Position numbers and translations under genes: made by a program. The notes beneath the pieces were generated by a model. The model made no database searches. It had not been told where the DNA came from and saw only the letters and a program-made list of their open reading frames with translations. A stretch of DNA of 64,000 bases from Candidatus Gastranaerophilales bacterium (GTDB lineage: Bacteria > Cyanobacteriota > Vampirovibrionia > Gastranaerophilales > Gastranaerophilaceae), in NCBI GenBank assembly GCA_944324345.1, contig CALUVT010000004.1, positions 180,246-244,245 on the forward strand, written 5' to 3'. The stretch's first letter is position 1, and every line of letters begins with the position of its first letter. Positions 1-64,000 of this stretch are shown here, in pieces.

Positions 1-585
1 ACCTACCAAAGTCCTAACCTCAGGCTCAAAACTTTCTTTAATTATCTTTATTGTATTCAAAGCCTCTAATGCCTGTGATTGTTCAACACTAACAGGCAAA
101 ATTAAAGGATCAAAATATATTTTATCGCTTTCGACTCCTTTTTCCAAACATTTTTCATAAATTTCAAAAGCAATTTCCATTCTTCCGTCGGATGTTTTAG
201 GAATACCCGTGTCTTTACTCAAAGTCAAAGCCACAAGATTGCTGTCAAAATTAACTGCCAGATCGGTCATTTTTTCAAGACGAACAACATCATTGTTGGT
301 GCTGTTAATAAACGTTTTACCATCAAATGACGCTAATCCACGCTCCATTTCATCCAAATTTGTAGTATCAAAAGATATACCTATATCACTTTTCTGCTTC
401 ACTAAATTTGCAAGCCAAGGCAATACTCCTTCAAGATTTTTTTTTGCAGGGCCCACATTCAAATCAATAAAGTCCATACCTTTTTGAATTTCTATCAAAT
501 CAGATATAAACTGCTTATCTCTTTCTAACAGAGCGTTTTGAACAGACTTTGAAATAACATGAATATTTTCACCAATTAAAATCAT
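1..585 (-). CDS. Pterin-binding methyltransferase, AcsE/DHPS-like, partial at left edge
   Basis: The first 195 residues are present; the C-terminus lies outside the window. The fold is the TIM barrel of pterin-binding enzymes: an N-terminal strand ending MILIGENIH, then FIDLNVGP at about residues 40-47, SFDTTN near 73 and TLSKDTGIP near 130. These match methyltetrahydrofolate:corrinoid methyltransferases (AcsE type) better than dihydropteroate synthase, because the TxxKxTGIP segment is a methyltransferase signature. In that family the enzyme moves a methyl group from methyl-tetrahydrofolate to a cobalamin carrier. The carrier is not in view, so the substrate is uncertain. The start ATG (583-585) sits 6 bases after a TAAACT box with no ribosome-binding site between them. 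Confidence 0.8.
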   Translation of the reverse strand, partial: MILIGENIHVISKSVQNALLERDKQFISDLIEIQKGMDFIDLNVGPAKKNLEGVLPWLANLVKQKSDIGISFDTTNLDEMERGLASFDGKTFINSTNNDVVRLEKMTDLAVNFDSNLVALTLSKDTGIPKTSDGRMEIAFEIYEKCLEKGVESDKIYFDPLILPVSVEQSQALEALNTIKIIKESFEPEVRTLVG

Positions 586-597
586 AAAAAAAGTTTA
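586..597 (-). promoter_or_regulatory. Candidate leaderless -10 box, TAAACT-N6-ATG
   Basis: Reading the minus strand, TAAACT is followed by six T residues and then the ATG of the methyltransferase. This fits the TAnnnT-N6-ATG pattern seen at many other starts in the window, though the box is a weak match to TATAAT. Confidence 0.4.
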
Positions 598-783
598 ACA
601 CAAAAAACAGCAAAAATTTAACCCAACTGTGTAATTGAAAATTTCGAACGGAACATTTAGTATACAAATGTCGATATTGCATCCAAAAAAATTTACAAAA
701 ATTTACATCAAAATTTACAGACTGTGCCTAAATTTCTGTGAGAACTAATTCTTGCGGCACTAGAAAAAACAATGTGAATATGT

Positions 784-835
784 TATAATCTGGACATGAA
801 TTATATGTGGGGTACTAATGGAAAATCAAAAGGAG
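784..835 (+). promoter_or_regulatory. -10 box and Shine-Dalgarno of the 53-residue gene
   Basis: TATAAT lies at 784-789, giving a transcript that would begin near 796. AAGGAG at 830-835 stands 6 bases before the ATG at 842. This argues for the start at 842 rather than the in-frame ATG at 818, whose upstream sequence has no such element. No good -35 box is visible at normal spacing. Confidence 0.6.
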
Positions 836-841
836 TACGGC

Positions 842-1003
842 ATGACGGTGTTAGTTTCTAAAACAAAAAAGGAAAAAAGAACAAAATCAAAATTCAATGA
901 TGAGTTCGAAAATTATTTAAAAAATCAATGCTTAAAAACAACATTTAATGGCATTGAAGTTGAGACATTCTCTTGGTACAAAAAAGTGCTTGGCTTGATA
1001 TAG
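842..1003 (+). CDS. Small basic protein of 53 residues, unknown
   Basis: No family is recognised. The protein starts MTVLVSK, is lysine-rich in its first 20 residues (KTKKEKRTKSK), then turns acidic and aromatic, ending VETFSWYKKVLGLI. An in-frame ATG eight codons earlier exists, but the AAGGAG at 830-835 points to 842. It is a single-gene unit: TATAAT upstream at 784-789 and a strong hairpin terminator directly downstream at 1045-1078. A dedicated promoter, ribosome-binding site and terminator make it a credible real gene in spite of its size. Function cannot be inferred. Confidence 0.6.
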   Translation: MTVLVSKTKKEKRTKSKFNDEFENYLKNQCLKTTFNGIEVETFSWYKKVLGLI

Positions 1004-1044
1004 TCAAAACGAAAGGGATTATGAAGATAAAAAATAAAAGCATC

Positions 1045-1078
1045 AAAAACCGACCTTTAATATAACAGGCCGGTTTTT
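1045..1078. terminator. Bidirectional terminator between convergent genes
   Basis: Arms AAAAACCGACC and GGCCGGTTTTT pair over 11 positions around a 12-base loop. The one A-C mismatch on the plus strand becomes a G-U pair on the minus strand, so the hairpin works for the minus-strand TPR gene as well as the small plus-strand gene. Confidence 0.85.
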
Positions 1079-1089
1079 GGATTGTTTTT

Positions 1090-2850
1090 TTACGAAATTT
1101 CTCGAATCATTTCTTGTGCTTCTTCACATTCGGGGAAGGCATCAACAACCTTGTCAAGAGTAGCTAAAGCAGCATCCTTATCCCCCAGTTTTTCATAACA
1201 TCTAGCACTGTTTAGCAATAAATTTATATTCATAGGATTTTTTTCAAGCATGTGTTTAAAAATATTATTTGCTTGTTCATAATTTCCCAGCTCAAAATAA
1301 CAAAGTCCAAGTAAATTTTCGGCATCATGAGTTTTCTCAAGCTCGTACGACTTTATTAAAAACATTTTTGCATCCTCATACTGTTTTTGAAGATACTTTA
1401 TTTTACCCGCTATATAGTACATAAAATCGTTGTTTTTAACCAGTTTTAAAGCATGTTCAATCAATTCATAAGCTTTGTCCAAATCATTTAAAAAAGTTTT
1501 GTTCAATGCCGCAAAACCTAATGCATCCGGTTCATCCGGATTGATTTCCAATGCTTTTTGATAGTATTCATCTGCCTTTTCAAAATTTGTTGTAGAATGA
1601 AGGTAATTTGCGTACTCAAATAATACATTAAAATCATTCGGTGCAAGCTTTAAAGCAGTATTGAATTCATCTTCGGAATAATCAAATAATCTTTTATTTA
1701 AATACAAGATACCCAAATCCTTATGAGCAGGTGCAAAATCAGGATTAAGCTCCACCACTTTCTTCAAAATTTTCTCAGCCTTATCCATGTCACCTGTTTT
1801 TACGCATATATGTGCAAACTCATAATAAATTTCAAATGAAACGTTTCCTTGAATTAATATCTTTTCATAAAGTTCTTTAGCGTTTACAAATTGTCCGACT
1901 TTTACATATATAGATGCAAGTTTTCTTGACATAGATACTGATTTTGGATTTAAAAGTACAAGGTGAGCTAAAATTCCTATAGCACTTGCATATTCTCCTG
2001 AAGCATCATAACAGCAAGCTAAATTGTATTGGAAATTTGGTTTTTCGGGATGATGTGAAACCAAAATTTTATAATGCCTTATTGCTTCTTCCAACTGATT
2101 AGATTTAACTTCTGATAAAGCAAGAGAAACAAGATAATTATCCTGAGGTTCGATAATGTATGCTTTTCTAAAATATTCACAAGCTTCCTTATGTTTATTT
2201 TGGATTTGTAAAATTGATGCAATATTAAAGTAAGTTATAGAATTGTTCGGATCATATTCACTTGCTTTCAAAAAGTTTTCGTAAGCTTTTTCAAGATTTC
2301 CAATAGTGACATAACAAGTTCCAAGATTGTTGTATAGCTGAGAATGTTCCGGATTGAGTTCTATTGCCTTTTCCAAAAAGGTAACAGCTTCATCAAAATT
2401 TTTCATAGCCATACAAGCTGTTCCTGCAATGTAATAAATAGTATAGTCGTCATTTTGGACAAATTCCATGGCTTTTTTTACTGTATCGACGGCTTTTTGT
2501 GGTTCTTTGTTTTTGACATAGACGATGGCCAAATTTTTATAAGCATCAAGATATTCGCTTCGCATTCTCAGAACTTCTTCATAAGCAGCTATAGCATGCA
2601 GGTAATCATCTTGATTATCGTAACAATTTGCAAGATAAAACCAGCTTGTGGGATCATCTTTATATTTAACAACGGTTTCAAAAACTCCTTGACCTTCCTT
2701 GTATTCACCAAGATTTATGTAGCATAATCCAAGAAGTTTTAATGCCTCAACATCTTTTTCATCTTCGGTTATCAAACCGCTTAACTCTCTTTTAGCTTCT
2801 TCAAATTTTTTATCTTTAATGAGTTCGTTTATTTTATCTAAATTTTCCAT
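1090..2850 (-). CDS. Tetratricopeptide-repeat protein, about 16 repeats
   Basis: The 586-residue protein is almost wholly TPR: 34-residue units with the usual W/L-G-Y-A-F-A-P spacing run from about residue 1 to the end, for example YNNLGTCYVTIGNLEKAYENF and FYLANCYDNQDDYLHAIAAY. TPR superhelices bind partner proteins; there is no catalytic domain, signal peptide or membrane segment, so it should be a cytoplasmic scaffold. The start was moved to MENLDKINE (2850): the six codons before it read through a TATAAT box that lies exactly 6 bases upstream, so a leaderless transcript is likely. The gene stands alone between a terminator and the divergent 233-residue gene. Partner unknown. Confidence 0.9.
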   Translation of the reverse strand: MENLDKINELIKDKKFEEAKRELSGLITEDEKDVEALKLLGLCYINLGEYKEGQGVFETVVKYKDDPTSWFYLANCYDNQDDYLHAIAAYEEVLRMRSEYLDAYKNLAIVYVKNKEPQKAVDTVKKAMEFVQNDDYTIYYIAGTACMAMKNFDEAVTFLEKAIELNPEHSQLYNNLGTCYVTIGNLEKAYENFLKASEYDPNNSITYFNIASILQIQNKHKEACEYFRKAYIIEPQDNYLVSLALSEVKSNQLEEAIRHYKILVSHHPEKPNFQYNLACCYDASGEYASAIGILAHLVLLNPKSVSMSRKLASIYVKVGQFVNAKELYEKILIQGNVSFEIYYEFAHICVKTGDMDKAEKILKKVVELNPDFAPAHKDLGILYLNKRLFDYSEDEFNTALKLAPNDFNVLFEYANYLHSTTNFEKADEYYQKALEINPDEPDALGFAALNKTFLNDLDKAYELIEHALKLVKNNDFMYYIAGKIKYLQKQYEDAKMFLIKSYELEKTHDAENLLGLCYFELGNYEQANNIFKHMLEKNPMNINLLLNSARCYEKLGDKDAALATLDKVVDAFPECEEAQEMIREIS

Positions 2851-2862
2851 ACTGAAATTATA
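2851..2862 (-). promoter_or_regulatory. Leaderless promoter, TATAAT-N6-ATG
   Basis: On the minus strand a perfect TATAAT (2857-2862) is followed by TTCAGT and then ATG. Transcription would start at or beside the first base of the codon. No Shine-Dalgarno sequence fits. Confidence 0.65.
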
Positions 2863-2902
2863 CATCAAACAAAATTACTTTACAGATTTTAAAAAGCCGT
2901 GG

Positions 2903-2962
2903 TATAATATTTTATCAACGCCTTAAATATTCATTACATTTTTGTCCGGAAAGGAACAAAAA
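2903..2962 (+). promoter_or_regulatory. -10 box and a hairpin that covers the ribosome-binding site
   Basis: TATAAT is at 2903-2908. The leader ends with TTTTTGTCC (2939-2947) and GGAACAAAAA (2953-2962), which pair with a single bulge; the AAGGAA ribosome-binding site lies on the loop side of the right arm and the first base of ATG closes the stem. The hairpin may limit translation of the 233-residue gene. Confidence 0.45.
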
Positions 2963-3663
2963 TGGGAAAATCCTCAAAATACCCGTCATATTCGGGCGGG
3001 ACTATCTCTATCAACGGAGTAGATAAAGCAACAACCAACAAAAAAGGTAACACTATCGTCTCAAATTATAACATGTCTGACGCAGAGAAAAACATTTATG
3101 ACTATGCACAAAATTCTCTGGCAGATTCTTTGCCGTCGGTTAATGTTTTTGACGAGGACACTCAAAAAAAACTCCAATCTCAACTTGATGCCTATACTCT
3201 AAACGGTCAAAAACTTATAAATAACTTATATACACCAATGATAGAAGACTTGAAAACTGATGTTGCATCTCGTTTTGGAAATTTCGACAACTCAGTATTC
3301 TTGGACAATCTTAACGAAATTGAATCAAACCGAGCAGAATCAGTAAACAATTTGGCCCAGGATATTCTGGCCAAGAGAGATGAACTTGTAGGAAATGAGC
3401 TTGCACAACGGTATACATACTTAGGATTTTTACAAGACCTGCAAAACAATATCAACTCTAATATTTTAAACTATATAACAGGCTCACAACAAAACAGCTC
3501 ATCAGGTAATAGCTACAACGCTCAAGCATATGCAGCAAACAATTCTTCTTCGAGCAGTACTTTTGGCAATTATGCAAACCTCGCCTCTGGCGTCCTTAGC
3601 ACAATGGGCCCCTATGGTATGGCCGCATCCGCAGCATTACAGGTTGCTAAACATTATGTATAA
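2962..3663 (+). CDS. Unknown 233-residue low-complexity protein, virion-like composition
   Basis: No family is recognised. Residues 1-50 are Ser/Gly/Asn/Thr-rich (MGKSSKYPSYSGGTIS), residues 65-165 look helical and amphipathic, residues 165-200 are a Ser/Asn linker, and the last 30 residues (LASGVLSTMGPYGMAASAAL) are a small-residue hydrophobic stretch like those of phage internal or tail-tip proteins. There is no signal peptide. The likeness to phage structural proteins is only an impression of composition; no other phage gene is nearby. It has its own TATAAT promoter and a strong terminator at 3671-3699. Confidence 0.6.
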   Translation: MGKSSKYPSYSGGTISINGVDKATTNKKGNTIVSNYNMSDAEKNIYDYAQNSLADSLPSVNVFDEDTQKKLQSQLDAYTLNGQKLINNLYTPMIEDLKTDVASRFGNFDNSVFLDNLNEIESNRAESVNNLAQDILAKRDELVGNELAQRYTYLGFLQDLQNNINSNILNYITGSQQNSSSGNSYNAQAYAANNSSSSSTFGNYANLASGVLSTMGPYGMAASAALQVAKHYV

Positions 3664-3670
3664 AAATATT

Positions 3671-3699
3671 ACGGGCTTTGCAAAAAAGCCCGTTTTTTT
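3671..3699 (+). terminator. Rho-independent terminator
   Basis: ACGGGCTTT pairs with AAAGCCCGT, followed by TTTTTT. It ends the 233-residue gene; the -10 box of mnmE begins only 5 bases later. Confidence 0.9.
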
Positions 3700-3703
3700 G
3701 ATG

Positions 3704-3715
3704 TATAATTTTTCT
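3704..3715 (+). promoter_or_regulatory. Leaderless promoter of mnmE, TATAAT-N6-ATG
   Basis: TATAAT at 3704-3709, then six bases, then ATG at 3716. The upstream terminator hairpin occupies the place of a -35 element, so any -35 box must lie inside it. Confidence 0.7.
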
Positions 3716-5050
3716 ATGAATATTATTCAGGAATTTGATACAATAGCTGCAATAGCAACCCCGATAGGAACAGGTGGAGTCGGGGTAATAAGGATTTCCG
3801 GAGACAAAAGTTTCGAGATTATTGATAAGATTTATTCAAAACACAACCTTGAAGCCGGTAAAATATCTCATGGATGGATTCTAGACGGTGATAAAAAAAT
3901 TGATGAAGTCCTTCTTCTCCCATTCAAGAACCCTCACAGCTACACAGGAGAAGATGTTATTGAAATCCATTGCCACGGGGGAATTAATGTTGTCAGAAAT
4001 ATTCTTGATGTTGTGTTGAAAAACGGGGCCAGAATGGCTGAACGCGGAGAATTTACAAAACGTGCATTTTTGAATAAAAAAATGGATCTGTCACAAGCAG
4101 AAGCCGTAGCAGATTTGATTCATGCCAAAACAAAAGATTTTGCAAAACAATCCGCAAAAAATTTATCAGGTGTTCTAAGCACAAAAATTAAGGAAATAAG
4201 AAAAGATATATTTGATGTTTTGTCAAAAATTATTGCAGGCATTGATTTTCCGGAAGATGTTGCAGAGCCTGAATACAACTATTTAATTGAAGAATTTGAA
4301 AAAGCTCTTGATAAAATCAATCAAATTTTGTCCTGTGCAAATTCCTCCAACATTATGCGGCAAGGAATAAAAATAGCTATCGTAGGGAAGCCGAATGTAG
4401 GAAAGTCTTCGCTTTTCAACACGTTATTAAATGTTGAACGAGCAATAGTAACAGATATTGCGGGAACTACCAGAGATGTCCTGAAAGAAACTCTTGATTG
4501 GGACGTTGCAATAACACTAATTGATACAGCCGGAATTCGTGATAATGATGAAGTCGGAAAAGTTGAAGAAATAGGAATTGAATATTCTAAACAATCAGCA
4601 GATGAAGCTGATTTGGTCTTATTCCTATATGATGTTTCTAAGGGAATGGATGATGAAGATAAAGCCATTCTGGATTTGATAAAAGATAAAAATCACATCG
4701 TTATTGCAAATAAATGTGATTTAGTAAAAGAAAGAAAAGATAGTATTTTTTATCTTTCGACAGAAACAAAAGAAGGGCTTAACGAGCTTAAAAATAAAAT
4801 CAAAGAAACATCTTATAATTTTTCTTTAGAAGACACAGAATTTATAACAAATACACGCCAGCAAAATTGCCTTATAAAATGCAGAGAAAGTCTGACTCAA
4901 GCCCTCGATGCCGCAAAAATTCATCAGTTGCAAGATTTAATTTCAATCGACTTAAAATCAGCTCTTTTATTTTTAGATGAGATTACGGGCGAAGTAATCA
5001 CTGATGATATTTTAAACAACATCTTTGACCATTTTTGTATCGGGAAATAA
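3716..5050 (+). CDS. mnmE: tRNA modification GTPase MnmE
   Basis: MnmE, with MnmG, makes the carboxymethylaminomethyl group on wobble uridine-34 of certain tRNAs. The 444 residues have the usual order: N-terminal tetrahydrofolate-binding TrmE domain (DTIAAIATPIGTGGVGVIRISG at the start), helical domain, an inserted Ras-like G domain with GKPNVGKSSLFN, DTAG and NKCD, and the C-terminal CIGK whose cysteine is needed for the reaction. Length matches the family (about 450). The start at 3716 gives the conserved N-terminus; upstream in-frame codons read back into the terminator and promoter. It is a single gene, convergent with the small winged-helix gene that ends 11 bases away. Confidence 0.97.
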   Translation: MNIIQEFDTIAAIATPIGTGGVGVIRISGDKSFEIIDKIYSKHNLEAGKISHGWILDGDKKIDEVLLLPFKNPHSYTGEDVIEIHCHGGINVVRNILDVVLKNGARMAERGEFTKRAFLNKKMDLSQAEAVADLIHAKTKDFAKQSAKNLSGVLSTKIKEIRKDIFDVLSKIIAGIDFPEDVAEPEYNYLIEEFEKALDKINQILSCANSSNIMRQGIKIAIVGKPNVGKSSLFNTLLNVERAIVTDIAGTTRDVLKETLDWDVAITLIDTAGIRDNDEVGKVEEIGIEYSKQSADEADLVLFLYDVSKGMDDEDKAILDLIKDKNHIVIANKCDLVKERKDSIFYLSTETKEGLNELKNKIKETSYNFSLEDTEFITNTRQQNCLIKCRESLTQALDAAKIHQLQDLISIDLKSALLFLDEITGEVITDDILNNIFDHFCIGK

Positions 5051-5061
5051 AACCCATATTA

Positions 5062-5385
5062 TTAATAACTAAAATACTTGTCAAAATCCACATCATCAAA
5101 ACAACACAAAAGTTTGTAAACTTCATCATCCTCATCCATACGCTGGAAATTGTAATTATCAAATTTCCAAAGTTTTGGATTGATTCCCTTAACACTTACA
5201 ATACCGGCATCACGAAGAATAACAAGCTTTTTCTTAACAGTTTCTACAGGTAAATCAACCATCTTCGCCAATTCTACAGCAGTAACCCAATTGTCAACAG
5301 CACCCTTTTCCGGCGTCATAAACATCAATTCCAGACCTACCTGCTTTAATTCTTTATCTTCTATTGTGGATTGATAATCATACAT
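5062..5385 (-). CDS. Small winged-helix DNA-binding protein
   Basis: A 107-residue protein. Residues 35-75 form a helix-turn-helix: VTAVELAKMVDLPVETVKKKL as the recognition unit, followed by the wing-like AGIVSVKGINPKLWKF. The acidic tail (DEDDEVYKLLCCFDDVDFDKYF) may be a dimer or partner surface. The layout resembles MarR/ArsR-like regulators, but no metal-binding or effector motif is visible, so the signal is unknown. It lies upstream of nothing on its strand except hydF, whose direction is the same but which starts over 1 kb away; it is convergent with mnmE. Confidence 0.7.
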   Translation of the reverse strand: MYDYQSTIEDKELKQVGLELMFMTPEKGAVDNWVTAVELAKMVDLPVETVKKKLVILRDAGIVSVKGINPKLWKFDNYNFQRMDEDDEVYKLLCCFDDVDFDKYFSY

Positions 5386-5467
5386 ACTGACATACTACCG
5401 TAAAATAATTCTTTCTTTATCATTCTTCTACATTAGATATTACGGCAAATTATAAAAAAACTTTAAA

Positions 5468-6643
5468 CTATTTCGTAAAAATCTTAACAGCTCTCGGCAA
5501 AATCCCCAAACAATAAGATATAACAACCCCATAATTTGTAATCGGGATACCTGCTTGATTAGCAATTAATATACGTGATAAAACTTCACGTCTGTTTGTC
5601 ATACAGGCTCCACAGTGGATTATTAATTTGTAATCCTTGATGTCAGGGAAGTCGTGCCCTGCATAATTATGTATTACCAAATTTTTTCCGGTCTTTTTAC
5701 GAAGCCAATTAGGGATTTTAACTCTTCCTATATCATCTTCAATAGCATGGTGCGTACAACTTTCAAGAATTAAAACGCAATCGCCGTCTTTTAAATTATC
5801 TATAGCCTCAGCCCCTTTAACAAATTCATCCAAATCCCCTTTCAAACGGGCAAAAAGGATTGAAAATGATGTCAATGGAATACTTTCAGGTACAATTTCA
5901 CTAACCTGCTTGAATGCCTGACTATCAGTCACAACTAATGCAGGCGGAGTTTTCAGATTTTCGATAGCCTGCTTCAATTCAGTCTCTTTAACAACATAAG
6001 ACAAGCAATCACTGTCTAACAAATCCCTTATTGTCTGAACTTGGGGCAAAATTATTCTGCCCTTGGGAGCCTCTTTATCTATAGGAATAACAAGAATAAC
6101 CGTACTTTGAGGAGGAACCAAATCTCCCGCAATCTTTGGAGAATTTACAAAATCGTCAGGCAAAAGCCTTACCAGTGCATCTTTAAACTTGAATACAAGA
6201 TTATCATCATCCTTCACAGATGTGTATAAAACATTTTTATAATCAGGGATTTCAAATTTTTTAATATCACATTTATTTTCTACTATTAAATATGGAATTT
6301 TTAGTTCTTCAAATTTTTGTATAAGCTCTTTTTCATAATCATTAAGCCCGTTATAATCACAAATAACAACAGCTACATCAATACGATTTACAATTTTCAT
6401 TGTTTTTTCAACACGTTTTTCACCAAGTTCCGTAGCGTCATCCAAACCCGCAGTATCCAAAAATGTTACGGGGCCCACAGGTAATAGCTCCATAGATTTT
6501 TCAACGACATCTGTTGTTGTTCCTGCAATTTCTGATACGATAGAAATTTCCTGATTTGTTACTCGATTTAAGAAGGACGATTTCCCGACATTTGTTCTGC
6601 CAAAAACACCTATTTGTAAACGCATTGATTTTAAAGCTTTCAT
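5468..6643 (-). CDS. hydF: [FeFe]-hydrogenase maturation GTPase HydF
   Basis: HydF is the scaffold on which HydE and HydG build the 2Fe subcluster before it is passed to apo-hydrogenase. Residues 10-170 are an Era/TrmE-like G domain: GRTNVGKSS at 15-23, DTAG at 63-66, NKCD at 123-126. The C-terminal part carries the [4Fe-4S] ligands C296xH298 and H343-C-xx-C347 (CTH and HCGAC), as in known HydF. Length 391 is typical. It predicts that the two hydrogenases at 9.8-14.7 kb are matured; hydE and hydG are not in the window. An AGGGGAA ribosome-binding site precedes the ATG. It lies just downstream of rpsO, separated by a terminator. Confidence 0.95.
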   Translation of the reverse strand: MKALKSMRLQIGVFGRTNVGKSSFLNRVTNQEISIVSEIAGTTTDVVEKSMELLPVGPVTFLDTAGLDDATELGEKRVEKTMKIVNRIDVAVVICDYNGLNDYEKELIQKFEELKIPYLIVENKCDIKKFEIPDYKNVLYTSVKDDDNLVFKFKDALVRLLPDDFVNSPKIAGDLVPPQSTVILVIPIDKEAPKGRIILPQVQTIRDLLDSDCLSYVVKETELKQAIENLKTPPALVVTDSQAFKQVSEIVPESIPLTSFSILFARLKGDLDEFVKGAEAIDNLKDGDCVLILESCTHHAIEDDIGRVKIPNWLRKKTGKNLVIHNYAGHDFPDIKDYKLIIHCGACMTNRREVLSRILIANQAGIPITNYGVVISYCLGILPRAVKIFTK

Positions 6644-6663
6644 CTGTTCCCCTTTTTTAAATT

Positions 6664-6690
6664 AAAAAAGGCCGTCAAAAGACAGCCTTT
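6664..6690 (-). terminator. Terminator of rpsO
   Basis: Minus-strand arms AAAGGCTGTC and GACGGCCTTT pair (one U-G) around TTTT, followed by T residues. It separates rpsO from hydF. Confidence 0.8.
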
Positions 6691-6715
6691 AAAACATTTT
6701 TCGTCAGTTAAAAAA

Positions 6716-6979
6716 TTAACCTCTGATACCCAATTTCTTGATTAAATCTCTGTATTCATCAAGATTTTGAGACTTCAAATAAGAAAGTAGTCTTTTTCTT
6801 TTACCTACCATCATCAAAAGACCTCTTTTTGTAGCGAAATCTTTTTGATTAGATTTAAGGTGTTCGGTAAGTTCAGTAATTTTCTGGCTCATCATAGCAA
6901 CCTGAACTGCAGTAGAACCAGTATCTTTTTCGTTTTTACCGTATTTTTTAACTATTTCCTGTTTGTTTTTTAAATTCAT
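6716..6979 (-). CDS. rpsO: 30S ribosomal protein S15
   Basis: An 87-residue S15 with the typical helical sequence: DTGSTAVQVAMMSQKI, TEHLKSNQKDFATKRGLL and the C-terminal GKRKRLLSYLKSQN, which contacts 16S rRNA and S6/S18. The start ATG is preceded by AAAGGA, a good ribosome-binding site. It is followed by a terminator and not by pnp, its common neighbour elsewhere. Confidence 0.97.
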   Translation of the reverse strand: MNLKNKQEIVKKYGKNEKDTGSTAVQVAMMSQKITELTEHLKSNQKDFATKRGLLMMVGKRKRLLSYLKSQNLDEYRDLIKKLGIRG

Positions 6980-7075
6980 ATCAATTTTCCTTTACTTGTT
7001 GAGTGATTATTGGCGTAAGCACTCTACAAGTTGCATGATAATATATAAAGGAAAAATTGCAAGTCAATTGTAACT

Positions 7076-7561
7076 TTAAGTTAACTGTGTTGACAAATAT
7101 GCCTTAAATGCAGATGTATTGGCAAAATTAAATTTATCTCTTGCAACACTTAAGTTTATATCAGCACCAAATAAGGATTTATTTGATAAATTATATTTTT
7201 TCAATGCATCATTGTAGCGAGAATTTCCTTCTCCATACATTGTTGTTGCGTATTTTAAATCTTTTAATGCAGAATTCTGTGCTGACTTCATTGCTTCATA
7301 TTGAGCGAGAGCTGCATAGTATTTTTCTTCTGCTTCGCTTTTCTTTTCTTCTTTTTCTACGTAATATCCGTTTACCGAATCTTCTATATTTTTTTGAGTA
7401 TCTTCAGCATTTTGCAGAGTCATAGCTCGTGCAATAGTGAATGCAGAGCCAAGTTTTAGAGCTTTTGTGCAGTAATCATCGTAAGACATCAAACTTTTGA
7501 GCGGACTATTTTTAAACTCCTGCTCTGTCATTATTCTGTTTGTTTGATTAATTTTGCTCAT
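7076..7561 (-). CDS. Unknown coiled-coil protein, 161 residues
   Basis: No family is recognised. The start is at MSKINQTN (7561), because TGAGGATT lies 4-11 bases upstream; an earlier in-frame codon would remove that site. The protein has an N-terminal polar segment, a helical middle (residues 45-110) rich in Glu, Lys and Ala that should form a coiled coil (EEKKSEAEEKYYAALAQYEA), and a Ser/Asn/Phe-rich tail. There is no signal peptide or membrane helix. It stands alone upstream of rpsO and beside the repeat island. Similar small helical proteins without known role are common in this kind of genome. Confidence 0.6.
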   Translation of the reverse strand: MSKINQTNRIMTEQEFKNSPLKSLMSYDDYCTKALKLGSAFTIARAMTLQNAEDTQKNIEDSVNGYYVEKEEKKSEAEEKYYAALAQYEAMKSAQNSALKDLKYATTMYGEGNSRYNDALKKYNLSNKSLFGADINLSVARDKFNFANTSAFKAYLSTQLT

Positions 7562-7692
7562 AACAATCCTCAAATTTTATACTCTTAAATATATAAAGTA
7601 TATATACCCAAAATAATTGCCTTTTCTGTTAAGTTTTATTAAATAATAAGTGTTATTTTAATTAAATTTCATATTTATAAAATTTTTTATTT

Positions 7693-7722
7693 AGTACTTT
7701 CTTGTACCGACAAGAAAGTACT
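7693..7722. repeat. Perfect inverted repeat, 13-base arms
   Basis: AGTACTTTCTTGT, loop ACCG, ACAAGAAAGTACT. It is the left border of the hairpin island. There is no T-run after it, so it is not a normal terminator. Confidence 0.9.
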
Positions 7723-7734
7723 ACAAAGAAACTC

Positions 7735-7864
7735 TCGGCTGTCACTCCGTTCACTAATCAATTGTAATTGCTCAACTTTAAATGAGCAAACTCGCTAACG
7801 CTCAAACAATGCTCATTTTGTAGTTGTTTCGCAAACATTGATTGTTCTCTCCGTTAATAGCCGA
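7735..7864. repeat. Nested long-range inverted repeats over 130 bases
   Basis: Three perfect arm pairs are nested: TCGGCT 7735-7740 with AGCCGA 7859-7864, AATCAAT 7756-7762 with ATTGATT 7837-7843, and AATGAGC 7781-7787 with GCTCATT 7811-7817. Nesting in the correct order supports one folded unit rather than chance matches. Confidence 0.65.
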
Positions 7865-7924
7865 ACCAGATTAAAAATGCGGCGATAGCGAAACGAATAA
7901 TAATTATAATCGAAGCAAACAACA

Positions 7925-7964
7925 AAGGCGTGTATTGTTTGAGTGAAACGAGTTTACACGCCTT
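7925..7964. repeat. Perfect inverted repeat, 10-base arms
   Basis: AAGGCGTGTA at 7925-7934 and TACACGCCTT at 7955-7964 enclose a 20-base loop. Confidence 0.85.
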
Positions 7965-7996
7965 GAGGCTGAGATTTATATAATTATTAATGAGTG

Positions 7997-8040
7997 CAGC
8001 GTGCCGCTGGTTTTGTGGAACTTTGTCCACACAAAGTTCC
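7997..8040. repeat. Two adjacent hairpins at the right border of the island
   Basis: CAGCG-TGC-CGCTG at 7997-8009, then GGAACTTTGT-CCAC-ACAAAGTTCC at 8017-8040. The second resembles the left-border hairpin (ACTTT...TGT, 4-base loop, ACA...AAAGT), so the island may have related ends. Confidence 0.8.
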
Positions 8041-8127
8041 CGCCGTCTGCGTAAGACATCATATATTATTAGAGTTTATATTTTTTAATTTACAAAATTT
8101 AAGTAATATTTATTATGAATTTTATGT

Positions 8128-8139
8128 TAATATATGAAT
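8128..8139 (+). promoter_or_regulatory. Leaderless promoter of purB, TAATAT-N6-ATG
   Basis: TAATAT at 8128-8133, six bases, ATG at 8140. The earlier ATG at 8134 lies directly after the box and would be lost if transcription starts near 8140. Confidence 0.55.
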
Positions 8140-9435
8140 ATGATTGATAGATATTCAAGAGAAGAAATGGCAAAAATTTGGACTTTAGAATCCAAATTTC
8201 AATATTACCTTGATGTGGAAGTAGCTGTAGCAGAAGCTTATGCTGAACTTGGGACTTTCCCTAAAAACGATATTGAAGAGCTTAAAAGGAAAGCAAAATT
8301 TGACGTTGAAAGAATTGATGAAATTGAAGCCGAAGTCAAACACGATGTAATAGCTTTTCTCACTTGTGTTAATGAAAGTTTAGGCGATTTAGCTAAATAT
8401 ATGCACGTCGGAATGACAAGCTCTGACGTAATAGATACAGCTTTTGCTCTACAAATTCAAGACAGCGGTAAAATTATTATTAAGGATTTGGATGAAGCCA
8501 TAAAATCATTAAAAAATTTAGCTGACAAACATAGAAATACAATTTGTATAGGCCGCTCGCACGGAGTTCATGCAGAAGTTATGACATTTGGGGTAAAAAT
8601 CTGTAACTGGATTGACATCCTTGAACGCCAAAGAGCAAATTTTATTCACGCACTTGATGAAATTAAAGTTGGTCAAATCTCCGGCCCTGTCGGGACTTAT
8701 AGTAATATTCCTCCCGAAATTGAAGAAATTACCTGCAAAAATTTGGGACTTAAACCTGCAAGAATTTCTACACAAATTATTGCAAGGGATTATCACGCAT
8801 ACTTTATGCAATCTTTGGCACTTATTGCAAGCGTAATTGAGCAATTCGCAACAGAAATAAGACATCTTCAAAGAACCGAAGTTTTAGAAGTTGAAGAAGG
8901 ATTTGGGAAAAATCAAAAGGGCTCTTCTGCAATGCCTCATAAGAAAAACCCTGTTTTATCCGAGAATTTGTGCGGGCTTGCACGTGTTGTCAGAGCAAAT
9001 TCAATGGTTGCGATGGAAAATATTCCGCTTTGGCATGAAAGAGACATATCACACAGCTCAGCAGAACGCATAATATTTCCTGACAGCCTGACATTAGTTG
9101 ATTTTATGCTAAACAGATTTAACGGGATTGTACAGAATTTGGTAGTCCATGATAAAAATATGCTCAAAAATACAGAGAAATTCGGCGGCATAATTTTTTC
9201 ACAAAAAGTTCTTTTAAAACTTGTTGAAAAAGGCATCACACGTGAAGAGGCTTATAGGCTTGTTCAACGCAATGCAATAGACGCTTTTGAAAATGACGGT
9301 GATTTTCGTGTTAACCTGTTAAACGATAAAGAAATTACAAAACTACTTACTCCACTTGAAATAGACGAAATTTTTAATAAAGAAGAATTTCTTAAAAACA
9401 TAAATTCGATTTATAAAAGAATACTTGATTTATAA
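8140..9435 (+). CDS. purB: Adenylosuccinate lyase
   Basis: PurB cleaves SAICAR to AICAR and adenylosuccinate to AMP in purine synthesis. The 431-residue sequence has the fumarase/aspartase-superfamily signature GSSAMPHKKNP near residue 265, TSSDVIDT near 90 with the active-site serines, and the catalytic-histidine region GRSHGVHAE near 140. The start at MIDRYSREEM agrees with the usual N-terminus of the family (MIxRYSxxEM) and with a -10 box 6 bases upstream. It stands apart from other purine genes; a [2Fe-2S] protein gene begins 41 bases downstream. Confidence 0.97.
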   Translation: MIDRYSREEMAKIWTLESKFQYYLDVEVAVAEAYAELGTFPKNDIEELKRKAKFDVERIDEIEAEVKHDVIAFLTCVNESLGDLAKYMHVGMTSSDVIDTAFALQIQDSGKIIIKDLDEAIKSLKNLADKHRNTICIGRSHGVHAEVMTFGVKICNWIDILERQRANFIHALDEIKVGQISGPVGTYSNIPPEIEEITCKNLGLKPARISTQIIARDYHAYFMQSLALIASVIEQFATEIRHLQRTEVLEVEEGFGKNQKGSSAMPHKKNPVLSENLCGLARVVRANSMVAMENIPLWHERDISHSSAERIIFPDSLTLVDFMLNRFNGIVQNLVVHDKNMLKNTEKFGGIIFSQKVLLKLVEKGITREEAYRLVQRNAIDAFENDGDFRVNLLNDKEITKLLTPLEIDEIFNKEEFLKNINSIYKRILDL

Positions 9436-9476
9436 GCTTATATACTGTAAAATGTATTCATACGAGGAATTTATTA

Positions 9477-9722
9477 ATGGCGAAAATCAAAATTACTGTT
9501 TGCATGGGAAGTTCTTGTTTTGCACGGGGAAATCAGCAAAATTTAGCTTTTATTGAAGCTTTTATGAAGGCTCACGATTTGGAAGCTGAAATAGATCTTG
9601 CAGGGGCACGCTGTGAAAACAAATGTGCAACCGGCCCCAATATAACAATTAATGGGGTTGAATATAACGGGGTTGATGAAAAAAAACTTGAAGAAATTTT
9701 GACGAAACTTGTTAATAAATAA
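9477..9722 (+). CDS. Thioredoxin-like [2Fe-2S] ferredoxin, HymA/NuoE-like
   Basis: An 81-residue thioredoxin-like [2Fe-2S] domain of the type in the C-terminal part of NuoE and of bifurcating-hydrogenase subunits. The four ligands are CMGSSC (C9, C14) and CENKC (C46, C50). GAGGAA precedes the ATG. It is the first gene of the hydrogenase block and lies 33 bases before the HydS-like gene, so it is a probable electron donor or acceptor for it. A second member of the family lies at 12754. No flavin- or NAD-binding subunit is present in the window. Confidence 0.85.
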   Translation: MAKIKITVCMGSSCFARGNQQNLAFIEAFMKAHDLEAEIDLAGARCENKCATGPNITINGVEYNGVDEKKLEEILTKLVNK

Positions 9723-9755
9723 TTTCCTGCCGCATCTATATAATGGAGAAAAAGA

Positions 9756-11483
9756 ATGAATAAACAGTATCCGGTATACACATTGGTTAATGAATGCCAT
9801 GATTGCTATAAATGTATTAGAGAATGCCCTGTGAAAGCCATTAAAATAGAGAATGGTCATGCTTCAGTTATTCCGGAAAAATGTATAGCCTGCGGGAATT
9901 GTGTAAAGGCTTGTCCTTCTAATGCGAAAAGAGTAAGAAACGACCTTGATAAGGCTAAAAATTTAATTTTAGCAAAAAAAGACGTGTACGTTTCACTTGC
10001 TCCTTCTTGGAGAGCTTCATTTGAAAACTCTGCGGAAAAAATGATTGCCTTGTTGAAACGTTTAGGGTTCAAAGATGTTTCTGAAACGGCTCTAGGAGCT
10101 CAAGAAGTTTCCATTAAAACAGCACAAATGCTTAATCGTTCGGAACGCGGTCTCTTTATTTCAAGTGCTTGTCCTGTAATCGTTGACTACATAAGACTTT
10201 ACATGCCTGAATTCACAAAATACATAACTCCGATAGGTTCCCCTTTGATGACTCATTCAAAATTGTTAAAGAAAACATTTGGGGATGATATATCAATAGT
10301 ATTCATAGGTCCTTGTATTGCCAAAAAAAATGAAGTGACATATTCAGGGCTTTTTGATGTAGCTCTTACATTTGAAGAGTTAAGAATGTGGATTAATGAC
10401 GAAATCATCGACATATCCAAGATTGCCAAAGATAAAAAGAACAAATTCGTTCCGGAATCTGCCTACGAAGGAACATTGTATCCTATTGACGGCGGAATGA
10501 ACGAAACGATAAAAAAATCAGGCGTTAATGATAATGTTCAATTACTGGAAGTTTGTGGATTGCACGCACTGCAACGAGCATTAAAAAACCTTGATGTAGA
10601 AAAACTTGACAAAACTATTTTTATAGAAGCATTGGCTTGTGAAGGAGGATGTGTAGGCGGTCCTTGTATTTCCTCTGAAAAAGCCGGGATTGTGATGGTT
10701 TCGGATATCTTAACAAAAGAGAAAAAACGTGAAAAAATTCCTGAAGAACCGCAAGTTGTAGTAGATTATGACATTCAACCCAAAAAAGTTGTTCATTCAA
10801 ATTATCCATTGGAAGAGATATTGGCAACATTGAAAAAAATAGGAAAACATTCCGTGGATGATGAGCTAAATTGCGGAGGATGCGGATATGCAACATGTCG
10901 TGATTTGGCAAAAGCTCTCTTAGATGGTGATGCAGAGCCATCAATGTGCGTTTCTTATATGAGAAAGATTGCCGTAAGAAAAGCCGCTGCAATGATTCGT
11001 TGCATGCCTGCGGCCGTCGTTATGGTTGATAACAATATGAATATACTTGAAGCAAACGAAAGCTTTATGAAAATGTTTACAGGCGATATGTACGAAGTCT
11101 TTAAAAGCCGTCCGGACGGGCTTAAAGGTGCTGCAATAGACAGAATTGTAGATTTTGCAGACATCTTTAGAACAATTTTAAAAACCGGAAAAGATCTGCA
11201 TAAAGAACGTTATCATGTTAAAAACCGTCTTTACGATATTTCAGCTTTTACAATTGAAGAAAATGAAATTGTTGGAGCGGTTATCACAGATGTGACTTCT
11301 GCAGAAACCAACAGAGAAAAAATTTCACAAAAAGCTCACGAAGTAATTTCAAAAAATATATCAATAGTTCAGGAAATTGCCTGTCTTCTTGGAGAACACA
11401 TGGTAGAAACAGAAACTCTGTTAAGCTCTATTGCAGAAGATTATGACGACAAAGATGAAACCGGCAACGAGGGTAACCAATAG
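9756..11483 (+). CDS. HydS-like sensory [FeFe]-hydrogenase with PAS domain
   Basis: Domains in order: two [4Fe-4S] ferredoxin motifs (C14-C24, C43-C53), an H-cluster domain (about 75-320), a further four-Cys cluster (C373, C376, C381, C398) and a PAS domain (about 405-510), then a helical tail. The H-cluster motifs are SSACP (136-140), GPCIAKK (185-191) and EALACEGGC (291-299). The proton-transfer cysteine of catalytic enzymes is alanine (A138), as described for sensory HydS proteins, so it is probably a H2 or redox sensor with low turnover. The PAS domain and the next gene, a SpoIIE-type phosphatase that overlaps the stop codon by one base, support a signalling role. AATGGAGAAAA gives the ribosome-binding site. 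Confidence 0.88.
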   Translation: MNKQYPVYTLVNECHDCYKCIRECPVKAIKIENGHASVIPEKCIACGNCVKACPSNAKRVRNDLDKAKNLILAKKDVYVSLAPSWRASFENSAEKMIALLKRLGFKDVSETALGAQEVSIKTAQMLNRSERGLFISSACPVIVDYIRLYMPEFTKYITPIGSPLMTHSKLLKKTFGDDISIVFIGPCIAKKNEVTYSGLFDVALTFEELRMWINDEIIDISKIAKDKKNKFVPESAYEGTLYPIDGGMNETIKKSGVNDNVQLLEVCGLHALQRALKNLDVEKLDKTIFIEALACEGGCVGGPCISSEKAGIVMVSDILTKEKKREKIPEEPQVVVDYDIQPKKVVHSNYPLEEILATLKKIGKHSVDDELNCGGCGYATCRDLAKALLDGDAEPSMCVSYMRKIAVRKAAAMIRCMPAAVVMVDNNMNILEANESFMKMFTGDMYEVFKSRPDGLKGAAIDRIVDFADIFRTILKTGKDLHKERYHVKNRLYDISAFTIEENEIVGAVITDVTSAETNREKISQKAHEVISKNISIVQEIACLLGEHMVETETLLSSIAEDYDDKDETGNEGNQ

Positions 11484-12646
11484 TGTTCATAGATATTGAT
11501 TGCAGTCAAATGAAGAAATATAACCAAAATGCCTATGGGGACTATTTTATCTCAAAAAGATACCCGGATGAGGCTAAATTGATTGCTGTTTTATCGGACG
11601 GCCTAGGCAGTGGTATTAAAGCAAATATACTTTCTTGCATGACAGCAACAATGCTTTTAAAATTTATAGAAGGCGACCAAATTCCAATAAGTAAAGCCGC
11701 CGAAATTATTATGAACTCTTTGCCTGTTTGTCAGGTTAGAAAAATAAGTTATTCAACTTTTTCGGCAATAGAAGTCGATGATGAAGGTAATGCAAAGATA
11801 GTTGAGGAAGGAAACCCGCAATTTATTTGGCTTAGAAATAATGAAGTTATGAATCCTGATTACAAATCAATTCCTTCCAAGACATTTAAAAATCGTTGTT
11901 TAAAAGTTTACAAAATTAAATTACAACTCGGTGACAGATTAATATTTTGTTCAGACGGTGTAACTCAATCCGGTCTTGGCGGAGGCAGATTAAAACTTGG
12001 CTTGAGACGCGAAGGTTTAATTGTGCTTTTACAAGACAAACTATCCGAGCATCCTGACATTTCGAGTACAGAATTGGCACAATACATAGTTAATCAAGCA
12101 AGAAATATAGAAACAGACAGACTTCCAAAAGATGATATTTCCGCTTGTGCCCTGTATTTTAGAGAACCTCGAGAAGCTTTAGTCTTTACAGGTCCGCCAT
12201 ACCACCAAGAAAAAGATGCTGAATATGCCCAAATATTTGCAAAATTTAAAGGTAAAAAAGCAATATGCGGTGGTACAACAGCAAACCTGATTTCAAGAGA
12301 ACTAAACAGACCAATAACAATGGATACAACAATAAGTATCGGTAAATTACCTGCCTGTTCATATATGGATGGTGTGGATTTGGTAACAGAGGGTATATTA
12401 ACTCTAACCAAAGCCATGGAATATCTGGAAGCAAACACCCCTGACATTGACAATGCTGCAGGAAAATTGGTAAGATTTTTGCTTGACAGCGACTGTATAT
12501 ACTTTATGGTTGGTGCGAAATTAAACCAGGCACACTATGATCCTGCATTACCAATAGAAATAGAAATTCGAAAAAATATAATAAAGAAAATGTCAAATGT
12601 TCTTCAGGAAAAGTATTTTAAAAGAGTTAGTATACAATATATGTAA
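11483..12646 (+). CDS. SpoIIE/PP2C-family serine phosphatase linked to HydS
   Basis: Starts at GTG 11483-11485, sharing one base with the stop of the hydrogenase gene (TAGTG), so the two are translationally coupled. Residues 1-230 are a PPM/SpoIIE phosphatase domain: SDGLGSG near 38, FSAIEV, EGNPQFIW and FCSDGVTQSG near 155, with the metal-binding aspartates of the family. The remaining 150 residues (FTGPPYHQEKDAEY onward, with ICGGTTANLIS) are an extra domain often attached to these phosphatases next to HydS; its ligand is unknown. By context it should turn the hydrogenase sensor's redox state into protein dephosphorylation, perhaps to control the catalytic hydrogenase at 13196. Confidence 0.87.
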   Translation: MFIDIDCSQMKKYNQNAYGDYFISKRYPDEAKLIAVLSDGLGSGIKANILSCMTATMLLKFIEGDQIPISKAAEIIMNSLPVCQVRKISYSTFSAIEVDDEGNAKIVEEGNPQFIWLRNNEVMNPDYKSIPSKTFKNRCLKVYKIKLQLGDRLIFCSDGVTQSGLGGGRLKLGLRREGLIVLLQDKLSEHPDISSTELAQYIVNQARNIETDRLPKDDISACALYFREPREALVFTGPPYHQEKDAEYAQIFAKFKGKKAICGGTTANLISRELNRPITMDTTISIGKLPACSYMDGVDLVTEGILTLTKAMEYLEANTPDIDNAAGKLVRFLLDSDCIYFMVGAKLNQAHYDPALPIEIEIRKNIIKKMSNVLQEKYFKRVSIQYM

Positions 12647-12753
12647 AAGTTGATTGAAAAAATAAATTTATGATTGTAAAATAAATTATAATAAAAGTTT
12701 GACGCATAAAAAAAATAACAAATTAAAATGTATAAGAAAGGGTAAAAAGAAAA

Positions 12754-13014
12754 ATGAGTGAAAAAGTTAGTGTTAAAGTATGTTTGGGAACAACATGTTT
12801 TGTTATGGGATCGTCTAATTTGCAGGAATTAATAGAAACAGTTCCTAAAAAATACGGTGACAGAGTTGAAGTATCAGGAGTTCCATGTTTAGGCTTGTGC
12901 TCAATTGATTGGGAATTTTCAAAGGCACCATACGTCAAAGTTGATGATGATGTAATCAAAGAAGCTACAGTTGAAAAAGTTTTAAAAGCAATTGATGAAA
13001 AATTAAACAAATAA
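12754..13014 (+). CDS. Second thioredoxin-like [2Fe-2S] ferredoxin
   Basis: An 86-residue relative of the protein at 9477, with ligands CLGTTC (C9, C14) and CLGLC (C45, C49). GAAAGGG serves as ribosome-binding site about 11 bases upstream, and a TATAAT lies about 60 bases upstream in the gap after the phosphatase gene, so it may have its own promoter. A terminator follows at 13034. It probably passes electrons to or from one of the two hydrogenases that flank it. Confidence 0.85.
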   Translation: MSEKVSVKVCLGTTCFVMGSSNLQELIETVPKKYGDRVEVSGVPCLGLCSIDWEFSKAPYVKVDDDVIKEATVEKVLKAIDEKLNK

Positions 13015-13033
13015 ACCTATTTTTATTTTACAC

Positions 13034-13069
13034 AGCACCAGATTAAAAATTTTTAATCTGGTGCTTTTA
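13034..13069 (+). terminator. Strong terminator
   Basis: A perfect palindrome of AGCACCAGATTAAAAA and its complement, followed by TTTT. It isolates the catalytic hydrogenase gene as a separate unit. Confidence 0.85.
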
Positions 13070-13083
13070 TGTCTTTTAAAAAT

Positions 13084-13195
13084 TTTATGTTCATGCCATA
13101 ATGTATTTATATAAGAATAGTAAGAGGTAAAGCCTCTGGCGGAATAGATTAGTTGAACGGAAAACCGGTGAAAGGGTAAAAGTAGGTGTAGAAAT
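13084..13195 (+). promoter_or_regulatory. Structured 5' leader of the catalytic hydrogenase gene
   Basis: A CATAAT box is followed by a leader that holds two hairpins: AGAGG-TAAAG-CCTCT near 13120-13134 and CGG-AAAA-CCG near 13158-13167. AGGTG at 13184-13188 is the ribosome-binding site, 7 bases before ATG. The leader does not match any riboswitch I know. Confidence 0.35.
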
Positions 13196-14671
13196 ATGGC
13201 AATGAATACCAGTACTCCAAAAGAAACATCCCATCTGAAAAGGGAAATTTTAGTACGACTAATAAAAGCATATTTAAGTGATAATTTTGAAGAGAAAACA
13301 AGACTAATTCCTTACGATATGCGTCCAAAAGGTAGTGAAGTTCCTTACAGATGCTGCATATTTAAAGAAAGAGCAATCCTAAGAGACAGAGCCATAGCCG
13401 GTTTAGGCTTTTCTATAGAAGATACAGATGACAGTGCACTTCTATCTGATTTGGCTGCAAAAGCTGAAAAAAGAGAAGTTCCTGAAGAACATCCTTTAAC
13501 AGTACTAACAACAGCTTGCAAAGGTTGTGTTCCTTCAAGGATTTATGTAACAGATTTATGTCAAGGCTGTGTTGCACGCCCCTGCGTAAATACTTGTAAA
13601 TTTGGTGCTATATCAATCCAAAACGGCAAATCAGTTATTGATCCTGCGAAATGTAAAAATTGCGGAATGTGTGCTCAAGTATGCCCATACCAAGCAATAC
13701 AAAAAATCATTGTTCCTTGCGAAAGTGCATGTCCTGTTGGAGCGATTGAAAAAGATGAAAACGGACACGCAAAAATAGATTTTGACAAGTGTATATCCTG
13801 CGGTAAATGTGCATCGGCTTGTCCTTTCGGAGCTGTACATGAAAAGAGCCAAATTATAGATGTTTTAAAACAAATAAAAGCAGGTAAAAAAGTAATAGCT
13901 ATGGTTGCACCTGCTATGTTTGGTCAACTCCCTTGCAAACCGCAGCAACTTAAAGAAGCGATAATGAAGCTTGGCTTTACTGATGTATATGAAGTTGCTC
14001 AGGGTGCTGATGTAACAACAAAAACAGAAGCAGCAGAATTTGAAGAACGACTGGTAAAAGGTGCTGAGTTTATGACAACATCTTGTTGTGCCGGATATAA
14101 TGAGCTTGTTGACAAGCATATTCCTGACATGAAGCCTTTCCGTTCAGACACAAAAACTCCGATGTACTACACAGCAGAAATTGTGAAACGTGAAAATCCT
14201 GATGCAGTAACAGTATTTTTTAGCCCTTGTGTTGCTAAAAAACGCGAAGCATTACAAAACCCTAATGTAGATTATGTTCTCAATTATGAAGAAATAGGTG
14301 CTTGGATGATAGCTTTGGGAATTCAAGTTGCAGAATGCGGCGAAAGCGAGTTCAAAACACAAGCTTCTGCAGAAGGCAGAAACTACTGTGTAACAGGCGG
14401 TGTTGCAAAAGCTGTACAGGCACTTTTACCGGAAGAAATTCCGGCTCATCCCGTAATAATAGACGGACTAACAAAACAATCTGTCAGAGACCTTAAAAAA
14501 TATGCAAAAAATGGCATGTGCGATTTAGGTAATTTGATTGAAGTTATGGCTTGTACAGGAGGATGCCTCGGTGGAAATTCAACTGTTAATGCTATGAAAC
14601 CTGCCCTTAAACAGGTAACAAACTATGTAAACGAAAGTCAATCAATTAAAGAACAGGTAAAAGAACAATAA
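13196..14671 (+). CDS. Catalytic [FeFe]-hydrogenase, group B-like, monomeric
   Basis: Evolves or oxidises H2 with ferredoxin. Order: an N-terminal 100-residue region with CC at 53-54, then many [4Fe-4S] ligands (C122/125/130/134, C153/156/159/163, C199/202/205/209, with extra C175 and C179), then the H-cluster domain. The H-cluster motifs TSCCAGY (295-301), SPCVAKKRE (near 343) and EVMACTGGC (near 447) are those of group B enzymes; the proton-transfer cysteine C297 is kept, unlike in the sensory protein upstream. No signal peptide, so it is cytoplasmic. It is a single gene between two terminators and is the likely main fermentative hydrogenase of the cell. Confidence 0.93.
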   Translation: MAMNTSTPKETSHLKREILVRLIKAYLSDNFEEKTRLIPYDMRPKGSEVPYRCCIFKERAILRDRAIAGLGFSIEDTDDSALLSDLAAKAEKREVPEEHPLTVLTTACKGCVPSRIYVTDLCQGCVARPCVNTCKFGAISIQNGKSVIDPAKCKNCGMCAQVCPYQAIQKIIVPCESACPVGAIEKDENGHAKIDFDKCISCGKCASACPFGAVHEKSQIIDVLKQIKAGKKVIAMVAPAMFGQLPCKPQQLKEAIMKLGFTDVYEVAQGADVTTKTEAAEFEERLVKGAEFMTTSCCAGYNELVDKHIPDMKPFRSDTKTPMYYTAEIVKRENPDAVTVFFSPCVAKKREALQNPNVDYVLNYEEIGAWMIALGIQVAECGESEFKTQASAEGRNYCVTGGVAKAVQALLPEEIPAHPVIIDGLTKQSVRDLKKYAKNGMCDLGNLIEVMACTGGCLGGNSTVNAMKPALKQVTNYVNESQSIKEQVKEQ

Positions 14672-14680
14672 AAGTGGATA

Positions 14681-14706
14681 AAAAAGCGGGATAAACCCGC
14701 TTTTTT
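14681..14706 (+). terminator. Rho-independent terminator
   Basis: GCGGG-ATAAA-CCCGC flanked by A5 and T6. The dxr -10 box begins 4 bases later. Confidence 0.92.
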
Positions 14707-14709
14707 ATA

Positions 14710-14721
14710 TATAATAAACTT
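14710..14721 (+). promoter_or_regulatory. Leaderless promoter of dxr, TATAAT-N6-ATG
   Basis: TATAAT at 14710-14715, AAACTT, ATG at 14722. It lies directly against the upstream terminator. Confidence 0.7.
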
Positions 14722-15825
14722 ATGGACAATAAGAAGAGAAAAATTAGTATAATCGGCTCAACGGGTTCAATCGGCCGTCAAGCACTTGAAGTTATAGAGA
14801 AATTAGAAGACAAATTTGAAATAATAGCTCTTGCAGGAGGTCACAATAAAGAGCTTTTGCAAAAGCAGGCGGACAAATTTAAACCTAAATATACCTGCCT
14901 TGGAGAAGATGGTTTAGAAAAAATTTGTTCTGATAAAGAAAATGATATAATTCTTGTAGCTTGTTCAGGGAAAATAGGGCTTCGACCCACCTTAACCGCA
15001 ATAAAAAACGGGATTGATATCGCACTTGCCAACAAAGAAACCCTTGTAATGGCAGGGGATATTGTAATGAGTGAGGCAAAAAGACATAACGTAAATATAA
15101 TTCCCGTAGACAGTGAACATTGTGCAATTCATCAATGCATAAAAGATATTACACAAGTTAACAAATTGATAATTACAGCATCAGGCGGTCCGTTTCTTCA
15201 TAAATCTATTGAAGATATGAAAAACGCAACCGTAGAACAAGCTTTGGCACATCCTCGCTGGAACATGGGTAAAAAAATTACCGTAGACAGTGCGACATTA
15301 ATGAATAAAGGATTAGAAATTATTGAAGCACACCACCTGTTTGGCTTTGATTACGAAAAAATAGATGTTGTAGTTCACCCTCAAAGTATTGTTCATTCCG
15401 CAATAGAATATGTTGACGGTAGTGTTATTGCACAGATAGGGCTTCCAAGCATGCATATTCCTATACAATATGCAATAACTTATCCTGAAAGGTTTGAGGG
15501 GATAAAATCAAAAAGCTTTAGCTTTGCAGATATTGCCCGACTTGATTTTGAAAAGCCGGATTATAAAAAATTCCCAACAGTTGAACTTGCTTACAATATG
15601 GGAAAAACCGGAGGAACTGCGACGGTGTGCATGAATGCGGCAAATGAAGAGGCAGTATTTGCATTTCTCGATGGAAAAATAAAGCTTTATAATATCTTTG
15701 AAATAACAGAGAAAATGTGCGCTGAACACGAAGTTATTCAAAATCCGTCAATAGAAGACATTTTCGATGTTGATGAGCAAATTCGTGTAAAAACAAGAGA
15801 ATATATAGCCAAATTTTGGAATTAG
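14722..15825 (+). CDS. dxr: 1-deoxy-D-xylulose 5-phosphate reductoisomerase
   Basis: Dxr turns DXP into MEP, the committed step of the MEP isoprenoid pathway; ispE of the same pathway is at 30510. The 367 residues begin with the NADPH-binding GSTGSIGRQALEV, then contain LANKETLVMAG, the metal- and substrate-binding PVDSEHCAI, SASGGPF-like TASGGPF and the HPRWNMGKKITVDSATLMNKGLE block, all diagnostic. Length is slightly below the usual 380-400. It has its own leaderless-type promoter and a 127-base gap to the next gene. Confidence 0.97.
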   Translation: MDNKKRKISIIGSTGSIGRQALEVIEKLEDKFEIIALAGGHNKELLQKQADKFKPKYTCLGEDGLEKICSDKENDIILVACSGKIGLRPTLTAIKNGIDIALANKETLVMAGDIVMSEAKRHNVNIIPVDSEHCAIHQCIKDITQVNKLIITASGGPFLHKSIEDMKNATVEQALAHPRWNMGKKITVDSATLMNKGLEIIEAHHLFGFDYEKIDVVVHPQSIVHSAIEYVDGSVIAQIGLPSMHIPIQYAITYPERFEGIKSKSFSFADIARLDFEKPDYKKFPTVELAYNMGKTGGTATVCMNAANEEAVFAFLDGKIKLYNIFEITEKMCAEHEVIQNPSIEDIFDVDEQIRVKTREYIAKFWN

Positions 15826-15952
15826 AGATAAATAAAACAACAGCTGAATTAGAAATATTTTATGCAACGAACACAACATTTGTTATGTAAAATATATTTT
15901 TTATTGTAAAATATTATTGTAAACGTTACTACTAAAGAAAGGTAAGAAAAAT

Positions 15953-17635
15953 ATGGAAAAACTTTCACCATTACAAATTGAAAGATTAAAGTATCAGCCA
16001 AAACTTCCATCCAGCTTGGCAGGTGGAATTAACAACCTTGAAATGGCTGAAGGTTCTGCGACTCAATCAGTAAGAGATCAGGAACAAATTAAAGAATTAT
16101 TCAAAAATACATACGGCAAACCTGTTGTGACATTTGAAAAGGGCTCTTCTTCACGCAACTTGCCATCAAAGAACGTTGGGGTAATCCTCTCAGGCGGACA
16201 AGCTCCGGGAGGACATAACGTAATTGCAGGTTTGTATGATGCTTTGAAACAAGCAAATCCTGAAAACAAATTATACGGTTTTTTAGGTGGCCCTTCAGGT
16301 ATTATCGACGGAAAATATGTAGAATTTGATGACAAATTTATCAATGCATACAGAAATACCGGAGGTTTTGACATCATCGGTTCCGGCAGAACAAAGCTTG
16401 AAACAGAAGAACAATTCCAAAAATCTTTGGAAGTTTGTAAAAAATTAAACATTACTGCCGTTGTAATTATTGGTGGTGACGATTCAAATACGAACGCCGC
16501 ACTTTTAGCAGAATGGTTTGTGAAAAATAATACAGGTATTCAAGTTATCGGTTGTCCGAAAACCATTGACGGAGACTTAAAAAATGACCAAATAGAAATT
16601 TCATTTGGTTTTGATACAGCAACAAAAACTTATGCAGAACTTATCGGTAATATCCAACGTGACGCAAATTCTGCTAAAAAATACTGGCACTTTATTAAAA
16701 TTATGGGAAGAAGTGCTTCTCACGTAGCATTGGAAGCAGCTTTGCAAACACAGCCAAATATTACTCTAATTTCCGAAGAAATAGAACAGAAAAAAATGTC
16801 TTTGGAAAGCATCATAAATTATATGTGCGACATCATAGTAAAACGTGCAGATATGGGTAAAAACTTTGGTATCGCAGTCATTCCTGAAGGTTTGATTGAA
16901 TTCATTCCTGAAATGAAATCTATGATTTCAAATCTTAACGATATCATGGCATCATTGGAAAATGATCCTGATTTTGTAAATGCTACTACAATTCGTGACA
17001 AATTCGATATCGTAGAAAACAGACTTGATCCGGCAAATGCAAAGGTTTACAATTCACTTCCTGCACTAATCAAAGGACAATTGTTGGCTGATCGCGATCC
17101 TCACGGAAACGTTCAAGTATCAAAAATTGAAACTGAAAAATTGTTAATCGAAATGATTTCAACAAGACTTGAAAGTTTGAAATCTCAAGGGGATTATATC
17201 GGTAAATTTAATCCTCAATCACACTTCTTCGGGTATGAAGGCAGATGTGCATTCCCATCAAATTTTGATGCAGACTACTGCTATTCATTAGGTTTCAACG
17301 CTTTTGCATTAATCAGCTTCGGTTTAACAGGTTACTTATCATCAGTAAGAAATCTTACAGAAACAGCTGACAAGTGGGTTGCAGGCGGAGTTCCACTTAC
17401 TATGATGATGAATATGGAAAAACGTCACGGTGAAATGAAACCGGTAATTCAAAAGGCACTTGTAAAACTTGATGGCCCTGTATTTAAACAATTGGAAGAA
17501 AACAGAGAAGATTGGGCATTAAATGACAGATACCTCTTCCCTGGAGCTATTCAATATTTCGGACCATCTTGCGTATGCGATGTTACAACTTGCACCTTGC
17601 AGTTAGAAAAATCAAGAGAACTTGCAAGCGTATAA
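15953..17635 (+). CDS. pfp: Pyrophosphate-dependent phosphofructokinase, long form
   Basis: Phosphorylates fructose 6-phosphate with PPi in a reversible glycolytic step, which saves ATP in fermenters. The 560-residue length and the motifs [24 protein letters not shown] and [10 protein letters not shown] place it in the long PPi-dependent clade: the GGDD aspartate in place of Gly and the lysine of PKTIDGD are the residues that exclude [14 protein letters not shown] and the later FFGYEGRC are substrate-site motifs. AAAGG stands about 8 bases before the ATG. A strong terminator follows. It is monocistronic. Confidence 0.95.
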
Positions 17636-17654
17636 GTGTACGGCACTTTTAGAT

Positions 17655-17688
17655 AAAAAAACAGCCTTAATTCAAGGCTGTTTTTTTT
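17655..17688. terminator. Terminator between convergent pfp and XRE gene
   Basis: AAAAAACAGCCTT and AAGGCTGTTTTTT pair perfectly around AATTCA. A and T runs on both sides allow use in both directions. Confidence 0.92.
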
Positions 17689-17723
17689 ATTGTAAATTTT
17701 CTGCCTGAATATTTAAAAACAGA

Positions 17724-17933
17724 TTAATCAAAGTTCAATAACTCAGGCAAATCAATATCCAATGCTTTCGCAATTTTTTGGAGCGTCCAAAAATGATAAA
17801 CTATTTTTCCATTCTCAATTTCTTCTAATTTACCTGCAGTCATATATGTTCTTTTTGCAAGAAGCTGGACTGAAAAACCCTTTTTTTCTCTGTAGTATTT
17901 TATTTTTTCACCTACTTTTTTAAATCCTTCCAT
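17724..17933 (-). CDS. XRE-family transcriptional regulator, 69 residues
   Basis: A single Cro/C1-type helix-turn-helix domain: VGEKIKYYREKKGFSVQLLAKRT with the recognition helix TAGKLEEIENGK and the closing TLQKIAKALDIDLPELL. No effector domain. GGAGG lies 8 bases before the ATG. The gene is divergent from the sensor kinase at 18008 with 74 bases between the starts, so it may control itself and perhaps the kinase; that is inference from position only. Confidence 0.88.
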   Translation of the reverse strand: MEGFKKVGEKIKYYREKKGFSVQLLAKRTYMTAGKLEEIENGKIVYHFWTLQKIAKALDIDLPELLNFD

Positions 17934-17995
17934 AACAAACCTCCAACAACATAATGATATATATTTAAAAAATTGCCCACTAACTCTTATTGAAA

Positions 17996-18007
17996 TATAA
18001 TACTTAT
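17996..18007 (+). promoter_or_regulatory. Leaderless promoter of the sensor kinase, TATAAT-N6-ATG
   Basis: TATAAT at 17996-18001, ACTTAT, ATG at 18008. An in-frame ATG six codons earlier (17990) would lie upstream of the box and is rejected as start. Confidence 0.7.
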
Positions 18008-19666
18008 ATGAGAAAGTTTGATTTTTTCAGACAATTTAGGGATGCTGTAATAATTTTGAATAAAAAGCAGGAAGTTGTATATCGAAACCACACATTCAAA
18101 AGGTGGTTTAAAGACTTTACCAACACTAAAAAGTTTTCTCATAATACAGGTTTTGATATTTGTCCTCTGGATTCTGAAAATATAGAAGTTTATTCTCCAA
18201 TATACCATGCCATAAATTCTAAAGAAAATTTTTTTGCAAGAGTTTCTTATCAATCAGAACTCAACAGGATTTTTTATTATGATTTACAAGCCATCAAAAA
18301 AGGAAATTACACAATAATATTTTTCACGGATGTCAGTGCACAAAATAAACTCAAAGATGTTTACAACGAAAATGAAAAACTCAAAGAAAAATATGAAAAA
18401 CTACTTGAAGAAAATGAAGCCCTGCAAAAGATAAAACAAAAGGCTCAAAGCCAAGCTATTCGAATTGCACTTATAAATAAAGTTTCAAACAATATAAGAG
18501 AAAGTATTGATATATCTCAAATTCTTCAATCAGCCTTGAAAGAACTTGCGATAATGTTTAGTGCCTACAAAGCCTACTACGCAAAATCAAACGGAAATTC
18601 ATTTATTATTGAAGAAGTTTACGGCGGAAAAAAGAATAAAATAAAAAAAGAAATTCAATTTGATGAAAATACAATGAAAACTATTGATATGAGGGAAGTT
18701 TCGGTATGTAATTCTCTAATTGAATACCTGGGAGCAAAACCATTTAAACAGCCTGTACTAAGAATAGCAGTTCCTGTGTATCACATGCAAAACCTAATGG
18801 GGGTAATAGTTTTGCTCAGTTACCAAAAACGAGAACTTACAGAAGAAATAGAAATTCTTGATGCAATATCATCCCAATTATCAAACGCCATTACCCGTGC
18901 AGAATTGTATCAAAAGAATATCCAAACGGTTAAAGAGCTGCAAAATACCTTAAAAGAATTGAAAGAAACACAAATACAACTGATTAATTCAGAAAAAATG
19001 GCATCTCTCGGTCAGCTTGTAGCAGGAGTTGCACACGAAATTAATACCCCTGTAGCCTCAATAAAATCAAATAATGCAATAGCCTCAAAACTATTGTTAT
19101 CCGTGGAAGATAGCGAATTAAAGGAAATGTTAACAGAGCTGAATAACATAGATAAAGAAGCCGTAACCAGAATAAGTAACATCGTAACTTCATTAAAGAA
19201 ATTCGTTCGACTTGATGAGGCAGAACTTCAAGAAGCAGATATAAATAAAGAACTCGATTTAACGCTAGAGCTGATTCGCCACGAAACAAAAAACAGAATA
19301 AAAATTGTAAAACATTACGGTGAAATTCCCGTCATTAGATGCTTTCCAAACATGCTAAATCAAGTATTTACAAACATCTTAATCAACGCCTGTCAAGCAA
19401 TAGAAAATGAAGGCACAATAACAATAACTACAGAATACAAAGACAAAAACCTGATTGTAAAAATAAAAGATACTGGACACGGGATTCCCAAAAATCAGCT
19501 CCCCAAGATATTTTCCGCCGGATTTACAACAAAGAGTTCTGGTGTTGGGACAGGCCTTGGATTGGCAATTTGTACAAAGATAATAGAAAAGCACAACGGC
19601 AAAATTATTGTAAACAGTGAAGTTGGGAAGGGCAGCGAGTTTATTATTACTATCTGTAGTGAGTAA
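18008..19666 (+). CDS. Soluble sensor histidine kinase, PAS-GAF-HisKA-HATPase
   Basis: The 552 residues have no membrane segment. Order: PAS-like sensor (1-110, AVIILNKKQEVVYRN), coiled coil (115-150), GAF-like domain (155-300), a second short coiled coil, the phosphoacceptor H-box GVAHEINTPVASI near 335, and a complete ATPase domain with N box NACQAIE, G1 DTGHGIP and G2 GTGLGLAI. The HEINTP form is typical of HisKA kinases that act with chemotaxis-like or orphan regulators. No response regulator is adjacent, so the partner is unknown. It may be ruled by the divergent XRE gene. Confidence 0.93.
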   Translation: MRKFDFFRQFRDAVIILNKKQEVVYRNHTFKRWFKDFTNTKKFSHNTGFDICPLDSENIEVYSPIYHAINSKENFFARVSYQSELNRIFYYDLQAIKKGNYTIIFFTDVSAQNKLKDVYNENEKLKEKYEKLLEENEALQKIKQKAQSQAIRIALINKVSNNIRESIDISQILQSALKELAIMFSAYKAYYAKSNGNSFIIEEVYGGKKNKIKKEIQFDENTMKTIDMREVSVCNSLIEYLGAKPFKQPVLRIAVPVYHMQNLMGVIVLLSYQKRELTEEIEILDAISSQLSNAITRAELYQKNIQTVKELQNTLKELKETQIQLINSEKMASLGQLVAGVAHEINTPVASIKSNNAIASKLLLSVEDSELKEMLTELNNIDKEAVTRISNIVTSLKKFVRLDEAELQEADINKELDLTLELIRHETKNRIKIVKHYGEIPVIRCFPNMLNQVFTNILINACQAIENEGTITITTEYKDKNLIVKIKDTGHGIPKNQLPKIFSAGFTTKSSGVGTGLGLAICTKIIEKHNGKIIVNSEVGKGSEFIITICSE

Positions 19667-19997
19667 TATATGTTAAGAATTATTACAAATTTGATTAACA
19701 TATATTTGAAAGACACCTTTTATTAAAAAAACAAATACCGTGTTTTTTGAAAAAATTGTCGCCAATTGAACATGATTAATAAAAATATGTTATATTGTTA
19801 ATATAAAGTGTTAGTTTTACCCTTAAAAATTTAATCAATCTGTAACGGCACTTATTAAGGTAAAAAAGACAGTCATTAAAAAGTAGGTTAACAAAAATTA
19901 ATATAAGTAGATAGAAAAGGCAATATTTTATTCACGAAATTTTTTATATGTAAGTAAGGTGTAGTAGAATTTAATATTGTGCGTCGGAGGAAAGTGA
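19667..19997 (+). other. 331-base intergenic region with promoter for the HEAT-repeat gene
   Basis: AT-rich, no coding sequence. TTGAAC near 19768 and a TATATT box about 19 bases later could be a promoter, giving a leader near 200 bases. GGAGG stands 7 bases before the ATG at 19998. I see no conserved RNA element in the leader. Confidence 0.4.
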
Positions 19998-20858
19998 ATG
20001 ACAATTAGTGTGAACAGCAAGAAAAAACAAGTTAAGAAATCTTTTGATGAATTATTGACAGATTTAAAAACAAGTAATTCGGAAAAAGTGAGATATAATG
20101 CTGCACGTGTTTTAGGTGAAATGGGCGATTCTAAAGCTGTTGAACCGCTTATTGATGTTTTAAAACATGATAAAAACGGATCCGTAAGACTTTATGCAGC
20201 TCGTGCTTTGGGCGAATTGGGCGATTCTAAAGCAACAATTCACTTAATTGAATCATTACGAGAAGATAGAAATGTTGATGTTAGAGTTCGTGCAGCTCGT
20301 GCTTTAGGGCGTTTGGGCGGCGAAATCGTTGTTGAACCTTTAGTTGAAGCTTTAAATGATGAAAACCCTCAAGTTTGTATTACTGCAACTGATGCGTTAA
20401 TTGAAATTGGTGATGTTGCAACTGATGCTTTGATTGCTTCATTGGATCATGAAAAAGTTAATGTACGTTGCGATGCAACTAGAGCTTTGGGCGAAATTGG
20501 AAATAAAAAAGCTGTTGATAAGGTTATAAATATGTTATATGACGAATGGGTTAACGTAAGAATTTATGCGGTAACTTCACTCGGCAAATTAAATGATACA
20601 AAAGCAGTTCCGGCATTAATTGATGTTATGAAAAATCGCAATGAAAATGAACTTGTTAGAGCAGGTGCTGCTGCTGCTTTGGGGGTACTTCGTGACCAAC
20701 GTGCTTTGCTTCCTTTGAGAGAATTGATTATGGAAGCTGAAGAACTTGGTGAACTTGAAGATACAGCTTTAAAATCTTTCAAAAAGATTATGGCAGCTAA
20801 CTGGCAATCAATTCCGGGTGCTACAGCTCAGAAAAAACCAGCAAATACTTTTGCTTAA
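19998..20858 (+). CDS. HEAT-repeat protein
   Basis: A 286-residue protein made of about seven 31-residue HEAT (PBS-lyase-like) repeats from residue 15 to 255, each with the pattern VRxxAAxALGELGDxxAVxxLI; for example VRLYAARALGELGDSKA and VRVRAARALGRLGG. In the family such solenoids bind proteins, or in cyanobacteria bilin-carrying proteins; the lyase function cannot be assumed here, and no phycobiliproteins are expected. The tail (LESIPGATAQKKPANTFA-like, Pro/Ala/Thr) is disordered. Cytoplasmic. The repeats are rich in GTT/GCT codons and read quite differently from flanking DNA, as repeats do. A terminator follows at 20889. Confidence 0.9.
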   Translation: MTISVNSKKKQVKKSFDELLTDLKTSNSEKVRYNAARVLGEMGDSKAVEPLIDVLKHDKNGSVRLYAARALGELGDSKATIHLIESLREDRNVDVRVRAARALGRLGGEIVVEPLVEALNDENPQVCITATDALIEIGDVATDALIASLDHEKVNVRCDATRALGEIGNKKAVDKVINMLYDEWVNVRIYAVTSLGKLNDTKAVPALIDVMKNRNENELVRAGAAAALGVLRDQRALLPLRELIMEAEELGELEDTALKSFKKIMAANWQSIPGATAQKKPANTFA

Positions 20859-20888
20859 TCTTTAATCTTTTCATAAAACAAAAAGGAT

Positions 20889-20918
20889 AAAACCGGCTTA
20901 AAATCAAAAGCCGGTTTT
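20889..20918 (+). terminator. Rho-independent terminator
   Basis: AAAACCGGCTT and AAGCCGGTTTT pair perfectly over 11 bases. Confidence 0.9.
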
Positions 20919-20982
20919 ACTTTTTATACATAACTTGACACTAATACAAAAAAATGTGATAATTACTTAGTTAATTTTTACC

Positions 20983-20996
20983 GGAGGATTTGTATG
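20983..20996 (+). promoter_or_regulatory. Ribosome-binding site and ATG of the pseudopilin, out of frame with its body
   Basis: GGAGG at 20983-20987 stands 6 bases before ATG 20994-20996. This is the best start signal in the neighbourhood, yet its frame meets TAA at 21042-21044, after the C10 tract. Confidence 0.75.
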
Positions 20997-21018
20997 GTTA
21001 AGAGAAAAGCTTTGAGTG

Positions 21019-21028
21019 CCCCCCCCCC
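21019..21028 (+). repeat. Homopolymer tract of ten C, candidate phase-variation switch
   Basis: Ten consecutive C residues in otherwise AT-rich DNA, inside the 5' end of the pseudopilin gene. With ten C the reading frame from ATG 20994 stops at 21042. With eleven C (or eight) it runs without a stop into the pilin body. Tracts of this length slip readily during replication and are the classic substrate of phase variation. Confidence 0.75.
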
Positions 21029-21091
21029 GGAAAGGCTCAATTAAAGATAGTTTGGGGTTTTACAGAATATAAAAACAATGTTAAAAAATTT

Positions 21092-21760
21092 TTGTACAAC
21101 GGATTTTTAAATAAAAAAGGATTTACTTTATCAGAAATATTAATTACACTTGGGATTATAGGTGTAGTTGCCGCTCTAACTGTTCCGGCAATGGTTACTA
21201 ACTACCAAAAGGAACAAACAGCTATTCAATTAAAGAAAACATATTCAACTCTCAAACAAGCAACAGAAGCCGCTAAAGTAGATTATGGCGATGTTAAAAA
21301 TTGGGATTATACGTTAAATGAGGCTGAATTTATGCGTAAATATTACGCACCATACATTAAATACACCCAAATTGGCAATTCCGTAAAACTTAAATATAAA
21401 GATTTATCAGGTAAAGACCATACCGTAAGTTATGCTACTTTGCACATGGCTGACGGAGTAGTATTTTCTGTAAGATTTAACAGGGCTATGGCACAACCAT
21501 TTCATATTCTTGTGGATTTAAACGGTGACAGAGGGCCAAACTTGCTCGGGAGAGATGTATTTGCATTTAGTATATTTAACAACGCATTAAATACATACAG
21601 CCAATACCAAAATACACACTCTAAAACTTGGGTTTTGGGTCCTTGGACAAGCGGTCAATGTAACAGAGAAGCTAAAGGCGGAGTATTTGGACCCGGCAGC
21701 TATTGTTCAAGAGTAATAGAACTTGACGGATGGGCAATAAAAGATGGTTATCCCTGGTAA
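21092..21760 (+). CDS. Type IV pilin-like/pseudopilin protein, 5' end frame-disrupted by C10
   Basis: The body has the prepilin signature KKGFTLSEILITLGIIGVV: cleavage after G, Glu at mature position 5, then a hydrophobic helix. About 190 residues follow, ending with a Cys pair (SGQCNRE, SYCSRV) and aromatic residues (LDGWAIKDGYPW). The only start in this frame near the leader is TTG 21092 without a ribosome-binding site. The well-placed ATG at 20994 joins the frame only if the C tract gains one base or loses two; the ON product would start MVKRKALSAPPPGKAQ. So the gene is switched off here or the assembly miscounts C. Pseudopilins of this form are frequent in Gastranaerophilales. It ends back to back with the convergent glycosyltransferase gene. 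Confidence 0.8.
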   Translation: MYNGFLNKKGFTLSEILITLGIIGVVAALTVPAMVTNYQKEQTAIQLKKTYSTLKQATEAAKVDYGDVKNWDYTLNEAEFMRKYYAPYIKYTQIGNSVKLKYKDLSGKDHTVSYATLHMADGVVFSVRFNRAMAQPFHILVDLNGDRGPNLLGRDVFAFSIFNNALNTYSQYQNTHSKTWVLGPWTSGQCNREAKGGVFGPGSYCSRVIELDGWAIKDGYPW

Positions 21761-22546
21761 CTACTTAAAATAGTATTCAATTTCGGAATTGAAATCAAGT
21801 TTTTTTGCATTTGAGCGGAAAATCTTTGATTTCAAGCCCATTTTTGCCAATCTGTATTTCAAACTGACCGCAAGAACACCTAATCCGTATTTACATGATC
21901 TTACAAAATTTATTGATGATGCTTCCTTAAAATACTTTGTCGGACAAGAGACTTCGCCTATTTTAAAATTATGATAAAACAAAAGAGCAATCATCTCATT
22001 ATCAAAAATAAAATCGTCATCGCATTCCCCAAGAGGCAAAGTTTCCAGAACTTCTCTTGTAAAACCTCTAAAACCTGTATGATATTCGGTTAAATTTTCA
22101 CCTGTAAAAACATTTTCAAACCAGGTTAAAAATTTGTTTGCAATAAACTTATACAACGGCATCCCGCCTTTCAAAGCAGAATTTCCAAGCATTCTTGAAG
22201 CTAATACAGCGTCATACTGCCCGAATGCCATCATACAAACTATAGCAGGAATAAGTTTTGGCGTGTATTGATAATCAGGATGAAGCATAACAACAATATC
22301 CGCACCGGATTTTAAAGCTGCTTTATAACAAGACTTTTGATTTCCGCCATAACCTTTATTTTGTTTATGAACAATTGTAGTTATATTTAATTCTTTTGAA
22401 ACAACTTTAGTATTATCTTGTGAATTGTCATCGACCAAAATAACTTCATCCACAAAAGGTTTATAAATTTCATCATACGTCTGCTTAAGCGTTTTTTCAG
22501 CATTATAAGCAGGCATTATTATCACTACTTTTTTATCATTTATCAT
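21761..22546 (-). CDS. Family 2 glycosyltransferase, dolichyl-phosphate sugar synthase-like
   Basis: A 261-residue GT-A enzyme. VVIIMPAYNAEKTL opens the nucleotide-binding fold, followed by EVILVDDNSQDNT and the metal-binding GADIVVMLHPDYQY (D-P-D type site). It resembles DPM1/GtrB-like enzymes that transfer a sugar from a nucleotide donor to a polyprenyl phosphate or lipid, but lacks C-terminal membrane helices. The product could feed the ArnT-like transferase at 44524, which uses such donors; this is inference. The start MINDKK (22546) is set by TATAAT 6 bases upstream. Its stop codon touches the stop of the pseudopilin. Confidence 0.9.
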   Translation of the reverse strand: MINDKKVVIIMPAYNAEKTLKQTYDEIYKPFVDEVILVDDNSQDNTKVVSKELNITTIVHKQNKGYGGNQKSCYKAALKSGADIVVMLHPDYQYTPKLIPAIVCMMAFGQYDAVLASRMLGNSALKGGMPLYKFIANKFLTWFENVFTGENLTEYHTGFRGFTREVLETLPLGECDDDFIFDNEMIALLFYHNFKIGEVSCPTKYFKEASSINFVRSCKYGLGVLAVSLKYRLAKMGLKSKIFRSNAKKLDFNSEIEYYFK

Positions 22547-22558
22547 AACTTTATTATA
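22547..22558 (-). promoter_or_regulatory. Leaderless promoter of the glycosyltransferase, TATAAT-N6-ATG
   Basis: Minus strand TATAAT (22553-22558), AAAGTT, ATG. It lies just past the hpf terminator (22563-22591), so the two genes are separate units. Confidence 0.7.
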
Positions 22559-22562
22559 AAAC

Positions 22563-22591
22563 AAAAAAGGCACTTAGACAGTACCTTTTTT
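22563..22591 (-). terminator. Terminator of hpf
   Basis: Minus strand arms AAAAAAGGTACT and AGTGCCTTTTTT pair with one U-G, and T residues follow. Confidence 0.85.
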
Positions 22592-22620
22592 ATTCTTATT
22601 AAAAATTTTAATCAATCAAA

Positions 22621-22983
22621 CTATTCTTCAACAGCTTCAGTAACATCTTCAACTTTAGCTTCAGTTCTAATTGAAGATTTGTCAGAGCCTATGCTTTTGT
22701 CTTTAAACTTTTGAACTTGTCTTGCTAATTTGTCAGCTAACAAATCAATACTTTCATACATTGATTCGCCTGCTTCTTCACAGCGGACGACACCTGTATT
22801 CATCTTACAGCTGACTTCTGCAACGTGTTTGCCGGAAGCTGCGGGGTTTTTAATCACAGACAAAACAACTTCAATACCTTGAATTTGATCATAGTGAGTG
22901 GCTACCTTGCCAAATTTTTCTTTCACATAAGCTTTGATTGCATCTGTGATTTCAATGTTTCTTCCGTTAACATAAATGTGCAT
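22621..22983 (-). CDS. hpf: Ribosome hibernation promoting factor, short form
   Basis: A 120-residue HPF/RaiA domain that binds the 30S decoding site in stationary phase. The beta-alpha-beta-beta-beta-alpha fold is visible: MHIYVNGRNIEITDAIKAYVKEKFGKV, then VVLSVIKN, HVAEVSCKMNTG and the helix ESMYESIDLLADKLARQVQKFKDK. The C-terminal ribosome-dimerising domain of the long form is absent; the tail is only acidic. AGGAGG lies 8 bases before the ATG at 22983, which decides the start against an upstream codon. Confidence 0.95.
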   Translation of the reverse strand: MHIYVNGRNIEITDAIKAYVKEKFGKVATHYDQIQGIEVVLSVIKNPAASGKHVAEVSCKMNTGVVRCEEAGESMYESIDLLADKLARQVQKFKDKSIGSDKSSIRTEAKVEDVTEAVEE

Positions 22984-23090
22984 GCGTGAACCTCCTATAA
23001 CATACTGCTTGTACATTATAACATATATTTTCAGATTTTTAAAGCCTAATTACCACATTTTTTCAAAATTAAACAAAACTAAAAGCCGGT

Positions 23091-23405
23091 TTAATCTTCG
23101 ATAATAAACTGTTGTAATTCGACATTTGGAGTTCCGATAACACGAACAAGTTCAAGAACAGAAGCTTTCATCTGGCATTTTTGTGATGAACCGCTAAAGA
23201 AATCTCTATAAAAGCAACCTTCACAGTTGCAACCTCTTTTATAACATTCAAGTGCTGTTGGGGTCCATCTTCTTACTGCAACAGCTCTTCCCATATCCCT
23301 ACTTCTAAACAATTTATAAAATCTCCAATTAAAATATCCTACCCAAGTATGGTAACCATGACAGCTTGACATGCTGTCAAAATCCCCATTAGAGATGTGT
23401 TTCAC
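23091..23405 (-). CDS. Conserved cysteine-cluster protein, unknown function
   Basis: A 104-residue protein. Its C-terminal half holds the block WTPTALECYKRGCNCEGC and then KCQMKASVLELVRVIGTP, with four or five cysteines that probably bind zinc or an iron-sulfur cluster. I recall this block as a conserved family of Firmicutes and relatives without a known role. The N-terminal half is aromatic and His-rich. The GTG start at 23405 follows AAAGAG closely; an in-frame ATG 11 codons later is an alternative. TATAAT lies about 14 bases upstream. A region full of AATCATGC repeats lies upstream and could hold operators. Confidence 0.75.
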   Translation of the reverse strand: MKHISNGDFDSMSSCHGYHTWVGYFNWRFYKLFRSRDMGRAVAVRRWTPTALECYKRGCNCEGCFYRDFFSGSSQKCQMKASVLELVRVIGTPNVELQQFIIED

Positions 23406-23518
23406 CTCTTTAATTTAATTATAAAAAATAAGGAAATTATTTCAAGGGAAGAACATGAGATTATGAACATTTGTAACAAAGCCCTCTATCAGTGCAATAC
23501 AGCCGTTTTTCAAATGTC

Positions 23519-23599
23519 AATCATGCTAAAAATCAAACTATAACATGATTTACGGATTTTAAATCATGCAATCATGCTCATGCCATGGTTTTCCATGAT
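23519..23599. repeat. Cluster of AATCATGC / CATGATT elements with a small hairpin
   Basis: AATCATGC occurs at 23519-23526, 23562-23569 and 23570-23577 (the last two in tandem); the complement-like CATGATT occurs at 23544-23550 and again near 23594. CATGG-TTTT-CCATG forms a hairpin at its right end. The cluster is upstream of the cysteine-cluster gene and downstream of mntP. Confidence 0.6.
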
Positions 23600-23664
23600 T
23601 TTATATTGTATTAAGAATTGTAAAATATTTAGTAGTTACAAGCCTTTTGGGCATGCCCCAAACC

Positions 23665-24204
23665 TTATAACAATGCTTTTAAACCCAGAAGTAGGAGAAT
23701 TATACCTCCTCCAATTTCCAAAAATTTTGATGGTAATTTTTTAAAAAAGTTTCCGAGCCAAAACCCTGAAAAAGACATTAAAACCGAGCCTAAACCAATT
23801 AAAAACGCAGAAAAAATAAGCGGCGTATTTGTTAAATGCAAATTCACACCGGCACCCAATGCATCAATACTTGTTGCAATACCCAGGCTTATCAGACATC
23901 TTAATCCTATACAGCAGATTTCTTCGTCTTTTCCCTGATAAGCTTCGTAAATAAATTTTATCGCAAGAGCTGTAAATATTAAAAAGACTATCCATTTCGC
24001 AAAAGGGGCAACATAACTGCTGATTAAGCCTGTCGCAAAATAACCTATACAGGGCATAACGCCCTGAAAAAATCCCATAGTAACGGCTAACATCGAAGAA
24101 TTTTTAACTCTTGCAGACGTAAAAATTAATCCTTGTGAAAATGAAACAACAAGACAATCAATTCCTAATGCAACTGACAGTAAAAGAATATCAACTAAGT
24201 TCAA
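23665..24204 (-). CDS. mntP: Manganese efflux pump MntP
   Basis: Exports Mn(II) from the cytoplasm. About 179 residues with six membrane segments. Both family repeats are visible: LLLSVALGIDCLVVS at the N-terminus and LGIATSIDALGAGVNL in the second half, with the membrane-embedded aspartates of GIDxxxVS and SIDALGAG. The start is probably TTG 24202-24204, inside the end of the DUF4127 gene, with GAGGTGGA as ribosome-binding site; a TTG four codons earlier is possible. The 14-base overlap suggests coupled translation with DUF4127. No Mn-sensing yybP-ykoY RNA is visible. Confidence 0.9.
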   Translation of the reverse strand: MNLVDILLLSVALGIDCLVVSFSQGLIFTSARVKNSSMLAVTMGFFQGVMPCIGYFATGLISSYVAPFAKWIVFLIFTALAIKFIYEAYQGKDEEICCIGLRCLISLGIATSIDALGAGVNLHLTNTPLIFSAFLIGLGSVLMSFSGFWLGNFFKKLPSKFLEIGGGIILLLLGLKALL

Positions 24205-25561
24205 CTTCCACCTCAAACAGTCTATTCCAAGGGAATTTATAGGATGTATTAAAATTCACACCCAATTTTTCAAATATCAATGTTTCAAAAGGCCTCATTT
24301 TCTGCTTAATTAAATCTTCATCAGGCATTGCAAGCTCTTGTCTGACATTTGCCTGGTAAGCCCAATCATCTAAAAAACGGACTACCTGTAATTTTTTAAA
24401 AGATAATGGCGAAAAGGTAGACGAAATATTTGAATAAAATTTCACGACTGCAGTGCAAATCAGACTTCCAAGAGTATTGGCAGATGTATTCCAAGCGGAA
24501 TAACCGTAAAAATTATCATCAAATTGTTCTAAATCATTTTCAAACAACTTTTTAACAAAAGAGTTGTCAGAACCATTTGCAAATCTGACATCAGCTATCA
24601 TATAGGGTTTGTCCTGTTTAGCCCATTCTCCTTCATAGGGTTTTGTGGGGATTTTCATGACAATTTCACCCTGCCTGTTCTCAAAATTATTAACATACAA
24701 AAGAATATCAGCATCCTTATGGCTGCAAATTTCACAACCTGCAAGCTCCAACTGTCCTTTTACCGAATTTTCAATTGATACATCTTCATAATTTGAAATA
24801 AGGGATTTGTCTTTTGGAGATAAGAATATTGGAGCAACCTTCAATTTTAAGGATAATTTTTTATTAAAATCACTTACAGCTCTTGCCAAAAGCGTCAGAG
24901 GAATCTCGTCAGCTCCTGTTTTCACAAATCCTCCAAGTTTTTCCAGTTCATGAGCCTCCATAACATTTAAACCATATTCGGCACAGTCATCTTTTGAAAA
25001 AACCAAAGTCGAAAATAATCCGCGTTTTTGGAATTCTAAATAAATTTTGTTTATTTCAAAGTTTCGTTTTCTTGTTTTTAAATAGTCATCTAAAATTTCT
25101 TTTGGAACGTCATTTTCAAACTTCCCCAGTTTATGTGTATTATAAGAATATTCGAAAATTTTCTTGCCCCACAAATTCCAATACTCTTTTTCTTCTTCAT
25201 TCACATTATTATTGGAAATTCGCATTATGCTCGAAAAAGCATAAACTTTTGATTTTTTACTTTCAAGAATTTTAAACAGCCGATGAATTCTTTGTTTTAT
25301 TTCCTCAAATGTATTGGAGCATCTTCTTGATGATATCAATCCTCCGTATGCTATAGTATCAAGACTTAATATAACAGCATCAACACAGTCTAAATTTTCA
25401 AGCCAGTTTAAAATTTTTTCGGCGTCGGCATACTTTGTCAAATCACCAAGCAGATTTCTATCCGGCAAAAAAAGACTTATGCCCTTATCGACTGCACAAA
25501 TTTGCTCAGGTAGAGTATAGCATACAGGACGGTTATCTATAGGAATAAAAGCTATGTTCAT
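24191..25561 (-). CDS. DUF4127 family protein
   Basis: A 456-residue protein starting MNIAFIPIDNRPVCYTLP, the typical N-terminus of DUF4127, followed by LPDRNLLG, SLDTIAYGGLISSR and, in the middle, GADEIPLTLLARA. The family is soluble, widespread in gut bacteria and of unknown function; an alpha/beta enzyme fold is likely. The start at 25561 is fixed by TATAAT 6 bases upstream; in-frame codons further up read through the promoter and into the opposite ubiE region. The gene overlaps mntP downstream and is divergent from ubiE. Confidence 0.9.
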   Translation of the reverse strand: MNIAFIPIDNRPVCYTLPEQICAVDKGISLFLPDRNLLGDLTKYADAEKILNWLENLDCVDAVILSLDTIAYGGLISSRRCSNTFEEIKQRIHRLFKILESKKSKVYAFSSIMRISNNNVNEEEKEYWNLWGKKIFEYSYNTHKLGKFENDVPKEILDDYLKTRKRNFEINKIYLEFQKRGLFSTLVFSKDDCAEYGLNVMEAHELEKLGGFVKTGADEIPLTLLARAVSDFNKKLSLKLKVAPIFLSPKDKSLISNYEDVSIENSVKGQLELAGCEICSHKDADILLYVNNFENRQGEIVMKIPTKPYEGEWAKQDKPYMIADVRFANGSDNSFVKKLFENDLEQFDDNFYGYSAWNTSANTLGSLICTAVVKFYSNISSTFSPLSFKKLQVVRFLDDWAYQANVRQELAMPDEDLIKQKMRPFETLIFEKLGVNFNTSYKFPWNRLFEVEVELS

Positions 25562-25573
25562 AATCTCATTATA
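25562..25573 (-). promoter_or_regulatory. Leaderless promoter of the DUF4127 gene, TATAAT-N6-ATG
   Basis: Minus strand TATAAT (25568-25573), GAGATT, ATG. The divergent ubiE start is 48 bases away. Confidence 0.7.
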
Positions 25574-25609
25574 TGTTAAGATTAGATTTAAGCAAAAAGG
25601 TAACAATTT

Positions 25610-26296
25610 ATGAAACAAAACCACAACTACAGTAAAGACCCGCAAACTATTCAAACGATGTTCAATCTTATTGCAGGAAAATACGACATGATAAATAACG
25701 TAATGTCGTTCAAAACCCAGAACTATATAAAATACAAAAGTATAAAAAACTTGAATATCAAACCGCATAATAATGTAATTGACCTTTGCTGCGGAACAGG
25801 AGATCTTGCAATATTTGTAAAAGAAATACAGCCTGAAGCAAATGTTGTAGGAATTGATTTCTCCGAAAAAATGCTTGAGATTGCAAATAACAAAAATTCT
25901 TCCAATAAAATTCAATACCTGCAAGGAGATGTAACAAACCTCCCTTACGCGGATGATACATTTGACTTTGTTGTAATGGGTTTTGGACTAAGAAATATTT
26001 TAAATGCCGAAAAAGCAGTTGATGAGGCCTATAGAATTTTAAAGCCGGGGGGATGTTTCATGCATCTTGATTTTGGAACTCATAATTTTTTGAGTAAAAT
26101 CTACGATATAATAACTCCGATTTCGATAAGATTTTTTACAGAAAATGCAGCAGCATATTCATATCTTATAGAGTCAAAAAAGCAATTTCCTGAACCGAAT
26201 GACTTAATAAAAGATTTTAAAAATAAAGGATTTAAACTAAAAGGGAAAACGGATTATCTCTTCGGGGTAATTTCAGCCCAAACATTGGTTAAGTAA
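25610..26296 (+). CDS. ubiE: Demethylmenaquinone/ubiquinone methyltransferase UbiE/MenG
   Basis: C-methyltransferase of quinone synthesis that uses S-adenosylmethionine. The 228 residues contain the family motifs FNLIAGKYDMINNVMSF at the N-terminus, the SAM site VIDLCCGTGDLAI, GIDFSEKML, and FVVMGFGLRNI with the UbiE-specific GLRN. C-terminal motif FGVISAQTLVK is also typical. It suggests that a quinone is made or modified, which is notable for a probable fermenter; no other quinone gene lies near. The ribosome-binding site is the weak AAAGG. Confidence 0.93.
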   Translation: MKQNHNYSKDPQTIQTMFNLIAGKYDMINNVMSFKTQNYIKYKSIKNLNIKPHNNVIDLCCGTGDLAIFVKEIQPEANVVGIDFSEKMLEIANNKNSSNKIQYLQGDVTNLPYADDTFDFVVMGFGLRNILNAEKAVDEAYRILKPGGCFMHLDFGTHNFLSKIYDIITPISIRFFTENAAAYSYLIESKKQFPEPNDLIKDFKNKGFKLKGKTDYLFGVISAQTLVK

Positions 26297-26300
26297 ATTT

Positions 26301-27326
26301 TTAGCATACCCTATATTTATTCCCGCCTTTTATGCTGTCCAATATTCCCTTAAACGAAACTTCTAAAATGTAATCAATTGCATCTTGAGTCTCGTAAGCC
26401 ATATGCGGTGTAATAATAACATTGTCCATCTTTGCAAGTTGTTTAACAACTTTTGCCTCTTCAAGACACTTTAAATCATATCCCAAATTTTTGCTAAATT
26501 GACCGCATCGGAAACTTAACTGCTCACACATCACAACATCCAATGCTGCACCGGCAAGCTTTTTCATCTCCAGAGCATTATATAAAGCAATTGTATCTAA
26601 AATTTCTCCCCTTGACGTGTTGATTATGTAAGCAGAATTTTTCATAAGATTAAATTGCTTTTCGGAAATCAAATGAAAATTTTCTCCGGTATAAGGCATG
26701 TGTAAAGTTACAACATCAGATTTTTGTAAAAGACTTTCAAAATCAACATACTGAACACCATAATTAATTTTTAATTCCTGTCTTTCAGCTATATCGTAGG
26801 TCAAAATATTCATCCCAAATGCTTTTGCAAGCTTACAAACAGCAGAACCTATTGCACCTGTTCCAACAACACCAATTGTTAATTTTGATACATCACGTCC
26901 CAAAAAGTTTGAACAAGGACGACTGTCTTCTGATACGTAAGAGGATGCAGCAATAATCTTTCTCACAAGAGCTATCATAACACCAATTGTAAATTGAGCG
27001 ACAGATGTTGACCCGTATCCCTCAACGTTTATTACAGCAATATTTTTCTCTTCTGCCACCTTCAAATTTATATGATCAACTCCGGTAGATCTGGTAGAGA
27101 TAATTCGCAAATTTTTAAAAGAATTTATAACAGCTTCACTAACTTCTGAATCAATAAACACACTTATTACCATAGTATTATTTAGCTGATCTTGCGAAAG
27201 ATTTTTTATAAAATCCTCGTTCAAACTCTCACTATAAAAAGTAATATCAAAATTTTCAAACTTGTTATTTCCAAAAAAGTTTCTCTCACTCTCACGATAA
27301 TCAAAAACCAACATTTTTATAGACAT
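26301..27326 (-). CDS. D-2-hydroxyacid dehydrogenase, D-lactate dehydrogenase-like
   Basis: NAD-dependent oxidoreductase of 341 residues. The Rossmann core has GVVGTGAIGSAVCKLAKAFGM near 150; catalytic Arg in ISTRSTGVDHIN near 80 and NTSRGEILDT near 240; Glu/His pair near 265-305 with ITPHMAYET. The GRDVSKLTIG and MPYTGENFHLI segments resemble fermentative D-lactate dehydrogenase (LdhA), which would reduce pyruvate to D-lactate. The start MSIKMLVFD (27326) is set by AGGAGG 9 bases upstream. It is divergent from hsp20. Confidence 0.9.
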   Translation of the reverse strand: MSIKMLVFDYRESERNFFGNNKFENFDITFYSESLNEDFIKNLSQDQLNNTMVISVFIDSEVSEAVINSFKNLRIISTRSTGVDHINLKVAEEKNIAVINVEGYGSTSVAQFTIGVMIALVRKIIAASSYVSEDSRPCSNFLGRDVSKLTIGVVGTGAIGSAVCKLAKAFGMNILTYDIAERQELKINYGVQYVDFESLLQKSDVVTLHMPYTGENFHLISEKQFNLMKNSAYIINTSRGEILDTIALYNALEMKKLAGAALDVVMCEQLSFRCGQFSKNLGYDLKCLEEAKVVKQLAKMDNVIITPHMAYETQDAIDYILEVSFKGILDSIKGGNKYRVC

Positions 27327-27475
27327 TTCTGCTTTCCTCCTGCCAATATTATTCATTAAATTAACATTTATTCTATTACTCGAAAGTACACTATTAAGGA
27401 ACAATTAATTAATCCAAAGTTGAATGAAACCAAACTTAAAAACGTTTATTCTAAAGTAGAAAGGAAACAACACAA

Positions 27476-27958
27476 ATGAAACACGATTTGATAATCCGCG
27501 AACCTGACTTGTATTTTGACAGTATCCATAATGAATTAAATAATTTTTTAAGAGACACTCTGCTAATACATTCAATGGCAAATCCTTTGAACGTCAAGAA
27601 AACTTCCGTCTGGAGACCGGCAATAGAAGTAAAACAAAATGACAAAAAATACACAGTAAAAGTCCAACTTCCGGGAGTAAATAAAGATGATATAGAAGTT
27701 GAAATAGATAACGACTTTATGACAATAACCGCAGAAATTCATGAAGAAGCCGAAGAAAAAGAAGAACAAGCTAAAAATGAACGCTATCATACTTCAGAAT
27801 TCAGATACGGTAAATACCAAAGGACAATATCCTTTGACCAACCGGTAAAGGCAGATGAAAGTACAGCAACCTATGATAAAGGAATTCTTACAATAAAACT
27901 GCCAAAACTCCTGACCGAAACTAAAACACCTAAAAAACTAGAAATAAAAGAAAAATAA
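27476..27958 (+). CDS. Small heat-shock protein, Hsp20/alpha-crystallin family
   Basis: ATP-independent holdase of 160 residues. The N-terminal arm (1-45) precedes the alpha-crystallin domain (47-145): WRPAIEVKQNDKKYTVKVQLPGVNKDDIEVE, then FRYGKYQRTISFDQPV and the closing GILTIKLPKL. The C-terminal arm is short and lysine-rich; an I-x-I-like motif (LEIKEK) is at the end. AAAGGA stands about 10 bases before ATG. No CIRCE operator is seen upstream. A 285-base region ending in a strong terminator follows and may be its 3' UTR or a separate RNA. Confidence 0.93.
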   Translation: MKHDLIIREPDLYFDSIHNELNNFLRDTLLIHSMANPLNVKKTSVWRPAIEVKQNDKKYTVKVQLPGVNKDDIEVEIDNDFMTITAEIHEEAEEKEEQAKNERYHTSEFRYGKYQRTISFDQPVKADESTATYDKGILTIKLPKLLTETKTPKKLEIKEK

Positions 27959-28240
27959 AATTCAAATTCGTATCTTAAAGCCGGATCATCCGAGATATTT
28001 TCGGGCCCGGAGAACACAGCCTAAAAGGAATGTACATCTGTGTTTGTATTCGAAGCAGGTGATAGTGATAACCTGCACTTTTTCCGGGGAATAAGCGGCG
28101 GGATACGGACGATTACCACTACAAATAAGGTCTTTTAATTTCCGAATATTATTTATTAATGCGGACAGGAAGGCTGAAATAAAAATAAAGGAGGGGTAAT
28201 CGATGAACACGGAATGCAAATTTGCATTCCGTGTTTTTTA
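27959..28240 (+). ncRNA. Candidate structured RNA or structured 3' UTR after hsp20
   Basis: About 280 non-coding bases on the plus strand that end in a perfect terminator. Visible pairings: AGCC near 27981 with GGCT near 28171 as a closing stem, CCGA-GATATTT-TCGG, ACACAG with CTGTGT (perfect, around 28014-28045), and GCAGGT with ACCTGC (28057-28078). The stretch is richer in G and C than its surroundings and no reading frame explains it. I tested it by eye against 6S, tmRNA, RNase P and SRP motifs without a match. It may be an independent small RNA or an hsp20 tail; no clear promoter separates them. Confidence 0.4.
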
Positions 28241-28241
28241 A
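28188..28241 (+). CDS. Micro-ORF of 12 codons inside a terminator, with ideal ribosome-binding site
   Basis: AAGGAGG (28188-28194) lies 8 bases before ATG 28203. The 12 codons MNTECKFAFRVF and the TAA at 28239-28241 coincide with both arms and the T-run of the terminator hairpin. A translating ribosome would open the hairpin. Whether the peptide is made is unknown, and a mere chance overlap is possible; the quality of the ribosome-binding site is the reason for listing it. Confidence 0.35.
28206..28240 (+). terminator. Strong terminator, 15-base perfect arms
   Basis: AACACGGAATGCAAA and its exact complement, followed by TTTT. On the minus strand no T-run follows, so it acts on plus-strand transcripts only. 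Confidence 0.9.
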
Positions 28242-28268
28242 ATACATTAAGCTATAAAATATAGAAAT

Positions 28269-29594
28269 TTAGTCACTAACAAATTTTACGAGTTTTTTAA
28301 TATCTTTGTTCCATAATCCGTTCCAATTTCGAATTATAACATCTGCAGGGCTGATACCATTTAAGGCAAACTCTTTTATAGGCTCAATAAATTTTTCTTC
28401 TCCCATATCCATTTCAATAAGAGATTTTTCTGCAATATATAATATTTCTTTGACCAAATCTTTTATACAATGACGTGCAATCTTAGCATTCAAGGCACTT
28501 TTTGGGACATTATAACGAAGCTCTGAAAAATCTCTATATTCATATTGCTTGAAAAGTTCCTCAATTTCTTGCATCGCACTCTTGCTGTACAAAATCCCTT
28601 TATATATCGCAGTGATTGCATATTGCAAATCTTTTCCGACACAATCATGATTTCTTATCTCAAGAAAATTACGAAGGCGAACCTCTGGGAAATACAAATT
28701 AGCATGAAGTTTAAAATCTTCAATATCCGCCTCAAAACCCTCATAACCCTTTTCCATGAACTGGTTAAATGTTATTTTACCATCAATCGGAATGGTTCCT
28801 GATTCACGATTTATAAATATCATAGGAGAGTCAAGGACATAATCCACGTATTCTTCAAAAGAAAAATCATCATCAATCTGTCCTACAAAACCGCATCTGT
28901 CATTGTCTGTATTAAGCCAACTTAAGGCTCTAAAGCTCTTATAACCAGTTTCAACACCGCCTCTTACAGGAGAATTTGCAAACATTGCTGTCATAAACGG
29001 AACCAGTTTATTTGCTATCTTAAATTTATACATAGCATCTTCTTCACTCTCAAAATCTATGCAACACTGAATTCCTGCGGTTTCCCTCATCATTACGTCA
29101 GATAGAATTCCCCAAAGATATTTTGCCATTATTTTGTAACGCCTTTTAGGAATTAAATTTATAGACTTATGTGTGGATAAAGGTGAAACACCGTAATTTA
29201 AAAGTTTTATATTAAATTTGTTTAAAACCGGTTTTAATTGTTTATCTAACAACATAATCTTTGATTTTAATTCATCAATTGTTTTTTGCGGTTCCAAACT
29301 CATCTCAATTTGACAACCGGGTTCCAAAGTTATCGTGTCATGCCCCTGTTTTAGTCCGATTATATTATAATCATCCATAATATAATCCCAATTTTCTTCT
29401 CTGGCAAAATTTCTTAAAAAATTACAAATCCCAAATTCGCTTGAATAATCAACAGCCTTTGAAGTGACCGAAAACACAGGGAGCCTCTCATATTCAATCC
29501 CTACTTTATGGTCTTGAAAAGGTTTACAACCTGATTCAAATAATTTTAAAATTTCTTTTTTGTCTAATTTAACTTTAGTTTGTACGTTATTCAC
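28269..29594 (-). CDS. Glutamate-cysteine ligase, GCS2/plant-type
   Basis: Forms gamma-glutamylcysteine from glutamate and cysteine with ATP. The 441 residues start with GTG; AGGGGG lies upstream. Motifs KVGIEYERLPV near 30, TITLEPGCQIEMSLEPQKTI near 98, GIQCCIDF near 170 and FANSPVRGGVETGYKS near 208 match the plant/alphaproteobacterial class of GshA and related EgtA. No gshB is adjacent, so the final thiol may be gamma-glutamylcysteine or glutathione made elsewhere. Thiol synthesis suggests exposure to oxidants. TATAAT lies about 20 bases before the start. Confidence 0.9.
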   Translation of the reverse strand: MNNVQTKVKLDKKEILKLFESGCKPFQDHKVGIEYERLPVFSVTSKAVDYSSEFGICNFLRNFAREENWDYIMDDYNIIGLKQGHDTITLEPGCQIEMSLEPQKTIDELKSKIMLLDKQLKPVLNKFNIKLLNYGVSPLSTHKSINLIPKRRYKIMAKYLWGILSDVMMRETAGIQCCIDFESEEDAMYKFKIANKLVPFMTAMFANSPVRGGVETGYKSFRALSWLNTDNDRCGFVGQIDDDFSFEEYVDYVLDSPMIFINRESGTIPIDGKITFNQFMEKGYEGFEADIEDFKLHANLYFPEVRLRNFLEIRNHDCVGKDLQYAITAIYKGILYSKSAMQEIEELFKQYEYRDFSELRYNVPKSALNAKIARHCIKDLVKEILYIAEKSLIEMDMGEEKFIEPIKEFALNGISPADVIIRNWNGLWNKDIKKLVKFVSD

Positions 29595-29670
29595 TTTGAC
29601 CCCCTATTTATTATAACATCCACAAAATTAGCAAAAAACTTTTTTTAAAACATTTGCCTGTGTGTGGTAT

Positions 29671-29683
29671 TATAATAGGTAAG
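29671..29683 (+). promoter_or_regulatory. Near-leaderless promoter of rsmA, TATAAT-N7-ATG
   Basis: TATAAT at 29671-29676 and ATG at 29684. In-frame codons further up read through the box. Confidence 0.6.
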
Positions 29684-30520
29684 ATGAACTACTTCGACAG
29701 AGCAAGATATTTTAGAACCAAAAAAAGATTAGGGCAAAATTTCCTGATTGACGGGCAGGTTATCTCTGATATCATTGATTACGCTGATATTAAGGAAGAT
29801 GATATTGTTGTTGAAATCGGTCCCGGGGTTGGATTTGTAACCGAACAACTTGTCAAGCATGCTAAACAAGTTATTGCGATTGAACTTGATGAAGAAGCTG
29901 TAAAAGAGCTGGAAAAAATTGATGCAAAAAATCTTACAATTATACACAAGGATATTTTAAAAACGGACTTGTCAGAACTTTGTGATAAGAAAATTAAAAT
30001 AGTTGCAAATATTCCATACTATATAACAAGTCCTATTATCGCACATCTGCTTGGGGAAATTGATGATCTTTGCAACAAAAACAGAAACAAAATAAAAGAT
30101 ATAATTCTTATGGTTCAACAAGAAGTTGCACAAAGAATTGCTGCGGATGAAAATTCTCCATCCAAACAGTATGGACTTCTCACAATACTTTCACAGTTTT
30201 GGGCTGATGTAGAAATTTTGAGATTAGTCGGAAGAAAAGCATTTTATCCCGCTCCAAAAGTGAATTCAGCACTGGTAAAACTCACGGTAAGAGAAAAACC
30301 TTTACTGGATTTAAAAGACTACAAACATTTCAGAAAAACAGTTAAAGCAGGTTTTGCCCAAAGAAGAAAAACTCTAAAAAATTGTCTGTTATCAGCCGGT
30401 TTTTCTAAAGAAAAGATTTTAAGTGCGTTTTCTAAACTGAATATTGATGAAAATATAAGAGGAGAAAAACTTTCTATAAAGAGTTTTGGAGAATTATCGG
30501 AGGCGTTGAATGACAATTAA
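29684..30520 (+). CDS. rsmA: 16S rRNA dimethyladenosine transferase RsmA (KsgA)
   Basis: Dimethylates A1518 and A1519 of 16S rRNA late in 30S assembly. The 278 residues contain RLGQNFLIDGQV, the SAM site VVEIGPGVGFVTEQL, and the catalytic NIPYYITSPI. The C-terminal helical domain ends normally. The start MNYFDRAR is set by the -10 box. Its end overlaps the start of ispE by 11 bases, a common gene pair in many bacteria. Confidence 0.96.
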   Translation: MNYFDRARYFRTKKRLGQNFLIDGQVISDIIDYADIKEDDIVVEIGPGVGFVTEQLVKHAKQVIAIELDEEAVKELEKIDAKNLTIIHKDILKTDLSELCDKKIKIVANIPYYITSPIIAHLLGEIDDLCNKNRNKIKDIILMVQQEVAQRIAADENSPSKQYGLLTILSQFWADVEILRLVGRKAFYPAPKVNSALVKLTVREKPLLDLKDYKHFRKTVKAGFAQRRKTLKNCLLSAGFSKEKILSAFSKLNIDENIRGEKLSIKSFGELSEALNDN

Positions 30521-31319
30521 AATTCAATGTCCTGCAAAAATTAATCTTACTCTAAAAGTTTTAAGAAAACGTCCTGACGGATTTCATGACATTGAAAGTA
30601 TTATGCAGACTATTAGTCTTTATGACTACTTAACGATAAAAACAAGTCCTTCAGAAAAATTTTTTATAAATCTTTGCGGAAATAGCAAGGAAATTCCTTA
30701 CGATGAAAAGAATTTGGTCTACAAAGCTGCGATGCTATTTATAGAATATACAAACATGACACCGCACAAAATTGAAATATATATAGAAAAAAATATTCCG
30801 GTATCAGCGGGCCTTGCAGGTGGAAGCACAGATGCTGCAGGAACTTTGTACGGATTAAACAAAATATTTAAAGAACCGTTGTCTAAAAAAGAATTGCATA
30901 AACTTTGTGCCAAATTGGGATCTGACTTAAATTTTTGTCTGGAAGGCGGACGACAAATGACAACAGGCAGAGGAGAAATTCTTAAACCTCTTGAGTTTGA
31001 AGAATTTAACCTTTCATTAATTAAGCCTAATGATTTGGGAATTAGTGCTAAAGAAGCCTATACCAAATTCTCTTTTAAATCTAACAATAACTTTGTATCA
31101 GAATTTGGCAGAAAAGAAGATTTTGCAAATGATCTTGAATGGGCTTTAATCGACGACTATGAAGAATTAAAGGCCATAAAACAGTTATATCCGGGAGCCA
31201 TTATGTCAGGCTCAGGCTCGTCTTATTTTAGTGTAAACGGAGAGTTTGCCCCAATTGACAATTACTGGATTTCAAATAACCTAAAAGCTACTGCTAATGG
31301 TATTTGTATCTGCAATTAA
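30510..31319 (+). CDS. ispE: 4-diphosphocytidyl-2-C-methyl-D-erythritol kinase
   Basis: Phosphorylates CDP-ME in the MEP isoprenoid pathway, the same route as dxr at 14722. A GHMP kinase of 269 residues: PAKINLTLKVLRKRPDGFHDI with the catalytic residues at the N-terminus, the ATP loop PVSAGLAGGSTDAAGTL near 95, and the C-terminal GAIMSGSGSSYFSV. It starts inside the 3' end of rsmA with TCGGAGG as ribosome-binding site. A terminator follows. Confidence 0.96.
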   Translation: MTIKIQCPAKINLTLKVLRKRPDGFHDIESIMQTISLYDYLTIKTSPSEKFFINLCGNSKEIPYDEKNLVYKAAMLFIEYTNMTPHKIEIYIEKNIPVSAGLAGGSTDAAGTLYGLNKIFKEPLSKKELHKLCAKLGSDLNFCLEGGRQMTTGRGEILKPLEFEEFNLSLIKPNDLGISAKEAYTKFSFKSNNNFVSEFGRKEDFANDLEWALIDDYEELKAIKQLYPGAIMSGSGSSYFSVNGEFAPIDNYWISNNLKATANGICICN

Positions 31320-31351
31320 AAGACCTTCCTTATGTAAGGAAGGTCTTTTTG
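31317..31351. terminator. Terminator between convergent genes
   Basis: AGACCTTCCTTA-TG-TAAGGAAGGTCT, flanked by A4 and T5. Symmetric, so both ispE and the minus-strand gene may use it. Confidence 0.92.
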
Positions 31352-31365
31352 TTTATTTTTTAAGA

Positions 31366-33021
31366 TTAATTTTCAAATTCTTCATTAATCTGTCTTTGTG
31401 CGGCTGCCATTGCTATATCTCTGGCTTCTTTTGAATCATACATTTCACTTTGTTTTCCGCTGCAATCGATAAAATAGAACTGTGGAGTAAATTTTTGAAC
31501 TTCTATGTTTTCTTGTTTTGTAGCTACTCCAGGGTCTTTACCGGTCCATATTTTAGTTGGAGTTTTATAATTATCTTTATTCTTTTCCTTGACCTTTGCT
31601 TCACAGTCAACACAGTATTTTTTGCCATTAATTTCAGAATACAATCTTAACTGTTTCAATGGAATGTATGTCAAATCTTTTGGAATATCGTGCATTTCTT
31701 TTAAAGCGGTATAAACTTCCTTAACTTCTTTCCAAGAAAGAGGAGAACCATCTTCATGACGATATTTTGCTTGTACTATACCATACCACAAGTCATCTTT
31801 TTTAACGTCATAAGAACAATATTCTACAGGTTCTTCAGTTGGTATTAACTGAATTTCTTCCTTATATGTTTGACCTGGAGTAAGTTCGCATGCATCAGGC
31901 TCATCAAGCTCATCTTGTACAACATCCTGATTTGGTTGTTCTTCTTCAGGTTTTGCCGGTGCATAAAGTGGAGTTTCTACCCCTCCCTTATCTTTTATGA
32001 AGGAAGCTCCAAGGGCACCTAAACCACCTCCTGCCAATGCTCCCGGGATTGTACCTGATACAGAAGCCTTTGCTACTGCTTCAGCTCCAGCCTCTGCTAC
32101 TGTAACACCCGTAACTTTTGTGGATCCTGCTATTGCACCAGCTACTGCTGTAGCTGTCGGGCTAAAGAACAGATGACCTAAAACAGCTCCTAAAGCAGTA
32201 CCGCCAGCTATTGCCAGTGCTTGATAAAGCTCTGTATAATCCTTTTTTAATCCAATATTTGATTTGTCCGCAATATTTGCAACGATATCATCATCTATAC
32301 CTAATTTTGCAGCAATTTCACGTCGTTCTTTTAAGCTTAAATAATAGTTTTCAACCTCACCATCTTTTGTATGAGTGTTTGCCCACTCAACAGCCTTATC
32401 TTTTAATTTGTCACTTTGGAAGTTGCCATTTTCATCGTAAAATTCTTCTTCATGTCCTTCAATGAAAGCTCGTACATGTTTATTTTTAACGTACTCATTT
32501 AGACCTAACTCTGCATTTGCACGTTCTTTTGCCGCACGTCTTGTTAGACCTTGTTCTCTAAATTGAGAGTATAACTCATCATATTTCTCATTACGTTCTT
32601 CTTTTGCAGCTTCGTACTGCTCTTTATCCATATAAACTGTTGTTCTTTCGGACTCTTGTCTATATCTTTCATTTTTCACAAGAAGTTTTGCAATTTTTCT
32701 GGCTTCTTTTTCAGTCAAATTCTTTTGGCCATTTGTTAAACCATATTGTATAATCTCTTGGGTTAATCTGTCTTCAAGAGCTTTACGTTCAGATTTAATT
32801 GCAAGATTACCGATTTCAAAATCAAGTTTTTGCAATTTCTTTTCACGCTCAACAACAAGACCTTTTTGTTCATCTTTTTTTGAACTTTGATTAATTGGTA
32901 TTGTCATTTTTGCATCACGCAACATCTGGTCATTACGAATTGATTGTTCAGTAGTTTTCTTTTCAAATACAGATGCATAATCTGTAAAACCATAAATTGA
33001 GTAAATCGAATTAGTACTCAT
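31366..33021 (-). CDS. Large lineage-specific protein with coiled coil, glycine zipper and LysM-like end
   Basis: A 551-residue protein. The start MSTNSIYSIYGFT is set by AAGGGGAAA 4-12 bases upstream. Residues 20-230 are charged and helical (many KER repeats, likely coiled coil). Residues 250-330 are Gly/Ala-rich and hydrophobic (AIAGGTALGAVLGHLFF, GALAGGGLGALGASF), like glycine-zipper membrane segments. A Pro/Glu linker follows, then YDVKKDDLWYGIVQAKY and LPLKQLRL-like residues that recall a LysM domain. No signal peptide. It may sit at the membrane or cell wall. Function unknown; I believe such composite proteins are typical of this lineage. Confidence 0.65.
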   Translation of the reverse strand: MSTNSIYSIYGFTDYASVFEKKTTEQSIRNDQMLRDAKMTIPINQSSKKDEQKGLVVEREKKLQKLDFEIGNLAIKSERKALEDRLTQEIIQYGLTNGQKNLTEKEARKIAKLLVKNERYRQESERTTVYMDKEQYEAAKEERNEKYDELYSQFREQGLTRRAAKERANAELGLNEYVKNKHVRAFIEGHEEEFYDENGNFQSDKLKDKAVEWANTHTKDGEVENYYLSLKERREIAAKLGIDDDIVANIADKSNIGLKKDYTELYQALAIAGGTALGAVLGHLFFSPTATAVAGAIAGSTKVTGVTVAEAGAEAVAKASVSGTIPGALAGGGLGALGASFIKDKGGVETPLYAPAKPEEEQPNQDVVQDELDEPDACELTPGQTYKEEIQLIPTEEPVEYCSYDVKKDDLWYGIVQAKYRHEDGSPLSWKEVKEVYTALKEMHDIPKDLTYIPLKQLRLYSEINGKKYCVDCEAKVKEKNKDNYKTPTKIWTGKDPGVATKQENIEVQKFTPQFYFIDCSGKQSEMYDSKEARDIAMAAAQRQINEEFEN

Positions 33022-33237
33022 AATTTCCCCTTTCCATTTCCCCGTGAATGAGATTATTTTTTTCCCTATACTTTTATAAAAAATTTTGAGACCGAAAAAT
33101 TGCATGCAAACATGAGCTTTTTGGGGGGTTATAGACCGTAAAACCTTAATTAGCAAGCATTTTCAAGGATTTATAACCGCTTAATATTTGTTAACAAAAT
33201 TCCCCCCGCAAGACTATTCAAATATTTTTAACTATCA

Positions 33238-33251
33238 TATACTATTTAATT
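33238..33251 (+). promoter_or_regulatory. Probable leaderless promoter of the OppD-like gene
   Basis: Overlapping TATACT (33238-33243) and TACTAT (33240-33245) precede ATG 33252 by 8 and 6 bases. There is no ribosome-binding site. Confidence 0.5.
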
Positions 33252-34202
33252 ATGACAATATTGGATGTGCAAAATTTGAATTTAAGTTTTTCTTTTGAAA
33301 ATGGTTTAAGACAGGCACTTTTTGATGTTTCATTTTCTCTTGAAAAAGGTAAAATGCACGCACTTGTCGGAGAATCAGGCTGCGGAAAAACTATTAGTGC
33401 AATGAGTATACTAAGGTTACTTCCCAAAACTGCTCAAATTACATCCGGAAAGATAATTTATAATAAAGAAAATCTAATTGATCTACCGCTAAAAAATATT
33501 CAAAAAATCAGAGGAGCAAAAATTGCTCTAATCCCTCAAGATCCCATGACTTCACTAAATCCACTATTTACAGTTGGGGATCAGCTTTTGGAAGTCATTC
33601 AAATTCATCAAGGATTAAAAGGAAAAGATGCCTATAAAAAAGCAGTTGAAGCTTTGGATGCGGTACAAATTCCTTGTGCAGAAGAAAGAATGAAATCTTA
33701 TCCGCATGAATTCTCAGGAGGAATGAAACAAAGAGCAATAATCGCAATGGCTCTAGCCTGTAATGCAGAAATCTTAATCGCTGATGAGCCCACAACTGCA
33801 CTTGATGTAACAATTCAAGCCCAAATTATGAATTTATTGAATGAAATCAAAACACAAAAAAATACTTCAATTCTTTTGATTACTCACGATTTAGCTCTTG
33901 TTGGGGAAAATGCGGATTATGTCTCGGTTATGTACGCAGGAAGAATTGTTGAAACAGCGCCCGCAACTGAATTCTTTAAAAACCCAAAACACCCTTATTC
34001 AATAGCTCTTTTAAACTCATTACCGTCAAATAGAAACGTAAAACTCGAAACTATCCAAGGTCAGCCACCTTCAATACAACAAGACATATCCGGATGCCGA
34101 TTTCACCCAAGATGTACAAAATGTATTGATATTTGTACAAATGAAATCCCGCAACTTGATAATGTTGGGATAAACCATTATTGTGCCTGCTTTAGAAATT
34201 AG
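33252..34202 (+). CDS. Oligopeptide/dipeptide ABC transporter ATPase, OppD/DppD-type
   Basis: The 316-residue ATPase has Walker A GESGCGKTIS near 40, the Q-loop LIPQDPMTSLNPLF, signature FSGGMKQRA, Walker B ILIADEPTTALD and switch His ITHD. The C-terminal GCRFHPRCTKCIDIC is the cysteine-rich oligo_HPY tail that binds an iron-sulfur cluster in OppD/DppD. No permease, second ATPase or binding protein is adjacent, so it is an orphan subunit here; partners must be elsewhere. It is convergent with bioY. Confidence 0.93.
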   Translation: MTILDVQNLNLSFSFENGLRQALFDVSFSLEKGKMHALVGESGCGKTISAMSILRLLPKTAQITSGKIIYNKENLIDLPLKNIQKIRGAKIALIPQDPMTSLNPLFTVGDQLLEVIQIHQGLKGKDAYKKAVEALDAVQIPCAEERMKSYPHEFSGGMKQRAIIAMALACNAEILIADEPTTALDVTIQAQIMNLLNEIKTQKNTSILLITHDLALVGENADYVSVMYAGRIVETAPATEFFKNPKHPYSIALLNSLPSNRNVKLETIQGQPPSIQQDISGCRFHPRCTKCIDICTNEIPQLDNVGINHYCACFRN

Positions 34203-34207
34203 AATTT

Positions 34208-34867
34208 TTACATAAAGAACCACAAAATAATTTTTGCATATTTTGCAAGAAAAACAAGTGCAAAACTTAGTATAAAGTCATAAATAATTTTTATACCGCT
34301 TTGTGCACAAATCCATCCCCACATAAAAGAGGCACCTTCATGTTTCAAGCCGGCTATAAACAGCATATACAAAATTCCGATAAAATGAACTGTCAAAACC
34401 CCGACAAGAACAGCATGCAGCATATTTCTGTTTGTAAAACCGCTCTTTAAAATCGAACCTGCAAAAAATACCGCCGGAATATATGCAAGAATATAACCAA
34501 AACCATATTCAAAAATATATTTTGGGCCTCCGCCAAGAGCGAAAACAGGGATTATAAATAATCCAATCAAAATGTACAACAAAATGCTTGCTATACCGTA
34601 TTTCCGTCCTAAAAAAGCACCGACAAACATCGCTACAGGGACTTGAGGAATAAGTTTGTACGTGTAAACAAAATCACTAAATTTTAATTCAGCACCAGAA
34701 AAAAGCCCCTTCGGAATTATAAAGTGTGTAATATCAAGTTGAACAAATGTAGATAAAACAAGTAAAAATGTACAACACAACATTAAAAGCAAACTCCCGA
34801 ATGACAGCCTTATCCCTTCAACCTGTTTCTTTATTACTTTTATCTTTGGTACAGAAGCCTTTATCAT
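34208..34867 (-). CDS. bioY: BioY family biotin transporter component
   Basis: Membrane S-component for biotin uptake, 219 residues with about six helices. GAFLGRKYGIASILLYILIGLFIIPVF followed by GGGPKYIFEYGFGYILAYIPA matches the BioY core (GxxxGxxxG...PxFxxGGG). The N-terminus is longer than usual by some 30 basic residues. Its ATG overlaps the rimI stop (ATGA), so they form an operon. No BioM or BioN lies nearby; BioY can work alone or with a shared ECF module. Confidence 0.88.
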   Translation of the reverse strand: MIKASVPKIKVIKKQVEGIRLSFGSLLLMLCCTFLLVLSTFVQLDITHFIIPKGLFSGAELKFSDFVYTYKLIPQVPVAMFVGAFLGRKYGIASILLYILIGLFIIPVFALGGGPKYIFEYGFGYILAYIPAVFFAGSILKSGFTNRNMLHAVLVGVLTVHFIGILYMLFIAGLKHEGASFMWGWICAQSGIKIIYDFILSFALVFLAKYAKIILWFFM

Positions 34868-35385
34868 AAAATATTAATTTTCCCTTTTAAATCACAAGTA
34901 TTTTTGTCATATCCCGATTTAAATTTATCGTAAAATATGTTCTCTGTCCACATAATCAATGCATCTTCATTATTATCCTGATAATATCCCTTTCTCACAC
35001 CCAATGATTTAAAGCCGTACTTTTCATAAAGCGATATTGCAGCCTTGTTTCCAACTCTGACTTCCAATGTAATATACTTTATCATATCCTTGTAACATTG
35101 ATTAAGCAAAGTTACCAAAAGAGCTTCCCCTAAATATTTTCTCCTATATTCAGGTAAAACTGCAATTGTCGTGACATGAGCCTCCTCAAGAATTTGCCAA
35201 CAACCCGCATAACCGATAAGTTTGCCTTCCTCATTAAATGCACTAAAATACTTTGCAAGTTCATTTGAAAGTTCACTTGCAAAAGAATCTTTAGACCAAT
35301 GATGCTCTCCATAAGCCTTTTCTTCAAGTAAAATGACATCATCAAGATCTGATTTTTGCATTGGTTTGATTTTGACACTCAGCAT
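34864..35385 (-). CDS. rimI: RimI-like N-acetyltransferase
   Basis: GNAT enzyme of 173 residues related to RimI, which acetylates the N-terminal alanine of ribosomal protein S18. Visible: the acceptor region HHWSKDSFASEL, AHVTTIAVLPEYRRKYLGEALL (acetyl-CoA binding loop, here RRKYLG), LEVRVGNKAAISLYEKYGF and YYQDNNEDALIM, all RimI-type. A 25-residue C-terminal extension follows. TAAAAT lies 6 bases before ATG. The stop overlaps the start of bioY. Confidence 0.88.
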   Translation of the reverse strand: MLSVKIKPMQKSDLDDVILLEEKAYGEHHWSKDSFASELSNELAKYFSAFNEEGKLIGYAGCWQILEEAHVTTIAVLPEYRRKYLGEALLVTLLNQCYKDMIKYITLEVRVGNKAAISLYEKYGFKSLGVRKGYYQDNNEDALIMWTENIFYDKFKSGYDKNTCDLKGKINIL

Positions 35386-35397
35386 ATACTGATTTTA
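35386..35397 (-). promoter_or_regulatory. Leaderless promoter of rimI-bioY, TAAAAT-N6-ATG
   Basis: Minus strand TAAAAT (35392-35397), CAGTAT, ATG. Confidence 0.55.
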
Positions 35398-35594
35398 GCA
35401 CAGAAAAAAAGGGACCGTTGATTTATTAAATTTTGTTTAGCTATTGATTTAGAAGGCTTAATATGGTAAAATTGGATGAAAAAATGGGAGTTAGCACTCT
35501 AATGTTTTTGTAAAATCGAATAAAAATTTTATAAAAATTCGATAACTGATAAATTGAAAAGTGAAAGTTTTACTACAGAGGATAAAGAGAGAAA

Positions 35595-36467
35595 ATGAAA
35601 AATATTGTTGTTTATACAGACAAAAATGAATCAAAACTTGCAGATGTTTTGGCACAAATTGACGACACAAACGTTAGAATTGAAAATGCAGAAAATCTTA
35701 AAGATTACGAAATGCTAAATCCCGGACTTGTGGTCATTGAAAGTGTCCCAAATATTAAAGATGTTTTGATGACAACAAAATTCAAAGCTCCTACCCTCTT
35801 TATCGGAGATGTATTCAAAGGAACTACCGTAAGGGCCGTTATTTTTGATTTTGTAAAAACTCCGGTTGACAACTTGGAATTAACTATTAGAGCAAATGCC
35901 CTGTTAAAGTATAAAGAGTTGAGAGATAAGCTTAAACTCGTATCAACAACTGATGAACTTACAGGACTTCACAACAGAAAATACATGCAAGAACGTCTTG
36001 AACAAGAAATTTCACGTGCAAAACGTTATGGAACTAAATTGTCTTGTCTGTTGTTTGACCTTGATTTCTTTAAAGTTGTAAATGATATTTACGGATACGA
36101 ATGGGGAGATGTCCTATTACGTTCAATTGCAGATAAATTGAAACAACTTATCAGAAAAGAAGATATCTTAACACGTTACGGAGACGAAGAATTCCTTTTA
36201 ATTCTTCCAAACACTTCCGAAGAAAACGCATTTTTGTTCGCTGAAAGGTTTAGACGTGATATTGAAAAAATGGAATTTATTCCTGCAGGAGAAGAAGAAA
36301 GACACCCAATAACTATCTCCGGTGGGATTTCTACATACCCTTGCCTTGAAAATACTGAGGAAGACGCAAATACAATTATTCGATATGCAGAACATGCCCT
36401 ATACAACGCTAAAAAACGCGGAAAAAATAAAATTGTTCAATTCTCTCAATTGAACCTTGGCGAATAA
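35595..36467 (+). CDS. Receiver-like plus degenerate GGDEF protein
   Basis: A 290-residue protein. Residues 1-105 look like a divergent receiver domain without a clear phosphoacceptor Asp. Residues 115-285 are a GGDEF domain: TDELTGLHNRKYMQERL, FDLDFFKVVNDIYGYEWGD and TISGGIST. The signature itself is GDEEF (196-200) rather than GGDEF; the second Gly, which lets the substrate enter the site, is Asp. It may be inactive, act as a c-di-GMP or GTP binder, or retain weak activity. GAGGA precedes the start. The methyltransferase-like gene begins 3 bases after its stop. Confidence 0.88.
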   Translation: MKNIVVYTDKNESKLADVLAQIDDTNVRIENAENLKDYEMLNPGLVVIESVPNIKDVLMTTKFKAPTLFIGDVFKGTTVRAVIFDFVKTPVDNLELTIRANALLKYKELRDKLKLVSTTDELTGLHNRKYMQERLEQEISRAKRYGTKLSCLLFDLDFFKVVNDIYGYEWGDVLLRSIADKLKQLIRKEDILTRYGDEEFLLILPNTSEENAFLFAERFRRDIEKMEFIPAGEEERHPITISGGISTYPCLENTEEDANTIIRYAEHALYNAKKRGKNKIVQFSQLNLGE

Positions 36468-36470
36468 GTA

Positions 36471-37130
36471 ATGTTTATCAATTTCAAGAAAATTTTAAAA
36501 GCTATAAGTAATTTGTTAGACAAATTTTCGGAAAATCCGACAGACTACACAACGTTGAACACCGTTGCGGAAAGAGAATTGTTCTATCATTATATTGGGA
36601 AGTGCAATTGTAAAAATTATCTGGAATTTGGATCGGGCGGTTCCACATTTGATGTATTAAAAAGAACTGATGCTGATGTATATTCTGTTGAAAGCAGTTT
36701 AAGTTGGATTAAGCGTATGAAATCATGGAAATTCATACGACAAAATATTTCTAAAGGGAAATTACACTTTGTCTATGCTAACATTGGCAAAACAAAAAAA
36801 TGGGGCTATCCATGCTCTGAAACAAAACAGGAATGTTTTTTAAATTATACACAATTATATACTCAACAAGTCCCATTCCCTTCAATTGTACTCGTAGACG
36901 GTCGTTTTAGGGTGGCATGCGTTTTAAGTATAATACTCAACGTTAAACCTAATGATAATTTAATAATTTTGTTCCACGATTTTTGGAACAGAGAACATTA
37001 TCACGTTGTTCTAAAATATCTGGAAACTATTGATAGGGCCGACTCTTTAGGAGTATTTAAAGTTAAAGAAAATATAAATAAAGATGAAATCTTCCAATTA
37101 TATGAAAAATACAAATATATAAGCGAATAA
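36471..37130 (+). CDS. Methyltransferase-fold protein, unknown substrate
   Basis: A 219-residue protein with a class I SAM-binding-like motif YLEFGSGGSTFDVL near 48 and the later VLVDGRFRVACVL near 142, a pair seen in a family of uncharacterised proteins often near polysaccharide genes. C-terminal LFHDFWNREHYHVVLKYLE continues the same family. It is probably translationally coupled to the GGDEF gene 3 bases upstream. A catalytic role is likely but not shown. Confidence 0.7.
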   Translation: MFINFKKILKAISNLLDKFSENPTDYTTLNTVAERELFYHYIGKCNCKNYLEFGSGGSTFDVLKRTDADVYSVESSLSWIKRMKSWKFIRQNISKGKLHFVYANIGKTKKWGYPCSETKQECFLNYTQLYTQQVPFPSIVLVDGRFRVACVLSIILNVKPNDNLIILFHDFWNREHYHVVLKYLETIDRADSLGVFKVKENINKDEIFQLYEKYKYISE

Positions 37131-37153
37131 TAATTAAACAGGTTTTAATTATT
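37129..37153. terminator. AT-rich hairpin across convergent stops
   Basis: AATAATTAAA-CAGGT-TTTAATTATT joins the stop codons of the genes at 36471 and 37145. It is short in GC pairs, so termination strength is doubtful. Confidence 0.4.
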
Positions 37154-37888
37154 CACCCCGTAACCAAACATTGCAAAATCATATTTTACAGGATCTTCTG
37201 AGTCAAATTTTTTCAAATTCTCCGTTAATTCTATAACAGCCTTAAAATCATTCACATTCCGTGATAAAAGCCCCATCTCCCTTGATAATCTTGCGACATG
37301 AGTATCAAGAGGGATAAGCAATTCCGACGGCTTCATAAAATTCCACAACCCAAAATCAACAGGTCCTTTACGAACCATCCATCGAAGATACATACACATA
37401 CGCTTCATAGCACTGCCTTTTCTGGCATCCGGAATCATAAATTTAAAACCCATAGCATTGTTGTCTTTTGCTCTCGAATAAAAATAATCAGTCACCGGAA
37501 CAAATATATTTCCTTCAACCGAATTTTCATAACCGTACTTAAAAAGTTCCTCTAAACTACTATTTCCCGTATATAAATTACGCATTATCAAAAAAATTTC
37601 TGCAAAATCCTCTGGCTTGCCAAAACGATAATTAAAATCCCCGAGAATTTTGGGTTCAAAATTTAAGATAAAATTTAGAGGCTCATTTTGTGCTATTTCA
37701 AGCAGAGTATCCAATTTTTTCAAAAAAACTTCGCGTCTTCCATACGCAACAAGAGATGCCATAAAGCCTGCAATTTCAATATCTTTTTTTGCTTGAAATC
37801 GTTTCGGGACTCGGATAGGATCATCCTTGATAAAATCTGTTGTTTCGTATTGATTTGCCAGTTTGTCTATCTCAGATTTTGTAATCAT
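37145..37888 (-). CDS. TIGR02757/DUF2400 family protein
   Basis: A 247-residue protein of the TIGR02757 family: DPIRVPKRFQAKKDIEIAGFMASLVAYGRRE at the N-terminus, KRMCMYLRWMVRKGPVDFGLW in the middle and the DTHVARLSREMGLL segment, which resembles the helix-hairpin-helix DNA glycosylase fold. Function is not known; a DNA-repair role has been suggested by fold only. Its ATG overlaps the tadA stop (ATGA), the last link of a four-gene operon. Confidence 0.88.
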   Translation of the reverse strand: MITKSEIDKLANQYETTDFIKDDPIRVPKRFQAKKDIEIAGFMASLVAYGRREVFLKKLDTLLEIAQNEPLNFILNFEPKILGDFNYRFGKPEDFAEIFLIMRNLYTGNSSLEELFKYGYENSVEGNIFVPVTDYFYSRAKDNNAMGFKFMIPDARKGSAMKRMCMYLRWMVRKGPVDFGLWNFMKPSELLIPLDTHVARLSREMGLLSRNVNDFKAVIELTENLKKFDSEDPVKYDFAMFGYGVNN

Positions 37889-38301
37889 CTAAGCTCCTTA
37901 AAGTAATCTTTTAATATCTTATCACATTCATCTTCCATAATCCCGCCATAAACTTTCATTTTCGAATTCACAAGTTTTCTAACGTCAATTACAGAACCTA
38001 GTGCTCCATAATTTTTGTCATAAGACCCGAAATATACAGCCTTTATTCTTGCTGAAATGATAGCCCAAGCACACATAGGACAAGGTTCTAAGGTAACATA
38101 GAGTTCACAGTCATCCAAACGCCAACGACCTAATTTTTTTTCAGCTTCGCGTATAGCTAAAATTTCTGCATGAGCAGTAACATCATTAGTTGTTTCTTTC
38201 TGATTAAAAGTCTCTGCTATAACTTCGCCATCTTTGATTATTAAAGCTCCCACAGGAACTTCTCCAAAGGATTTTTTCGCAAGCTCTACAGCACGTTTCA
38301 T
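37885..38301 (-). CDS. tadA: tRNA-specific adenosine deaminase TadA
   Basis: Deaminates A34 to inosine in tRNA-Arg(ACG). The 138-residue zinc enzyme has HAE at 44-46 (zinc His and catalytic Glu) and PCPMC at 73-77 (zinc Cys 74 and 77). The first helix is a little shorter than in E. coli TadA. Both ends overlap neighbours by four bases (ATGA), placing it between a sensor kinase gene and TIGR02757. Confidence 0.95.
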   Translation of the reverse strand: MKRAVELAKKSFGEVPVGALIIKDGEVIAETFNQKETTNDVTAHAEILAIREAEKKLGRWRLDDCELYVTLEPCPMCAWAIISARIKAVYFGSYDKNYGALGSVIDVRKLVNSKMKVYGGIMEDECDKILKDYFKELR

Positions 38302-39977
38302 TTAAGAACCTCTTGAGTATTATTAGCAAGATTTAAAGTAACTTCAACACAAAATCCGCAAGTTTTGTCACTGTGAAGTTCTATTTTTCCATTCATTGCC
38401 TCAATCAAACCCTTTACTATAAACAAACCTAAACCTGTACCTCTGGTGGTTCTTGTTGTGTTGTCGTCAAGGCGTACAAATTTTTCAAACAACTTCTTTA
38501 ATTTTTTGGGAGGAATAACTTCACAATCATTCTTTACAAAGATTTTTGCACAACCTTCTTTTATAATTCCGTCAACAACAATTTTAGAACCCTCTGCAGC
38601 ATATTTAGCGGCATTTTCCAATAAATTTACAAAAACCTGAATTAATCTGTCTTTATCACCCTCTACAAAAGGGAAATCCTCACCCAAATTAAATACTATT
38701 TCCATATTTCTTTTGTTTTTGATTAAAATTCTTGACTCCTCTAACACCTCAGGCAGCCAAACTTGTTCTATATTAGTACGCAGACGCATCCCTTCAATAT
38801 CAGGAATAGTTAACAAATCATCAATAAGTCTTTTCAAACGTTCCGATTGCTCTTTAATTATTCGCAAAGATTTTTGTCGGGTTTCTTCATCTATCTGAAT
38901 GTCCTGACGCATCAGACGCGATGTATAACCTTGTATACTTGTTAAAGGAGTCCGAAGTTCATGACTTACCGTATCAATAAGGTTTGAACGAAATTCATTC
39001 AACTGTTTTAACTCTATATTATTTTTCTTTAATTGAATATATGATTTATGAATTTCTGTTGCCATCCTATTAAACTCAAAGGCCAGAAATATAATTTCAT
39101 GAGGAGTAAAAGCTGTTGTTAAAAGCCTGATTTGTCTTTCATAATTCCCTTTTGATATTGCAATAATCCCTTTAAACAACTGTCTTATGTTGATATAAAG
39201 ATAATAAGTGTAAAGTCCGACAACAAAAATAATTGTTAAAGTTGCAAGTAGACAAGACAAAATTATTTTCAAGCTGTTATTAGTAATTGCTTTTTGTGTA
39301 ACTTTTTCAGTAGTGTTTACAATAATAGTAATTTTAGGGTCATTTTTCGAAACATATACAAGCGGCTGATTTTTTACATCCCCAAAAATAATTGGTTTGT
39401 TTTTCCTCAACTTCTCCGGAAGTAAAGAAATTGTTTTCTTATATGCTTCTTCTGTGTAATTATGTTCTGCAAGTAAAGTCCCATCATCCGTCAAAACGTA
39501 AATTTGTCTTTTATCATCAGCAAGAGACCTAAAAAGTTCATCCTTGACCGCATCTAACTTAAATGTTGCAACAAGATATCTGTTATCATTTATTTTTAGA
39601 GGAATTGATGCATTATTATTGGCTCTGTCTCTTTTTTTAATAGCCTCCAGCCCAGCATCATCAGTCATTTCCAAATTTTCACAATCATCAAGCTGTTTTA
39701 TAACAGATTTTAAATACTGTTCTTTTGCTCTTTGAGTTGGAAGATGTTCCAGAGAAAACACGATTTGTTCAAGATTACTTATTATTGTCTTGTTAAAAAA
39801 ATCAATTTCATCGGATACCATATTAGCAATTAAAACAGCAGATTCTCTAAGCTGATACCTCATTGATTGCTGATTTATGTTGTTTATGATAAACCCGCTG
39901 ATTGTCATTGGAACAATAACAGCAAATACAAAAACTATAATAATTTGTTCAACAATTTTTAAATGTTTCCCAAACAT
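38298..39977 (-). CDS. Membrane sensor histidine kinase with degenerate ATPase G1 box
   Basis: A 559-residue kinase: membrane helix 1 (about 12-32), an extracytoplasmic sensor of about 200 residues, helix 2 (about 235-258), HAMP, HisKA with DTVSHELRTPLTSIQGY, and HATPase with NLLENAAKYA and GTGLGLFIVKG. Where most kinases have DNGxG in the G1 box, this one has NDCEV, so adenine binding may be weakened. The start was put at ATG 39977 (MFGKHLK), with AAGGG 5 bases upstream; GTG 39983 would give a GTGA overlap with the regulator gene. It forms a two-component pair with that regulator. Confidence 0.93.
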   Translation of the reverse strand: MFGKHLKIVEQIIIVFVFAVIVPMTISGFIINNINQQSMRYQLRESAVLIANMVSDEIDFFNKTIISNLEQIVFSLEHLPTQRAKEQYLKSVIKQLDDCENLEMTDDAGLEAIKKRDRANNNASIPLKINDNRYLVATFKLDAVKDELFRSLADDKRQIYVLTDDGTLLAEHNYTEEAYKKTISLLPEKLRKNKPIIFGDVKNQPLVYVSKNDPKITIIVNTTEKVTQKAITNNSLKIILSCLLATLTIIFVVGLYTYYLYINIRQLFKGIIAISKGNYERQIRLLTTAFTPHEIIFLAFEFNRMATEIHKSYIQLKKNNIELKQLNEFRSNLIDTVSHELRTPLTSIQGYTSRLMRQDIQIDEETRQKSLRIIKEQSERLKRLIDDLLTIPDIEGMRLRTNIEQVWLPEVLEESRILIKNKRNMEIVFNLGEDFPFVEGDKDRLIQVFVNLLENAAKYAAEGSKIVVDGIIKEGCAKIFVKNDCEVIPPKKLKKLFEKFVRLDDNTTRTTRGTGLGLFIVKGLIEAMNGKIELHSDKTCGFCVEVTLNLANNTQEVLK

Positions 39978-39979
39978 AA

Positions 39980-40693
39980 TCACCCTTCTACGAATGGAGT
40001 TAATTTATAACCTACGTTTGTTACCGTATGAAGATACTTCGGATGTTTTGTATCAGGCTCAATCTTGTTCCGCAACCCTCCAACATGAACTCTTAACATC
40101 CTTACATCCTCATTGCTGTCATAACCCCAAACTTCATCAAGAAGAGTTGCCAATGTAACAGGATTATTAAAGTGCTGCATCAAACAGTACAATATTTCAA
40201 ATTCCGTAGGTGTTAGCTTAACCTTTTTATTTACAATGACTGCCTCAAGCGTTTCAGGGAAAATCTCTATATCTCCTGCACTCAAAACTTCGTCTGATAA
40301 AGATGATTTATCTTCATCAAAAACCTGATTTCTTCTTAAAAGAACACGGATTCTCAACAAAACTTCTTGTATATCAAACGGCTTCACCAAATAATCATCC
40401 GCTCCACAGTCAAAACCTTCAGTTTTATCATCTATTGTTCCCTTTGCCGTGAGCATTAAAATCGGTATCGCGAGTTTAGCCTGTCTGATATTTTTGCAAA
40501 CATCAAACCCATTCATCTTAGGCATCATAACATCAAGTAAAATTAAATCATAAGTGTTATTCAAAGCTTTATTAAGCCCTTCCATACCATCGCGGGCAGT
40601 ATCCACAAAATAACCGCTTGCTCTTACATCAAATTCGAGTAAATCCCTAATTTCATCATCATCATCAACTATTAAAATTCGTTTTTCCTGCAT
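39980..40693 (-). CDS. OmpR-family response regulator, RpaB-like
   Basis: A 237-residue regulator: receiver domain with DDDDE (11-15), phosphoacceptor in LILLDVMMPKMNG near 54 and K in LVKPFD near 105, then a winged-helix DNA-binding domain ending VHVGGLRNKIEPD...YLHTVTNVGYKL. It resembles cyanobacterial RpaB/RppA-type regulators in its receiver-linker layout. First gene of an operon with the kinase, tadA and the TIGR02757 gene; all junctions overlap or nearly overlap. Confidence 0.93.
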   Translation of the reverse strand: MQEKRILIVDDDDEIRDLLEFDVRASGYFVDTARDGMEGLNKALNNTYDLILLDVMMPKMNGFDVCKNIRQAKLAIPILMLTAKGTIDDKTEGFDCGADDYLVKPFDIQEVLLRIRVLLRRNQVFDEDKSSLSDEVLSAGDIEIFPETLEAVIVNKKVKLTPTEFEILYCLMQHFNNPVTLATLLDEVWGYDSNEDVRMLRVHVGGLRNKIEPDTKHPKYLHTVTNVGYKLTPFVEG

Positions 40694-40897
40694 GCAAACA
40701 CCTTTAATTTATTGATTAACCCTTTTTTATAGTATAAGATTTGTCGTTTTTTTTCAATTAATTATAAAGAAATAAAAACTAAATAAAAAATAATAAATCA
40801 CCATAATTCACTATTTTATGCTTATACCTAAAGGGGATTATTTTAAGTAAAAAAGGATTTAAAATCTACATATAACATATTGGTGGAGTAATTTAAC

Positions 40898-41206
40898 ATG
40901 TTAATGGGAAACAATTGCCATGATTGCAGCAACTACAATCGCTTGGAAATGAAAAATGTAAATAAGGACATTATAGCGTGGCTTGAAGATGTTATTGAAG
41001 AAAACAACAGCCGAATTGAACGAAAGGAGTGGAAAAGTAAGTACAACAGTTATGTAGTTTACGATTACGAACCCTTTTGCACTGACGGATTTGAAATAAA
41101 CCTAGTAATAACTTCTCACAACGCTGCCTATTTAAATTTCATAAAGTATTTGTATGACGAAAAAATAAGTACTATTGAATACTTAAACAGCTGTATTGGC
41201 GTATAA
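40898..41206 (+). CDS. Unknown 102-residue protein
   Basis: No family recognised. It begins MLMGNNCHDCSNYNRLEMKN with CxxC and is acidic and aromatic afterwards (YNSYVVYDYEPFCTDGFEINLVITSHN). No membrane segment. GGTGGAG lies 9 bases upstream of the ATG. It is a single gene between the divergent response regulator and a terminator at 41211. The CHDC pair and C in the middle could bind a metal. Confidence 0.55.
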   Translation: MLMGNNCHDCSNYNRLEMKNVNKDIIAWLEDVIEENNSRIERKEWKSKYNSYVVYDYEPFCTDGFEINLVITSHNAAYLNFIKYLYDEKISTIEYLNSCIGV

Positions 41207-41210
41207 CAAA

Positions 41211-41240
41211 AAACAGACCGCTAACAAACGGTCTGTTTTA
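41211..41240. terminator. Terminator between convergent genes
   Basis: AACAGACCG and CGGTCTGTT pair perfectly around CTAACAAA, with A and T runs outside. Confidence 0.9.
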
Positions 41241-41264
41241 GTATCTAAAATATTTAATTTTATC

Positions 41265-41558
41265 TTATTCAGCTGTTTGTTCTGTAGTTTCCTGTTCTTT
41301 AGTGAAACAATCTTTACAAAAGACTTCTTTACCCGGAATCGGTTTAAACGGAACCTGTGTTTGTGCTCCGCATTTTGAACACACTGCATCGTACATTTTT
41401 CTGTGTCTTCGATTGTTTTTTCTACGTGCCTTTCTGCATTCAGGACATCTTTTCGGTTTGTTTACCAAACCTTTTTCCGCGTAGAATTCCTGTTCACCTG
41501 CTGTGAAGACGAATTCTGCGCCGCAATCTTCACAAACAAGTTTTTCATCTTGGTACAT
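41265..41558 (-). CDS. Zinc-ribbon protein with two zinc sites
   Basis: A 97-residue protein with two CxxC...CxxC zinc knuckles: CEDC (9-12) with CPEC (about 38-41), and CSKC (about 60-63) with CKDC (about 81-84). The basic stretch RKARRKNNRRHRK between them could bind nucleic acid. This matches the small zinc-ribbon (zf-trcl) family found in many uncultured anaerobes. AGGAGA precedes the ATG. Function unknown. Confidence 0.85.
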   Translation of the reverse strand: MYQDEKLVCEDCGAEFVFTAGEQEFYAEKGLVNKPKRCPECRKARRKNNRRHRKMYDAVCSKCGAQTQVPFKPIPGKEVFCKDCFTKEQETTEQTAE

Positions 41559-41715
41559 TTTTCTTCTCCTGATTTAAATTGGTACTCTAAAGAAACCTTT
41601 AGCAAAATTCCTTTAATTCATATAATTATACACTATTTTTGAAATTATGCAAGCAAAAATGAAATAACTCAATATCAAAAGCATTAATTTCAAAATATTT
41701 AATACTGCAAAACAC

Positions 41716-43683
41716 CTACACACTTGTAGACAAAGAAGGTGCAATGGATATAAACTGGCGTACAAGATCAGAATCCCAAAGTTTTCCGGCACCATCTTTC
41801 AATATACTGCAAGCTTTTTCAACACTCATTCCCTTGCGGTAAGGCCTGTCAGAAATCAACGCGTGGAATGTATCTGCAACAGCTACAATTCTTGCAGCAA
41901 GAGGAATATTTTCTCCCTTTAAGTTTTCAGGATAACCACTTCCATCAACATGTTCATGGTGATATTTTACAATCGGAATTAAATCACGCAAAGCATCATT
42001 TGGTGCAAGAACTTTTTCAGCTCCTATAACGGGATGTTGTTTCATTATTTCCCATTCTTCGCCTTCCAATTTACCGGGTTTTTTAAGAACATTTTCAGGA
42101 ATACCGATTTTGCCTACATCATGGAGAAGAGCTCCGAGTTTTATTCTTTGAACTTCGTCTTCCGGTAGGTTTATAGCTCTTGCCAAAGCTTCTGAATATC
42201 TTGAAACAGAAGTCGAATGACCTTTGGTATAAGGATCTTTTGCATCAATTGCACTTGCAAGAGAGTTTGCAAGCTCCATCAAGTGGTTGTGAGATACTAT
42301 TTGCTCATTATTGAACTTATGTAAAAGTTCCTCTCCAAAATCTATACCTAATTGAGAATGACGTTTTGCAACAACTTCTGCAAATGAATTCAAAGCTTCA
42401 TCATCCCAGAAATTGTAATCAGCAGAACTGATTATGGCTGACATACCTTCTTTATATCCCTTTGCTTGAGATATATACATCGCCTGTTCTGCCAAAATCA
42501 AAAGTTTTTCCTGATCTTTGCTACACTCAGGATACGTAGCAATACCTACAGAAACCTTTACAGGCCCGACATCATCTACAAAACAGCAAGATAAGCAATA
42601 TGTAATATACTCTGCTAAATACTTTGCATCAGCTGTACTTGTTTCAGGAAGAATTATTGCAATCTCATCTCCGCCATATCTGCCTGCTTTATCTGTACTT
42701 CTTATATTTTGTTTTACTTTTTCGGCAAGAAGTTTAATAACTTCATCACCCTTTGCATGGCCAAGTTCTCTGTTAATTTTCGAAATATTATTAACATCAA
42801 GCATTATAATGGAAAGATCAGATTCATTTTCAGATGCTTTCTTTAATTCTACACTCAATATTTCCTGGAAACCTCTGTGTGTATACAAACCCGTAAGTGT
42901 ATCAGTATTAGCATACTTATTAGTCTGTTCTAAAAGTTCCATGTTTTGCATAAACAGAGCACAATAATTTGCAATAAATGAAAATAATCCGATATGATTT
43001 TCTAGGGAATCTTTCCCTATAATCATAACACCGTTGCACCCGTTTATTGAATGCAAGGGAAATATATATGCAGAAGATGCCTGCAAATATGGAATATTCA
43101 AAAATTTATTGTTCTCCTGATAAACTGGAACCCCACTTTTATAGCATTGAATTATAGGATTTGAATCATCGGAAAGCATCAGTTTTGAAGAATAAGTACT
43201 CCCAAACGAATTAAAAAGTTTTATATTAAGACATTTTGACTGCTCATGAACAACTCCAAAGGCTGTAAACACACTGTTAATCTTTTCTAAGAACAACTCA
43301 TGCACTGCCGTAAAAAGTTCATGAACACTTGTTTTCCCCTCAAGTAAAGTGTTTAAACTGTATACAAGTTCGGAATAATCAACAACACGATGAGCACTTG
43401 CTGCAGTATTCATATAACCGGCATACATTCTGTTTGCAGTCTTATTGGTATTGAAATCGTTAATCCTGGCAACTATACTTGATGTCTTAGAAGATATAGG
43501 ATTGGATGTTTTAGGGCTCTCTTTTTGTTCGGATTTAGTTGTTTTGGCAGGATTTAAATTGGTTAAATTCGTTTTATTTAAAGAATTTAGGCGTTTTGAA
43601 AGAGGGTTAGTCGTTCCAGTACTATCCTTTTTCAATACTTTTGATTTTACTTGTTCAGAAACCTTATTTTTATTTTCGTTCAA
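41716..43683 (-). CDS. GAF-GGDEF-HD-GYP c-di-GMP protein
   Basis: A 655-residue protein. Order: Lys/Ser/Asn-rich disordered tail (1-90), GAF-like domain (about 105-250), GGDEF domain with GRYGGDEIAII (about 350), and HD-GYP domain with HDVGKIGIP and HHEHVDGSGYP (about 530-600). The HD-GYP motif set is complete, so hydrolysis of c-di-GMP to GMP is likely; the GGDEF signature has I for F and could be active or regulatory. No membrane helix. It starts at TTG 43681-43683 after AGGTGTAGGT. With the GDEEF protein at 35595 it shows c-di-GMP signalling in the cell. Confidence 0.92.
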   Translation of the reverse strand: MNENKNKVSEQVKSKVLKKDSTGTTNPLSKRLNSLNKTNLTNLNPAKTTKSEQKESPKTSNPISSKTSSIVARINDFNTNKTANRMYAGYMNTAASAHRVVDYSELVYSLNTLLEGKTSVHELFTAVHELFLEKINSVFTAFGVVHEQSKCLNIKLFNSFGSTYSSKLMLSDDSNPIIQCYKSGVPVYQENNKFLNIPYLQASSAYIFPLHSINGCNGVMIIGKDSLENHIGLFSFIANYCALFMQNMELLEQTNKYANTDTLTGLYTHRGFQEILSVELKKASENESDLSIIMLDVNNISKINRELGHAKGDEVIKLLAEKVKQNIRSTDKAGRYGGDEIAIILPETSTADAKYLAEYITYCLSCCFVDDVGPVKVSVGIATYPECSKDQEKLLILAEQAMYISQAKGYKEGMSAIISSADYNFWDDEALNSFAEVVAKRHSQLGIDFGEELLHKFNNEQIVSHNHLMELANSLASAIDAKDPYTKGHSTSVSRYSEALARAINLPEDEVQRIKLGALLHDVGKIGIPENVLKKPGKLEGEEWEIMKQHPVIGAEKVLAPNDALRDLIPIVKYHHEHVDGSGYPENLKGENIPLAARIVAVADTFHALISDRPYRKGMSVEKACSILKDGAGKLWDSDLVRQFISIAPSLSTSV

Positions 43684-43987
43684 AACCTACACCTGCTAAA
43701 CACTTTTTTATATAAAACGTCTGACAAAGAAATTTTGCCTGATATGACTTGTGAGTTTACATTCCTTAAACTATTTTATTACACTTAACCTGAAAAACAA
43801 TACGCCATTTAGATGGCATAATTACTGTTTAAGAAAACAATATAATCATAAATCCTTTTCACACACAATTTTTACTACATAGGTAGTATAACTCACTTGA
43901 GATATTTTTTCAAGCCATGTTTCAATAATGTTTACATTCCATTTTTAAAATTAATATGTTTGTCTAATCTTGTTATTACTGTTCAGC
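43684..43987. other. 304-base intergenic region with two palindromes
   Basis: AT-rich and non-coding. GCCAT-TTAG-ATGGC at 43804-43817 and TACTAC-ATAG-GTAGTA at 43873-43888 are perfect inverted repeats of the size of operators. They lie upstream of the GGDEF/HD-GYP gene. Confidence 0.5.
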
Positions 43988-44524
43988 TCAGAACCACTGT
44001 AAAAGAGGTCTTATCTCTCCGCATTCAAGTTCATATCTTTCTGCTTCCGGGCTGCGTAAAATCGCGTTTATATTAAACCGTTCTCTTATGGGATCTTGAA
44101 TAAAAACTTCTCCTGTTTCCCGATCAAAAACTTTACTGTAATTTAGCCCTATATTTACACAATACGGAAGTTTAATCTTATTTTCATCCTCGTCATACCA
44201 AGCAAGGCCATGAGTTCTGCACACTATTCCTCGATATTTATATACAGAACACAAACGGTTAATTAAAAAAGGGCATTGGTAATACTTTGGATTTTCTGAT
44301 TTCAAGCGTTTTATATTATCTCTTATTTGCTTCTTTAATTCAGGAGAAAGCTTAAGATAACCGGACATCAAATATTCCGCTTCCAAACGGGAAAACGGAT
44401 ATTCTCCTACTTCGCAACAGTAAGAACATCCCATTTTGCATTTTACATATTCACATTGTTCTTCAAAATATTTGTCCAAACGTTTATCAAATTTTTCAAG
44501 AAACTTTTCATATCTGGTAAGCAT
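43988..44524 (-). CDS. YkgJ-family cysteine cluster protein
   Basis: A 178-residue protein of the Zn/Fe-chelating CxxCxxCC family: CKMGCSYCCEVG near 30 with KYRGIVCRTHG and YQCPFLINRLCSVY later. The eight conserved cysteines bind a metal; family function is unknown, though some act in flagellin or lipid modification. Its ATG overlaps the stop of the ArnT-like glycosyltransferase gene by one base (TAATG), so it is co-translated and may help in the same envelope process. Confidence 0.87.
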   Translation of the reverse strand: MLTRYEKFLEKFDKRLDKYFEEQCEYVKCKMGCSYCCEVGEYPFSRLEAEYLMSGYLKLSPELKKQIRDNIKRLKSENPKYYQCPFLINRLCSVYKYRGIVCRTHGLAWYDEDENKIKLPYCVNIGLNYSKVFDRETGEVFIQDPIRERFNINAILRSPEAERYELECGEIRPLLQWF

Positions 44525-46179
44525 TATCTCACCTTTATTAAAGAATATTTCCTTCCATCTAAAATTACATCAAAATCCAATGTTTCATCAACCTTTGGCA
44601 TTTTGCGTTCTCTTACGATGACAACAACATCTTTATCATCAAGCATTTGACCAAATTTAGCCATTTCTTTCTTATCATCTTGAGAAATGAAAAATACCTT
44701 ACCGCCATAGTAATAAAGTGCGGAATATTTGCGTTCATCATTCAAGACAACAAGTTTTTTGTTGTTTTCTTTAGCGTATTTGGCAAATTTCATCAAATCA
44801 TTTTGCCCAAATTCATAATCCATATTATAAAATAATTTTGTTCCAAAAGCCGAAGTAATCAGTACCAAAAGAACGTAACAAGCAAACACGCCAATTTTAT
44901 TTTTTCTTACTGCACATAAGATACTTGAAATACCAAAAGTAAGAACAAGAACAATGCAAAACCACTTTATAATCAAAATATCAGCATACATTTGAGCCGG
45001 CAGAAAATATTCCATAAAACAAGCAACAATTCCAGAGAAAATACAAATTCCGCCCAATATATAGACAGAAAGATTTACTGATTTTTGATACTTGTTTTTG
45101 AACATATAGTCTTCCCAAAGGAAACCCAAAATACAAGCTGTAAAAAAGTAAACCGGTAAAATATATGTGATAAGCTTTGTACTTGAAGATGAGAAAAATA
45201 ACATAGTTACAACAAATGCTATCACATTGAAATAAAGAAATTTATGCTGATCATCCAAATTATCCAGTGAAAATTTTTGTAAATTTGAAAGTTTTGCAAT
45301 CCCTGCGGCTATAGCGGAGAAAATCCAAGGCACCAGTCCCCACAAAATAGTAATGATGTAAAAGTAAAAAGGTTGTTCCCTATCAATCTGACTTGAAGAG
45401 AAAAATCTGTTAATATGGTGTTTCATAATATATTCGTTAAAAAACAAAGGATCATGTATCTTGAACATAACTAAATGCCAAGGAATAACAATCAAAAAGA
45501 ATAACAAAAAACCGGGTAAAATGTATTGTAATTTGAAATTTTGTTTAAATGTTTTGTTAACGATTGTCACAAAAAACATCACTGCAAAAGGCACGATAAA
45601 ACCCGGAAGACCTTTTGCCATAACAGCTAATCCTGAGAAAATGTAAAAAAGCCACCAGAAATATTTTTTATTTTTATCTTCCACAAACTGTGTCAAAAGC
45701 CCAAACATTGTGGAAAAACCAATACAAGTCGTAACAACAATATCTAAAATTGCAAACTTTGCAAGCATAACAAATTCCAAAGTTGAACCTAAAATTATTG
45801 CAGAAATGAGCCCATATCTTTTGGAAACAATTTTTTTCCCGACAAAATAAATCAAAAACACGGACAACGAACCGTAAAGTGCAACCGGAAAACGTGCGGT
45901 AAATTCGTTAACTTTACCCCCAAACAAAGCAAAGGATAAGCACTCACCCCAAAAATAAAGCGGTGGTTTTTCAAAGAAATAATCTCCGTTCAGATAAAGA
46001 GTCAAAAAATCTTTGCTATGAAACATATCGCGAGCCATAGCAACATAACGAGTTTCGTCAACATCCATAAGTGCGTAATTCCCGATGTTAAAGAAAAACA
46101 TAAAATAGCAAAATACTGCTAAACCAAGTAAAATAAATAATTCTTTATGTTTTTTTATAAAATTTATCAGATTTTCCAT
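44524..46179 (-). CDS. ArnT/PMT-like polyprenyl-linked glycosyltransferase (GT39/GT83)
   Basis: Membrane GT-C enzyme of 551 residues with about 11 to 12 helices. The first loop has the GT-C catalytic aspartate and signature MDVDETRYVAMARDM, then FFEKPPLYFWGE, typical of ArnT-type lipid A or protein glycosyltransferases. A soluble C-terminal domain of about 100 residues follows. It should move a sugar from an undecaprenyl-phosphate donor to an envelope acceptor. GAGGTG lies 8 bases upstream of the ATG. The family 2 glycosyltransferase at 21761 could make the donor. Operon with the YkgJ-type gene. Confidence 0.9.
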   Translation of the reverse strand: MENLINFIKKHKELFILLGLAVFCYFMFFFNIGNYALMDVDETRYVAMARDMFHSKDFLTLYLNGDYFFEKPPLYFWGECLSFALFGGKVNEFTARFPVALYGSLSVFLIYFVGKKIVSKRYGLISAIILGSTLEFVMLAKFAILDIVVTTCIGFSTMFGLLTQFVEDKNKKYFWWLFYIFSGLAVMAKGLPGFIVPFAVMFFVTIVNKTFKQNFKLQYILPGFLLFFLIVIPWHLVMFKIHDPLFFNEYIMKHHINRFFSSSQIDREQPFYFYIITILWGLVPWIFSAIAAGIAKLSNLQKFSLDNLDDQHKFLYFNVIAFVVTMLFFSSSSTKLITYILPVYFFTACILGFLWEDYMFKNKYQKSVNLSVYILGGICIFSGIVACFMEYFLPAQMYADILIIKWFCIVLVLTFGISSILCAVRKNKIGVFACYVLLVLITSAFGTKLFYNMDYEFGQNDLMKFAKYAKENNKKLVVLNDERKYSALYYYGGKVFFISQDDKKEMAKFGQMLDDKDVVVIVRERKMPKVDETLDFDVILDGRKYSLIKVR

Positions 46180-46261
46180 ATAATTAGCACCTCTTCAAAA
46201 TTACACTCAAATATATTACCATAAATAATTTAAAACACTTGAAATTAAAAAAAAAATAACT

Positions 46262-46274
46262 TAAAATATTTTTT
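46262..46274 (+). promoter_or_regulatory. Near-leaderless promoter, TAAAAT-N7-ATG
   Basis: TAAAAT at 46262-46267, seven bases, ATG 46275. AT-rich surroundings make the box less certain. Confidence 0.4.
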
Positions 46275-46850
46275 ATGATAGAAAGAGCTAAAAGAGAACT
46301 TGATAAATTATTACAAGGTAACAAAAATTTTGTAAACGGCACTTTGACAGCCAAAAATATGTCTATGGAAACTTTAAAAAAGTTTGCATTTCATCAAGAG
46401 CCTTATGCCTGCGTTTTAACATGCTCTGACAGTCGTGTTGCTCCTGAAATAATTTTTGACTGCGGAATTGGGGAAATTTTTGTTGTAAGAGTTGCAGGAA
46501 TGACAACGGGGCCTAACGTTTTAGAAAGTGTTGAATATGCCGTTAAAAAGCTTCATGTACCTTTGCTAATATTGTTGGGACACGATGATTGCGGGGTTAT
46601 GAAATATGCAAAAGAGCATTACCCTGAACCTATGAAGGATTTTTCATCCATTTTAAAATGTGTATATCCTGTTTTGGACAAAAAAGAAGACATTAACTGC
46701 CACAATTTTTTCGCTCAAGAACATACAAAGTGGGTAAATGATTACTTAATGAAGCATTCCGTAATAATTAATGAAGCAGTTAAAAATGGGGATTTAGAAA
46801 TCGTTAACTGCCATTTTGACCATTCAACGGGGCTTGTAAATCTCATATAA
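46275..46850 (+). CDS. Beta-class carbonic anhydrase
   Basis: Interconverts CO2 and bicarbonate. The 191-residue zinc enzyme has CSDSR at 50-54 (zinc Cys 50, Asp 52 with Arg 54) and HDDC at 103-106 (zinc His 103 and Cys 106). The segment VVRVAGMTTGPNVLESVEYAV is the usual beta-CA core. Single gene; a short AT-rich hairpin at 46851-46878 may terminate it. Confidence 0.95.
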   Translation: MIERAKRELDKLLQGNKNFVNGTLTAKNMSMETLKKFAFHQEPYACVLTCSDSRVAPEIIFDCGIGEIFVVRVAGMTTGPNVLESVEYAVKKLHVPLLILLGHDDCGVMKYAKEHYPEPMKDFSSILKCVYPVLDKKEDINCHNFFAQEHTKWVNDYLMKHSVIINEAVKNGDLEIVNCHFDHSTGLVNLI

Positions 46851-46876
46851 AAAATTATTCTTTTTACATAATTTTT

Positions 46877-47158
46877 TTAATTGCAGGAGTAGTCATCTCC
46901 CCAAAGTTTGTCGTATTTTTCTTGATTTTTTTCGTGGTAACGAAGAGAGGTTCTCCTATTTATATTTTTGATATCCCTGTTAATTTGCTTTGCAATTAAA
47001 ATCATACTGTCACGATTTTTTTTGTACTTAAATTTATTTTTTAGCTCATTAATTTTCTTTTGGATAATCCCGCTTTTCAATATTGAAATTACTGCAGCAG
47101 TCATAATACCCGTTATTGCAATTACTTTTAAAACTTTTATTAATCTGTCTTCATTCAT
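46877..47158 (-). CDS. Small membrane-anchored protein, unknown
   Basis: A 93-residue protein with one hydrophobic helix at about 9-27 (VLKVIAITGIMTAAVISIL) and a long, strongly basic cytoplasmic helix afterwards (KKINELKNKFKYKKNRDS). GGAG precedes the ATG. No family recognised. It may be a peripheral membrane or envelope-linked factor. Confidence 0.6.
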   Translation of the reverse strand: MNEDRLIKVLKVIAITGIMTAAVISILKSGIIQKKINELKNKFKYKKNRDSMILIAKQINRDIKNINRRTSLRYHEKNQEKYDKLWGDDYSCN

Positions 47159-47210
47159 ATAATTCTCCGTAAATTTTATTTTTCTATCTGATTAGTTATT
47201 AAAAAATATT

Positions 47211-48545
47211 CTATTTTTCCAAAGCGTAAGCAAAAAGTTCTCCGACTCTTTTGTTATATTCTCTGCCATCATCTTTTGCAAACAAGTTTTCCCAATGACT
47301 TAGAGCACTGTTATCAGTCGAATACGAAGGATTGGTCATCATGAGATGATGAGTATTTGTATCTTGACGTAAGGGAAAGATATCATCCATCTGCATAAAA
47401 CTCGGGAGTTTGTCACTTGCCAAAATATAACCGAAAAGTCCGGTATTAATACGATTTAATTTTTGTTCATAGGAAAGTCCGCCTTCGTTATTGTCATTAG
47501 AAATTTCAACACCGGGGGCATAAACCCTTGAATATTTTAATTGTTCTGACAAATTTTTTACCGCTTCAAAATTATCACCCGTAATAAAATCTGTTCCTGC
47601 ATTTAAACCCATATTAATGTATCTTTGGAAATCATCCGTACTTTTTTCACCGACAAAACTTATATTAGTTTTGCCTGAACGTTTTCTGATTTCATAAAGA
47701 ATATACTGCATTTGCCCGTATTCGGGTAATGCCCCTACTCCAGTATAATTCTCCATATCATAACCGCCTATATGTTTTGCAGAATCAATAAACATACATT
47801 CAAACCCCAATTTCATCAATTTTACACATTCGTTTATATAAAGTTCAACATGTTCAGGATTGCCCCAATCAAAAGTTACATCTTCGCCATTAATCTTTGC
47901 AACTTTCATCTGATCAGCAGAAATTACATGCCTGAAACCTGCTTTTATCCCTCTAAAATGTGCTAAATCAACAAATGCTTTCAACTGTTCTTCAGGAGAA
48001 ATTTTGTCTACAATTGAATAGTCAATAATATTATCGCTATAGCTTGTGTTTAAACGCAAACCATAAATAGAATTTTCTTCAAAAGCTCCTTTTACGTATG
48101 CATCTCCATAAATATTTTGCCATATTTGAGAAAGAATTATACAGTTAGCAAAACTTTTTGCAGAAGGCGGAATTGCAGGTAAAAGCTTTATGCAGCTTAA
48201 AATCCCTTTGCACGTGCATCCGTCTGACATATAAGCGATTGCCCTGTCATTTATTTCTATATAATTTGCACACCTCCCCCAATTATCACCATAATTTGGG
48301 GTTTGCATATTATCTGGAAAGATATCATAAAATACCCCTCCCTCTGAAAGAGTAACTATTATTTCAACCGCATCCTTTAAAGAAAGCCTTAAAAGATCCG
48401 ATGGAACAATATTCCCTAACCAACGTTTATTAAAAGCATTGCCTATCCCATGGAAGGCAATATAGTTGGAATAAGTATTTCTCTCAAGTTTTGTGTCTTC
48501 TTTTAGTGCATTTAATAATTTATTTACGCTATTACATTGATTCAT
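47211..48545 (-). CDS. GH13-like TIM-barrel protein, possible alpha-amylase relative
   Basis: A 444-residue protein. The middle resembles the GH13 beta/alpha barrel: GFRHVISADQM, then FDWGNPEHVELYINECVKLMKLGFECMFIDSAKHIGG, which recalls the beta-4 motif with the catalytic Asp (here D in MFIDSAKH), and NISFVGEKSTDD as the beta-5 Glu region. The N-terminal third is not typical. No signal peptide. Substrate unknown; a cytoplasmic role in sugar metabolism is a guess. The start codon is followed by MNQCNSV; no clear ribosome-binding site. Confidence 0.6.
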   Translation of the reverse strand: MNQCNSVNKLLNALKEDTKLERNTYSNYIAFHGIGNAFNKRWLGNIVPSDLLRLSLKDAVEIIVTLSEGGVFYDIFPDNMQTPNYGDNWGRCANYIEINDRAIAYMSDGCTCKGILSCIKLLPAIPPSAKSFANCIILSQIWQNIYGDAYVKGAFEENSIYGLRLNTSYSDNIIDYSIVDKISPEEQLKAFVDLAHFRGIKAGFRHVISADQMKVAKINGEDVTFDWGNPEHVELYINECVKLMKLGFECMFIDSAKHIGGYDMENYTGVGALPEYGQMQYILYEIRKRSGKTNISFVGEKSTDDFQRYINMGLNAGTDFITGDNFEAVKNLSEQLKYSRVYAPGVEISNDNNEGGLSYEQKLNRINTGLFGYILASDKLPSFMQMDDIFPLRQDTNTHHLMMTNPSYSTDNSALSHWENLFAKDDGREYNKRVGELFAYALEK

Positions 48546-48612
48546 AACATAAATATTTATAAATAATTAAAAAATATTTTTCATTCTCTGAAAAGACAAT
48601 AAAAAAAAGAAA

Positions 48613-49227
48613 TTATAAACCACCGTTCATTCTTGACAAAGGTTCTTTTTTATCTGCAGGAATCATTAACATACCGCTTCTTGGATGCTCAGGGTCAGAT
48701 ACCATTCCAATTTTGTCAACATATATAGGTCTTGCTTCCGGCATGGAATTAAGTTTGATATTCCCTACACACTGTGCTTCATCACTTCTTCTCTGAGCGA
48801 TTTGTAATGCTCTAACAGCTAATCCCTTATAATGGTCTAATCCTTTTTTATAAAAAGGTGTATTAGGATTTGAGTAATTGAATAAATCATCTAAATAAAC
48901 GTGGCTTGGATCTTCTTCATACAGAAATGCCTCATAATCAAAGAATTTATTGATTTTTAAACTAAATTCTCCAATAATTTCATCTTTATCATTCTTAAAT
49001 AAATATTTTTCCAAACCGCTATCGAAATTCTTGAATACACCAACAAATTCTTCACAGTCCTTGCTTACATTTTTCAAGCTCACATGACCAATAAAACCTT
49101 GAGGCATCATTCCGATATTCATATGAGTAAGTCTTTGAATACCTTGAAAAGATGTTTGTTTTGGTTTTGGCTTACAAGTATAAACGGGGTAGTTGTATGA
49201 ATAATTATTCTGGATTTTTGTTATCAT
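48613..49227 (-). CDS. Lineage-specific protein with N-terminal SFQG motif
   Basis: A 204-residue protein. The first 30 residues are a disordered, basic stretch (NYSYNYPVYTCKPKPKQTSFQGIQRL) with the SFQG motif I associate with many Gastranaerophilales proteins. Later residues (EEFVGVFKNFDSG, EIIGEFSLKIN, GLAVRALQIAQRRSDEAQCVGNIKL) could be a divergent acetyltransferase fold, with GMVSDPEHPRSGMLMI near the end. No catalytic motif is firm. A weak TAGAAT-N5-ATG promoter lies upstream. Confidence 0.55.
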   Translation of the reverse strand: MITKIQNNYSYNYPVYTCKPKPKQTSFQGIQRLTHMNIGMMPQGFIGHVSLKNVSKDCEEFVGVFKNFDSGLEKYLFKNDKDEIIGEFSLKINKFFDYEAFLYEEDPSHVYLDDLFNYSNPNTPFYKKGLDHYKGLAVRALQIAQRRSDEAQCVGNIKLNSMPEARPIYVDKIGMVSDPEHPRSGMLMIPADKKEPLSRMNGGL

Positions 49228-49350
49228 AGCAAATTCTATAATGAAACTGAATTTTAATAATTGCCGAAAAATAAAAAAAATATTAACAAAAGTTTATAAA
49301 AATATTTTTAGTGCTAAACTTAAGTTATACAAAAGAAAGGGAGTACAGAT

Positions 49351-49860
49351 ATGATAAATGAAAAGTTAGAAAAAGCTTTTAACGTACAAATTAATAAAGA
49401 ATTTTATTCAGAATACTTGTATCTTTCTATGCAAGCATATTTTGAAAGACTAAATCTTAAAGGATTTGTAAATTGGATGTCAGTTCAAGTTCAAGAAGAA
49501 AGAGCTCATGCTATGGGAATGTTTGACTACTTGAACCAAAGAGGCGGAAATGTTCAGTTGGAAGCTATTGAAAAACCGCAAACAGATTGGAAATCTCCTC
49601 TTGATGTTTTTGAACAAGTTCTAAAACATGAAGAATATGTAACATCTTCCATCAACGAACTTATGGACGTTGCAGAAGAAACAAAAGATCGTGCCGCAAT
49701 GTCTTTCTTAAACTGGTATCTAAAAGAACAAGTTGAAGAAGAAGATAACGTAGGCAATGTCCTTGCAACATTAAAACTCATAGGAGATGACAAAAAGGCA
49801 TTATTAATGCTTGATAAAGACCTTGCAACAAGAACATTCGTTGCTCCTGTTATCGGCTAA
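49351..49860 (+). CDS. ftn: Ferritin
   Basis: Iron storage protein of 169 residues with the four-helix bundle and complete ferroxidase site: E17 (INKEFYSEYLYLSMQ), E50 and H53 (VQEERAHAM), with E94/E127-type residues in HEEYVTSSI and KEQVEEED. AAGGGAG lies about 8 bases before the ATG. The gene is close to a metal-dependent regulator (51642). It is followed 27 bases later by an acetyltransferase gene. Confidence 0.96.
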   Translation: MINEKLEKAFNVQINKEFYSEYLYLSMQAYFERLNLKGFVNWMSVQVQEERAHAMGMFDYLNQRGGNVQLEAIEKPQTDWKSPLDVFEQVLKHEEYVTSSINELMDVAEETKDRAAMSFLNWYLKEQVEEEDNVGNVLATLKLIGDDKKALLMLDKDLATRTFVAPVIG

Positions 49861-49887
49861 TTTTTTCAAAAGAGAGTTTTTAAATTT

Positions 49888-50358
49888 ATGATAACATTTG
49901 AAAAAGTAAGTGATATAAAAGAATTGGCAAGCCTGGCATTATCAATTTGGCATGAATACTGGACTTGCCTTCTTTCACCGGAACAAATAGATTATATGGT
50001 GGAAAATTTTCAATCTGAAAAAGCAATAAAAGAACAAATTGAAAATGAAAATTACACGTATTATTTTATCAAATCTGATAATGAAAATGCCGGATATTTT
50101 GGAATTTCAGATAAAGGAGACTTTCTTTTTCTCTCAAAAATCTATATAAGAAAAGAATTCAGACATAAGGGTATTGGAACAAAGGCGTTTGATAAAATTA
50201 AAGAACTGGCCTTGGGCAAACCCATAAGATTAACTGTTAATAAGCACAATACAAATTCAATTAACGCATACAAAAAATGGGGCTTTAAAACAATTGATGC
50301 AGTTGTAACAGATATAGGTTCAGGATTTGTAATGGACGATTATATTATGGAAATATAA
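49888..50358 (+). CDS. GNAT-family acetyltransferase
   Basis: A 156-residue GNAT enzyme: acetyl-CoA site KIYIRKEFRHKGIGTKAFDKI (R-x-x-G-x-G/A) near 95, and C-terminal VNKHNTNSINAYKKWGFK near 128. N-terminal FEKVSDIKELASLALSIWHEYW is common in small-substrate members. Acceptor unknown. Likely co-transcribed with the ferritin gene. Confidence 0.88.
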   Translation: MITFEKVSDIKELASLALSIWHEYWTCLLSPEQIDYMVENFQSEKAIKEQIENENYTYYFIKSDNENAGYFGISDKGDFLFLSKIYIRKEFRHKGIGTKAFDKIKELALGKPIRLTVNKHNTNSINAYKKWGFKTIDAVVTDIGSGFVMDDYIMEI

Positions 50359-50421
50359 TCTCATTCCTTATACTTAACTTTTATATTTTGAAACTTATTA
50401 TGTTTGAAAATTTAGATAAAG

Positions 50422-50453
50422 AAAAAGCCCTTGTAAAATAACAAAGGCTTTTT
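50422..50453. terminator. Terminator between convergent genes
   Basis: AAAAAGCCCTTGT and ACAAAGGCTTTTT pair with one C-A mismatch that becomes G-U on the minus strand. Runs of A and T on both sides. Confidence 0.8.
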
Positions 50454-50518
50454 GTATAAGAAGGTGTGTAGAAAAATGCTTTTTAGTTTCTGTTTGTATA
50501 TACGATAAGGCTTCGTTT

Positions 50519-51565
50519 TTAATTAACCCCCGCAACTTTTTTATTATTGCGATATCCTGTTCCTGCCCTATACCCAGATATAAAGTACATAAAAGGCAAA
50601 GCAGGCTCAATCCACTTAAACCCCGATAATATTCCCGCAGTAGCAATATCATCGGCATGCAGAGCGATATCTATTGCTTCAGGCCTGCGTTCACTGTATA
50701 TCCCTTGATTTAAAGATTTTTCTTTAAACAAAGGATTTATAACTTTTTTGCTAACATAATTCGCAATATAACTTCCCCCTAAAATCCCTGTTGCAGTAAT
50801 ACCTGCCAATATTACGGCTAATTTTTTCAGAGGAGTTAAAGGTTTTATCATTTTCGATTTTTCCATTTTTTCAGAAAGAAAAAGGGCTCCACCGGCACCA
50901 ACATTACATAGGAAAATGTTTGCCAAATACTGGTATAAGCCCTCTTTGACCTTATTTGCGGTCCCTTTTCTACTATTTGTATTTGTTATTCTGTCTGCTA
51001 GCAAACCACCTGTTACGCCTCCTGCAACAGGGATAAAACCGAGTAATGACAGACGTTTTATTTCAGAAAAAATCTCCTTTGAATTCAAATTTTTCTTTTC
51101 AGGTAAAATTACCCTAAAAAGTTCTTGTTTCGCAGGAGATGTAGGAAGTTTGCCAGTTAATAATTCTATTTCTTTCATCGAAAGCTCTTTTGACTTTGCA
51201 GTTTGCAGGGCAGATAATATTTGTTTATCATTAACAATAACCTTAGCCAAAAATTTATTCACAGCATCTGTCTGAACTTTTTGCAAATCCTTCAAAGGAA
51301 CTCTTTCCATTAACCCGCTAAAAACTTTTTTTCCATTAATCGTTAACCCTCTTGTCCCAAGAAAAGACGCGGCTATCGTTGAAGATATTACAATCATATT
51401 CTTGAAAAACTTTTGTTTTTTGTTCTTTGTATCCTTCGAAGACTTCAAAGAATCATAAACCCCAAAAACACCACCGGCACCAATCAACAAAGACGGCATA
51501 TTTTTATCAAGTTTGTTCAATATCATAGGTTGGTCAATATATTTACCAATGGTCGAAATTTTCAT
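50519..51565 (-). CDS. Multi-helix membrane protein under a DtxR-type operator
   Basis: A 348-residue protein of unknown family. At least five hydrophobic segments: MPSLLIGAGGVFGVY (24-38), NMIVISSTIAASFLG (56-70), LLGFIPVAGGVTGGLLADR (190-208), a segment near 225-240, LAVILAGITATGILGG (263-278) and one near the C-terminus. No transporter signature. AGGAG precedes the ATG. The promoter has TTGACA, 17 bases, TAAAGT and carries two dyads, one a close match to the DtxR/MntR box, so expression is probably metal-regulated by the gene just upstream (51642). It may be a metal-linked membrane protein; this rests on the operator alone. Confidence 0.65.
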   Translation of the reverse strand: MKISTIGKYIDQPMILNKLDKNMPSLLIGAGGVFGVYDSLKSSKDTKNKKQKFFKNMIVISSTIAASFLGTRGLTINGKKVFSGLMERVPLKDLQKVQTDAVNKFLAKVIVNDKQILSALQTAKSKELSMKEIELLTGKLPTSPAKQELFRVILPEKKNLNSKEIFSEIKRLSLLGFIPVAGGVTGGLLADRITNTNSRKGTANKVKEGLYQYLANIFLCNVGAGGALFLSEKMEKSKMIKPLTPLKKLAVILAGITATGILGGSYIANYVSKKVINPLFKEKSLNQGIYSERRPEAIDIALHADDIATAGILSGFKWIEPALPFMYFISGYRAGTGYRNNKKVAGVN

Positions 51566-51581
51566 ATTTCTCCTTTAATTG

Positions 51582-51600
51582 TTAGGCTAGACTAACTTTA
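51582..51600 (-). promoter_or_regulatory. DtxR/MntR-type operator
   Basis: TTAGGCTAGACTAACTTTA agrees with the DtxR consensus TTAGGTTAGCCTAACCTAA at 15 of 19 positions. It overlaps the -10 box and the transcription start of the 348-residue membrane protein gene, where a repressor would block polymerase. Confidence 0.7.
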
Positions 51601-51623
51601 AACTAAAAAAATTAGTTTGTCAA
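51595..51623 (-). promoter_or_regulatory. Consensus promoter with a dyad in its spacer
   Basis: On the minus strand TTGACA (51618-51623), a 17-base spacer and TAAAGT (51595-51600). The spacer is nearly filled by the dyad AAACTAA-AAAAA-TTAGTTT (51600-51618), a possible second regulator site. Confidence 0.7.
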
Positions 51624-51641
51624 TATGGCAATAAAAAATTT

Positions 51642-52049
51642 TTAATAAAGATTTTTTATCTCACTTTGCAAATCAGATTTTACATAATTTGTCAATTTGA
51701 CCATATTTTTGAAAATTCTATCAGGCACAATATGTTCCATTTTACAGGCGATTTCAGCGGCATCATCTTTATTTGAGCCAAGAACTTCCACAAAAAATTC
51801 TGCAAGATTTTTGTGTTTCTCCAAGATTTTTTTTGCTATTTTTTCCCCTTCTTTTGTGAGAGTAATAGGCGAATAAGGTGCATAATTTATCAATTTTTTT
51901 TCACTAAGGACATTTAAAGCCCCGGTAACTGAGGCTTTTTTTACATTCAACGCAGATGCAATTGCAGTAACCTTTGCTTGACCTGATTTTAAAATCTGGC
52001 TATATATTTCTTCAATATAATCCTCAAGACTTACAGAAAGCTTTTCCAT
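51642..52049 (-). CDS. DtxR/MntR-family metal-dependent regulator
   Basis: A 135-residue regulator. N-terminal winged helix (1-70): LEDYIEEIYSQILKSGQAKVTAIASALNVKKASVTGALNVLSEKKLI. Dimerisation and metal-binding part (70-135): LTKEGEKIAKKILEKHKNLAEFF, EIACKMEHIVPDRIF, with the Glu, Cys and His (AAEIACKMEH) ligands of Fe/Mn-sensing members. The SH3 domain of long DtxR is absent, as in MntR. Starts 2 bases after the stop of the phosphatase gene, so it may belong to the APE operon tail. A matching operator lies 42 bases downstream of its stop. Confidence 0.92.
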   Translation of the reverse strand: MEKLSVSLEDYIEEIYSQILKSGQAKVTAIASALNVKKASVTGALNVLSEKKLINYAPYSPITLTKEGEKIAKKILEKHKNLAEFFVEVLGSNKDDAAEIACKMEHIVPDRIFKNMVKLTNYVKSDLQSEIKNLY

Positions 52050-52050
52050 A

Positions 52051-52689
52051 CTACAAACTCCTGACTATTTCCAAAATTTCATCCGGACAATCAATTATAA
52101 AATTAGCTCCTTCAAGATTTTCCCTGTCACGGAACCCCCAGGTAACTCCAATACAAGGAAGATTTGCATTTTTTGCCGTTTGAACATCGACATCAGAATC
52201 CCCTGCATACAATGTTGAAGTTTCATCAGAGCCCAAAATTTTCATAGCTTTTAAAACTCCATTAGGGGCCGGTTTTTTAGGTACATCATCATTTTGACCT
52301 ATTGCAATATCAACTAAATCGCCAAAATATTTTTGGCATAAATCTTTTACTGCAGCATCAAATTTATTAGACACAACACCAATTTTCAGGTTTTCTTGAT
52401 GCAAATTTTTAAGTATCTCTAAGATACCATTGTAGGGTTTAGTATGATTGTACATATTTTCAGAATAATTTTTCTTAAATATTTCAAGACATTCTTCCGT
52501 ATTGGAACAATCCTTTGGAACTGCACGTTCTATGAGTTTTCGAACTCCGTTTCCGACAAAATTTCGAACTTCCTCAAGAGACCTTGTCGGATAACCAAAG
52601 TAAGCAAGTGCGAAATTTGTACTTTCCTTTAAATCTTCCAAAGTATTTAATAAAGTCCCGTCTAAATCGAAAATTACAGCTTTTATCAT
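52051..52689 (-). CDS. gph: HAD-family phosphatase, phosphoglycolate phosphatase-like
   Basis: A 212-residue HAD hydrolase: nucleophile motif DLDGTLLNT (8-16), motif II VVSNK, motif III KPAPNGVL with Lys, and motif IV YAGDSDVDVQTAKNA. The cap domain is of the Gph/PGP type (NFVGNGVRKLIERAV). It should dephosphorylate phosphoglycolate or a related small phosphate ester. Its ATG overlaps the stop of the acyltransferase gene (ATGA), and a TAAAAT box lies 6 bases before the ATG, inside that gene. Confidence 0.9.
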   Translation of the reverse strand: MIKAVIFDLDGTLLNTLEDLKESTNFALAYFGYPTRSLEEVRNFVGNGVRKLIERAVPKDCSNTEECLEIFKKNYSENMYNHTKPYNGILEILKNLHQENLKIGVVSNKFDAAVKDLCQKYFGDLVDIAIGQNDDVPKKPAPNGVLKAMKILGSDETSTLYAGDSDVDVQTAKNANLPCIGVTWGFRDRENLEGANFIIDCPDEILEIVRSL

Positions 52690-53600
52690 AAATCGATTTT
52701 ATCACAGAAAAAATCATAAAAATGATAAAATTGTAAAGGATATTTTTTAACTAATTTTTCCAATACTTCGACATACTGCTCTTTCAATTGTTCTAACATT
52801 TGCGAACGTTTTCCCGAGAGTTCAAACTTTTTCACATGGATAGCATACATACCTTTTTCATCTTTTGTGCAGGCAATAAAATAAATCGGCACATCCATCA
52901 CAAGAGAAAGTTTAAAAGCTCCCAAGGGGAAGTAGGTATTATGTCCGAAAAATTTAAGCGGGAAGACTGAATTTGGATTATGTGCAGAAATTCTATCTCC
53001 TGCGATAAAGACAATTTCTCCATTATCAAGCTTTTCTTTAAGATCGATGGACGTTGTTAAATCAATACCTTCAACAGGGTAAACATTTATAGGATCATCA
53101 GGGGTAATACTGGCGAGAAAATCTTTAAATATTTTGCATTGATTAACTTCAAGAAACATATTAACATTTATTCCGTCAATCTCAGTTCCAGATTTAAAAA
53201 ACACTCTCATAGCATTTATATTTCCCAAATGAGAGCACAAAAAGCAAATTCCATTTTTAGCCTTAAAATCTTTGAACAGAACTTTTTTATCATCTTCATT
53301 TGCAAAATATATATTTTGAATTCCAAATTTATTAGTATACATTTCCATCGTATCAACAAGAGAATATGCATAACTCAGAAAATGTCTAAAAGCCTGAATA
53401 ATTCCGCCGTTACCTGAGATTATTTTTTGGAATTTTTGTGAACATTTTCTAATCCCGGGAGCTCCTAAAAAAGCAAAAAAAGTTACGAAAAAGACAATAA
53501 ACTTTACAGGTCTTCTGCCCGCTATTTTGTATATATACCACAATAGCATTAACCTTTTGCGTCCTGCGGCTTGTTCTTTAACTTCGTACCATTTTAGCAT
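52686..53600 (-). CDS. HtrB/LpxL-like acyltransferase of the APE cluster
   Basis: A 304-residue LPLAT enzyme. WYEVKEQAAGRKRLMLLWYIYKIAGRRP at the N-terminus, LCSHLGNINAMR near 120 (catalytic H-x4-N/D type), VFIAGDRISAHNPNS near 190 and KFFGHNTYFPLGAFKLS near 210 match the acyltransferases found in APE and flexirubin clusters. One hydrophobic helix at about 33-50 should hold it at the inner membrane. In APE clusters such enzymes attach the polyene acid to its lipid anchor; the exact acceptor is inferred. Overlaps gph by four bases. Confidence 0.87.
   Translation of the reverse strand: MLKWYEVKEQAAGRKRLMLLWYIYKIAGRRPVKFIVFFVTFFAFLGAPGIRKCSQKFQKIISGNGGIIQAFRHFLSYAYSLVDTMEMYTNKFGIQNIYFANEDDKKVLFKDFKAKNGICFLCSHLGNINAMRVFFKSGTEIDGINVNMFLEVNQCKIFKDFLASITPDDPINVYPVEGIDLTTSIDLKEKLDNGEIVFIAGDRISAHNPNSVFPLKFFGHNTYFPLGAFKLSLVMDVPIYFIACTKDEKGMYAIHVKKFELSGKRSQMLEQLKEQYVEVLEKLVKKYPLQFYHFYDFFCDKIDL
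52690..52701 (-). promoter_or_regulatory. Possible internal leaderless promoter, TAAAAT-N6-ATG
   Basis: Minus strand TAAAAT (52696-52701), CGATTT, ATG. It lies in the last codons of the upstream gene; it could separate gph and the DtxR-type gene from the APE operon. Confidence 0.4.
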
Positions 53601-53634
53601 TTTTATATTCTCACAGTATTTTTTATTTTCTTAA

Positions 53635-54687
53635 CTATTTTTTCAGCACCTCTAAGAGAGTATAATCATGTGCACCAATATTTTCATATTTTTTATGAAC
53701 TTTTAGACCCGCTTCATTTATCAATTCAAGCATTTGTTTCTCTGTATACATTTTACTCTTTCCATTTGCCATACACGTAAAATAAAGTGAAATATGAGCA
53801 AGTGAATAAGCAGCTCCCTCAAAAACTTGTTTATCCATGAAAGGTTCAAGAATAAAGATTTTTGTTCCTTCATCCATAGCATTTTTCACGTTATTTAAGA
53901 TAGAAACAATCTGTTCCTTTGAAAAACAATCCAAAAATTGGCTCATAAAAACAGCTCCCGATATCTTTGGCAAAGATGTTGTTAAAACGTTTAGCCCATG
54001 GAATTTTAACCTGCTGTTTTTAAGATGTTTTTTAGCTTCTTCAATGTTTTCAGGCAAGTCTATCATATTAACAATACAATTTTTATCAAATTCAAGACAG
54101 GCAAGTTCAAACTTACCTGTATTACCGCCTATATCAAAAATTTGGTTTATCTTATTTTCAAAAATAATTTTTAAAACTTCTTCAAAGCATCTGTCAGAAT
54201 AAAAATGGTCAAACTCAAACCAGCTTTTTTTCATGTCGTCAGGCAAAAACTGTAAAGCATTATAAATCGTTTCATAGTTCCCGATAAACTTTTTACATCC
54301 GATAGGTTTTGAAGTCTCAAATGAATTTGCAAGCTCGTAAGCTCCAAGATAACAAACATCTTTAACAAAGTTAAAATTCACCCTTGTCATTTCATTATTT
54401 AAAAAAGCTGATGCTACAAGTGTATTCACATATCTATCTTCGGTTTTTACAACCAAACCTGCATAACATGCGACCTCAAGTAAGGTTTCTGCAGTATAAT
54501 CGGATATTTTACAATGTTCAATAATTTCTTGAAGAGTAGAAGGATTTTCTTCCAAAAATTCTAAAATCCCAAACTTTATCATTGCAGAAACTGCCTGAAA
54601 TGTTAAAGGTGCAAATGCAATTTTTTGTGCATCCGTAAGAGCTTTTACCTGTGGGGAGACATGTGTTTTTGTCCTTCTATATTTCAT
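53635..54687 (-). CDS. O-methyltransferase-like enzyme of the APE cluster
   Basis: A 350-residue methyltransferase. N-terminal winged-helix dimerisation domain (about 20-105: ALTDAQKIAFAPLTFQAVSAMIKFGILEFLEENP) followed by the SAM-binding domain with QIFDIGGNTGKFELACL near 187 and VNMIDLPENIEEAKK. This is the acetylserotonin-O-methyltransferase/CrtF-like layout used to methylate aromatic rings. It should modify the aryl head group of the polyene. GAGGA precedes the ATG. Confidence 0.87.
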   Translation of the reverse strand: MKYRRTKTHVSPQVKALTDAQKIAFAPLTFQAVSAMIKFGILEFLEENPSTLQEIIEHCKISDYTAETLLEVACYAGLVVKTEDRYVNTLVASAFLNNEMTRVNFNFVKDVCYLGAYELANSFETSKPIGCKKFIGNYETIYNALQFLPDDMKKSWFEFDHFYSDRCFEEVLKIIFENKINQIFDIGGNTGKFELACLEFDKNCIVNMIDLPENIEEAKKHLKNSRLKFHGLNVLTTSLPKISGAVFMSQFLDCFSKEQIVSILNNVKNAMDEGTKIFILEPFMDKQVFEGAAYSLAHISLYFTCMANGKSKMYTEKQMLELINEAGLKVHKKYENIGAHDYTLLEVLKK

Positions 54688-54734
54688 TTTTTTTGTCCTC
54701 TATGTTTACAAAATTCCAACTGTATATAACTATC

Positions 54735-56897
54735 CTAATCATTATTCACTTCAAAATCATCTTTTTTATCTATCAACATTATACTAAAAAGATAAGAACT
54801 CAAAAGTCCCAATGCCAAAACCGTTCCCAATGAACTTATTAGTTTAAATCCTGCAAACGCCAGCAATGTAAATAAAAATACACTTGTCAAACAAGACATT
54901 AAAACAGCATCCGCAAACTTTTCCGCCCCTGCAAATCTAAATACAGAATAATCTAAGCCAAAACCAATTATCAAAAATATAGCAAGCACATGAAATAGAT
55001 TGATTGAAAATCCAAATAATCCCAACAAACCAATAACAAAAATTACTGCACACAATGAAGGTAATGTAATTACAAGAGCGGATTTATAATCATAAATTTT
55101 TGCCAGCAAAATATACAAAAATCCGAAAATAGGGATTAGTAAACTTAAACAAATTAACCTGTATTTTCTAATCTGTGCAGAAATATCTTTCTGAAAATTA
55201 ACAGCCTTTACCCCATCTATTTCATTCCCGTTATAATTATAAGCAATAATGATAGAGGTATTTTCATCTATTAAAAAATTGTTTTTTAAAAATACAAAGT
55301 CATCACCTAAGGTTAAAAATTGATTTCCATAGCTCTTTTTAATAAGTTTTTGTCGTTGTGCAGGTGGTAAAAATTCCGCATACTCATTCAATTTAACAGT
55401 ATACAAATCTCTCTTTAAATCTCTGTTTTCTTTTTGTCGTTTTTCTGACGGCACATATTTACTTAACGATTGAAAATCAATTCCTTGCTCAGTTAATTTA
55501 TCCGTAATTTTTTCTTCTTTTTGAAGAATATCTTGAATATTATCTCCTTTAACAACAAAAATAGATAAATCCCCGTTTGATTGTACAAGTTCGCCAAACA
55601 ATTTTTCCGCGTTAATCAAAAATTTTGGAGGAACATACATATTTTTTATATTATCATCAAATTTTGTCCGTACCAAACCAAATAATGCGATTACAAAAAC
55701 CGAACAAAGTATAATATTACGCATTTTTTTTGAAATTTTTAATGATTTAAAACTTCTTTTATTTTCAAAATTTTTAAAATTAAACAGCGGTAAAAACAAA
55801 ACTACTATTGAATAAACCGTAACAAGCCCGGTTATCGTAAAGACGGAAATCTGTTTTAATAAAATAAAGTTTGCGAAAAACAAAATTGCAAATGCACTGA
55901 CAGTTGTCAAAAGACTCACAGAAAGACTTTTAAAAATTTCTTTTATAGTATCTTTACCCCTGTAAGACACAAAATAATGCAGAAGATAATCAACGCAAAT
56001 CCCTATTAAAGTCGTTGAAAAAACAAAAGTCAAAATATGAATATCTCTAAAGAATAATGAAGTAACGGCATATCCGGTAAAAATTCCGATGCCAATACTT
56101 ATTGCAATAGGTATTAACGGCAAAAGGGAATTGAAATACCAAAAGACAAGTCCTATAATAAATAATGTCGACAATATACAAATAAAATTAATTTCAAATA
56201 TTGAACGATTACTTGCATAATAAGAATGTACAGGAGCTCCGGTAAGATAAACCCTTACATCATCCGTTGAAAGTTCCTCTGCAATATCTTTTAGCATCCG
56301 TATTTCATCATTAACAACAGTAGGAGAAAGTGCAACATCATCATTTACTGTCAGCATAACGAGACTGTAATATTTACCCTCGTATTCAAAAGGTGTAAAA
56401 TCCGAATTCCCGCCATTTTCCGACAAATTCATAACAAAATCCGTTAAAAACAAAAAAGGATCATCCTCTATTGAACCTATAGGCTGCATTGTAGGATTGT
56501 AAAGGGATTCAAGAGAATTTTCTTCAACCTTTTCATACTGTTTTGAAACAAGCAAATAATGAGTTCTTGAAGATAAGAGATTATCCGAATATTTTTCGTA
56601 AGTATTTAGAATGTTTAAAATATCCGCATTTACAATATGAATTTTGTCTTTATCAACTTTACTGTAAAAAGTTTTTGATATTTCCTCAGATTTTTCGGGC
56701 GAACTACTTTCCACAATTACATTAATTTTCGAAGAAAAACGGGTACTCAAATCAACTAAAACATTTTCACTATCCGAAAACAAAGCTTTTAAAATATTAG
56801 TCTCTGTTCCGGCAGGTCGAAAGGCGGTCAAAAGACCCAAAACCAAAAGTATTAGAATAAAAAATATTCTTAATATATTAATTAATTTGTTTTGCAT
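54735..56897 (-). CDS. RND/MMPL-type exporter of the APE cluster
   Basis: A 720-residue membrane protein with twelve expected helices in two repeats: helix 1 (10-28), periplasmic loop (30-225), a bundle of five (about 230-375, e.g. FICILSTLFIIGLVFWYF, LTFVFSTTLIGICVDYLLHYF), second loop and a second bundle (580-715: VLAIFLIIGFGLDYSVFRFAG). The GIxVDYxLHYF and GFGLDYSVF motifs are typical of the COG4258 exporter in APE clusters. Overlaps the LolA-like gene by 16 bases. Likely moves the polyene lipid out of the inner membrane, passing it to the LolA-like carrier. Confidence 0.9.
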   Translation of the reverse strand: MQNKLINILRIFFILILLVLGLLTAFRPAGTETNILKALFSDSENVLVDLSTRFSSKINVIVESSSPEKSEEISKTFYSKVDKDKIHIVNADILNILNTYEKYSDNLLSSRTHYLLVSKQYEKVEENSLESLYNPTMQPIGSIEDDPFLFLTDFVMNLSENGGNSDFTPFEYEGKYYSLVMLTVNDDVALSPTVVNDEIRMLKDIAEELSTDDVRVYLTGAPVHSYYASNRSIFEINFICILSTLFIIGLVFWYFNSLLPLIPIAISIGIGIFTGYAVTSLFFRDIHILTFVFSTTLIGICVDYLLHYFVSYRGKDTIKEIFKSLSVSLLTTVSAFAILFFANFILLKQISVFTITGLVTVYSIVVLFLPLFNFKNFENKRSFKSLKISKKMRNIILCSVFVIALFGLVRTKFDDNIKNMYVPPKFLINAEKLFGELVQSNGDLSIFVVKGDNIQDILQKEEKITDKLTEQGIDFQSLSKYVPSEKRQKENRDLKRDLYTVKLNEYAEFLPPAQRQKLIKKSYGNQFLTLGDDFVFLKNNFLIDENTSIIIAYNYNGNEIDGVKAVNFQKDISAQIRKYRLICLSLLIPIFGFLYILLAKIYDYKSALVITLPSLCAVIFVIGLLGLFGFSINLFHVLAIFLIIGFGLDYSVFRFAGAEKFADAVLMSCLTSVFLFTLLAFAGFKLISSLGTVLALGLLSSYLFSIMLIDKKDDFEVNND

Positions 56898-57409
56898 TGT
56901 TGAAAAGAGATTTCCGTTGTACCGTTTTTAACAGTTGAGATTTTTATAAAATTTATTTCTGATTTTCCTTTAATTATTATATCATGAAGCTGAGAAGAAA
57001 CTGCTGATTTTGCCTTTGGTTTTAACCCTACAGTCCAAGAATTATTTTCTTTTGAGTAATATAAATTAAAATTGTTGTCCAAATAACCGAAATTTTTATT
57101 TGACACGGCATTTATTATGTCATTTATCTGCCTGTTTTTTGACGAATTATAGGAAACTGTTGATTTGATAGGATACAAAGTTTCAAAAATTGTACCCTTA
57201 TCCTTTATATATCTAAAATTTCCGCCAGATTTTAAAACTGAAGATTCAAGATACCTCTCTTGCGTAAATTTACAAGACACACTATTGAGTTCAGGAATGG
57301 ATTTTGATATATCTTTGCTTGCTGCAGGATAATTAAAAACACCTTCTGAAGCAAAACACAAATTTATACCACATAATATAACCAACAAAAAAAATAAAAA
57401 CTTATTCAT
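56882..57409 (-). CDS. LolA-like periplasmic lipid carrier
   Basis: A 175-residue protein with a signal peptide: MNKFLFFLLVILCGINLCFA, cut likely after the FA. No lipobox. The body has the LolA hallmarks, FTQERYLESSVLKSGGNFRYIKDKG with the hydrophobic cavity residues. In APE systems this partner carries the polyene lipid across the periplasm. The start at 57409 puts the signal peptide at the N-terminus; the gene begins inside the end of the thioesterase gene and overlaps the exporter gene. Confidence 0.87.
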   Translation of the reverse strand: MNKFLFFLLVILCGINLCFASEGVFNYPAASKDISKSIPELNSVSCKFTQERYLESSVLKSGGNFRYIKDKGTIFETLYPIKSTVSYNSSKNRQINDIINAVSNKNFGYLDNNFNLYYSKENNSWTVGLKPKAKSAVSSQLHDIIIKGKSEINFIKISTVKNGTTEISFQQCKTN

Positions 57410-57815
57410 AATTCTCCAATTTTTCAACAAACTTCTTTGGTGCACTATACAAGCTTTCACCTGTTTTCATATCAACACAAATTTGCATACTTTTCGCTTT
57501 AAATATAAGCTCGTTTGATTTTGCATCAAAAATTTTATATTTTATAATCAATGCAGGCTCATACTCAACCAAAGTTGTCACTATTTTTAATTCCTGAGCA
57601 AACGTAGCTGATTTTACAAACTTTAAATCCATTGTCGCCAAAGGATAAGCTATACATTCATTCATCATATCAGAATAGGTATAACCGATTTTGCAAAGCA
57701 TATCACATCTTGATTCTTCCAAATATTTGATATAATTCCCATGCCAGACAACATTCATCGGGTCCAAATCATAAAAAGGAACTTTCATACACATTTCTGT
57801 ACAAATTTTCTTCAT
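57402..57815 (-). CDS. Hot-dog thioesterase (4HBT family) of the APE cluster
   Basis: A 137-residue 4-hydroxybenzoyl-CoA-thioesterase-like enzyme: FYDLDPMNVVWHGNYIKYLEESR contains the catalytic Asp and the N/H region of the family. In APE synthesis it may release the chain or edit starter thioesters. The start MKKICTEMCM (57815) is preceded by TATAAT with a 6-base spacer, but that box overlaps the stop codon of the ligase gene, so it may be chance. A longer form from an upstream start would add 31 residues. Confidence 0.8.
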   Translation of the reverse strand: MKKICTEMCMKVPFYDLDPMNVVWHGNYIKYLEESRCDMLCKIGYTYSDMMNECIAYPLATMDLKFVKSATFAQELKIVTTLVEYEPALIIKYKIFDAKSNELIFKAKSMQICVDMKTGESLYSAPKKFVEKLENYE

Positions 57816-57827
57816 AAGAACATTATA
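57816..57827 (-). promoter_or_regulatory. TATAAT-N6-ATG before the thioesterase gene
   Basis: Minus strand TATAAT (57822-57827), GTTCTT, ATG. The box includes the stop codon region of the preceding gene; a real internal promoter or coincidence cannot be told apart. Confidence 0.35.
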
Positions 57828-59094
57828 AAACAAAAGTGCCGGAAGAAAATATTTTATCTTTACCAAAATATTTAAATTCAACAGAAGTTTCTTTTTTGAC
57901 CAATTCAAGGTTTACAGGCATATCAGGTTTTATAACAGAAGAAAATTTTATTTTCTTTACCTTTTCAGGAACAAAATCTATACTAAAAGTATCTTTGATA
58001 AATTCTTTTGCAAAAAATAATTGAACAACCCCCGGTACAATAGGAAAATCCGTAAAATGACCTTTAAAAAAGTTGCTTTCGTGAGGGAAGATTAAACTAA
58101 ATTCAACACTGTCTGCATCCTTAAAAAAGTCCACAACATAGGGGTATGTTAAATTAGTGTTAAAAATCTCTAAAATTCTTTTACCATCTGTTTTCCCGTT
58201 TTTATTTAAAGGAAAATCAGGTAAAAACCTCCATCTCTTGCAATGTACGACATCTCCATTTAAATCAGGCTTTACACATTTTTGTAAAATTTTTACTAAA
58301 TCAAGTTTACCATGTTTTACCAAGAAGTGACGTCCCTTTTCATTTAAAACAACGGCAGCACAAAGTTTATCTTCTATCTTTAAACAATGAGATTTATCAA
58401 CATATTCGCTCTTGTTTATATAACTTTCTACAACATCGAGAGAAATCCGTTTTTCTTGAATTTTTACAATTCTGTCTTTTCTTCCATTTACTCTAAAACC
58501 ATTTTGGCAAAATTCCAAATCATCATTTAATACAAATTCCGGCTCCAAAAAATATTCGGATTTTACGGTTACACTTTCCCCTTTTCGTTCTACTTTTACA
58601 TTATCAAACGGTCTTAAAAGTTCATTATATGAATGTCTATAAGCGATAACACCTGTTTCACTGCTGCCGTAAACATCTGTTATAGGACATATTTTTTCAA
58701 AATACTTAAAAACCTCGTCGTTGATATTTGCCCCTGCTGTGATAATCATAATAGGTTTTCTTTTGAATTGGAAATTATATTTGGCAAGTTTATCCAAAAA
58801 AGAAGGGGTTGTAACAAAAACATATTTCCCAAAATCTTTTAAATCCTCCGGATAAAAAATTCTCTCAGGGTAAACACTGCACCCGCTAACCTCCGGAAGC
58901 ATTACAGTAAAAGTATAACCAAACATATGCTCATGATTAACTGTAGATACTATTATTGTATCCTTGGAAAGTTTAAAAAAATCAGCCATATCTTTAGCTT
59001 CTTTGTAAAGACACTCATAATTTTTTGTAATAGTTTTAGGCTCACCGGTAGAACCTGATGTATAAAATATTATCGGCTTATTTTTTTGTGTCAT
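57823..59094 (-). CDS. Fused AMP-ligase and hot-dog dehydratase of the APE cluster, ligase N-terminus missing
   Basis: A 423-residue fusion. Residues 1-310 are an AMP-forming ligase: A3 YTSGSTGEPK at 11-20, A5 DVYGSSETG at 140-148, A8 GRKDRIVKI at 204-212 and A10 NKNGKTDGK at 298-306 with catalytic Lys301. Residues 320-423 are an ApeI-like hot-dog domain with FFKGHFTDFPIVPGV at 342-356. Ordinary ligases have 100 to 170 residues before A3; here only 10 precede it, and the upstream DNA codes for the membrane protein at 59078 in another frame. It should activate the aromatic starter (ApeH role) and dehydrate intermediates (ApeI role). Overlaps the COG4648 gene. Confidence 0.88.
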   Translation of the reverse strand: MTQKNKPIIFYTSGSTGEPKTITKNYECLYKEAKDMADFFKLSKDTIIVSTVNHEHMFGYTFTVMLPEVSGCSVYPERIFYPEDLKDFGKYVFVTTPSFLDKLAKYNFQFKRKPIMIITAGANINDEVFKYFEKICPITDVYGSSETGVIAYRHSYNELLRPFDNVKVERKGESVTVKSEYFLEPEFVLNDDLEFCQNGFRVNGRKDRIVKIQEKRISLDVVESYINKSEYVDKSHCLKIEDKLCAAVVLNEKGRHFLVKHGKLDLVKILQKCVKPDLNGDVVHCKRWRFLPDFPLNKNGKTDGKRILEIFNTNLTYPYVVDFFKDADSVEFSLIFPHESNFFKGHFTDFPIVPGVVQLFFAKEFIKDTFSIDFVPEKVKKIKFSSVIKPDMPVNLELVKKETSVEFKYFGKDKIFSSGTFVL

Positions 59095-59491
59095 ATTTTG
59101 CTCTCAATATTATTCTAACAATGTATTCTACCCCAAACATCAATCCTAAAGCAATATATGAAATACAGGCATTATATAAGGCCCAAATTCTATCCGACAT
59201 AAAAACAGTCGCTATTGATATAATCAAATTTATAAATAAGAATACACACCAAACGTAAGTAAGCCTTTTAGTATAAATTTTTGTGAATTCACTTAATTCA
59301 CCTTTCTCCATTTTTTTTGCAAATTTTTGAATAATTGTTTCTTTACAAAACAAAGATGAAAAAAACACGCAAAAGATAAATGAATTAACAATAACAGGAT
59401 AAAATTTCAAAACATATACCTTGCTATAATGAAACAGAAAAACAATAAATAAAGTTCCGGCAAAAGGTAATAACGACTTTAACTTCTTCAT
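59078..59491 (-). CDS. COG4648-type membrane protein of the APE cluster
   Basis: A 137-residue protein with four membrane helices (about 10-25, 32-48, 72-92, 103-125). It matches the small membrane protein (COG4648) regularly found between ACP and ligase genes in APE clusters. Function unknown; perhaps it holds the synthase at the membrane. It starts 1 base after the ACP stop and overlaps the ligase gene at its end. Confidence 0.82.
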   Translation of the reverse strand: MKKLKSLLPFAGTLFIVFLFHYSKVYVLKFYPVIVNSFIFCVFFSSLFCKETIIQKFAKKMEKGELSEFTKIYTKRLTYVWCVFLFINLIISIATVFMSDRIWALYNACISYIALGLMFGVEYIVRIILRAKYDTKK

Positions 59492-59760
59492 TATAACAAC
59501 TCTTCGACAGCATCAACAACATCGCTGATTGTCTTAATCTGCTTAAAATTCTCTGGCGGAATCTTTTTCCCAGCAAATTCCTGCAATTTCACAGCCAAAT
59601 CAACAGCATCTATACTATCAAGTTCCAAATCTTCAAAAAGACTTGCTTCAGGAACAAGTTTTTCCGACTCAATTTCAAAATCATCAGTCAAGATATCTTT
59701 CAATTTATCAAAAATTTGTTCTTTAGTGTACTTTTTATCCACTTTCCCTGTCCTTCGCAA
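59491..59760 (-). CDS. apeF: Acyl carrier protein 1 of the APE cluster
   Basis: An ACP of up to 89 residues with the phosphopantetheine serine in LELDSIDAVDLAVKL (S49). Acidic four-helix fold. The first codon is TTG 59758-59760; a GTG six codons later (59742) after AGGACAGGG is a good alternative. One of two adjacent carriers, as in other APE clusters. Which of them carries the starter is not known, so the letter is tentative. Confidence 0.88.
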   Translation of the reverse strand: MRRTGKVDKKYTKEQIFDKLKDILTDDFEIESEKLVPEASLFEDLELDSIDAVDLAVKLQEFAGKKIPPENFKQIKTISDVVDAVEELL

Positions 59761-59773
59761 ACTTAAAACTTTT

Positions 59774-60031
59774 TTAACTGTTTTGGCAACTTTCCACGTA
59801 ATCCGCTATTGTTTTCACAGAATAAAAATATTTTTTATTCTCATCCTTATTATCACTTAGGTTGATATGGTATTTTTTCTTTAAAGCCATACCCAACTCA
59901 AGGGCATCTATACTATCAAGCCCTAAACCACTGATAAATAAAGGTTCATTGTCGTCAATATCATCGACAGTTATATCCTCTAATTCGAGAGTCTCGATAA
60001 TCAGAGTTTTAATTTCATTTTCCAAGCTCAT
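59774..60031 (-). CDS. apeE: Acyl carrier protein 2 of the APE cluster
   Basis: An 85-residue ACP with S40 in LGLDSIDALELGM as the attachment site. TAGGTGA lies about 8 bases upstream of the ATG. It precedes the other ACP gene by 13 bases. Two carriers with different surface charge suggest a division of labour between starter loading and elongation. Confidence 0.9.
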   Translation of the reverse strand: MSLENEIKTLIIETLELEDITVDDIDDNEPLFISGLGLDSIDALELGMALKKKYHINLSDNKDENKKYFYSVKTIADYVESCQNS

Positions 60032-60064
60032 CTTAATTCACCTATATTAATATATATAACTTAA

Positions 60065-60793
60065 TTAACGAGTAAAGTCAAATTTGATTTTTTCACAAAT
60101 CGCTTTTCTCAACTTTATCTCCGATTGCTCGCTAAATTCAGATAATTTTATAGGTTCAAGCTGGTCAATAGTATACGTAATCACTCTGTCTGATGCATCA
60201 TATATCGGCTTATGTTTTTGCAAAAAAGGATAATCACAAATGATTTTAATAGGAATAATATCCGCTCCTGTTTTAATCTGAAGCATTGCAGCACCTTTGT
60301 GAATTTTCAAATCTTCGCCTTCTACAGTTCTTGTTCCTGAAGGGAAAATAATTATATTATAACCATCTTCCAAAACCTCCCGACAAAGACTTTGAAATTC
60401 TTCTAAATCAATATTATTCGGGATATAAACATTTTTAATTATATTTTTCAGAAATATATTATTTAATAATTCTTTTTTGGCAAGACATAACGAATTGTCG
60501 TAAAAACCTATAAGTATCATAATGTCGATAAATGTCGGATGAGTTGCAACTATAATTTTTCCGCGAACCTGTTTAAAATTTTTCAAATCTATTTTGATGA
60601 GTCCAAGCCACACAAAAAGATGCGTATAAAAATACCAAAGTTTATGTATCAATCTTGAAAAACTTTCACGTTGATTTTCGTTTTTGATAAAAATTCTTCC
60701 AATCGGCAAAATTACTGTCCCCAAAAACAAAGAACAAATTCCAAAAACAGCAAACAACAAAACAACTAAAATCCCTCGAATAAATTTAACCAT
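60065..60793 (-). CDS. PlsC-like acyltransferase of the APE cluster
   Basis: A 242-residue membrane-bound acyltransferase: N-terminal helix (5-30), catalytic H85-x4-D90 (THPTFID), FPSGTRTVEG near 150 for the glycerol-phosphate site. Found in APE clusters beside the ACP genes; it may help build the lipid anchor of the polyene. It starts within the end of the ApeC-like gene, with GGAGAGGA as ribosome-binding site. Confidence 0.87.
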   Translation of the reverse strand: MVKFIRGILVVLLFAVFGICSLFLGTVILPIGRIFIKNENQRESFSRLIHKLWYFYTHLFVWLGLIKIDLKNFKQVRGKIIVATHPTFIDIMILIGFYDNSLCLAKKELLNNIFLKNIIKNVYIPNNIDLEEFQSLCREVLEDGYNIIIFPSGTRTVEGEDLKIHKGAAMLQIKTGADIIPIKIICDYPFLQKHKPIYDASDRVITYTIDQLEPIKLSEFSEQSEIKLRKAICEKIKFDFTR

Positions 60794-61361
60794 TAATCCT
60801 CTCCAAAATGTAAAGAGGACAAACGTATCGCCCGCCTTTCAAAAATTCCGCAAAGCTATTTGACTCTAATTTTTCTATATTAGGAACAATTCTGACACGT
60901 TCCCCTTCTTTTGGATCAATTAAAATAGAAATACTTTCGTATCTGTCAACGGATTCGGCATAACAAAAGAGAGTTTTTTCCTTATTCATAGCAGCATCCA
61001 GCAACCCTAACGAAAAACTGTCATCTCCGGCCGCTATAGAATTATAAGAAGAATGAATTTTGTTTATTAAAGAAAATAAACCGATTGTAGAATTATGAAC
61101 AGAAAAACTAAATCCGGCAGGAGAAATTTCATTTTCTTCATGCTCTTGTTTAATAAGTTTTACCACCCTTTCCAACTCTCCGTATCTCGATGAGTAAGTT
61201 AATTTTATATCATCCCCTTCATAACATTGCAAAATAGTGCTCAAAGCAATTTTTCCGACAGGGGAGAGTTTTCGCCTCATCATCATGGGAATTTGGGACA
61301 AATCAATATTTTCGCCCGCAGAATGCGAAATTTTTTTTATACAAAATTCCAAACTATTCAT
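60786..61361 (-). CDS. apeC: ApeC-like chain-length factor (truncated ketosynthase)
   Basis: A 191-residue ketosynthase-like protein without the active-site cysteine. The segment SVHNSTIGLFSLINKIHSSYNSIAAGDDSFSLGLLDAAM has the ketosynthase core with no catalytic Cys, as in APE chain-length factors, which pair with ApeO and set the chain length. It is the first gene of the left arm; its start is only 14 bases from that of the ApeO-like gene, and both have -10 boxes in those 14 bases. Divergent transcription from one shared site would keep the two subunits in balance. Confidence 0.8.
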   Translation of the reverse strand: MNSLEFCIKKISHSAGENIDLSQIPMMMRRKLSPVGKIALSTILQCYEGDDIKLTYSSRYGELERVVKLIKQEHEENEISPAGFSFSVHNSTIGLFSLINKIHSSYNSIAAGDDSFSLGLLDAAMNKEKTLFCYAESVDRYESISILIDPKEGERVRIVPNIEKLESNSFAEFLKGGRYVCPLYILERING

Positions 61362-61375
61362 GGTAACATATTATC
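61362..61375. promoter_or_regulatory. 14-base divergent leaderless promoter pair between apeC- and apeO-like genes
   Basis: Plus strand: TAACAT 61364-61369, six bases, ATG 61376. Minus strand: TAATAT 61368-61373, GTTACC, ATG 61361. The two -10 boxes overlap by two bases, so polymerase can hardly occupy both at once, and each -35 region must lie inside the other gene. Confidence 0.6.
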
Positions 61376-62449
61376 ATGAATGGGATTTTAATAACAGATG
61401 CAAGTGCAATTTTTGCAGATAGACTGGTTTTTGATGACTCAATAGTTAAAGGTAAGGAATTCTATTTCGGCAAAATAGATAAAGAATTTGAACAAATAGA
61501 AGAGCCTAAATACGATTTACACTGCAATAGAATTTTAAAATATCTCGCGGACAAAATTGATTTAAGCGGATACAAAAAAGATGAAATCGGCATTGTTATA
61601 GGAACAACCAATTCCGGTATAAGTGAATTTGAAACAACGGAAAATAAACATCATGCAGAACTTGGTAATCCTGCCGAATTTTTGAAATGGTATTTAGGTA
61701 CAAAAAACTTTGCAGCAGGCGTTTCAACGGCTTGTACATCAGGGATCAAGGCGTTTTCTACAGCTATAAAACTTCTTGAAAATAACGTATGCAAAGCAGT
61801 AATTGCAGGAGGCGTAGATACAATTGCCCCAATGCCGACTTATGGATTTCACGCATTGGAAGTTTTGTCACACGAAAGAACAAACCCGTTTTCGAAAAAT
61901 AGAAACGGTATAAGTTTAGGAGAAGGCGGAGCTTTATTTTTGGTTACAAAACAACAAAGCAAAAACACTGAGAATATTAAAATTTTAGGCATTGGAGAAA
62001 GCTCAGACGCTTATCATTCCGCTACCCCCGATCCAAAAGGTGAACAAGCCGCAGCCGCAATTCAACAAGCTCTTGATGATGCCGGATTAAAACCGGATGA
62101 TATTGATTACATAAACCTTCATGGCACCGGAACAGTTTCTAATGATTTAATGGAAGCAAATGCTATTTTCAAAATATTCGAAAACAAAGTCCCTGCAAGT
62201 TCAACAAAACCATATACAGGGCATTGCCTCGGTGCAGCTTCCAGTGTAGAATCATACATTTGCTGGGAAATTTTGAAGGGAAAAAGAAACTTGCCCATAC
62301 ATGAATTTGATGGTGAATATGATGAAAGTCTACCTAAAATCAATCTTGTTAACGAAAATACCTTAAGCAAAAATATTAAAATTTGCATGTGCACGTCGTT
62401 TGGTTTTGGAGGGACAAATGCTGTTATAATCCTCGGAAGGGAGTCATAA
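61376..62449 (+). CDS. apeO: Beta-ketoacyl-ACP synthase ApeO-like
   Basis: A 357-residue ketosynthase with the catalytic triad Cys120 (STACTSG), His249 (HGTGT) and His283 (TGHCLGA). It extends the polyene chain with malonyl units in partnership with the ApeC-like factor encoded divergently. First gene of the right arm; the ribosome-binding site is missing, in line with a leaderless start. AAGGGAG for the next gene lies at its 3' end. Confidence 0.93.
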   Translation: MNGILITDASAIFADRLVFDDSIVKGKEFYFGKIDKEFEQIEEPKYDLHCNRILKYLADKIDLSGYKKDEIGIVIGTTNSGISEFETTENKHHAELGNPAEFLKWYLGTKNFAAGVSTACTSGIKAFSTAIKLLENNVCKAVIAGGVDTIAPMPTYGFHALEVLSHERTNPFSKNRNGISLGEGGALFLVTKQQSKNTENIKILGIGESSDAYHSATPDPKGEQAAAAIQQALDDAGLKPDDIDYINLHGTGTVSNDLMEANAIFKIFENKVPASSTKPYTGHCLGAASSVESYICWEILKGKRNLPIHEFDGEYDESLPKINLVNENTLSKNIKICMCTSFGFGGTNAVIILGRES

Positions 62450-62453
62450 CATT

Positions 62454-62918
62454 ATGAATATGAACGATTTACAAAATATTAATCTTGAAAATGTCCTTCC
62501 TCACGACAGGCCTATGATATTAATTGATAATATTTTAGAAATAAATATGACTGAAAAATTTGTCAAAACATCCGTGAAAATTAAAGAAGATAAAATCTTT
62601 TTCGATAAAGAAATAAACGGAATATCTCCGCTTGTCGGGATTGAATTTATGGCACAAACTATCGGTTGTTTTTCCTATTTTAAAAACAATGAACAAATTC
62701 CGGAAATTGGATTTTTGCTTGGCACAAGACTTTATGAAAATAAACTTGAAAAATTTGAAAACGGGAAAACATACACCGTTAGTGCAAAAGAGGTTTATAC
62801 CGATAATGAACTTGTTTCATTTGAGTGTTTAATTTATAATGGTGTAAAAGAAGTGGCAAAAGCAACTGTAAATGCGTTTCAACCTGCTGATGCCAAAGCT
62901 TATTTAAAGGAATTATGA
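62454..62918 (+). CDS. apeP: ApeP-like 3-hydroxyacyl-ACP dehydratase
   Basis: A 154-residue hot-dog protein: LPHDRPMILIDNI near 14-26 and GIEFMAQTIGCF near 60 with the Glu of the active-site helix. It removes water from 3-hydroxyacyl intermediates to form the conjugated double bonds. Four bases separate it from the ApeO-like gene; its stop overlaps the next start (ATGA). Confidence 0.88.
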   Translation: MNMNDLQNINLENVLPHDRPMILIDNILEINMTEKFVKTSVKIKEDKIFFDKEINGISPLVGIEFMAQTIGCFSYFKNNEQIPEIGFLLGTRLYENKLEKFENGKTYTVSAKEVYTDNELVSFECLIYNGVKEVAKATVNAFQPADAKAYLKEL

Positions 62919-63643
62919 TGGGTGATGATAATTTGAAAAGGGTTTTAGTAACAGGATCAAGCAGAGGTATAGGGAAAGAAATAGCATTATACCTTGCAAA
63001 AAATGGTTTTGATATTGATGTTCACTATGTTGGCAATCAAACAAAGGCAATTGAAACTGCCGAAGAAATTAAAGCTCTTGGCAAAAACGCAGAAATTTTA
63101 AAATTTGATATTAAAAATAGAGAAGAATGTTCAAAAGTTCTTTCTGACAGACTTTACTACGGAATTGTCCTTAACGCAGGAATCGCAAAAGATAATGTAT
63201 TCCCAACTCTTACTGATGATGATTGGGATGAAGTTATTGATACTAATTTAACAGGATTTTATAACGTTTTGAAACCGCTTGTAATGCCAATGATTTCAAA
63301 CAGGATAAAGGGAAGAATCATTACAATGTCCTCCGTTGCAGCACTTTCAGGCAATCGCGGACAGGTAAATTATTCCGCATCAAAAGCAGGAATCATCGGA
63401 GCTACAAAATCTCTTGCTCTTGAACTTGCAAAACGAGGAATTACCGTAAACTGTATCGCTCCCGGTGTAATTGACACGGATATGATAAAAGATGTTCCGC
63501 TTGATGAAGTTAAAAAGTTAATCCCGATGCGTAGATTAGGACAAGCAAGGGAAGTTGCAAGTCTTGTAAATTATTTGATGAGTAATGACGCTTCATACAT
63601 TACAGGACAAGTCATTTCTGTTAATGGAGGACTTTATTTATGA
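62915..63643 (+). CDS. apeQ: ApeQ-like 3-ketoacyl-ACP reductase (FabG family)
   Basis: A 242-residue SDR enzyme: cofactor loop TGSSRGIG (13-20), NAG near 88, catalytic Ser near 139-140 and Y153-x3-K157 (YSASK). VNGGLYL closes the chain. It reduces each keto intermediate with NAD(P)H. Translationally coupled to the dehydratase gene (ATGA), and its own stop overlaps the next ATG. Confidence 0.95.
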   Translation: MMGDDNLKRVLVTGSSRGIGKEIALYLAKNGFDIDVHYVGNQTKAIETAEEIKALGKNAEILKFDIKNREECSKVLSDRLYYGIVLNAGIAKDNVFPTLTDDDWDEVIDTNLTGFYNVLKPLVMPMISNRIKGRIITMSSVAALSGNRGQVNYSASKAGIIGATKSLALELAKRGITVNCIAPGVIDTDMIKDVPLDEVKKLIPMRRLGQAREVASLVNYLMSNDASYITGQVISVNGGLYL

Positions 63644-64000
63644 CAAAACGCGTTGTTATTACCGGAATGTCTCTGACAAGTCCTTTGGGAAGTGATATTA
63701 ACACAGCTTTTGAAGGACTTGAAAAACTTGAAAACTGTATTGAATACAATAAAGATTTAGACCAGTATGAAAGACTAAATACTAGGCTCTGTGCCCATGT
63801 AAAAGGATTTGAAATACCATCAAATTACAACAGAAAAGTTACACGCACAATGGGCCTTCTCTCTATTATGGCCGTGAGAACAGCGGAACTTGCACTTGAA
63901 GATGCAGGCCTTTTGGGAGATGAAATAATAACAAACGGTCAAACAGGTGTGAGTTACGGCTCTTCATCAGGCTCTTTGGATGCAATAATAGATTTTTACG
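63640..64000 (+). CDS. apeR: ApeR-like beta-ketoacyl-ACP synthase, partial at right edge
   Basis: The first 120 residues of a ketosynthase: MTKRVVITGMSLTSPLGSD, RKVTRTMGLLSIMAVRTAELAL and GVSYGSSSGSLDAI, which is the normal lead-in to the active-site Cys that lies beyond the window. GGAGG lies 10 bases before the ATG. A second ketosynthase after apeQ is the usual APE order and would serve initiation or a different stage of extension. Confidence 0.9.
   Translation, partial: MTKRVVITGMSLTSPLGSDINTAFEGLEKLENCIEYNKDLDQYERLNTRLCAHVKGFEIPSNYNRKVTRTMGLLSIMAVRTAELALEDAGLLGDEIITNGQTGVSYGSSSGSLDAIIDFY

Follow-up and report, generated by a model that had tools for sequence, protein, structure and literature searches.

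A probable two-way promoter with interlocked extended −10 elements between divergent apeC-like and apeO-like operons in Gastranaerophilaceae

Introduction

Two kinds of promoter arrangement, both already established, are the closest described relatives of the site analysed here: the bidirectional promoters with reciprocal −10 elements studied by Warman, Grainger and colleagues (PMC12825309, PMC10268837), and the leaderless genes preceded by a TANNNT box (PMC3160421). In the former, the −10 elements of the two strands overlap, the divergent starts lie 7–25 bp apart, and the +1 A on one strand provides a T that the opposite promoter uses upstream. At such promoters in E. coli, binding of both orientations at once is sterically excluded; at five such promoters the activity in the basal state was so low that neither direction affected the other, and competition appeared on activation (PMC12825309). 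In the leaderless genes, the first T of the box lies 12 nt before the ATG, there is no ribosome-binding site, and an enrichment of TG is reported for low-GC groups (PMC3160421).

The locus described here shares the geometry of both kinds, with predicted starts on the two strands, and the TG enrichment. It differs from the E. coli bidirectional promoters in that the predicted starts are 15 bp apart, outside the preferred class of 18 bp and the also common 10 and 23 bp, a feature that is not strictly defining. The shared T would be the −15T of an extended −10 element and not a T at −18, and both predicted starts double as start codons, unlike those of the known bidirectional promoters. The TANNNT leaderless genes are known singly, whereas here two are interlocked, each ATG lying inside the promoter of the other. 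The surrounding genes resemble the aryl polyene clusters of E. coli and Xenorhabdus, with ApeC-, ApeO- and ApeP-like proteins, a reductase, a second ketosynthase and acyl carrier proteins (PMC8253772); in E. coli the ape genes share one orientation, apeC lying close to the beginning and apeO among the genes close to the end, whereas in this locus each of the two is the first gene of one of two divergent operons.

Genes and operons of the locus

The locus lies in a stretch of 64,000 nucleotides (the window, which is the whole of the DNA presented) from the 1.76 Mb genome of a gut bacterium, whose close relatives in a public collection are mostly named Candidatus Gastranaerophilales. The two operons are composed as follows.

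61376..62449, + strand: ApeO-like ketosynthase, 357 aa, heading the + operon (Pfam ketoacyl-synt and Ketoacyl-synt_C; best PDB match 6qsp_A)
62454..63999, + strand: downstream genes of the + operon, namely an ApeP-like dehydratase, a FabG-like reductase and a second ketosynthase, cut at the window end (open reading frames, Pfam)
60786..61361, − strand: ApeC-like chain-length factor, 191 aa, heading the − operon (Pfam Ketoacyl-synt_2, E=8e-32; best PDB match 6qsp_B)
53635..60793, − strand: downstream genes of the − operon, namely an acyltransferase, two acyl carrier proteins, a membrane protein, an AMP-ligase-like protein, a thioesterase, a LolA-like protein (so labelled from a reading of the open reading frame alone), an exporter-like protein and a FlxJ-family-like methyltransferase (open reading frames, domain searches)

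The naming of the two operon heads as ApeC-like and ApeO-like in an earlier note on this DNA was borne out. Compared by sequence with the PDB, the two proteins find their best matches in partner chains of one and the same structure (6qsp_A with 6qsp_B, and 7f28_B with 7f28_A), and these entries are ApeO:ApeC complexes. One chain of each entry per protein supports the assignment, as do the Pfam Ketoacyl-synt_2 domain of the one and the N- and C-terminal ketoacyl-synthase domains of the other. In NCBIfam there was no match for ApeC and none above the cut-off for ApeO. The two products are thus related in sequence to the solved ApeO:ApeC complexes, and they may pair in the same way and serve the making of a polyene.

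Small variations are seen within the genus. In one lineage (L011, L012, L037) ApeC has two extra N-terminal codons (MNGINLEF), and its start then resembles that of apeO (MNG/MNE). Two apeO genes (G044:C19:11040-12200 and G172:C12:179230-180390) match in two segments, with open frames of 391 and 395 codons, and seem to have an insertion near residue 195.

Architecture of the intergenic spacer

The ATGs of the divergent genes are exactly 14 bases apart, and positions 61359-61378 of the window read CAT followed by GGTAACATATTATC and ATG. The elements recognized in this region are given below.

61359..61378, no strand: the complete two-way module CATGGTAACATATTATCATG, made up of both start codons and the 14-bp spacer (read directly)
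61362..61375, no strand: the 14-bp spacer GGTAACATATTATC separating the two ATGs (read from the sequence; identity 0.92 among relatives)
61361..61369, + strand: apeO extended −10 element TG-G-TAACAT, hexamer at 61364-61369 (sequence; N6 spacing class; persistence of GnTAnnAT)
61368..61376, − strand: apeC extended −10 element TG-A-TAATAT, hexamer at 61368-61373 (sequence; same N6 spacing class)
61376, + strand: predicted +1 of the apeO operon on the first base of its ATG, leaderless (from the 6-nt distance between hexamer and ATG)
61361, − strand: predicted +1 of the apeC operon on the first base of its ATG, leaderless (from the same 6-nt distance)

The earlier note had described the 14-base separation, a TAnnnT box 6 nt before the ATG on each strand and an overlap of two bases between the boxes, and all three are confirmed; the boxes are TAACAT on + and TAATAT on −, and they share the AT at 61368-61369. 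It had missed that both boxes are extended −10 elements (TGn-TAnnnT). The TG of each straddles the junction with the opposite start codon (CAT/G and C/ATG), so placed that the T of each TGn is paired with the first base of the opposite ATG. Since the usual step from the last hexamer base to +1 is 7 nt, each predicted start coincides with the A of an ATG, and both mRNAs are therefore predicted to be leaderless. The first T of each box lies about 12 nt before the start codon, the box position of TANNNT leaderless genes, on both strands. No ribosome-binding site of the form GGAG, AGGA or GAGG is present in the spacer on either strand. An in-frame TAA occurs 12 nt upstream of each ATG (61364-61366 on +, 61371-61373 on −), so that neither open reading frame can begin further upstream.

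The predicted starts at 61361 and 61376 are separated by 15 bp, with overlapping −10 elements on opposite strands, and fall within the 7–25 bp range of bidirectional promoters. A sigma-70 scan lists no −35 match for either −10 element; being a generic scan that demands such a match, it omits both sites. Together with the conservation and recurrence described below, these sequence features make overlapping divergent promoters at 61362-61375 very probable. A terminator-like call at 61354-61383 was rejected as an artefact, both genes opening with ATGAAT.

Conservation of the spacer among relatives

Across 12 distinct loci in genera g1 and g22 the mean pairwise identity of the spacer is 0.92; in the same comparison, the fourfold-degenerate sites of invariant residues give 0.47 in apeO and 0.39 in apeC. 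The only variable spacer positions are 2, 6 and 13, which correspond to the free base of the two TGn elements and to the fourth base of the + hexamer; the TGn and hexamers of both strands are otherwise invariant in the two genera. Conservation extends beyond the minimal motif to hexamer positions 3 and 4 (TAAyAT and TAATAT), which differ from the usual TATAAT. The module is kept at every same-genus or sister-genus locus examined that has a close ApeO. The TAA that opens both hexamers is also the in-frame stop mentioned above, and the A in its third place does not vary in g1 or g22, contrary to what TATAAT would lead one to expect.

In a wider set, the ApeC start was located in 45 loci from 22 genera; at 8 further loci no ATG start was found for apeC. 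The earlier note expected conserved boxes with their spacing in relatives, and regarded longer, unrelated spacers as the opposite outcome. On balance the outcome favours function, though not uniformly. The spacing holds in g1 and g22; elsewhere the spacers are longer (mostly 18–49 bp) but related: the core, CAT followed by GnTAnnATnnTA, is intact in 30 of the 45 loci (16 genera), and the differences lie on the side of the apeO leader. The full core is missing in the other 15. Most genera retain the GnTAnnAT that adjoins the start codon of ApeC and, from a reading of the listing, the apeO-side extended −10 element is still present in 10 of the 15 core-lacking loci. At loci with an intact core, the apeO ATG stands at a distance of 14, 18, 19, 25, 28–31, 34, 38, 41 or 48, and many of the longer spacers have a purine-rich ribosome-binding site ahead of apeO. 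The pattern of core and distance therefore indicates a constant apeC geometry and a variable apeO leader: apeC would keep its leaderless arrangement, and apeO would be leaderless at a gap of 14 and leadered elsewhere.

These comparisons also bear on whether only one of the two promoters, that of apeC or that of apeO, works, with the other box incidental and the second operon driven from elsewhere. TAnnnT is common in DNA of 33% GC, and six genera with a located start have the full two-way core at no locus examined. The invariance of TGn and hexamers in g1 and g22 nevertheless covers both strands; furthermore, the DNA upstream of each operon is coding sequence of the other, and immediately before the two starts the sigma-70 scan shows no stronger promoter on the required strand. 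Use of one side only is, in our judgement, quite improbable.

Leaderless promoters in the genome

The genome-wide statistics come from two samples, about 446 kb for this genome (G000) and 239 kb for a relative (G056), in which open reading frames were called by a simple procedure. In the window, TGnTAnnnT-N6-ATG occurs 9 times against 3.5 expected. In the 446 kb sample the element precedes the first ATG at N6 spacing in 17 of 276 open reading frames, compared with 0–3 at each of the remaining spacings between 0 and 25, and internal ATGs have almost no TGnTAnnnT at that spacing. The same arrangement is found at 22 of 155 open reading frames in G056, the sampled 239 kb of which has 47% GC. From these counts it follows that a class of leaderless extended −10 promoters exists; it coexists with many genes that have a ribosome-binding site. 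When a −35 element was sought at the leaderless starts, no enriched hexamer was found 30–37 nt upstream, and the enrichment is mainly of T at −19/−18.

The two-way pattern CATGNTANNATNNTANCATG has a single exact match in this genome, the apeC/apeO module, and none in the reversed control. The number of sites is relevant to the proposal that the near-palindrome is mainly the operator of a transcription factor controlling both operons. The 20-mer is indeed nearly palindromic, and spacer positions 5, 9 and 10 are invariant although free in the minimal promoter motif. A single exact site argues against an operator, as do the non-palindromic single leaderless genes that show the same hexamer spacing, and unrelated gene pairs (see below) that repeat the promoter positions only, with the free positions differing. 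We regard an operator as the main function as very unlikely, and a regulon built on the palindrome was ruled out, there being one exact site in the genome.

Recurrence of the module in the family

CATGNTANNATNNTANCATG is present in 46 of 276 genomes of the family, at 70 places (by addition), with no match in the reversed control; 162 genomes from other families of the phylum gave no match. A layout with a 17-bp gap, the leaderless counterpart of the commonest E. coli spacing, was considered as an alternative preferred form and discarded as rare: with the same number of fixed bases it occurs at 4 places in 265 genomes, and the reversed control gave two matches. G056 alone has 17 copies, the most of any genome, and a sample of it contains 10 divergent pairs of open reading frames with TAnnnT-N6-ATG on both sides, of which 7 have a 14-bp gap. 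Copies of G056 (genus g20) that lie between unrelated pairs include L095:14234, L096:1383, L098:6238, L101:14187, L103:10794, L104:2720 and L105:2156; two further genomes of g20, G020 and G083, have 3 and 5 copies. Open reading frames of at least 40 codons lie on both sides in 32 of 36 scored family matches, which include orthologues and are not all independent, against 13 of the 119 viral-contig matches listed.

Could the two boxes at the ape locus have arisen by chance, given a loose motif and AT-rich DNA? By itself TAnnnT is frequent in the genome, but conservation, the spacing peak, recurrence and the reversed controls all speak against chance, and the genome with the most copies is the one with 47% GC in its sampled sequence. 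We find this explanation scarcely credible.

The pairs that flank the module encode clamp-loader-like protein and LD-carboxypeptidase, PlsY-like and HTH proteins, PadR and an MlaE permease, HMGL-like synthase and a TPR protein, IspG-like protein and a phosphoesterase, MgsA-like ATPase and a solute-binding protein, and a recombinase and a small protein. These flanking genes are functionally unrelated, which suggests a general design rather than a device specific to ApeC and ApeO. In g13 and g17 the module stands near the ape genes, between an O-methyltransferase and another protein (L064-L068 and L077-L084, near position 1501). The partner of that O-methyltransferase is about 225 aa long and has the look of a putative phosphopantetheinyl transferase, with no Pfam hit.

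In some copies the palindrome reaches into the first codons, giving identical protein starts (L098:6232-6263; L070 and L085 near 1501; MEL/MEL and MKK/MKK). It is possible that such extended palindromes originate by inverted copying, or that codon 2 is constrained by the opposite promoter. In viral contigs L185, L187, L188, L245 and L250 the double pattern immediately precedes a gene for a protein with the N-terminus MIDV.AFLP.KRKQ.SSGW; the upstream region of this gene may be a recurrent, leaderless-looking phage promoter.

Discussion

The sequence itself, its conservation, the leaderless class in the genome, the recurrence of the module and the spacing preference make it highly probable that the 20 bp at 61359-61378 are a two-way promoter for the housekeeping sigma factor, in which interlocked extended −10 elements produce leaderless mRNAs for two divergent operons. 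On this reading the DNA would be transcribed both ways from the two predicted starts, and the leaderless mRNAs would be translated. Against it speak the missing −35 match, the conservation of hexamer positions 3 and 4 and their departure from TATAAT, and the 15 of 45 relatives that lack the full core, along with the 8 further loci at which apeC showed no ATG start. RNA polymerase with the housekeeping sigma would bind in either of two orientations, melt the shared AT-rich centre and initiate at the ATG belonging to that orientation, giving one leaderless operon mRNA per direction. The shared AT would act as −8A/−7T (hexamer positions 5 and 6) for both directions, each +1 A would pair with the −15T of the other promoter and each −1 C with the other's −14G. 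Two polymerases would be unlikely to fit at the same time.

The length of the spacer can be rationalized from geometry derived from the motif. With 13 bp between the ATGs the two hexamers would make conflicting demands (T and A) on their last bases, and at gaps below 13 bp the TG or TA lands on the CAT of the other start codon; two leaderless extended −10 promoters therefore need a gap of at least 14 bp. The second codon at the modules is often AAn or GAn, and can supply the T's at −19/−18.

The earlier note went further and proposed that mutual exclusion at the site could balance the two subunits, a claim that finds no support in that form. On this account the overlap is a stoichiometry device, in which blocking and near-identical half-sites yield matched rates of ApeC and ApeO synthesis. 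The half-sites are nearly symmetric (TG-G-TAACAT and TG-A-TAATAT) and fully palindromic in L009 and L036, the products match both chains of the same solved complexes, and steric exclusion has been described at bidirectional promoters (PMC12825309). By analogy, steric exclusion is likely at the module too. However, exclusion by itself would lead to outputs that are anticorrelated over time and not to equal ones, and basal competition at the five E. coli promoters was too low to matter (PMC12825309). The use of the same module between functionally unrelated genes, and the symmetry that is broken in most other genera, where apeO is leadered, argue that subunit balance is not the reason for the module. 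A stoichiometry device is accordingly an unlikely description of the overlap. A more general idea, that the 14-bp module of the Gastranaerophilaceae is a built-in allocator which, with room for one polymerase, ties the outputs of two divergent operons, is tentative and seems doubtful, if somewhat less so.

In the literature searched, which left out most subscription journals, there was no fused reciprocal pair of promoters 15 bp apart with embedded start codons, nor a study of leaderless genes in Melainabacteria, and no promoter study for these bacteria was found in it. The two-way promoter reading would add a 15-bp class to the geometries of bidirectional promoters, one enriched in a single family and placed between many unrelated gene pairs. 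Relatives that keep the core with leaders of differing length suggest that leadered and leaderless starts may be interchangeable at one promoter. In the conserved 20-bp unit, the predicted transcription start, the translation start and the opposite promoter would be the same bases, and this raises the testable question of whether two operons are coupled by forced exclusion of polymerase.
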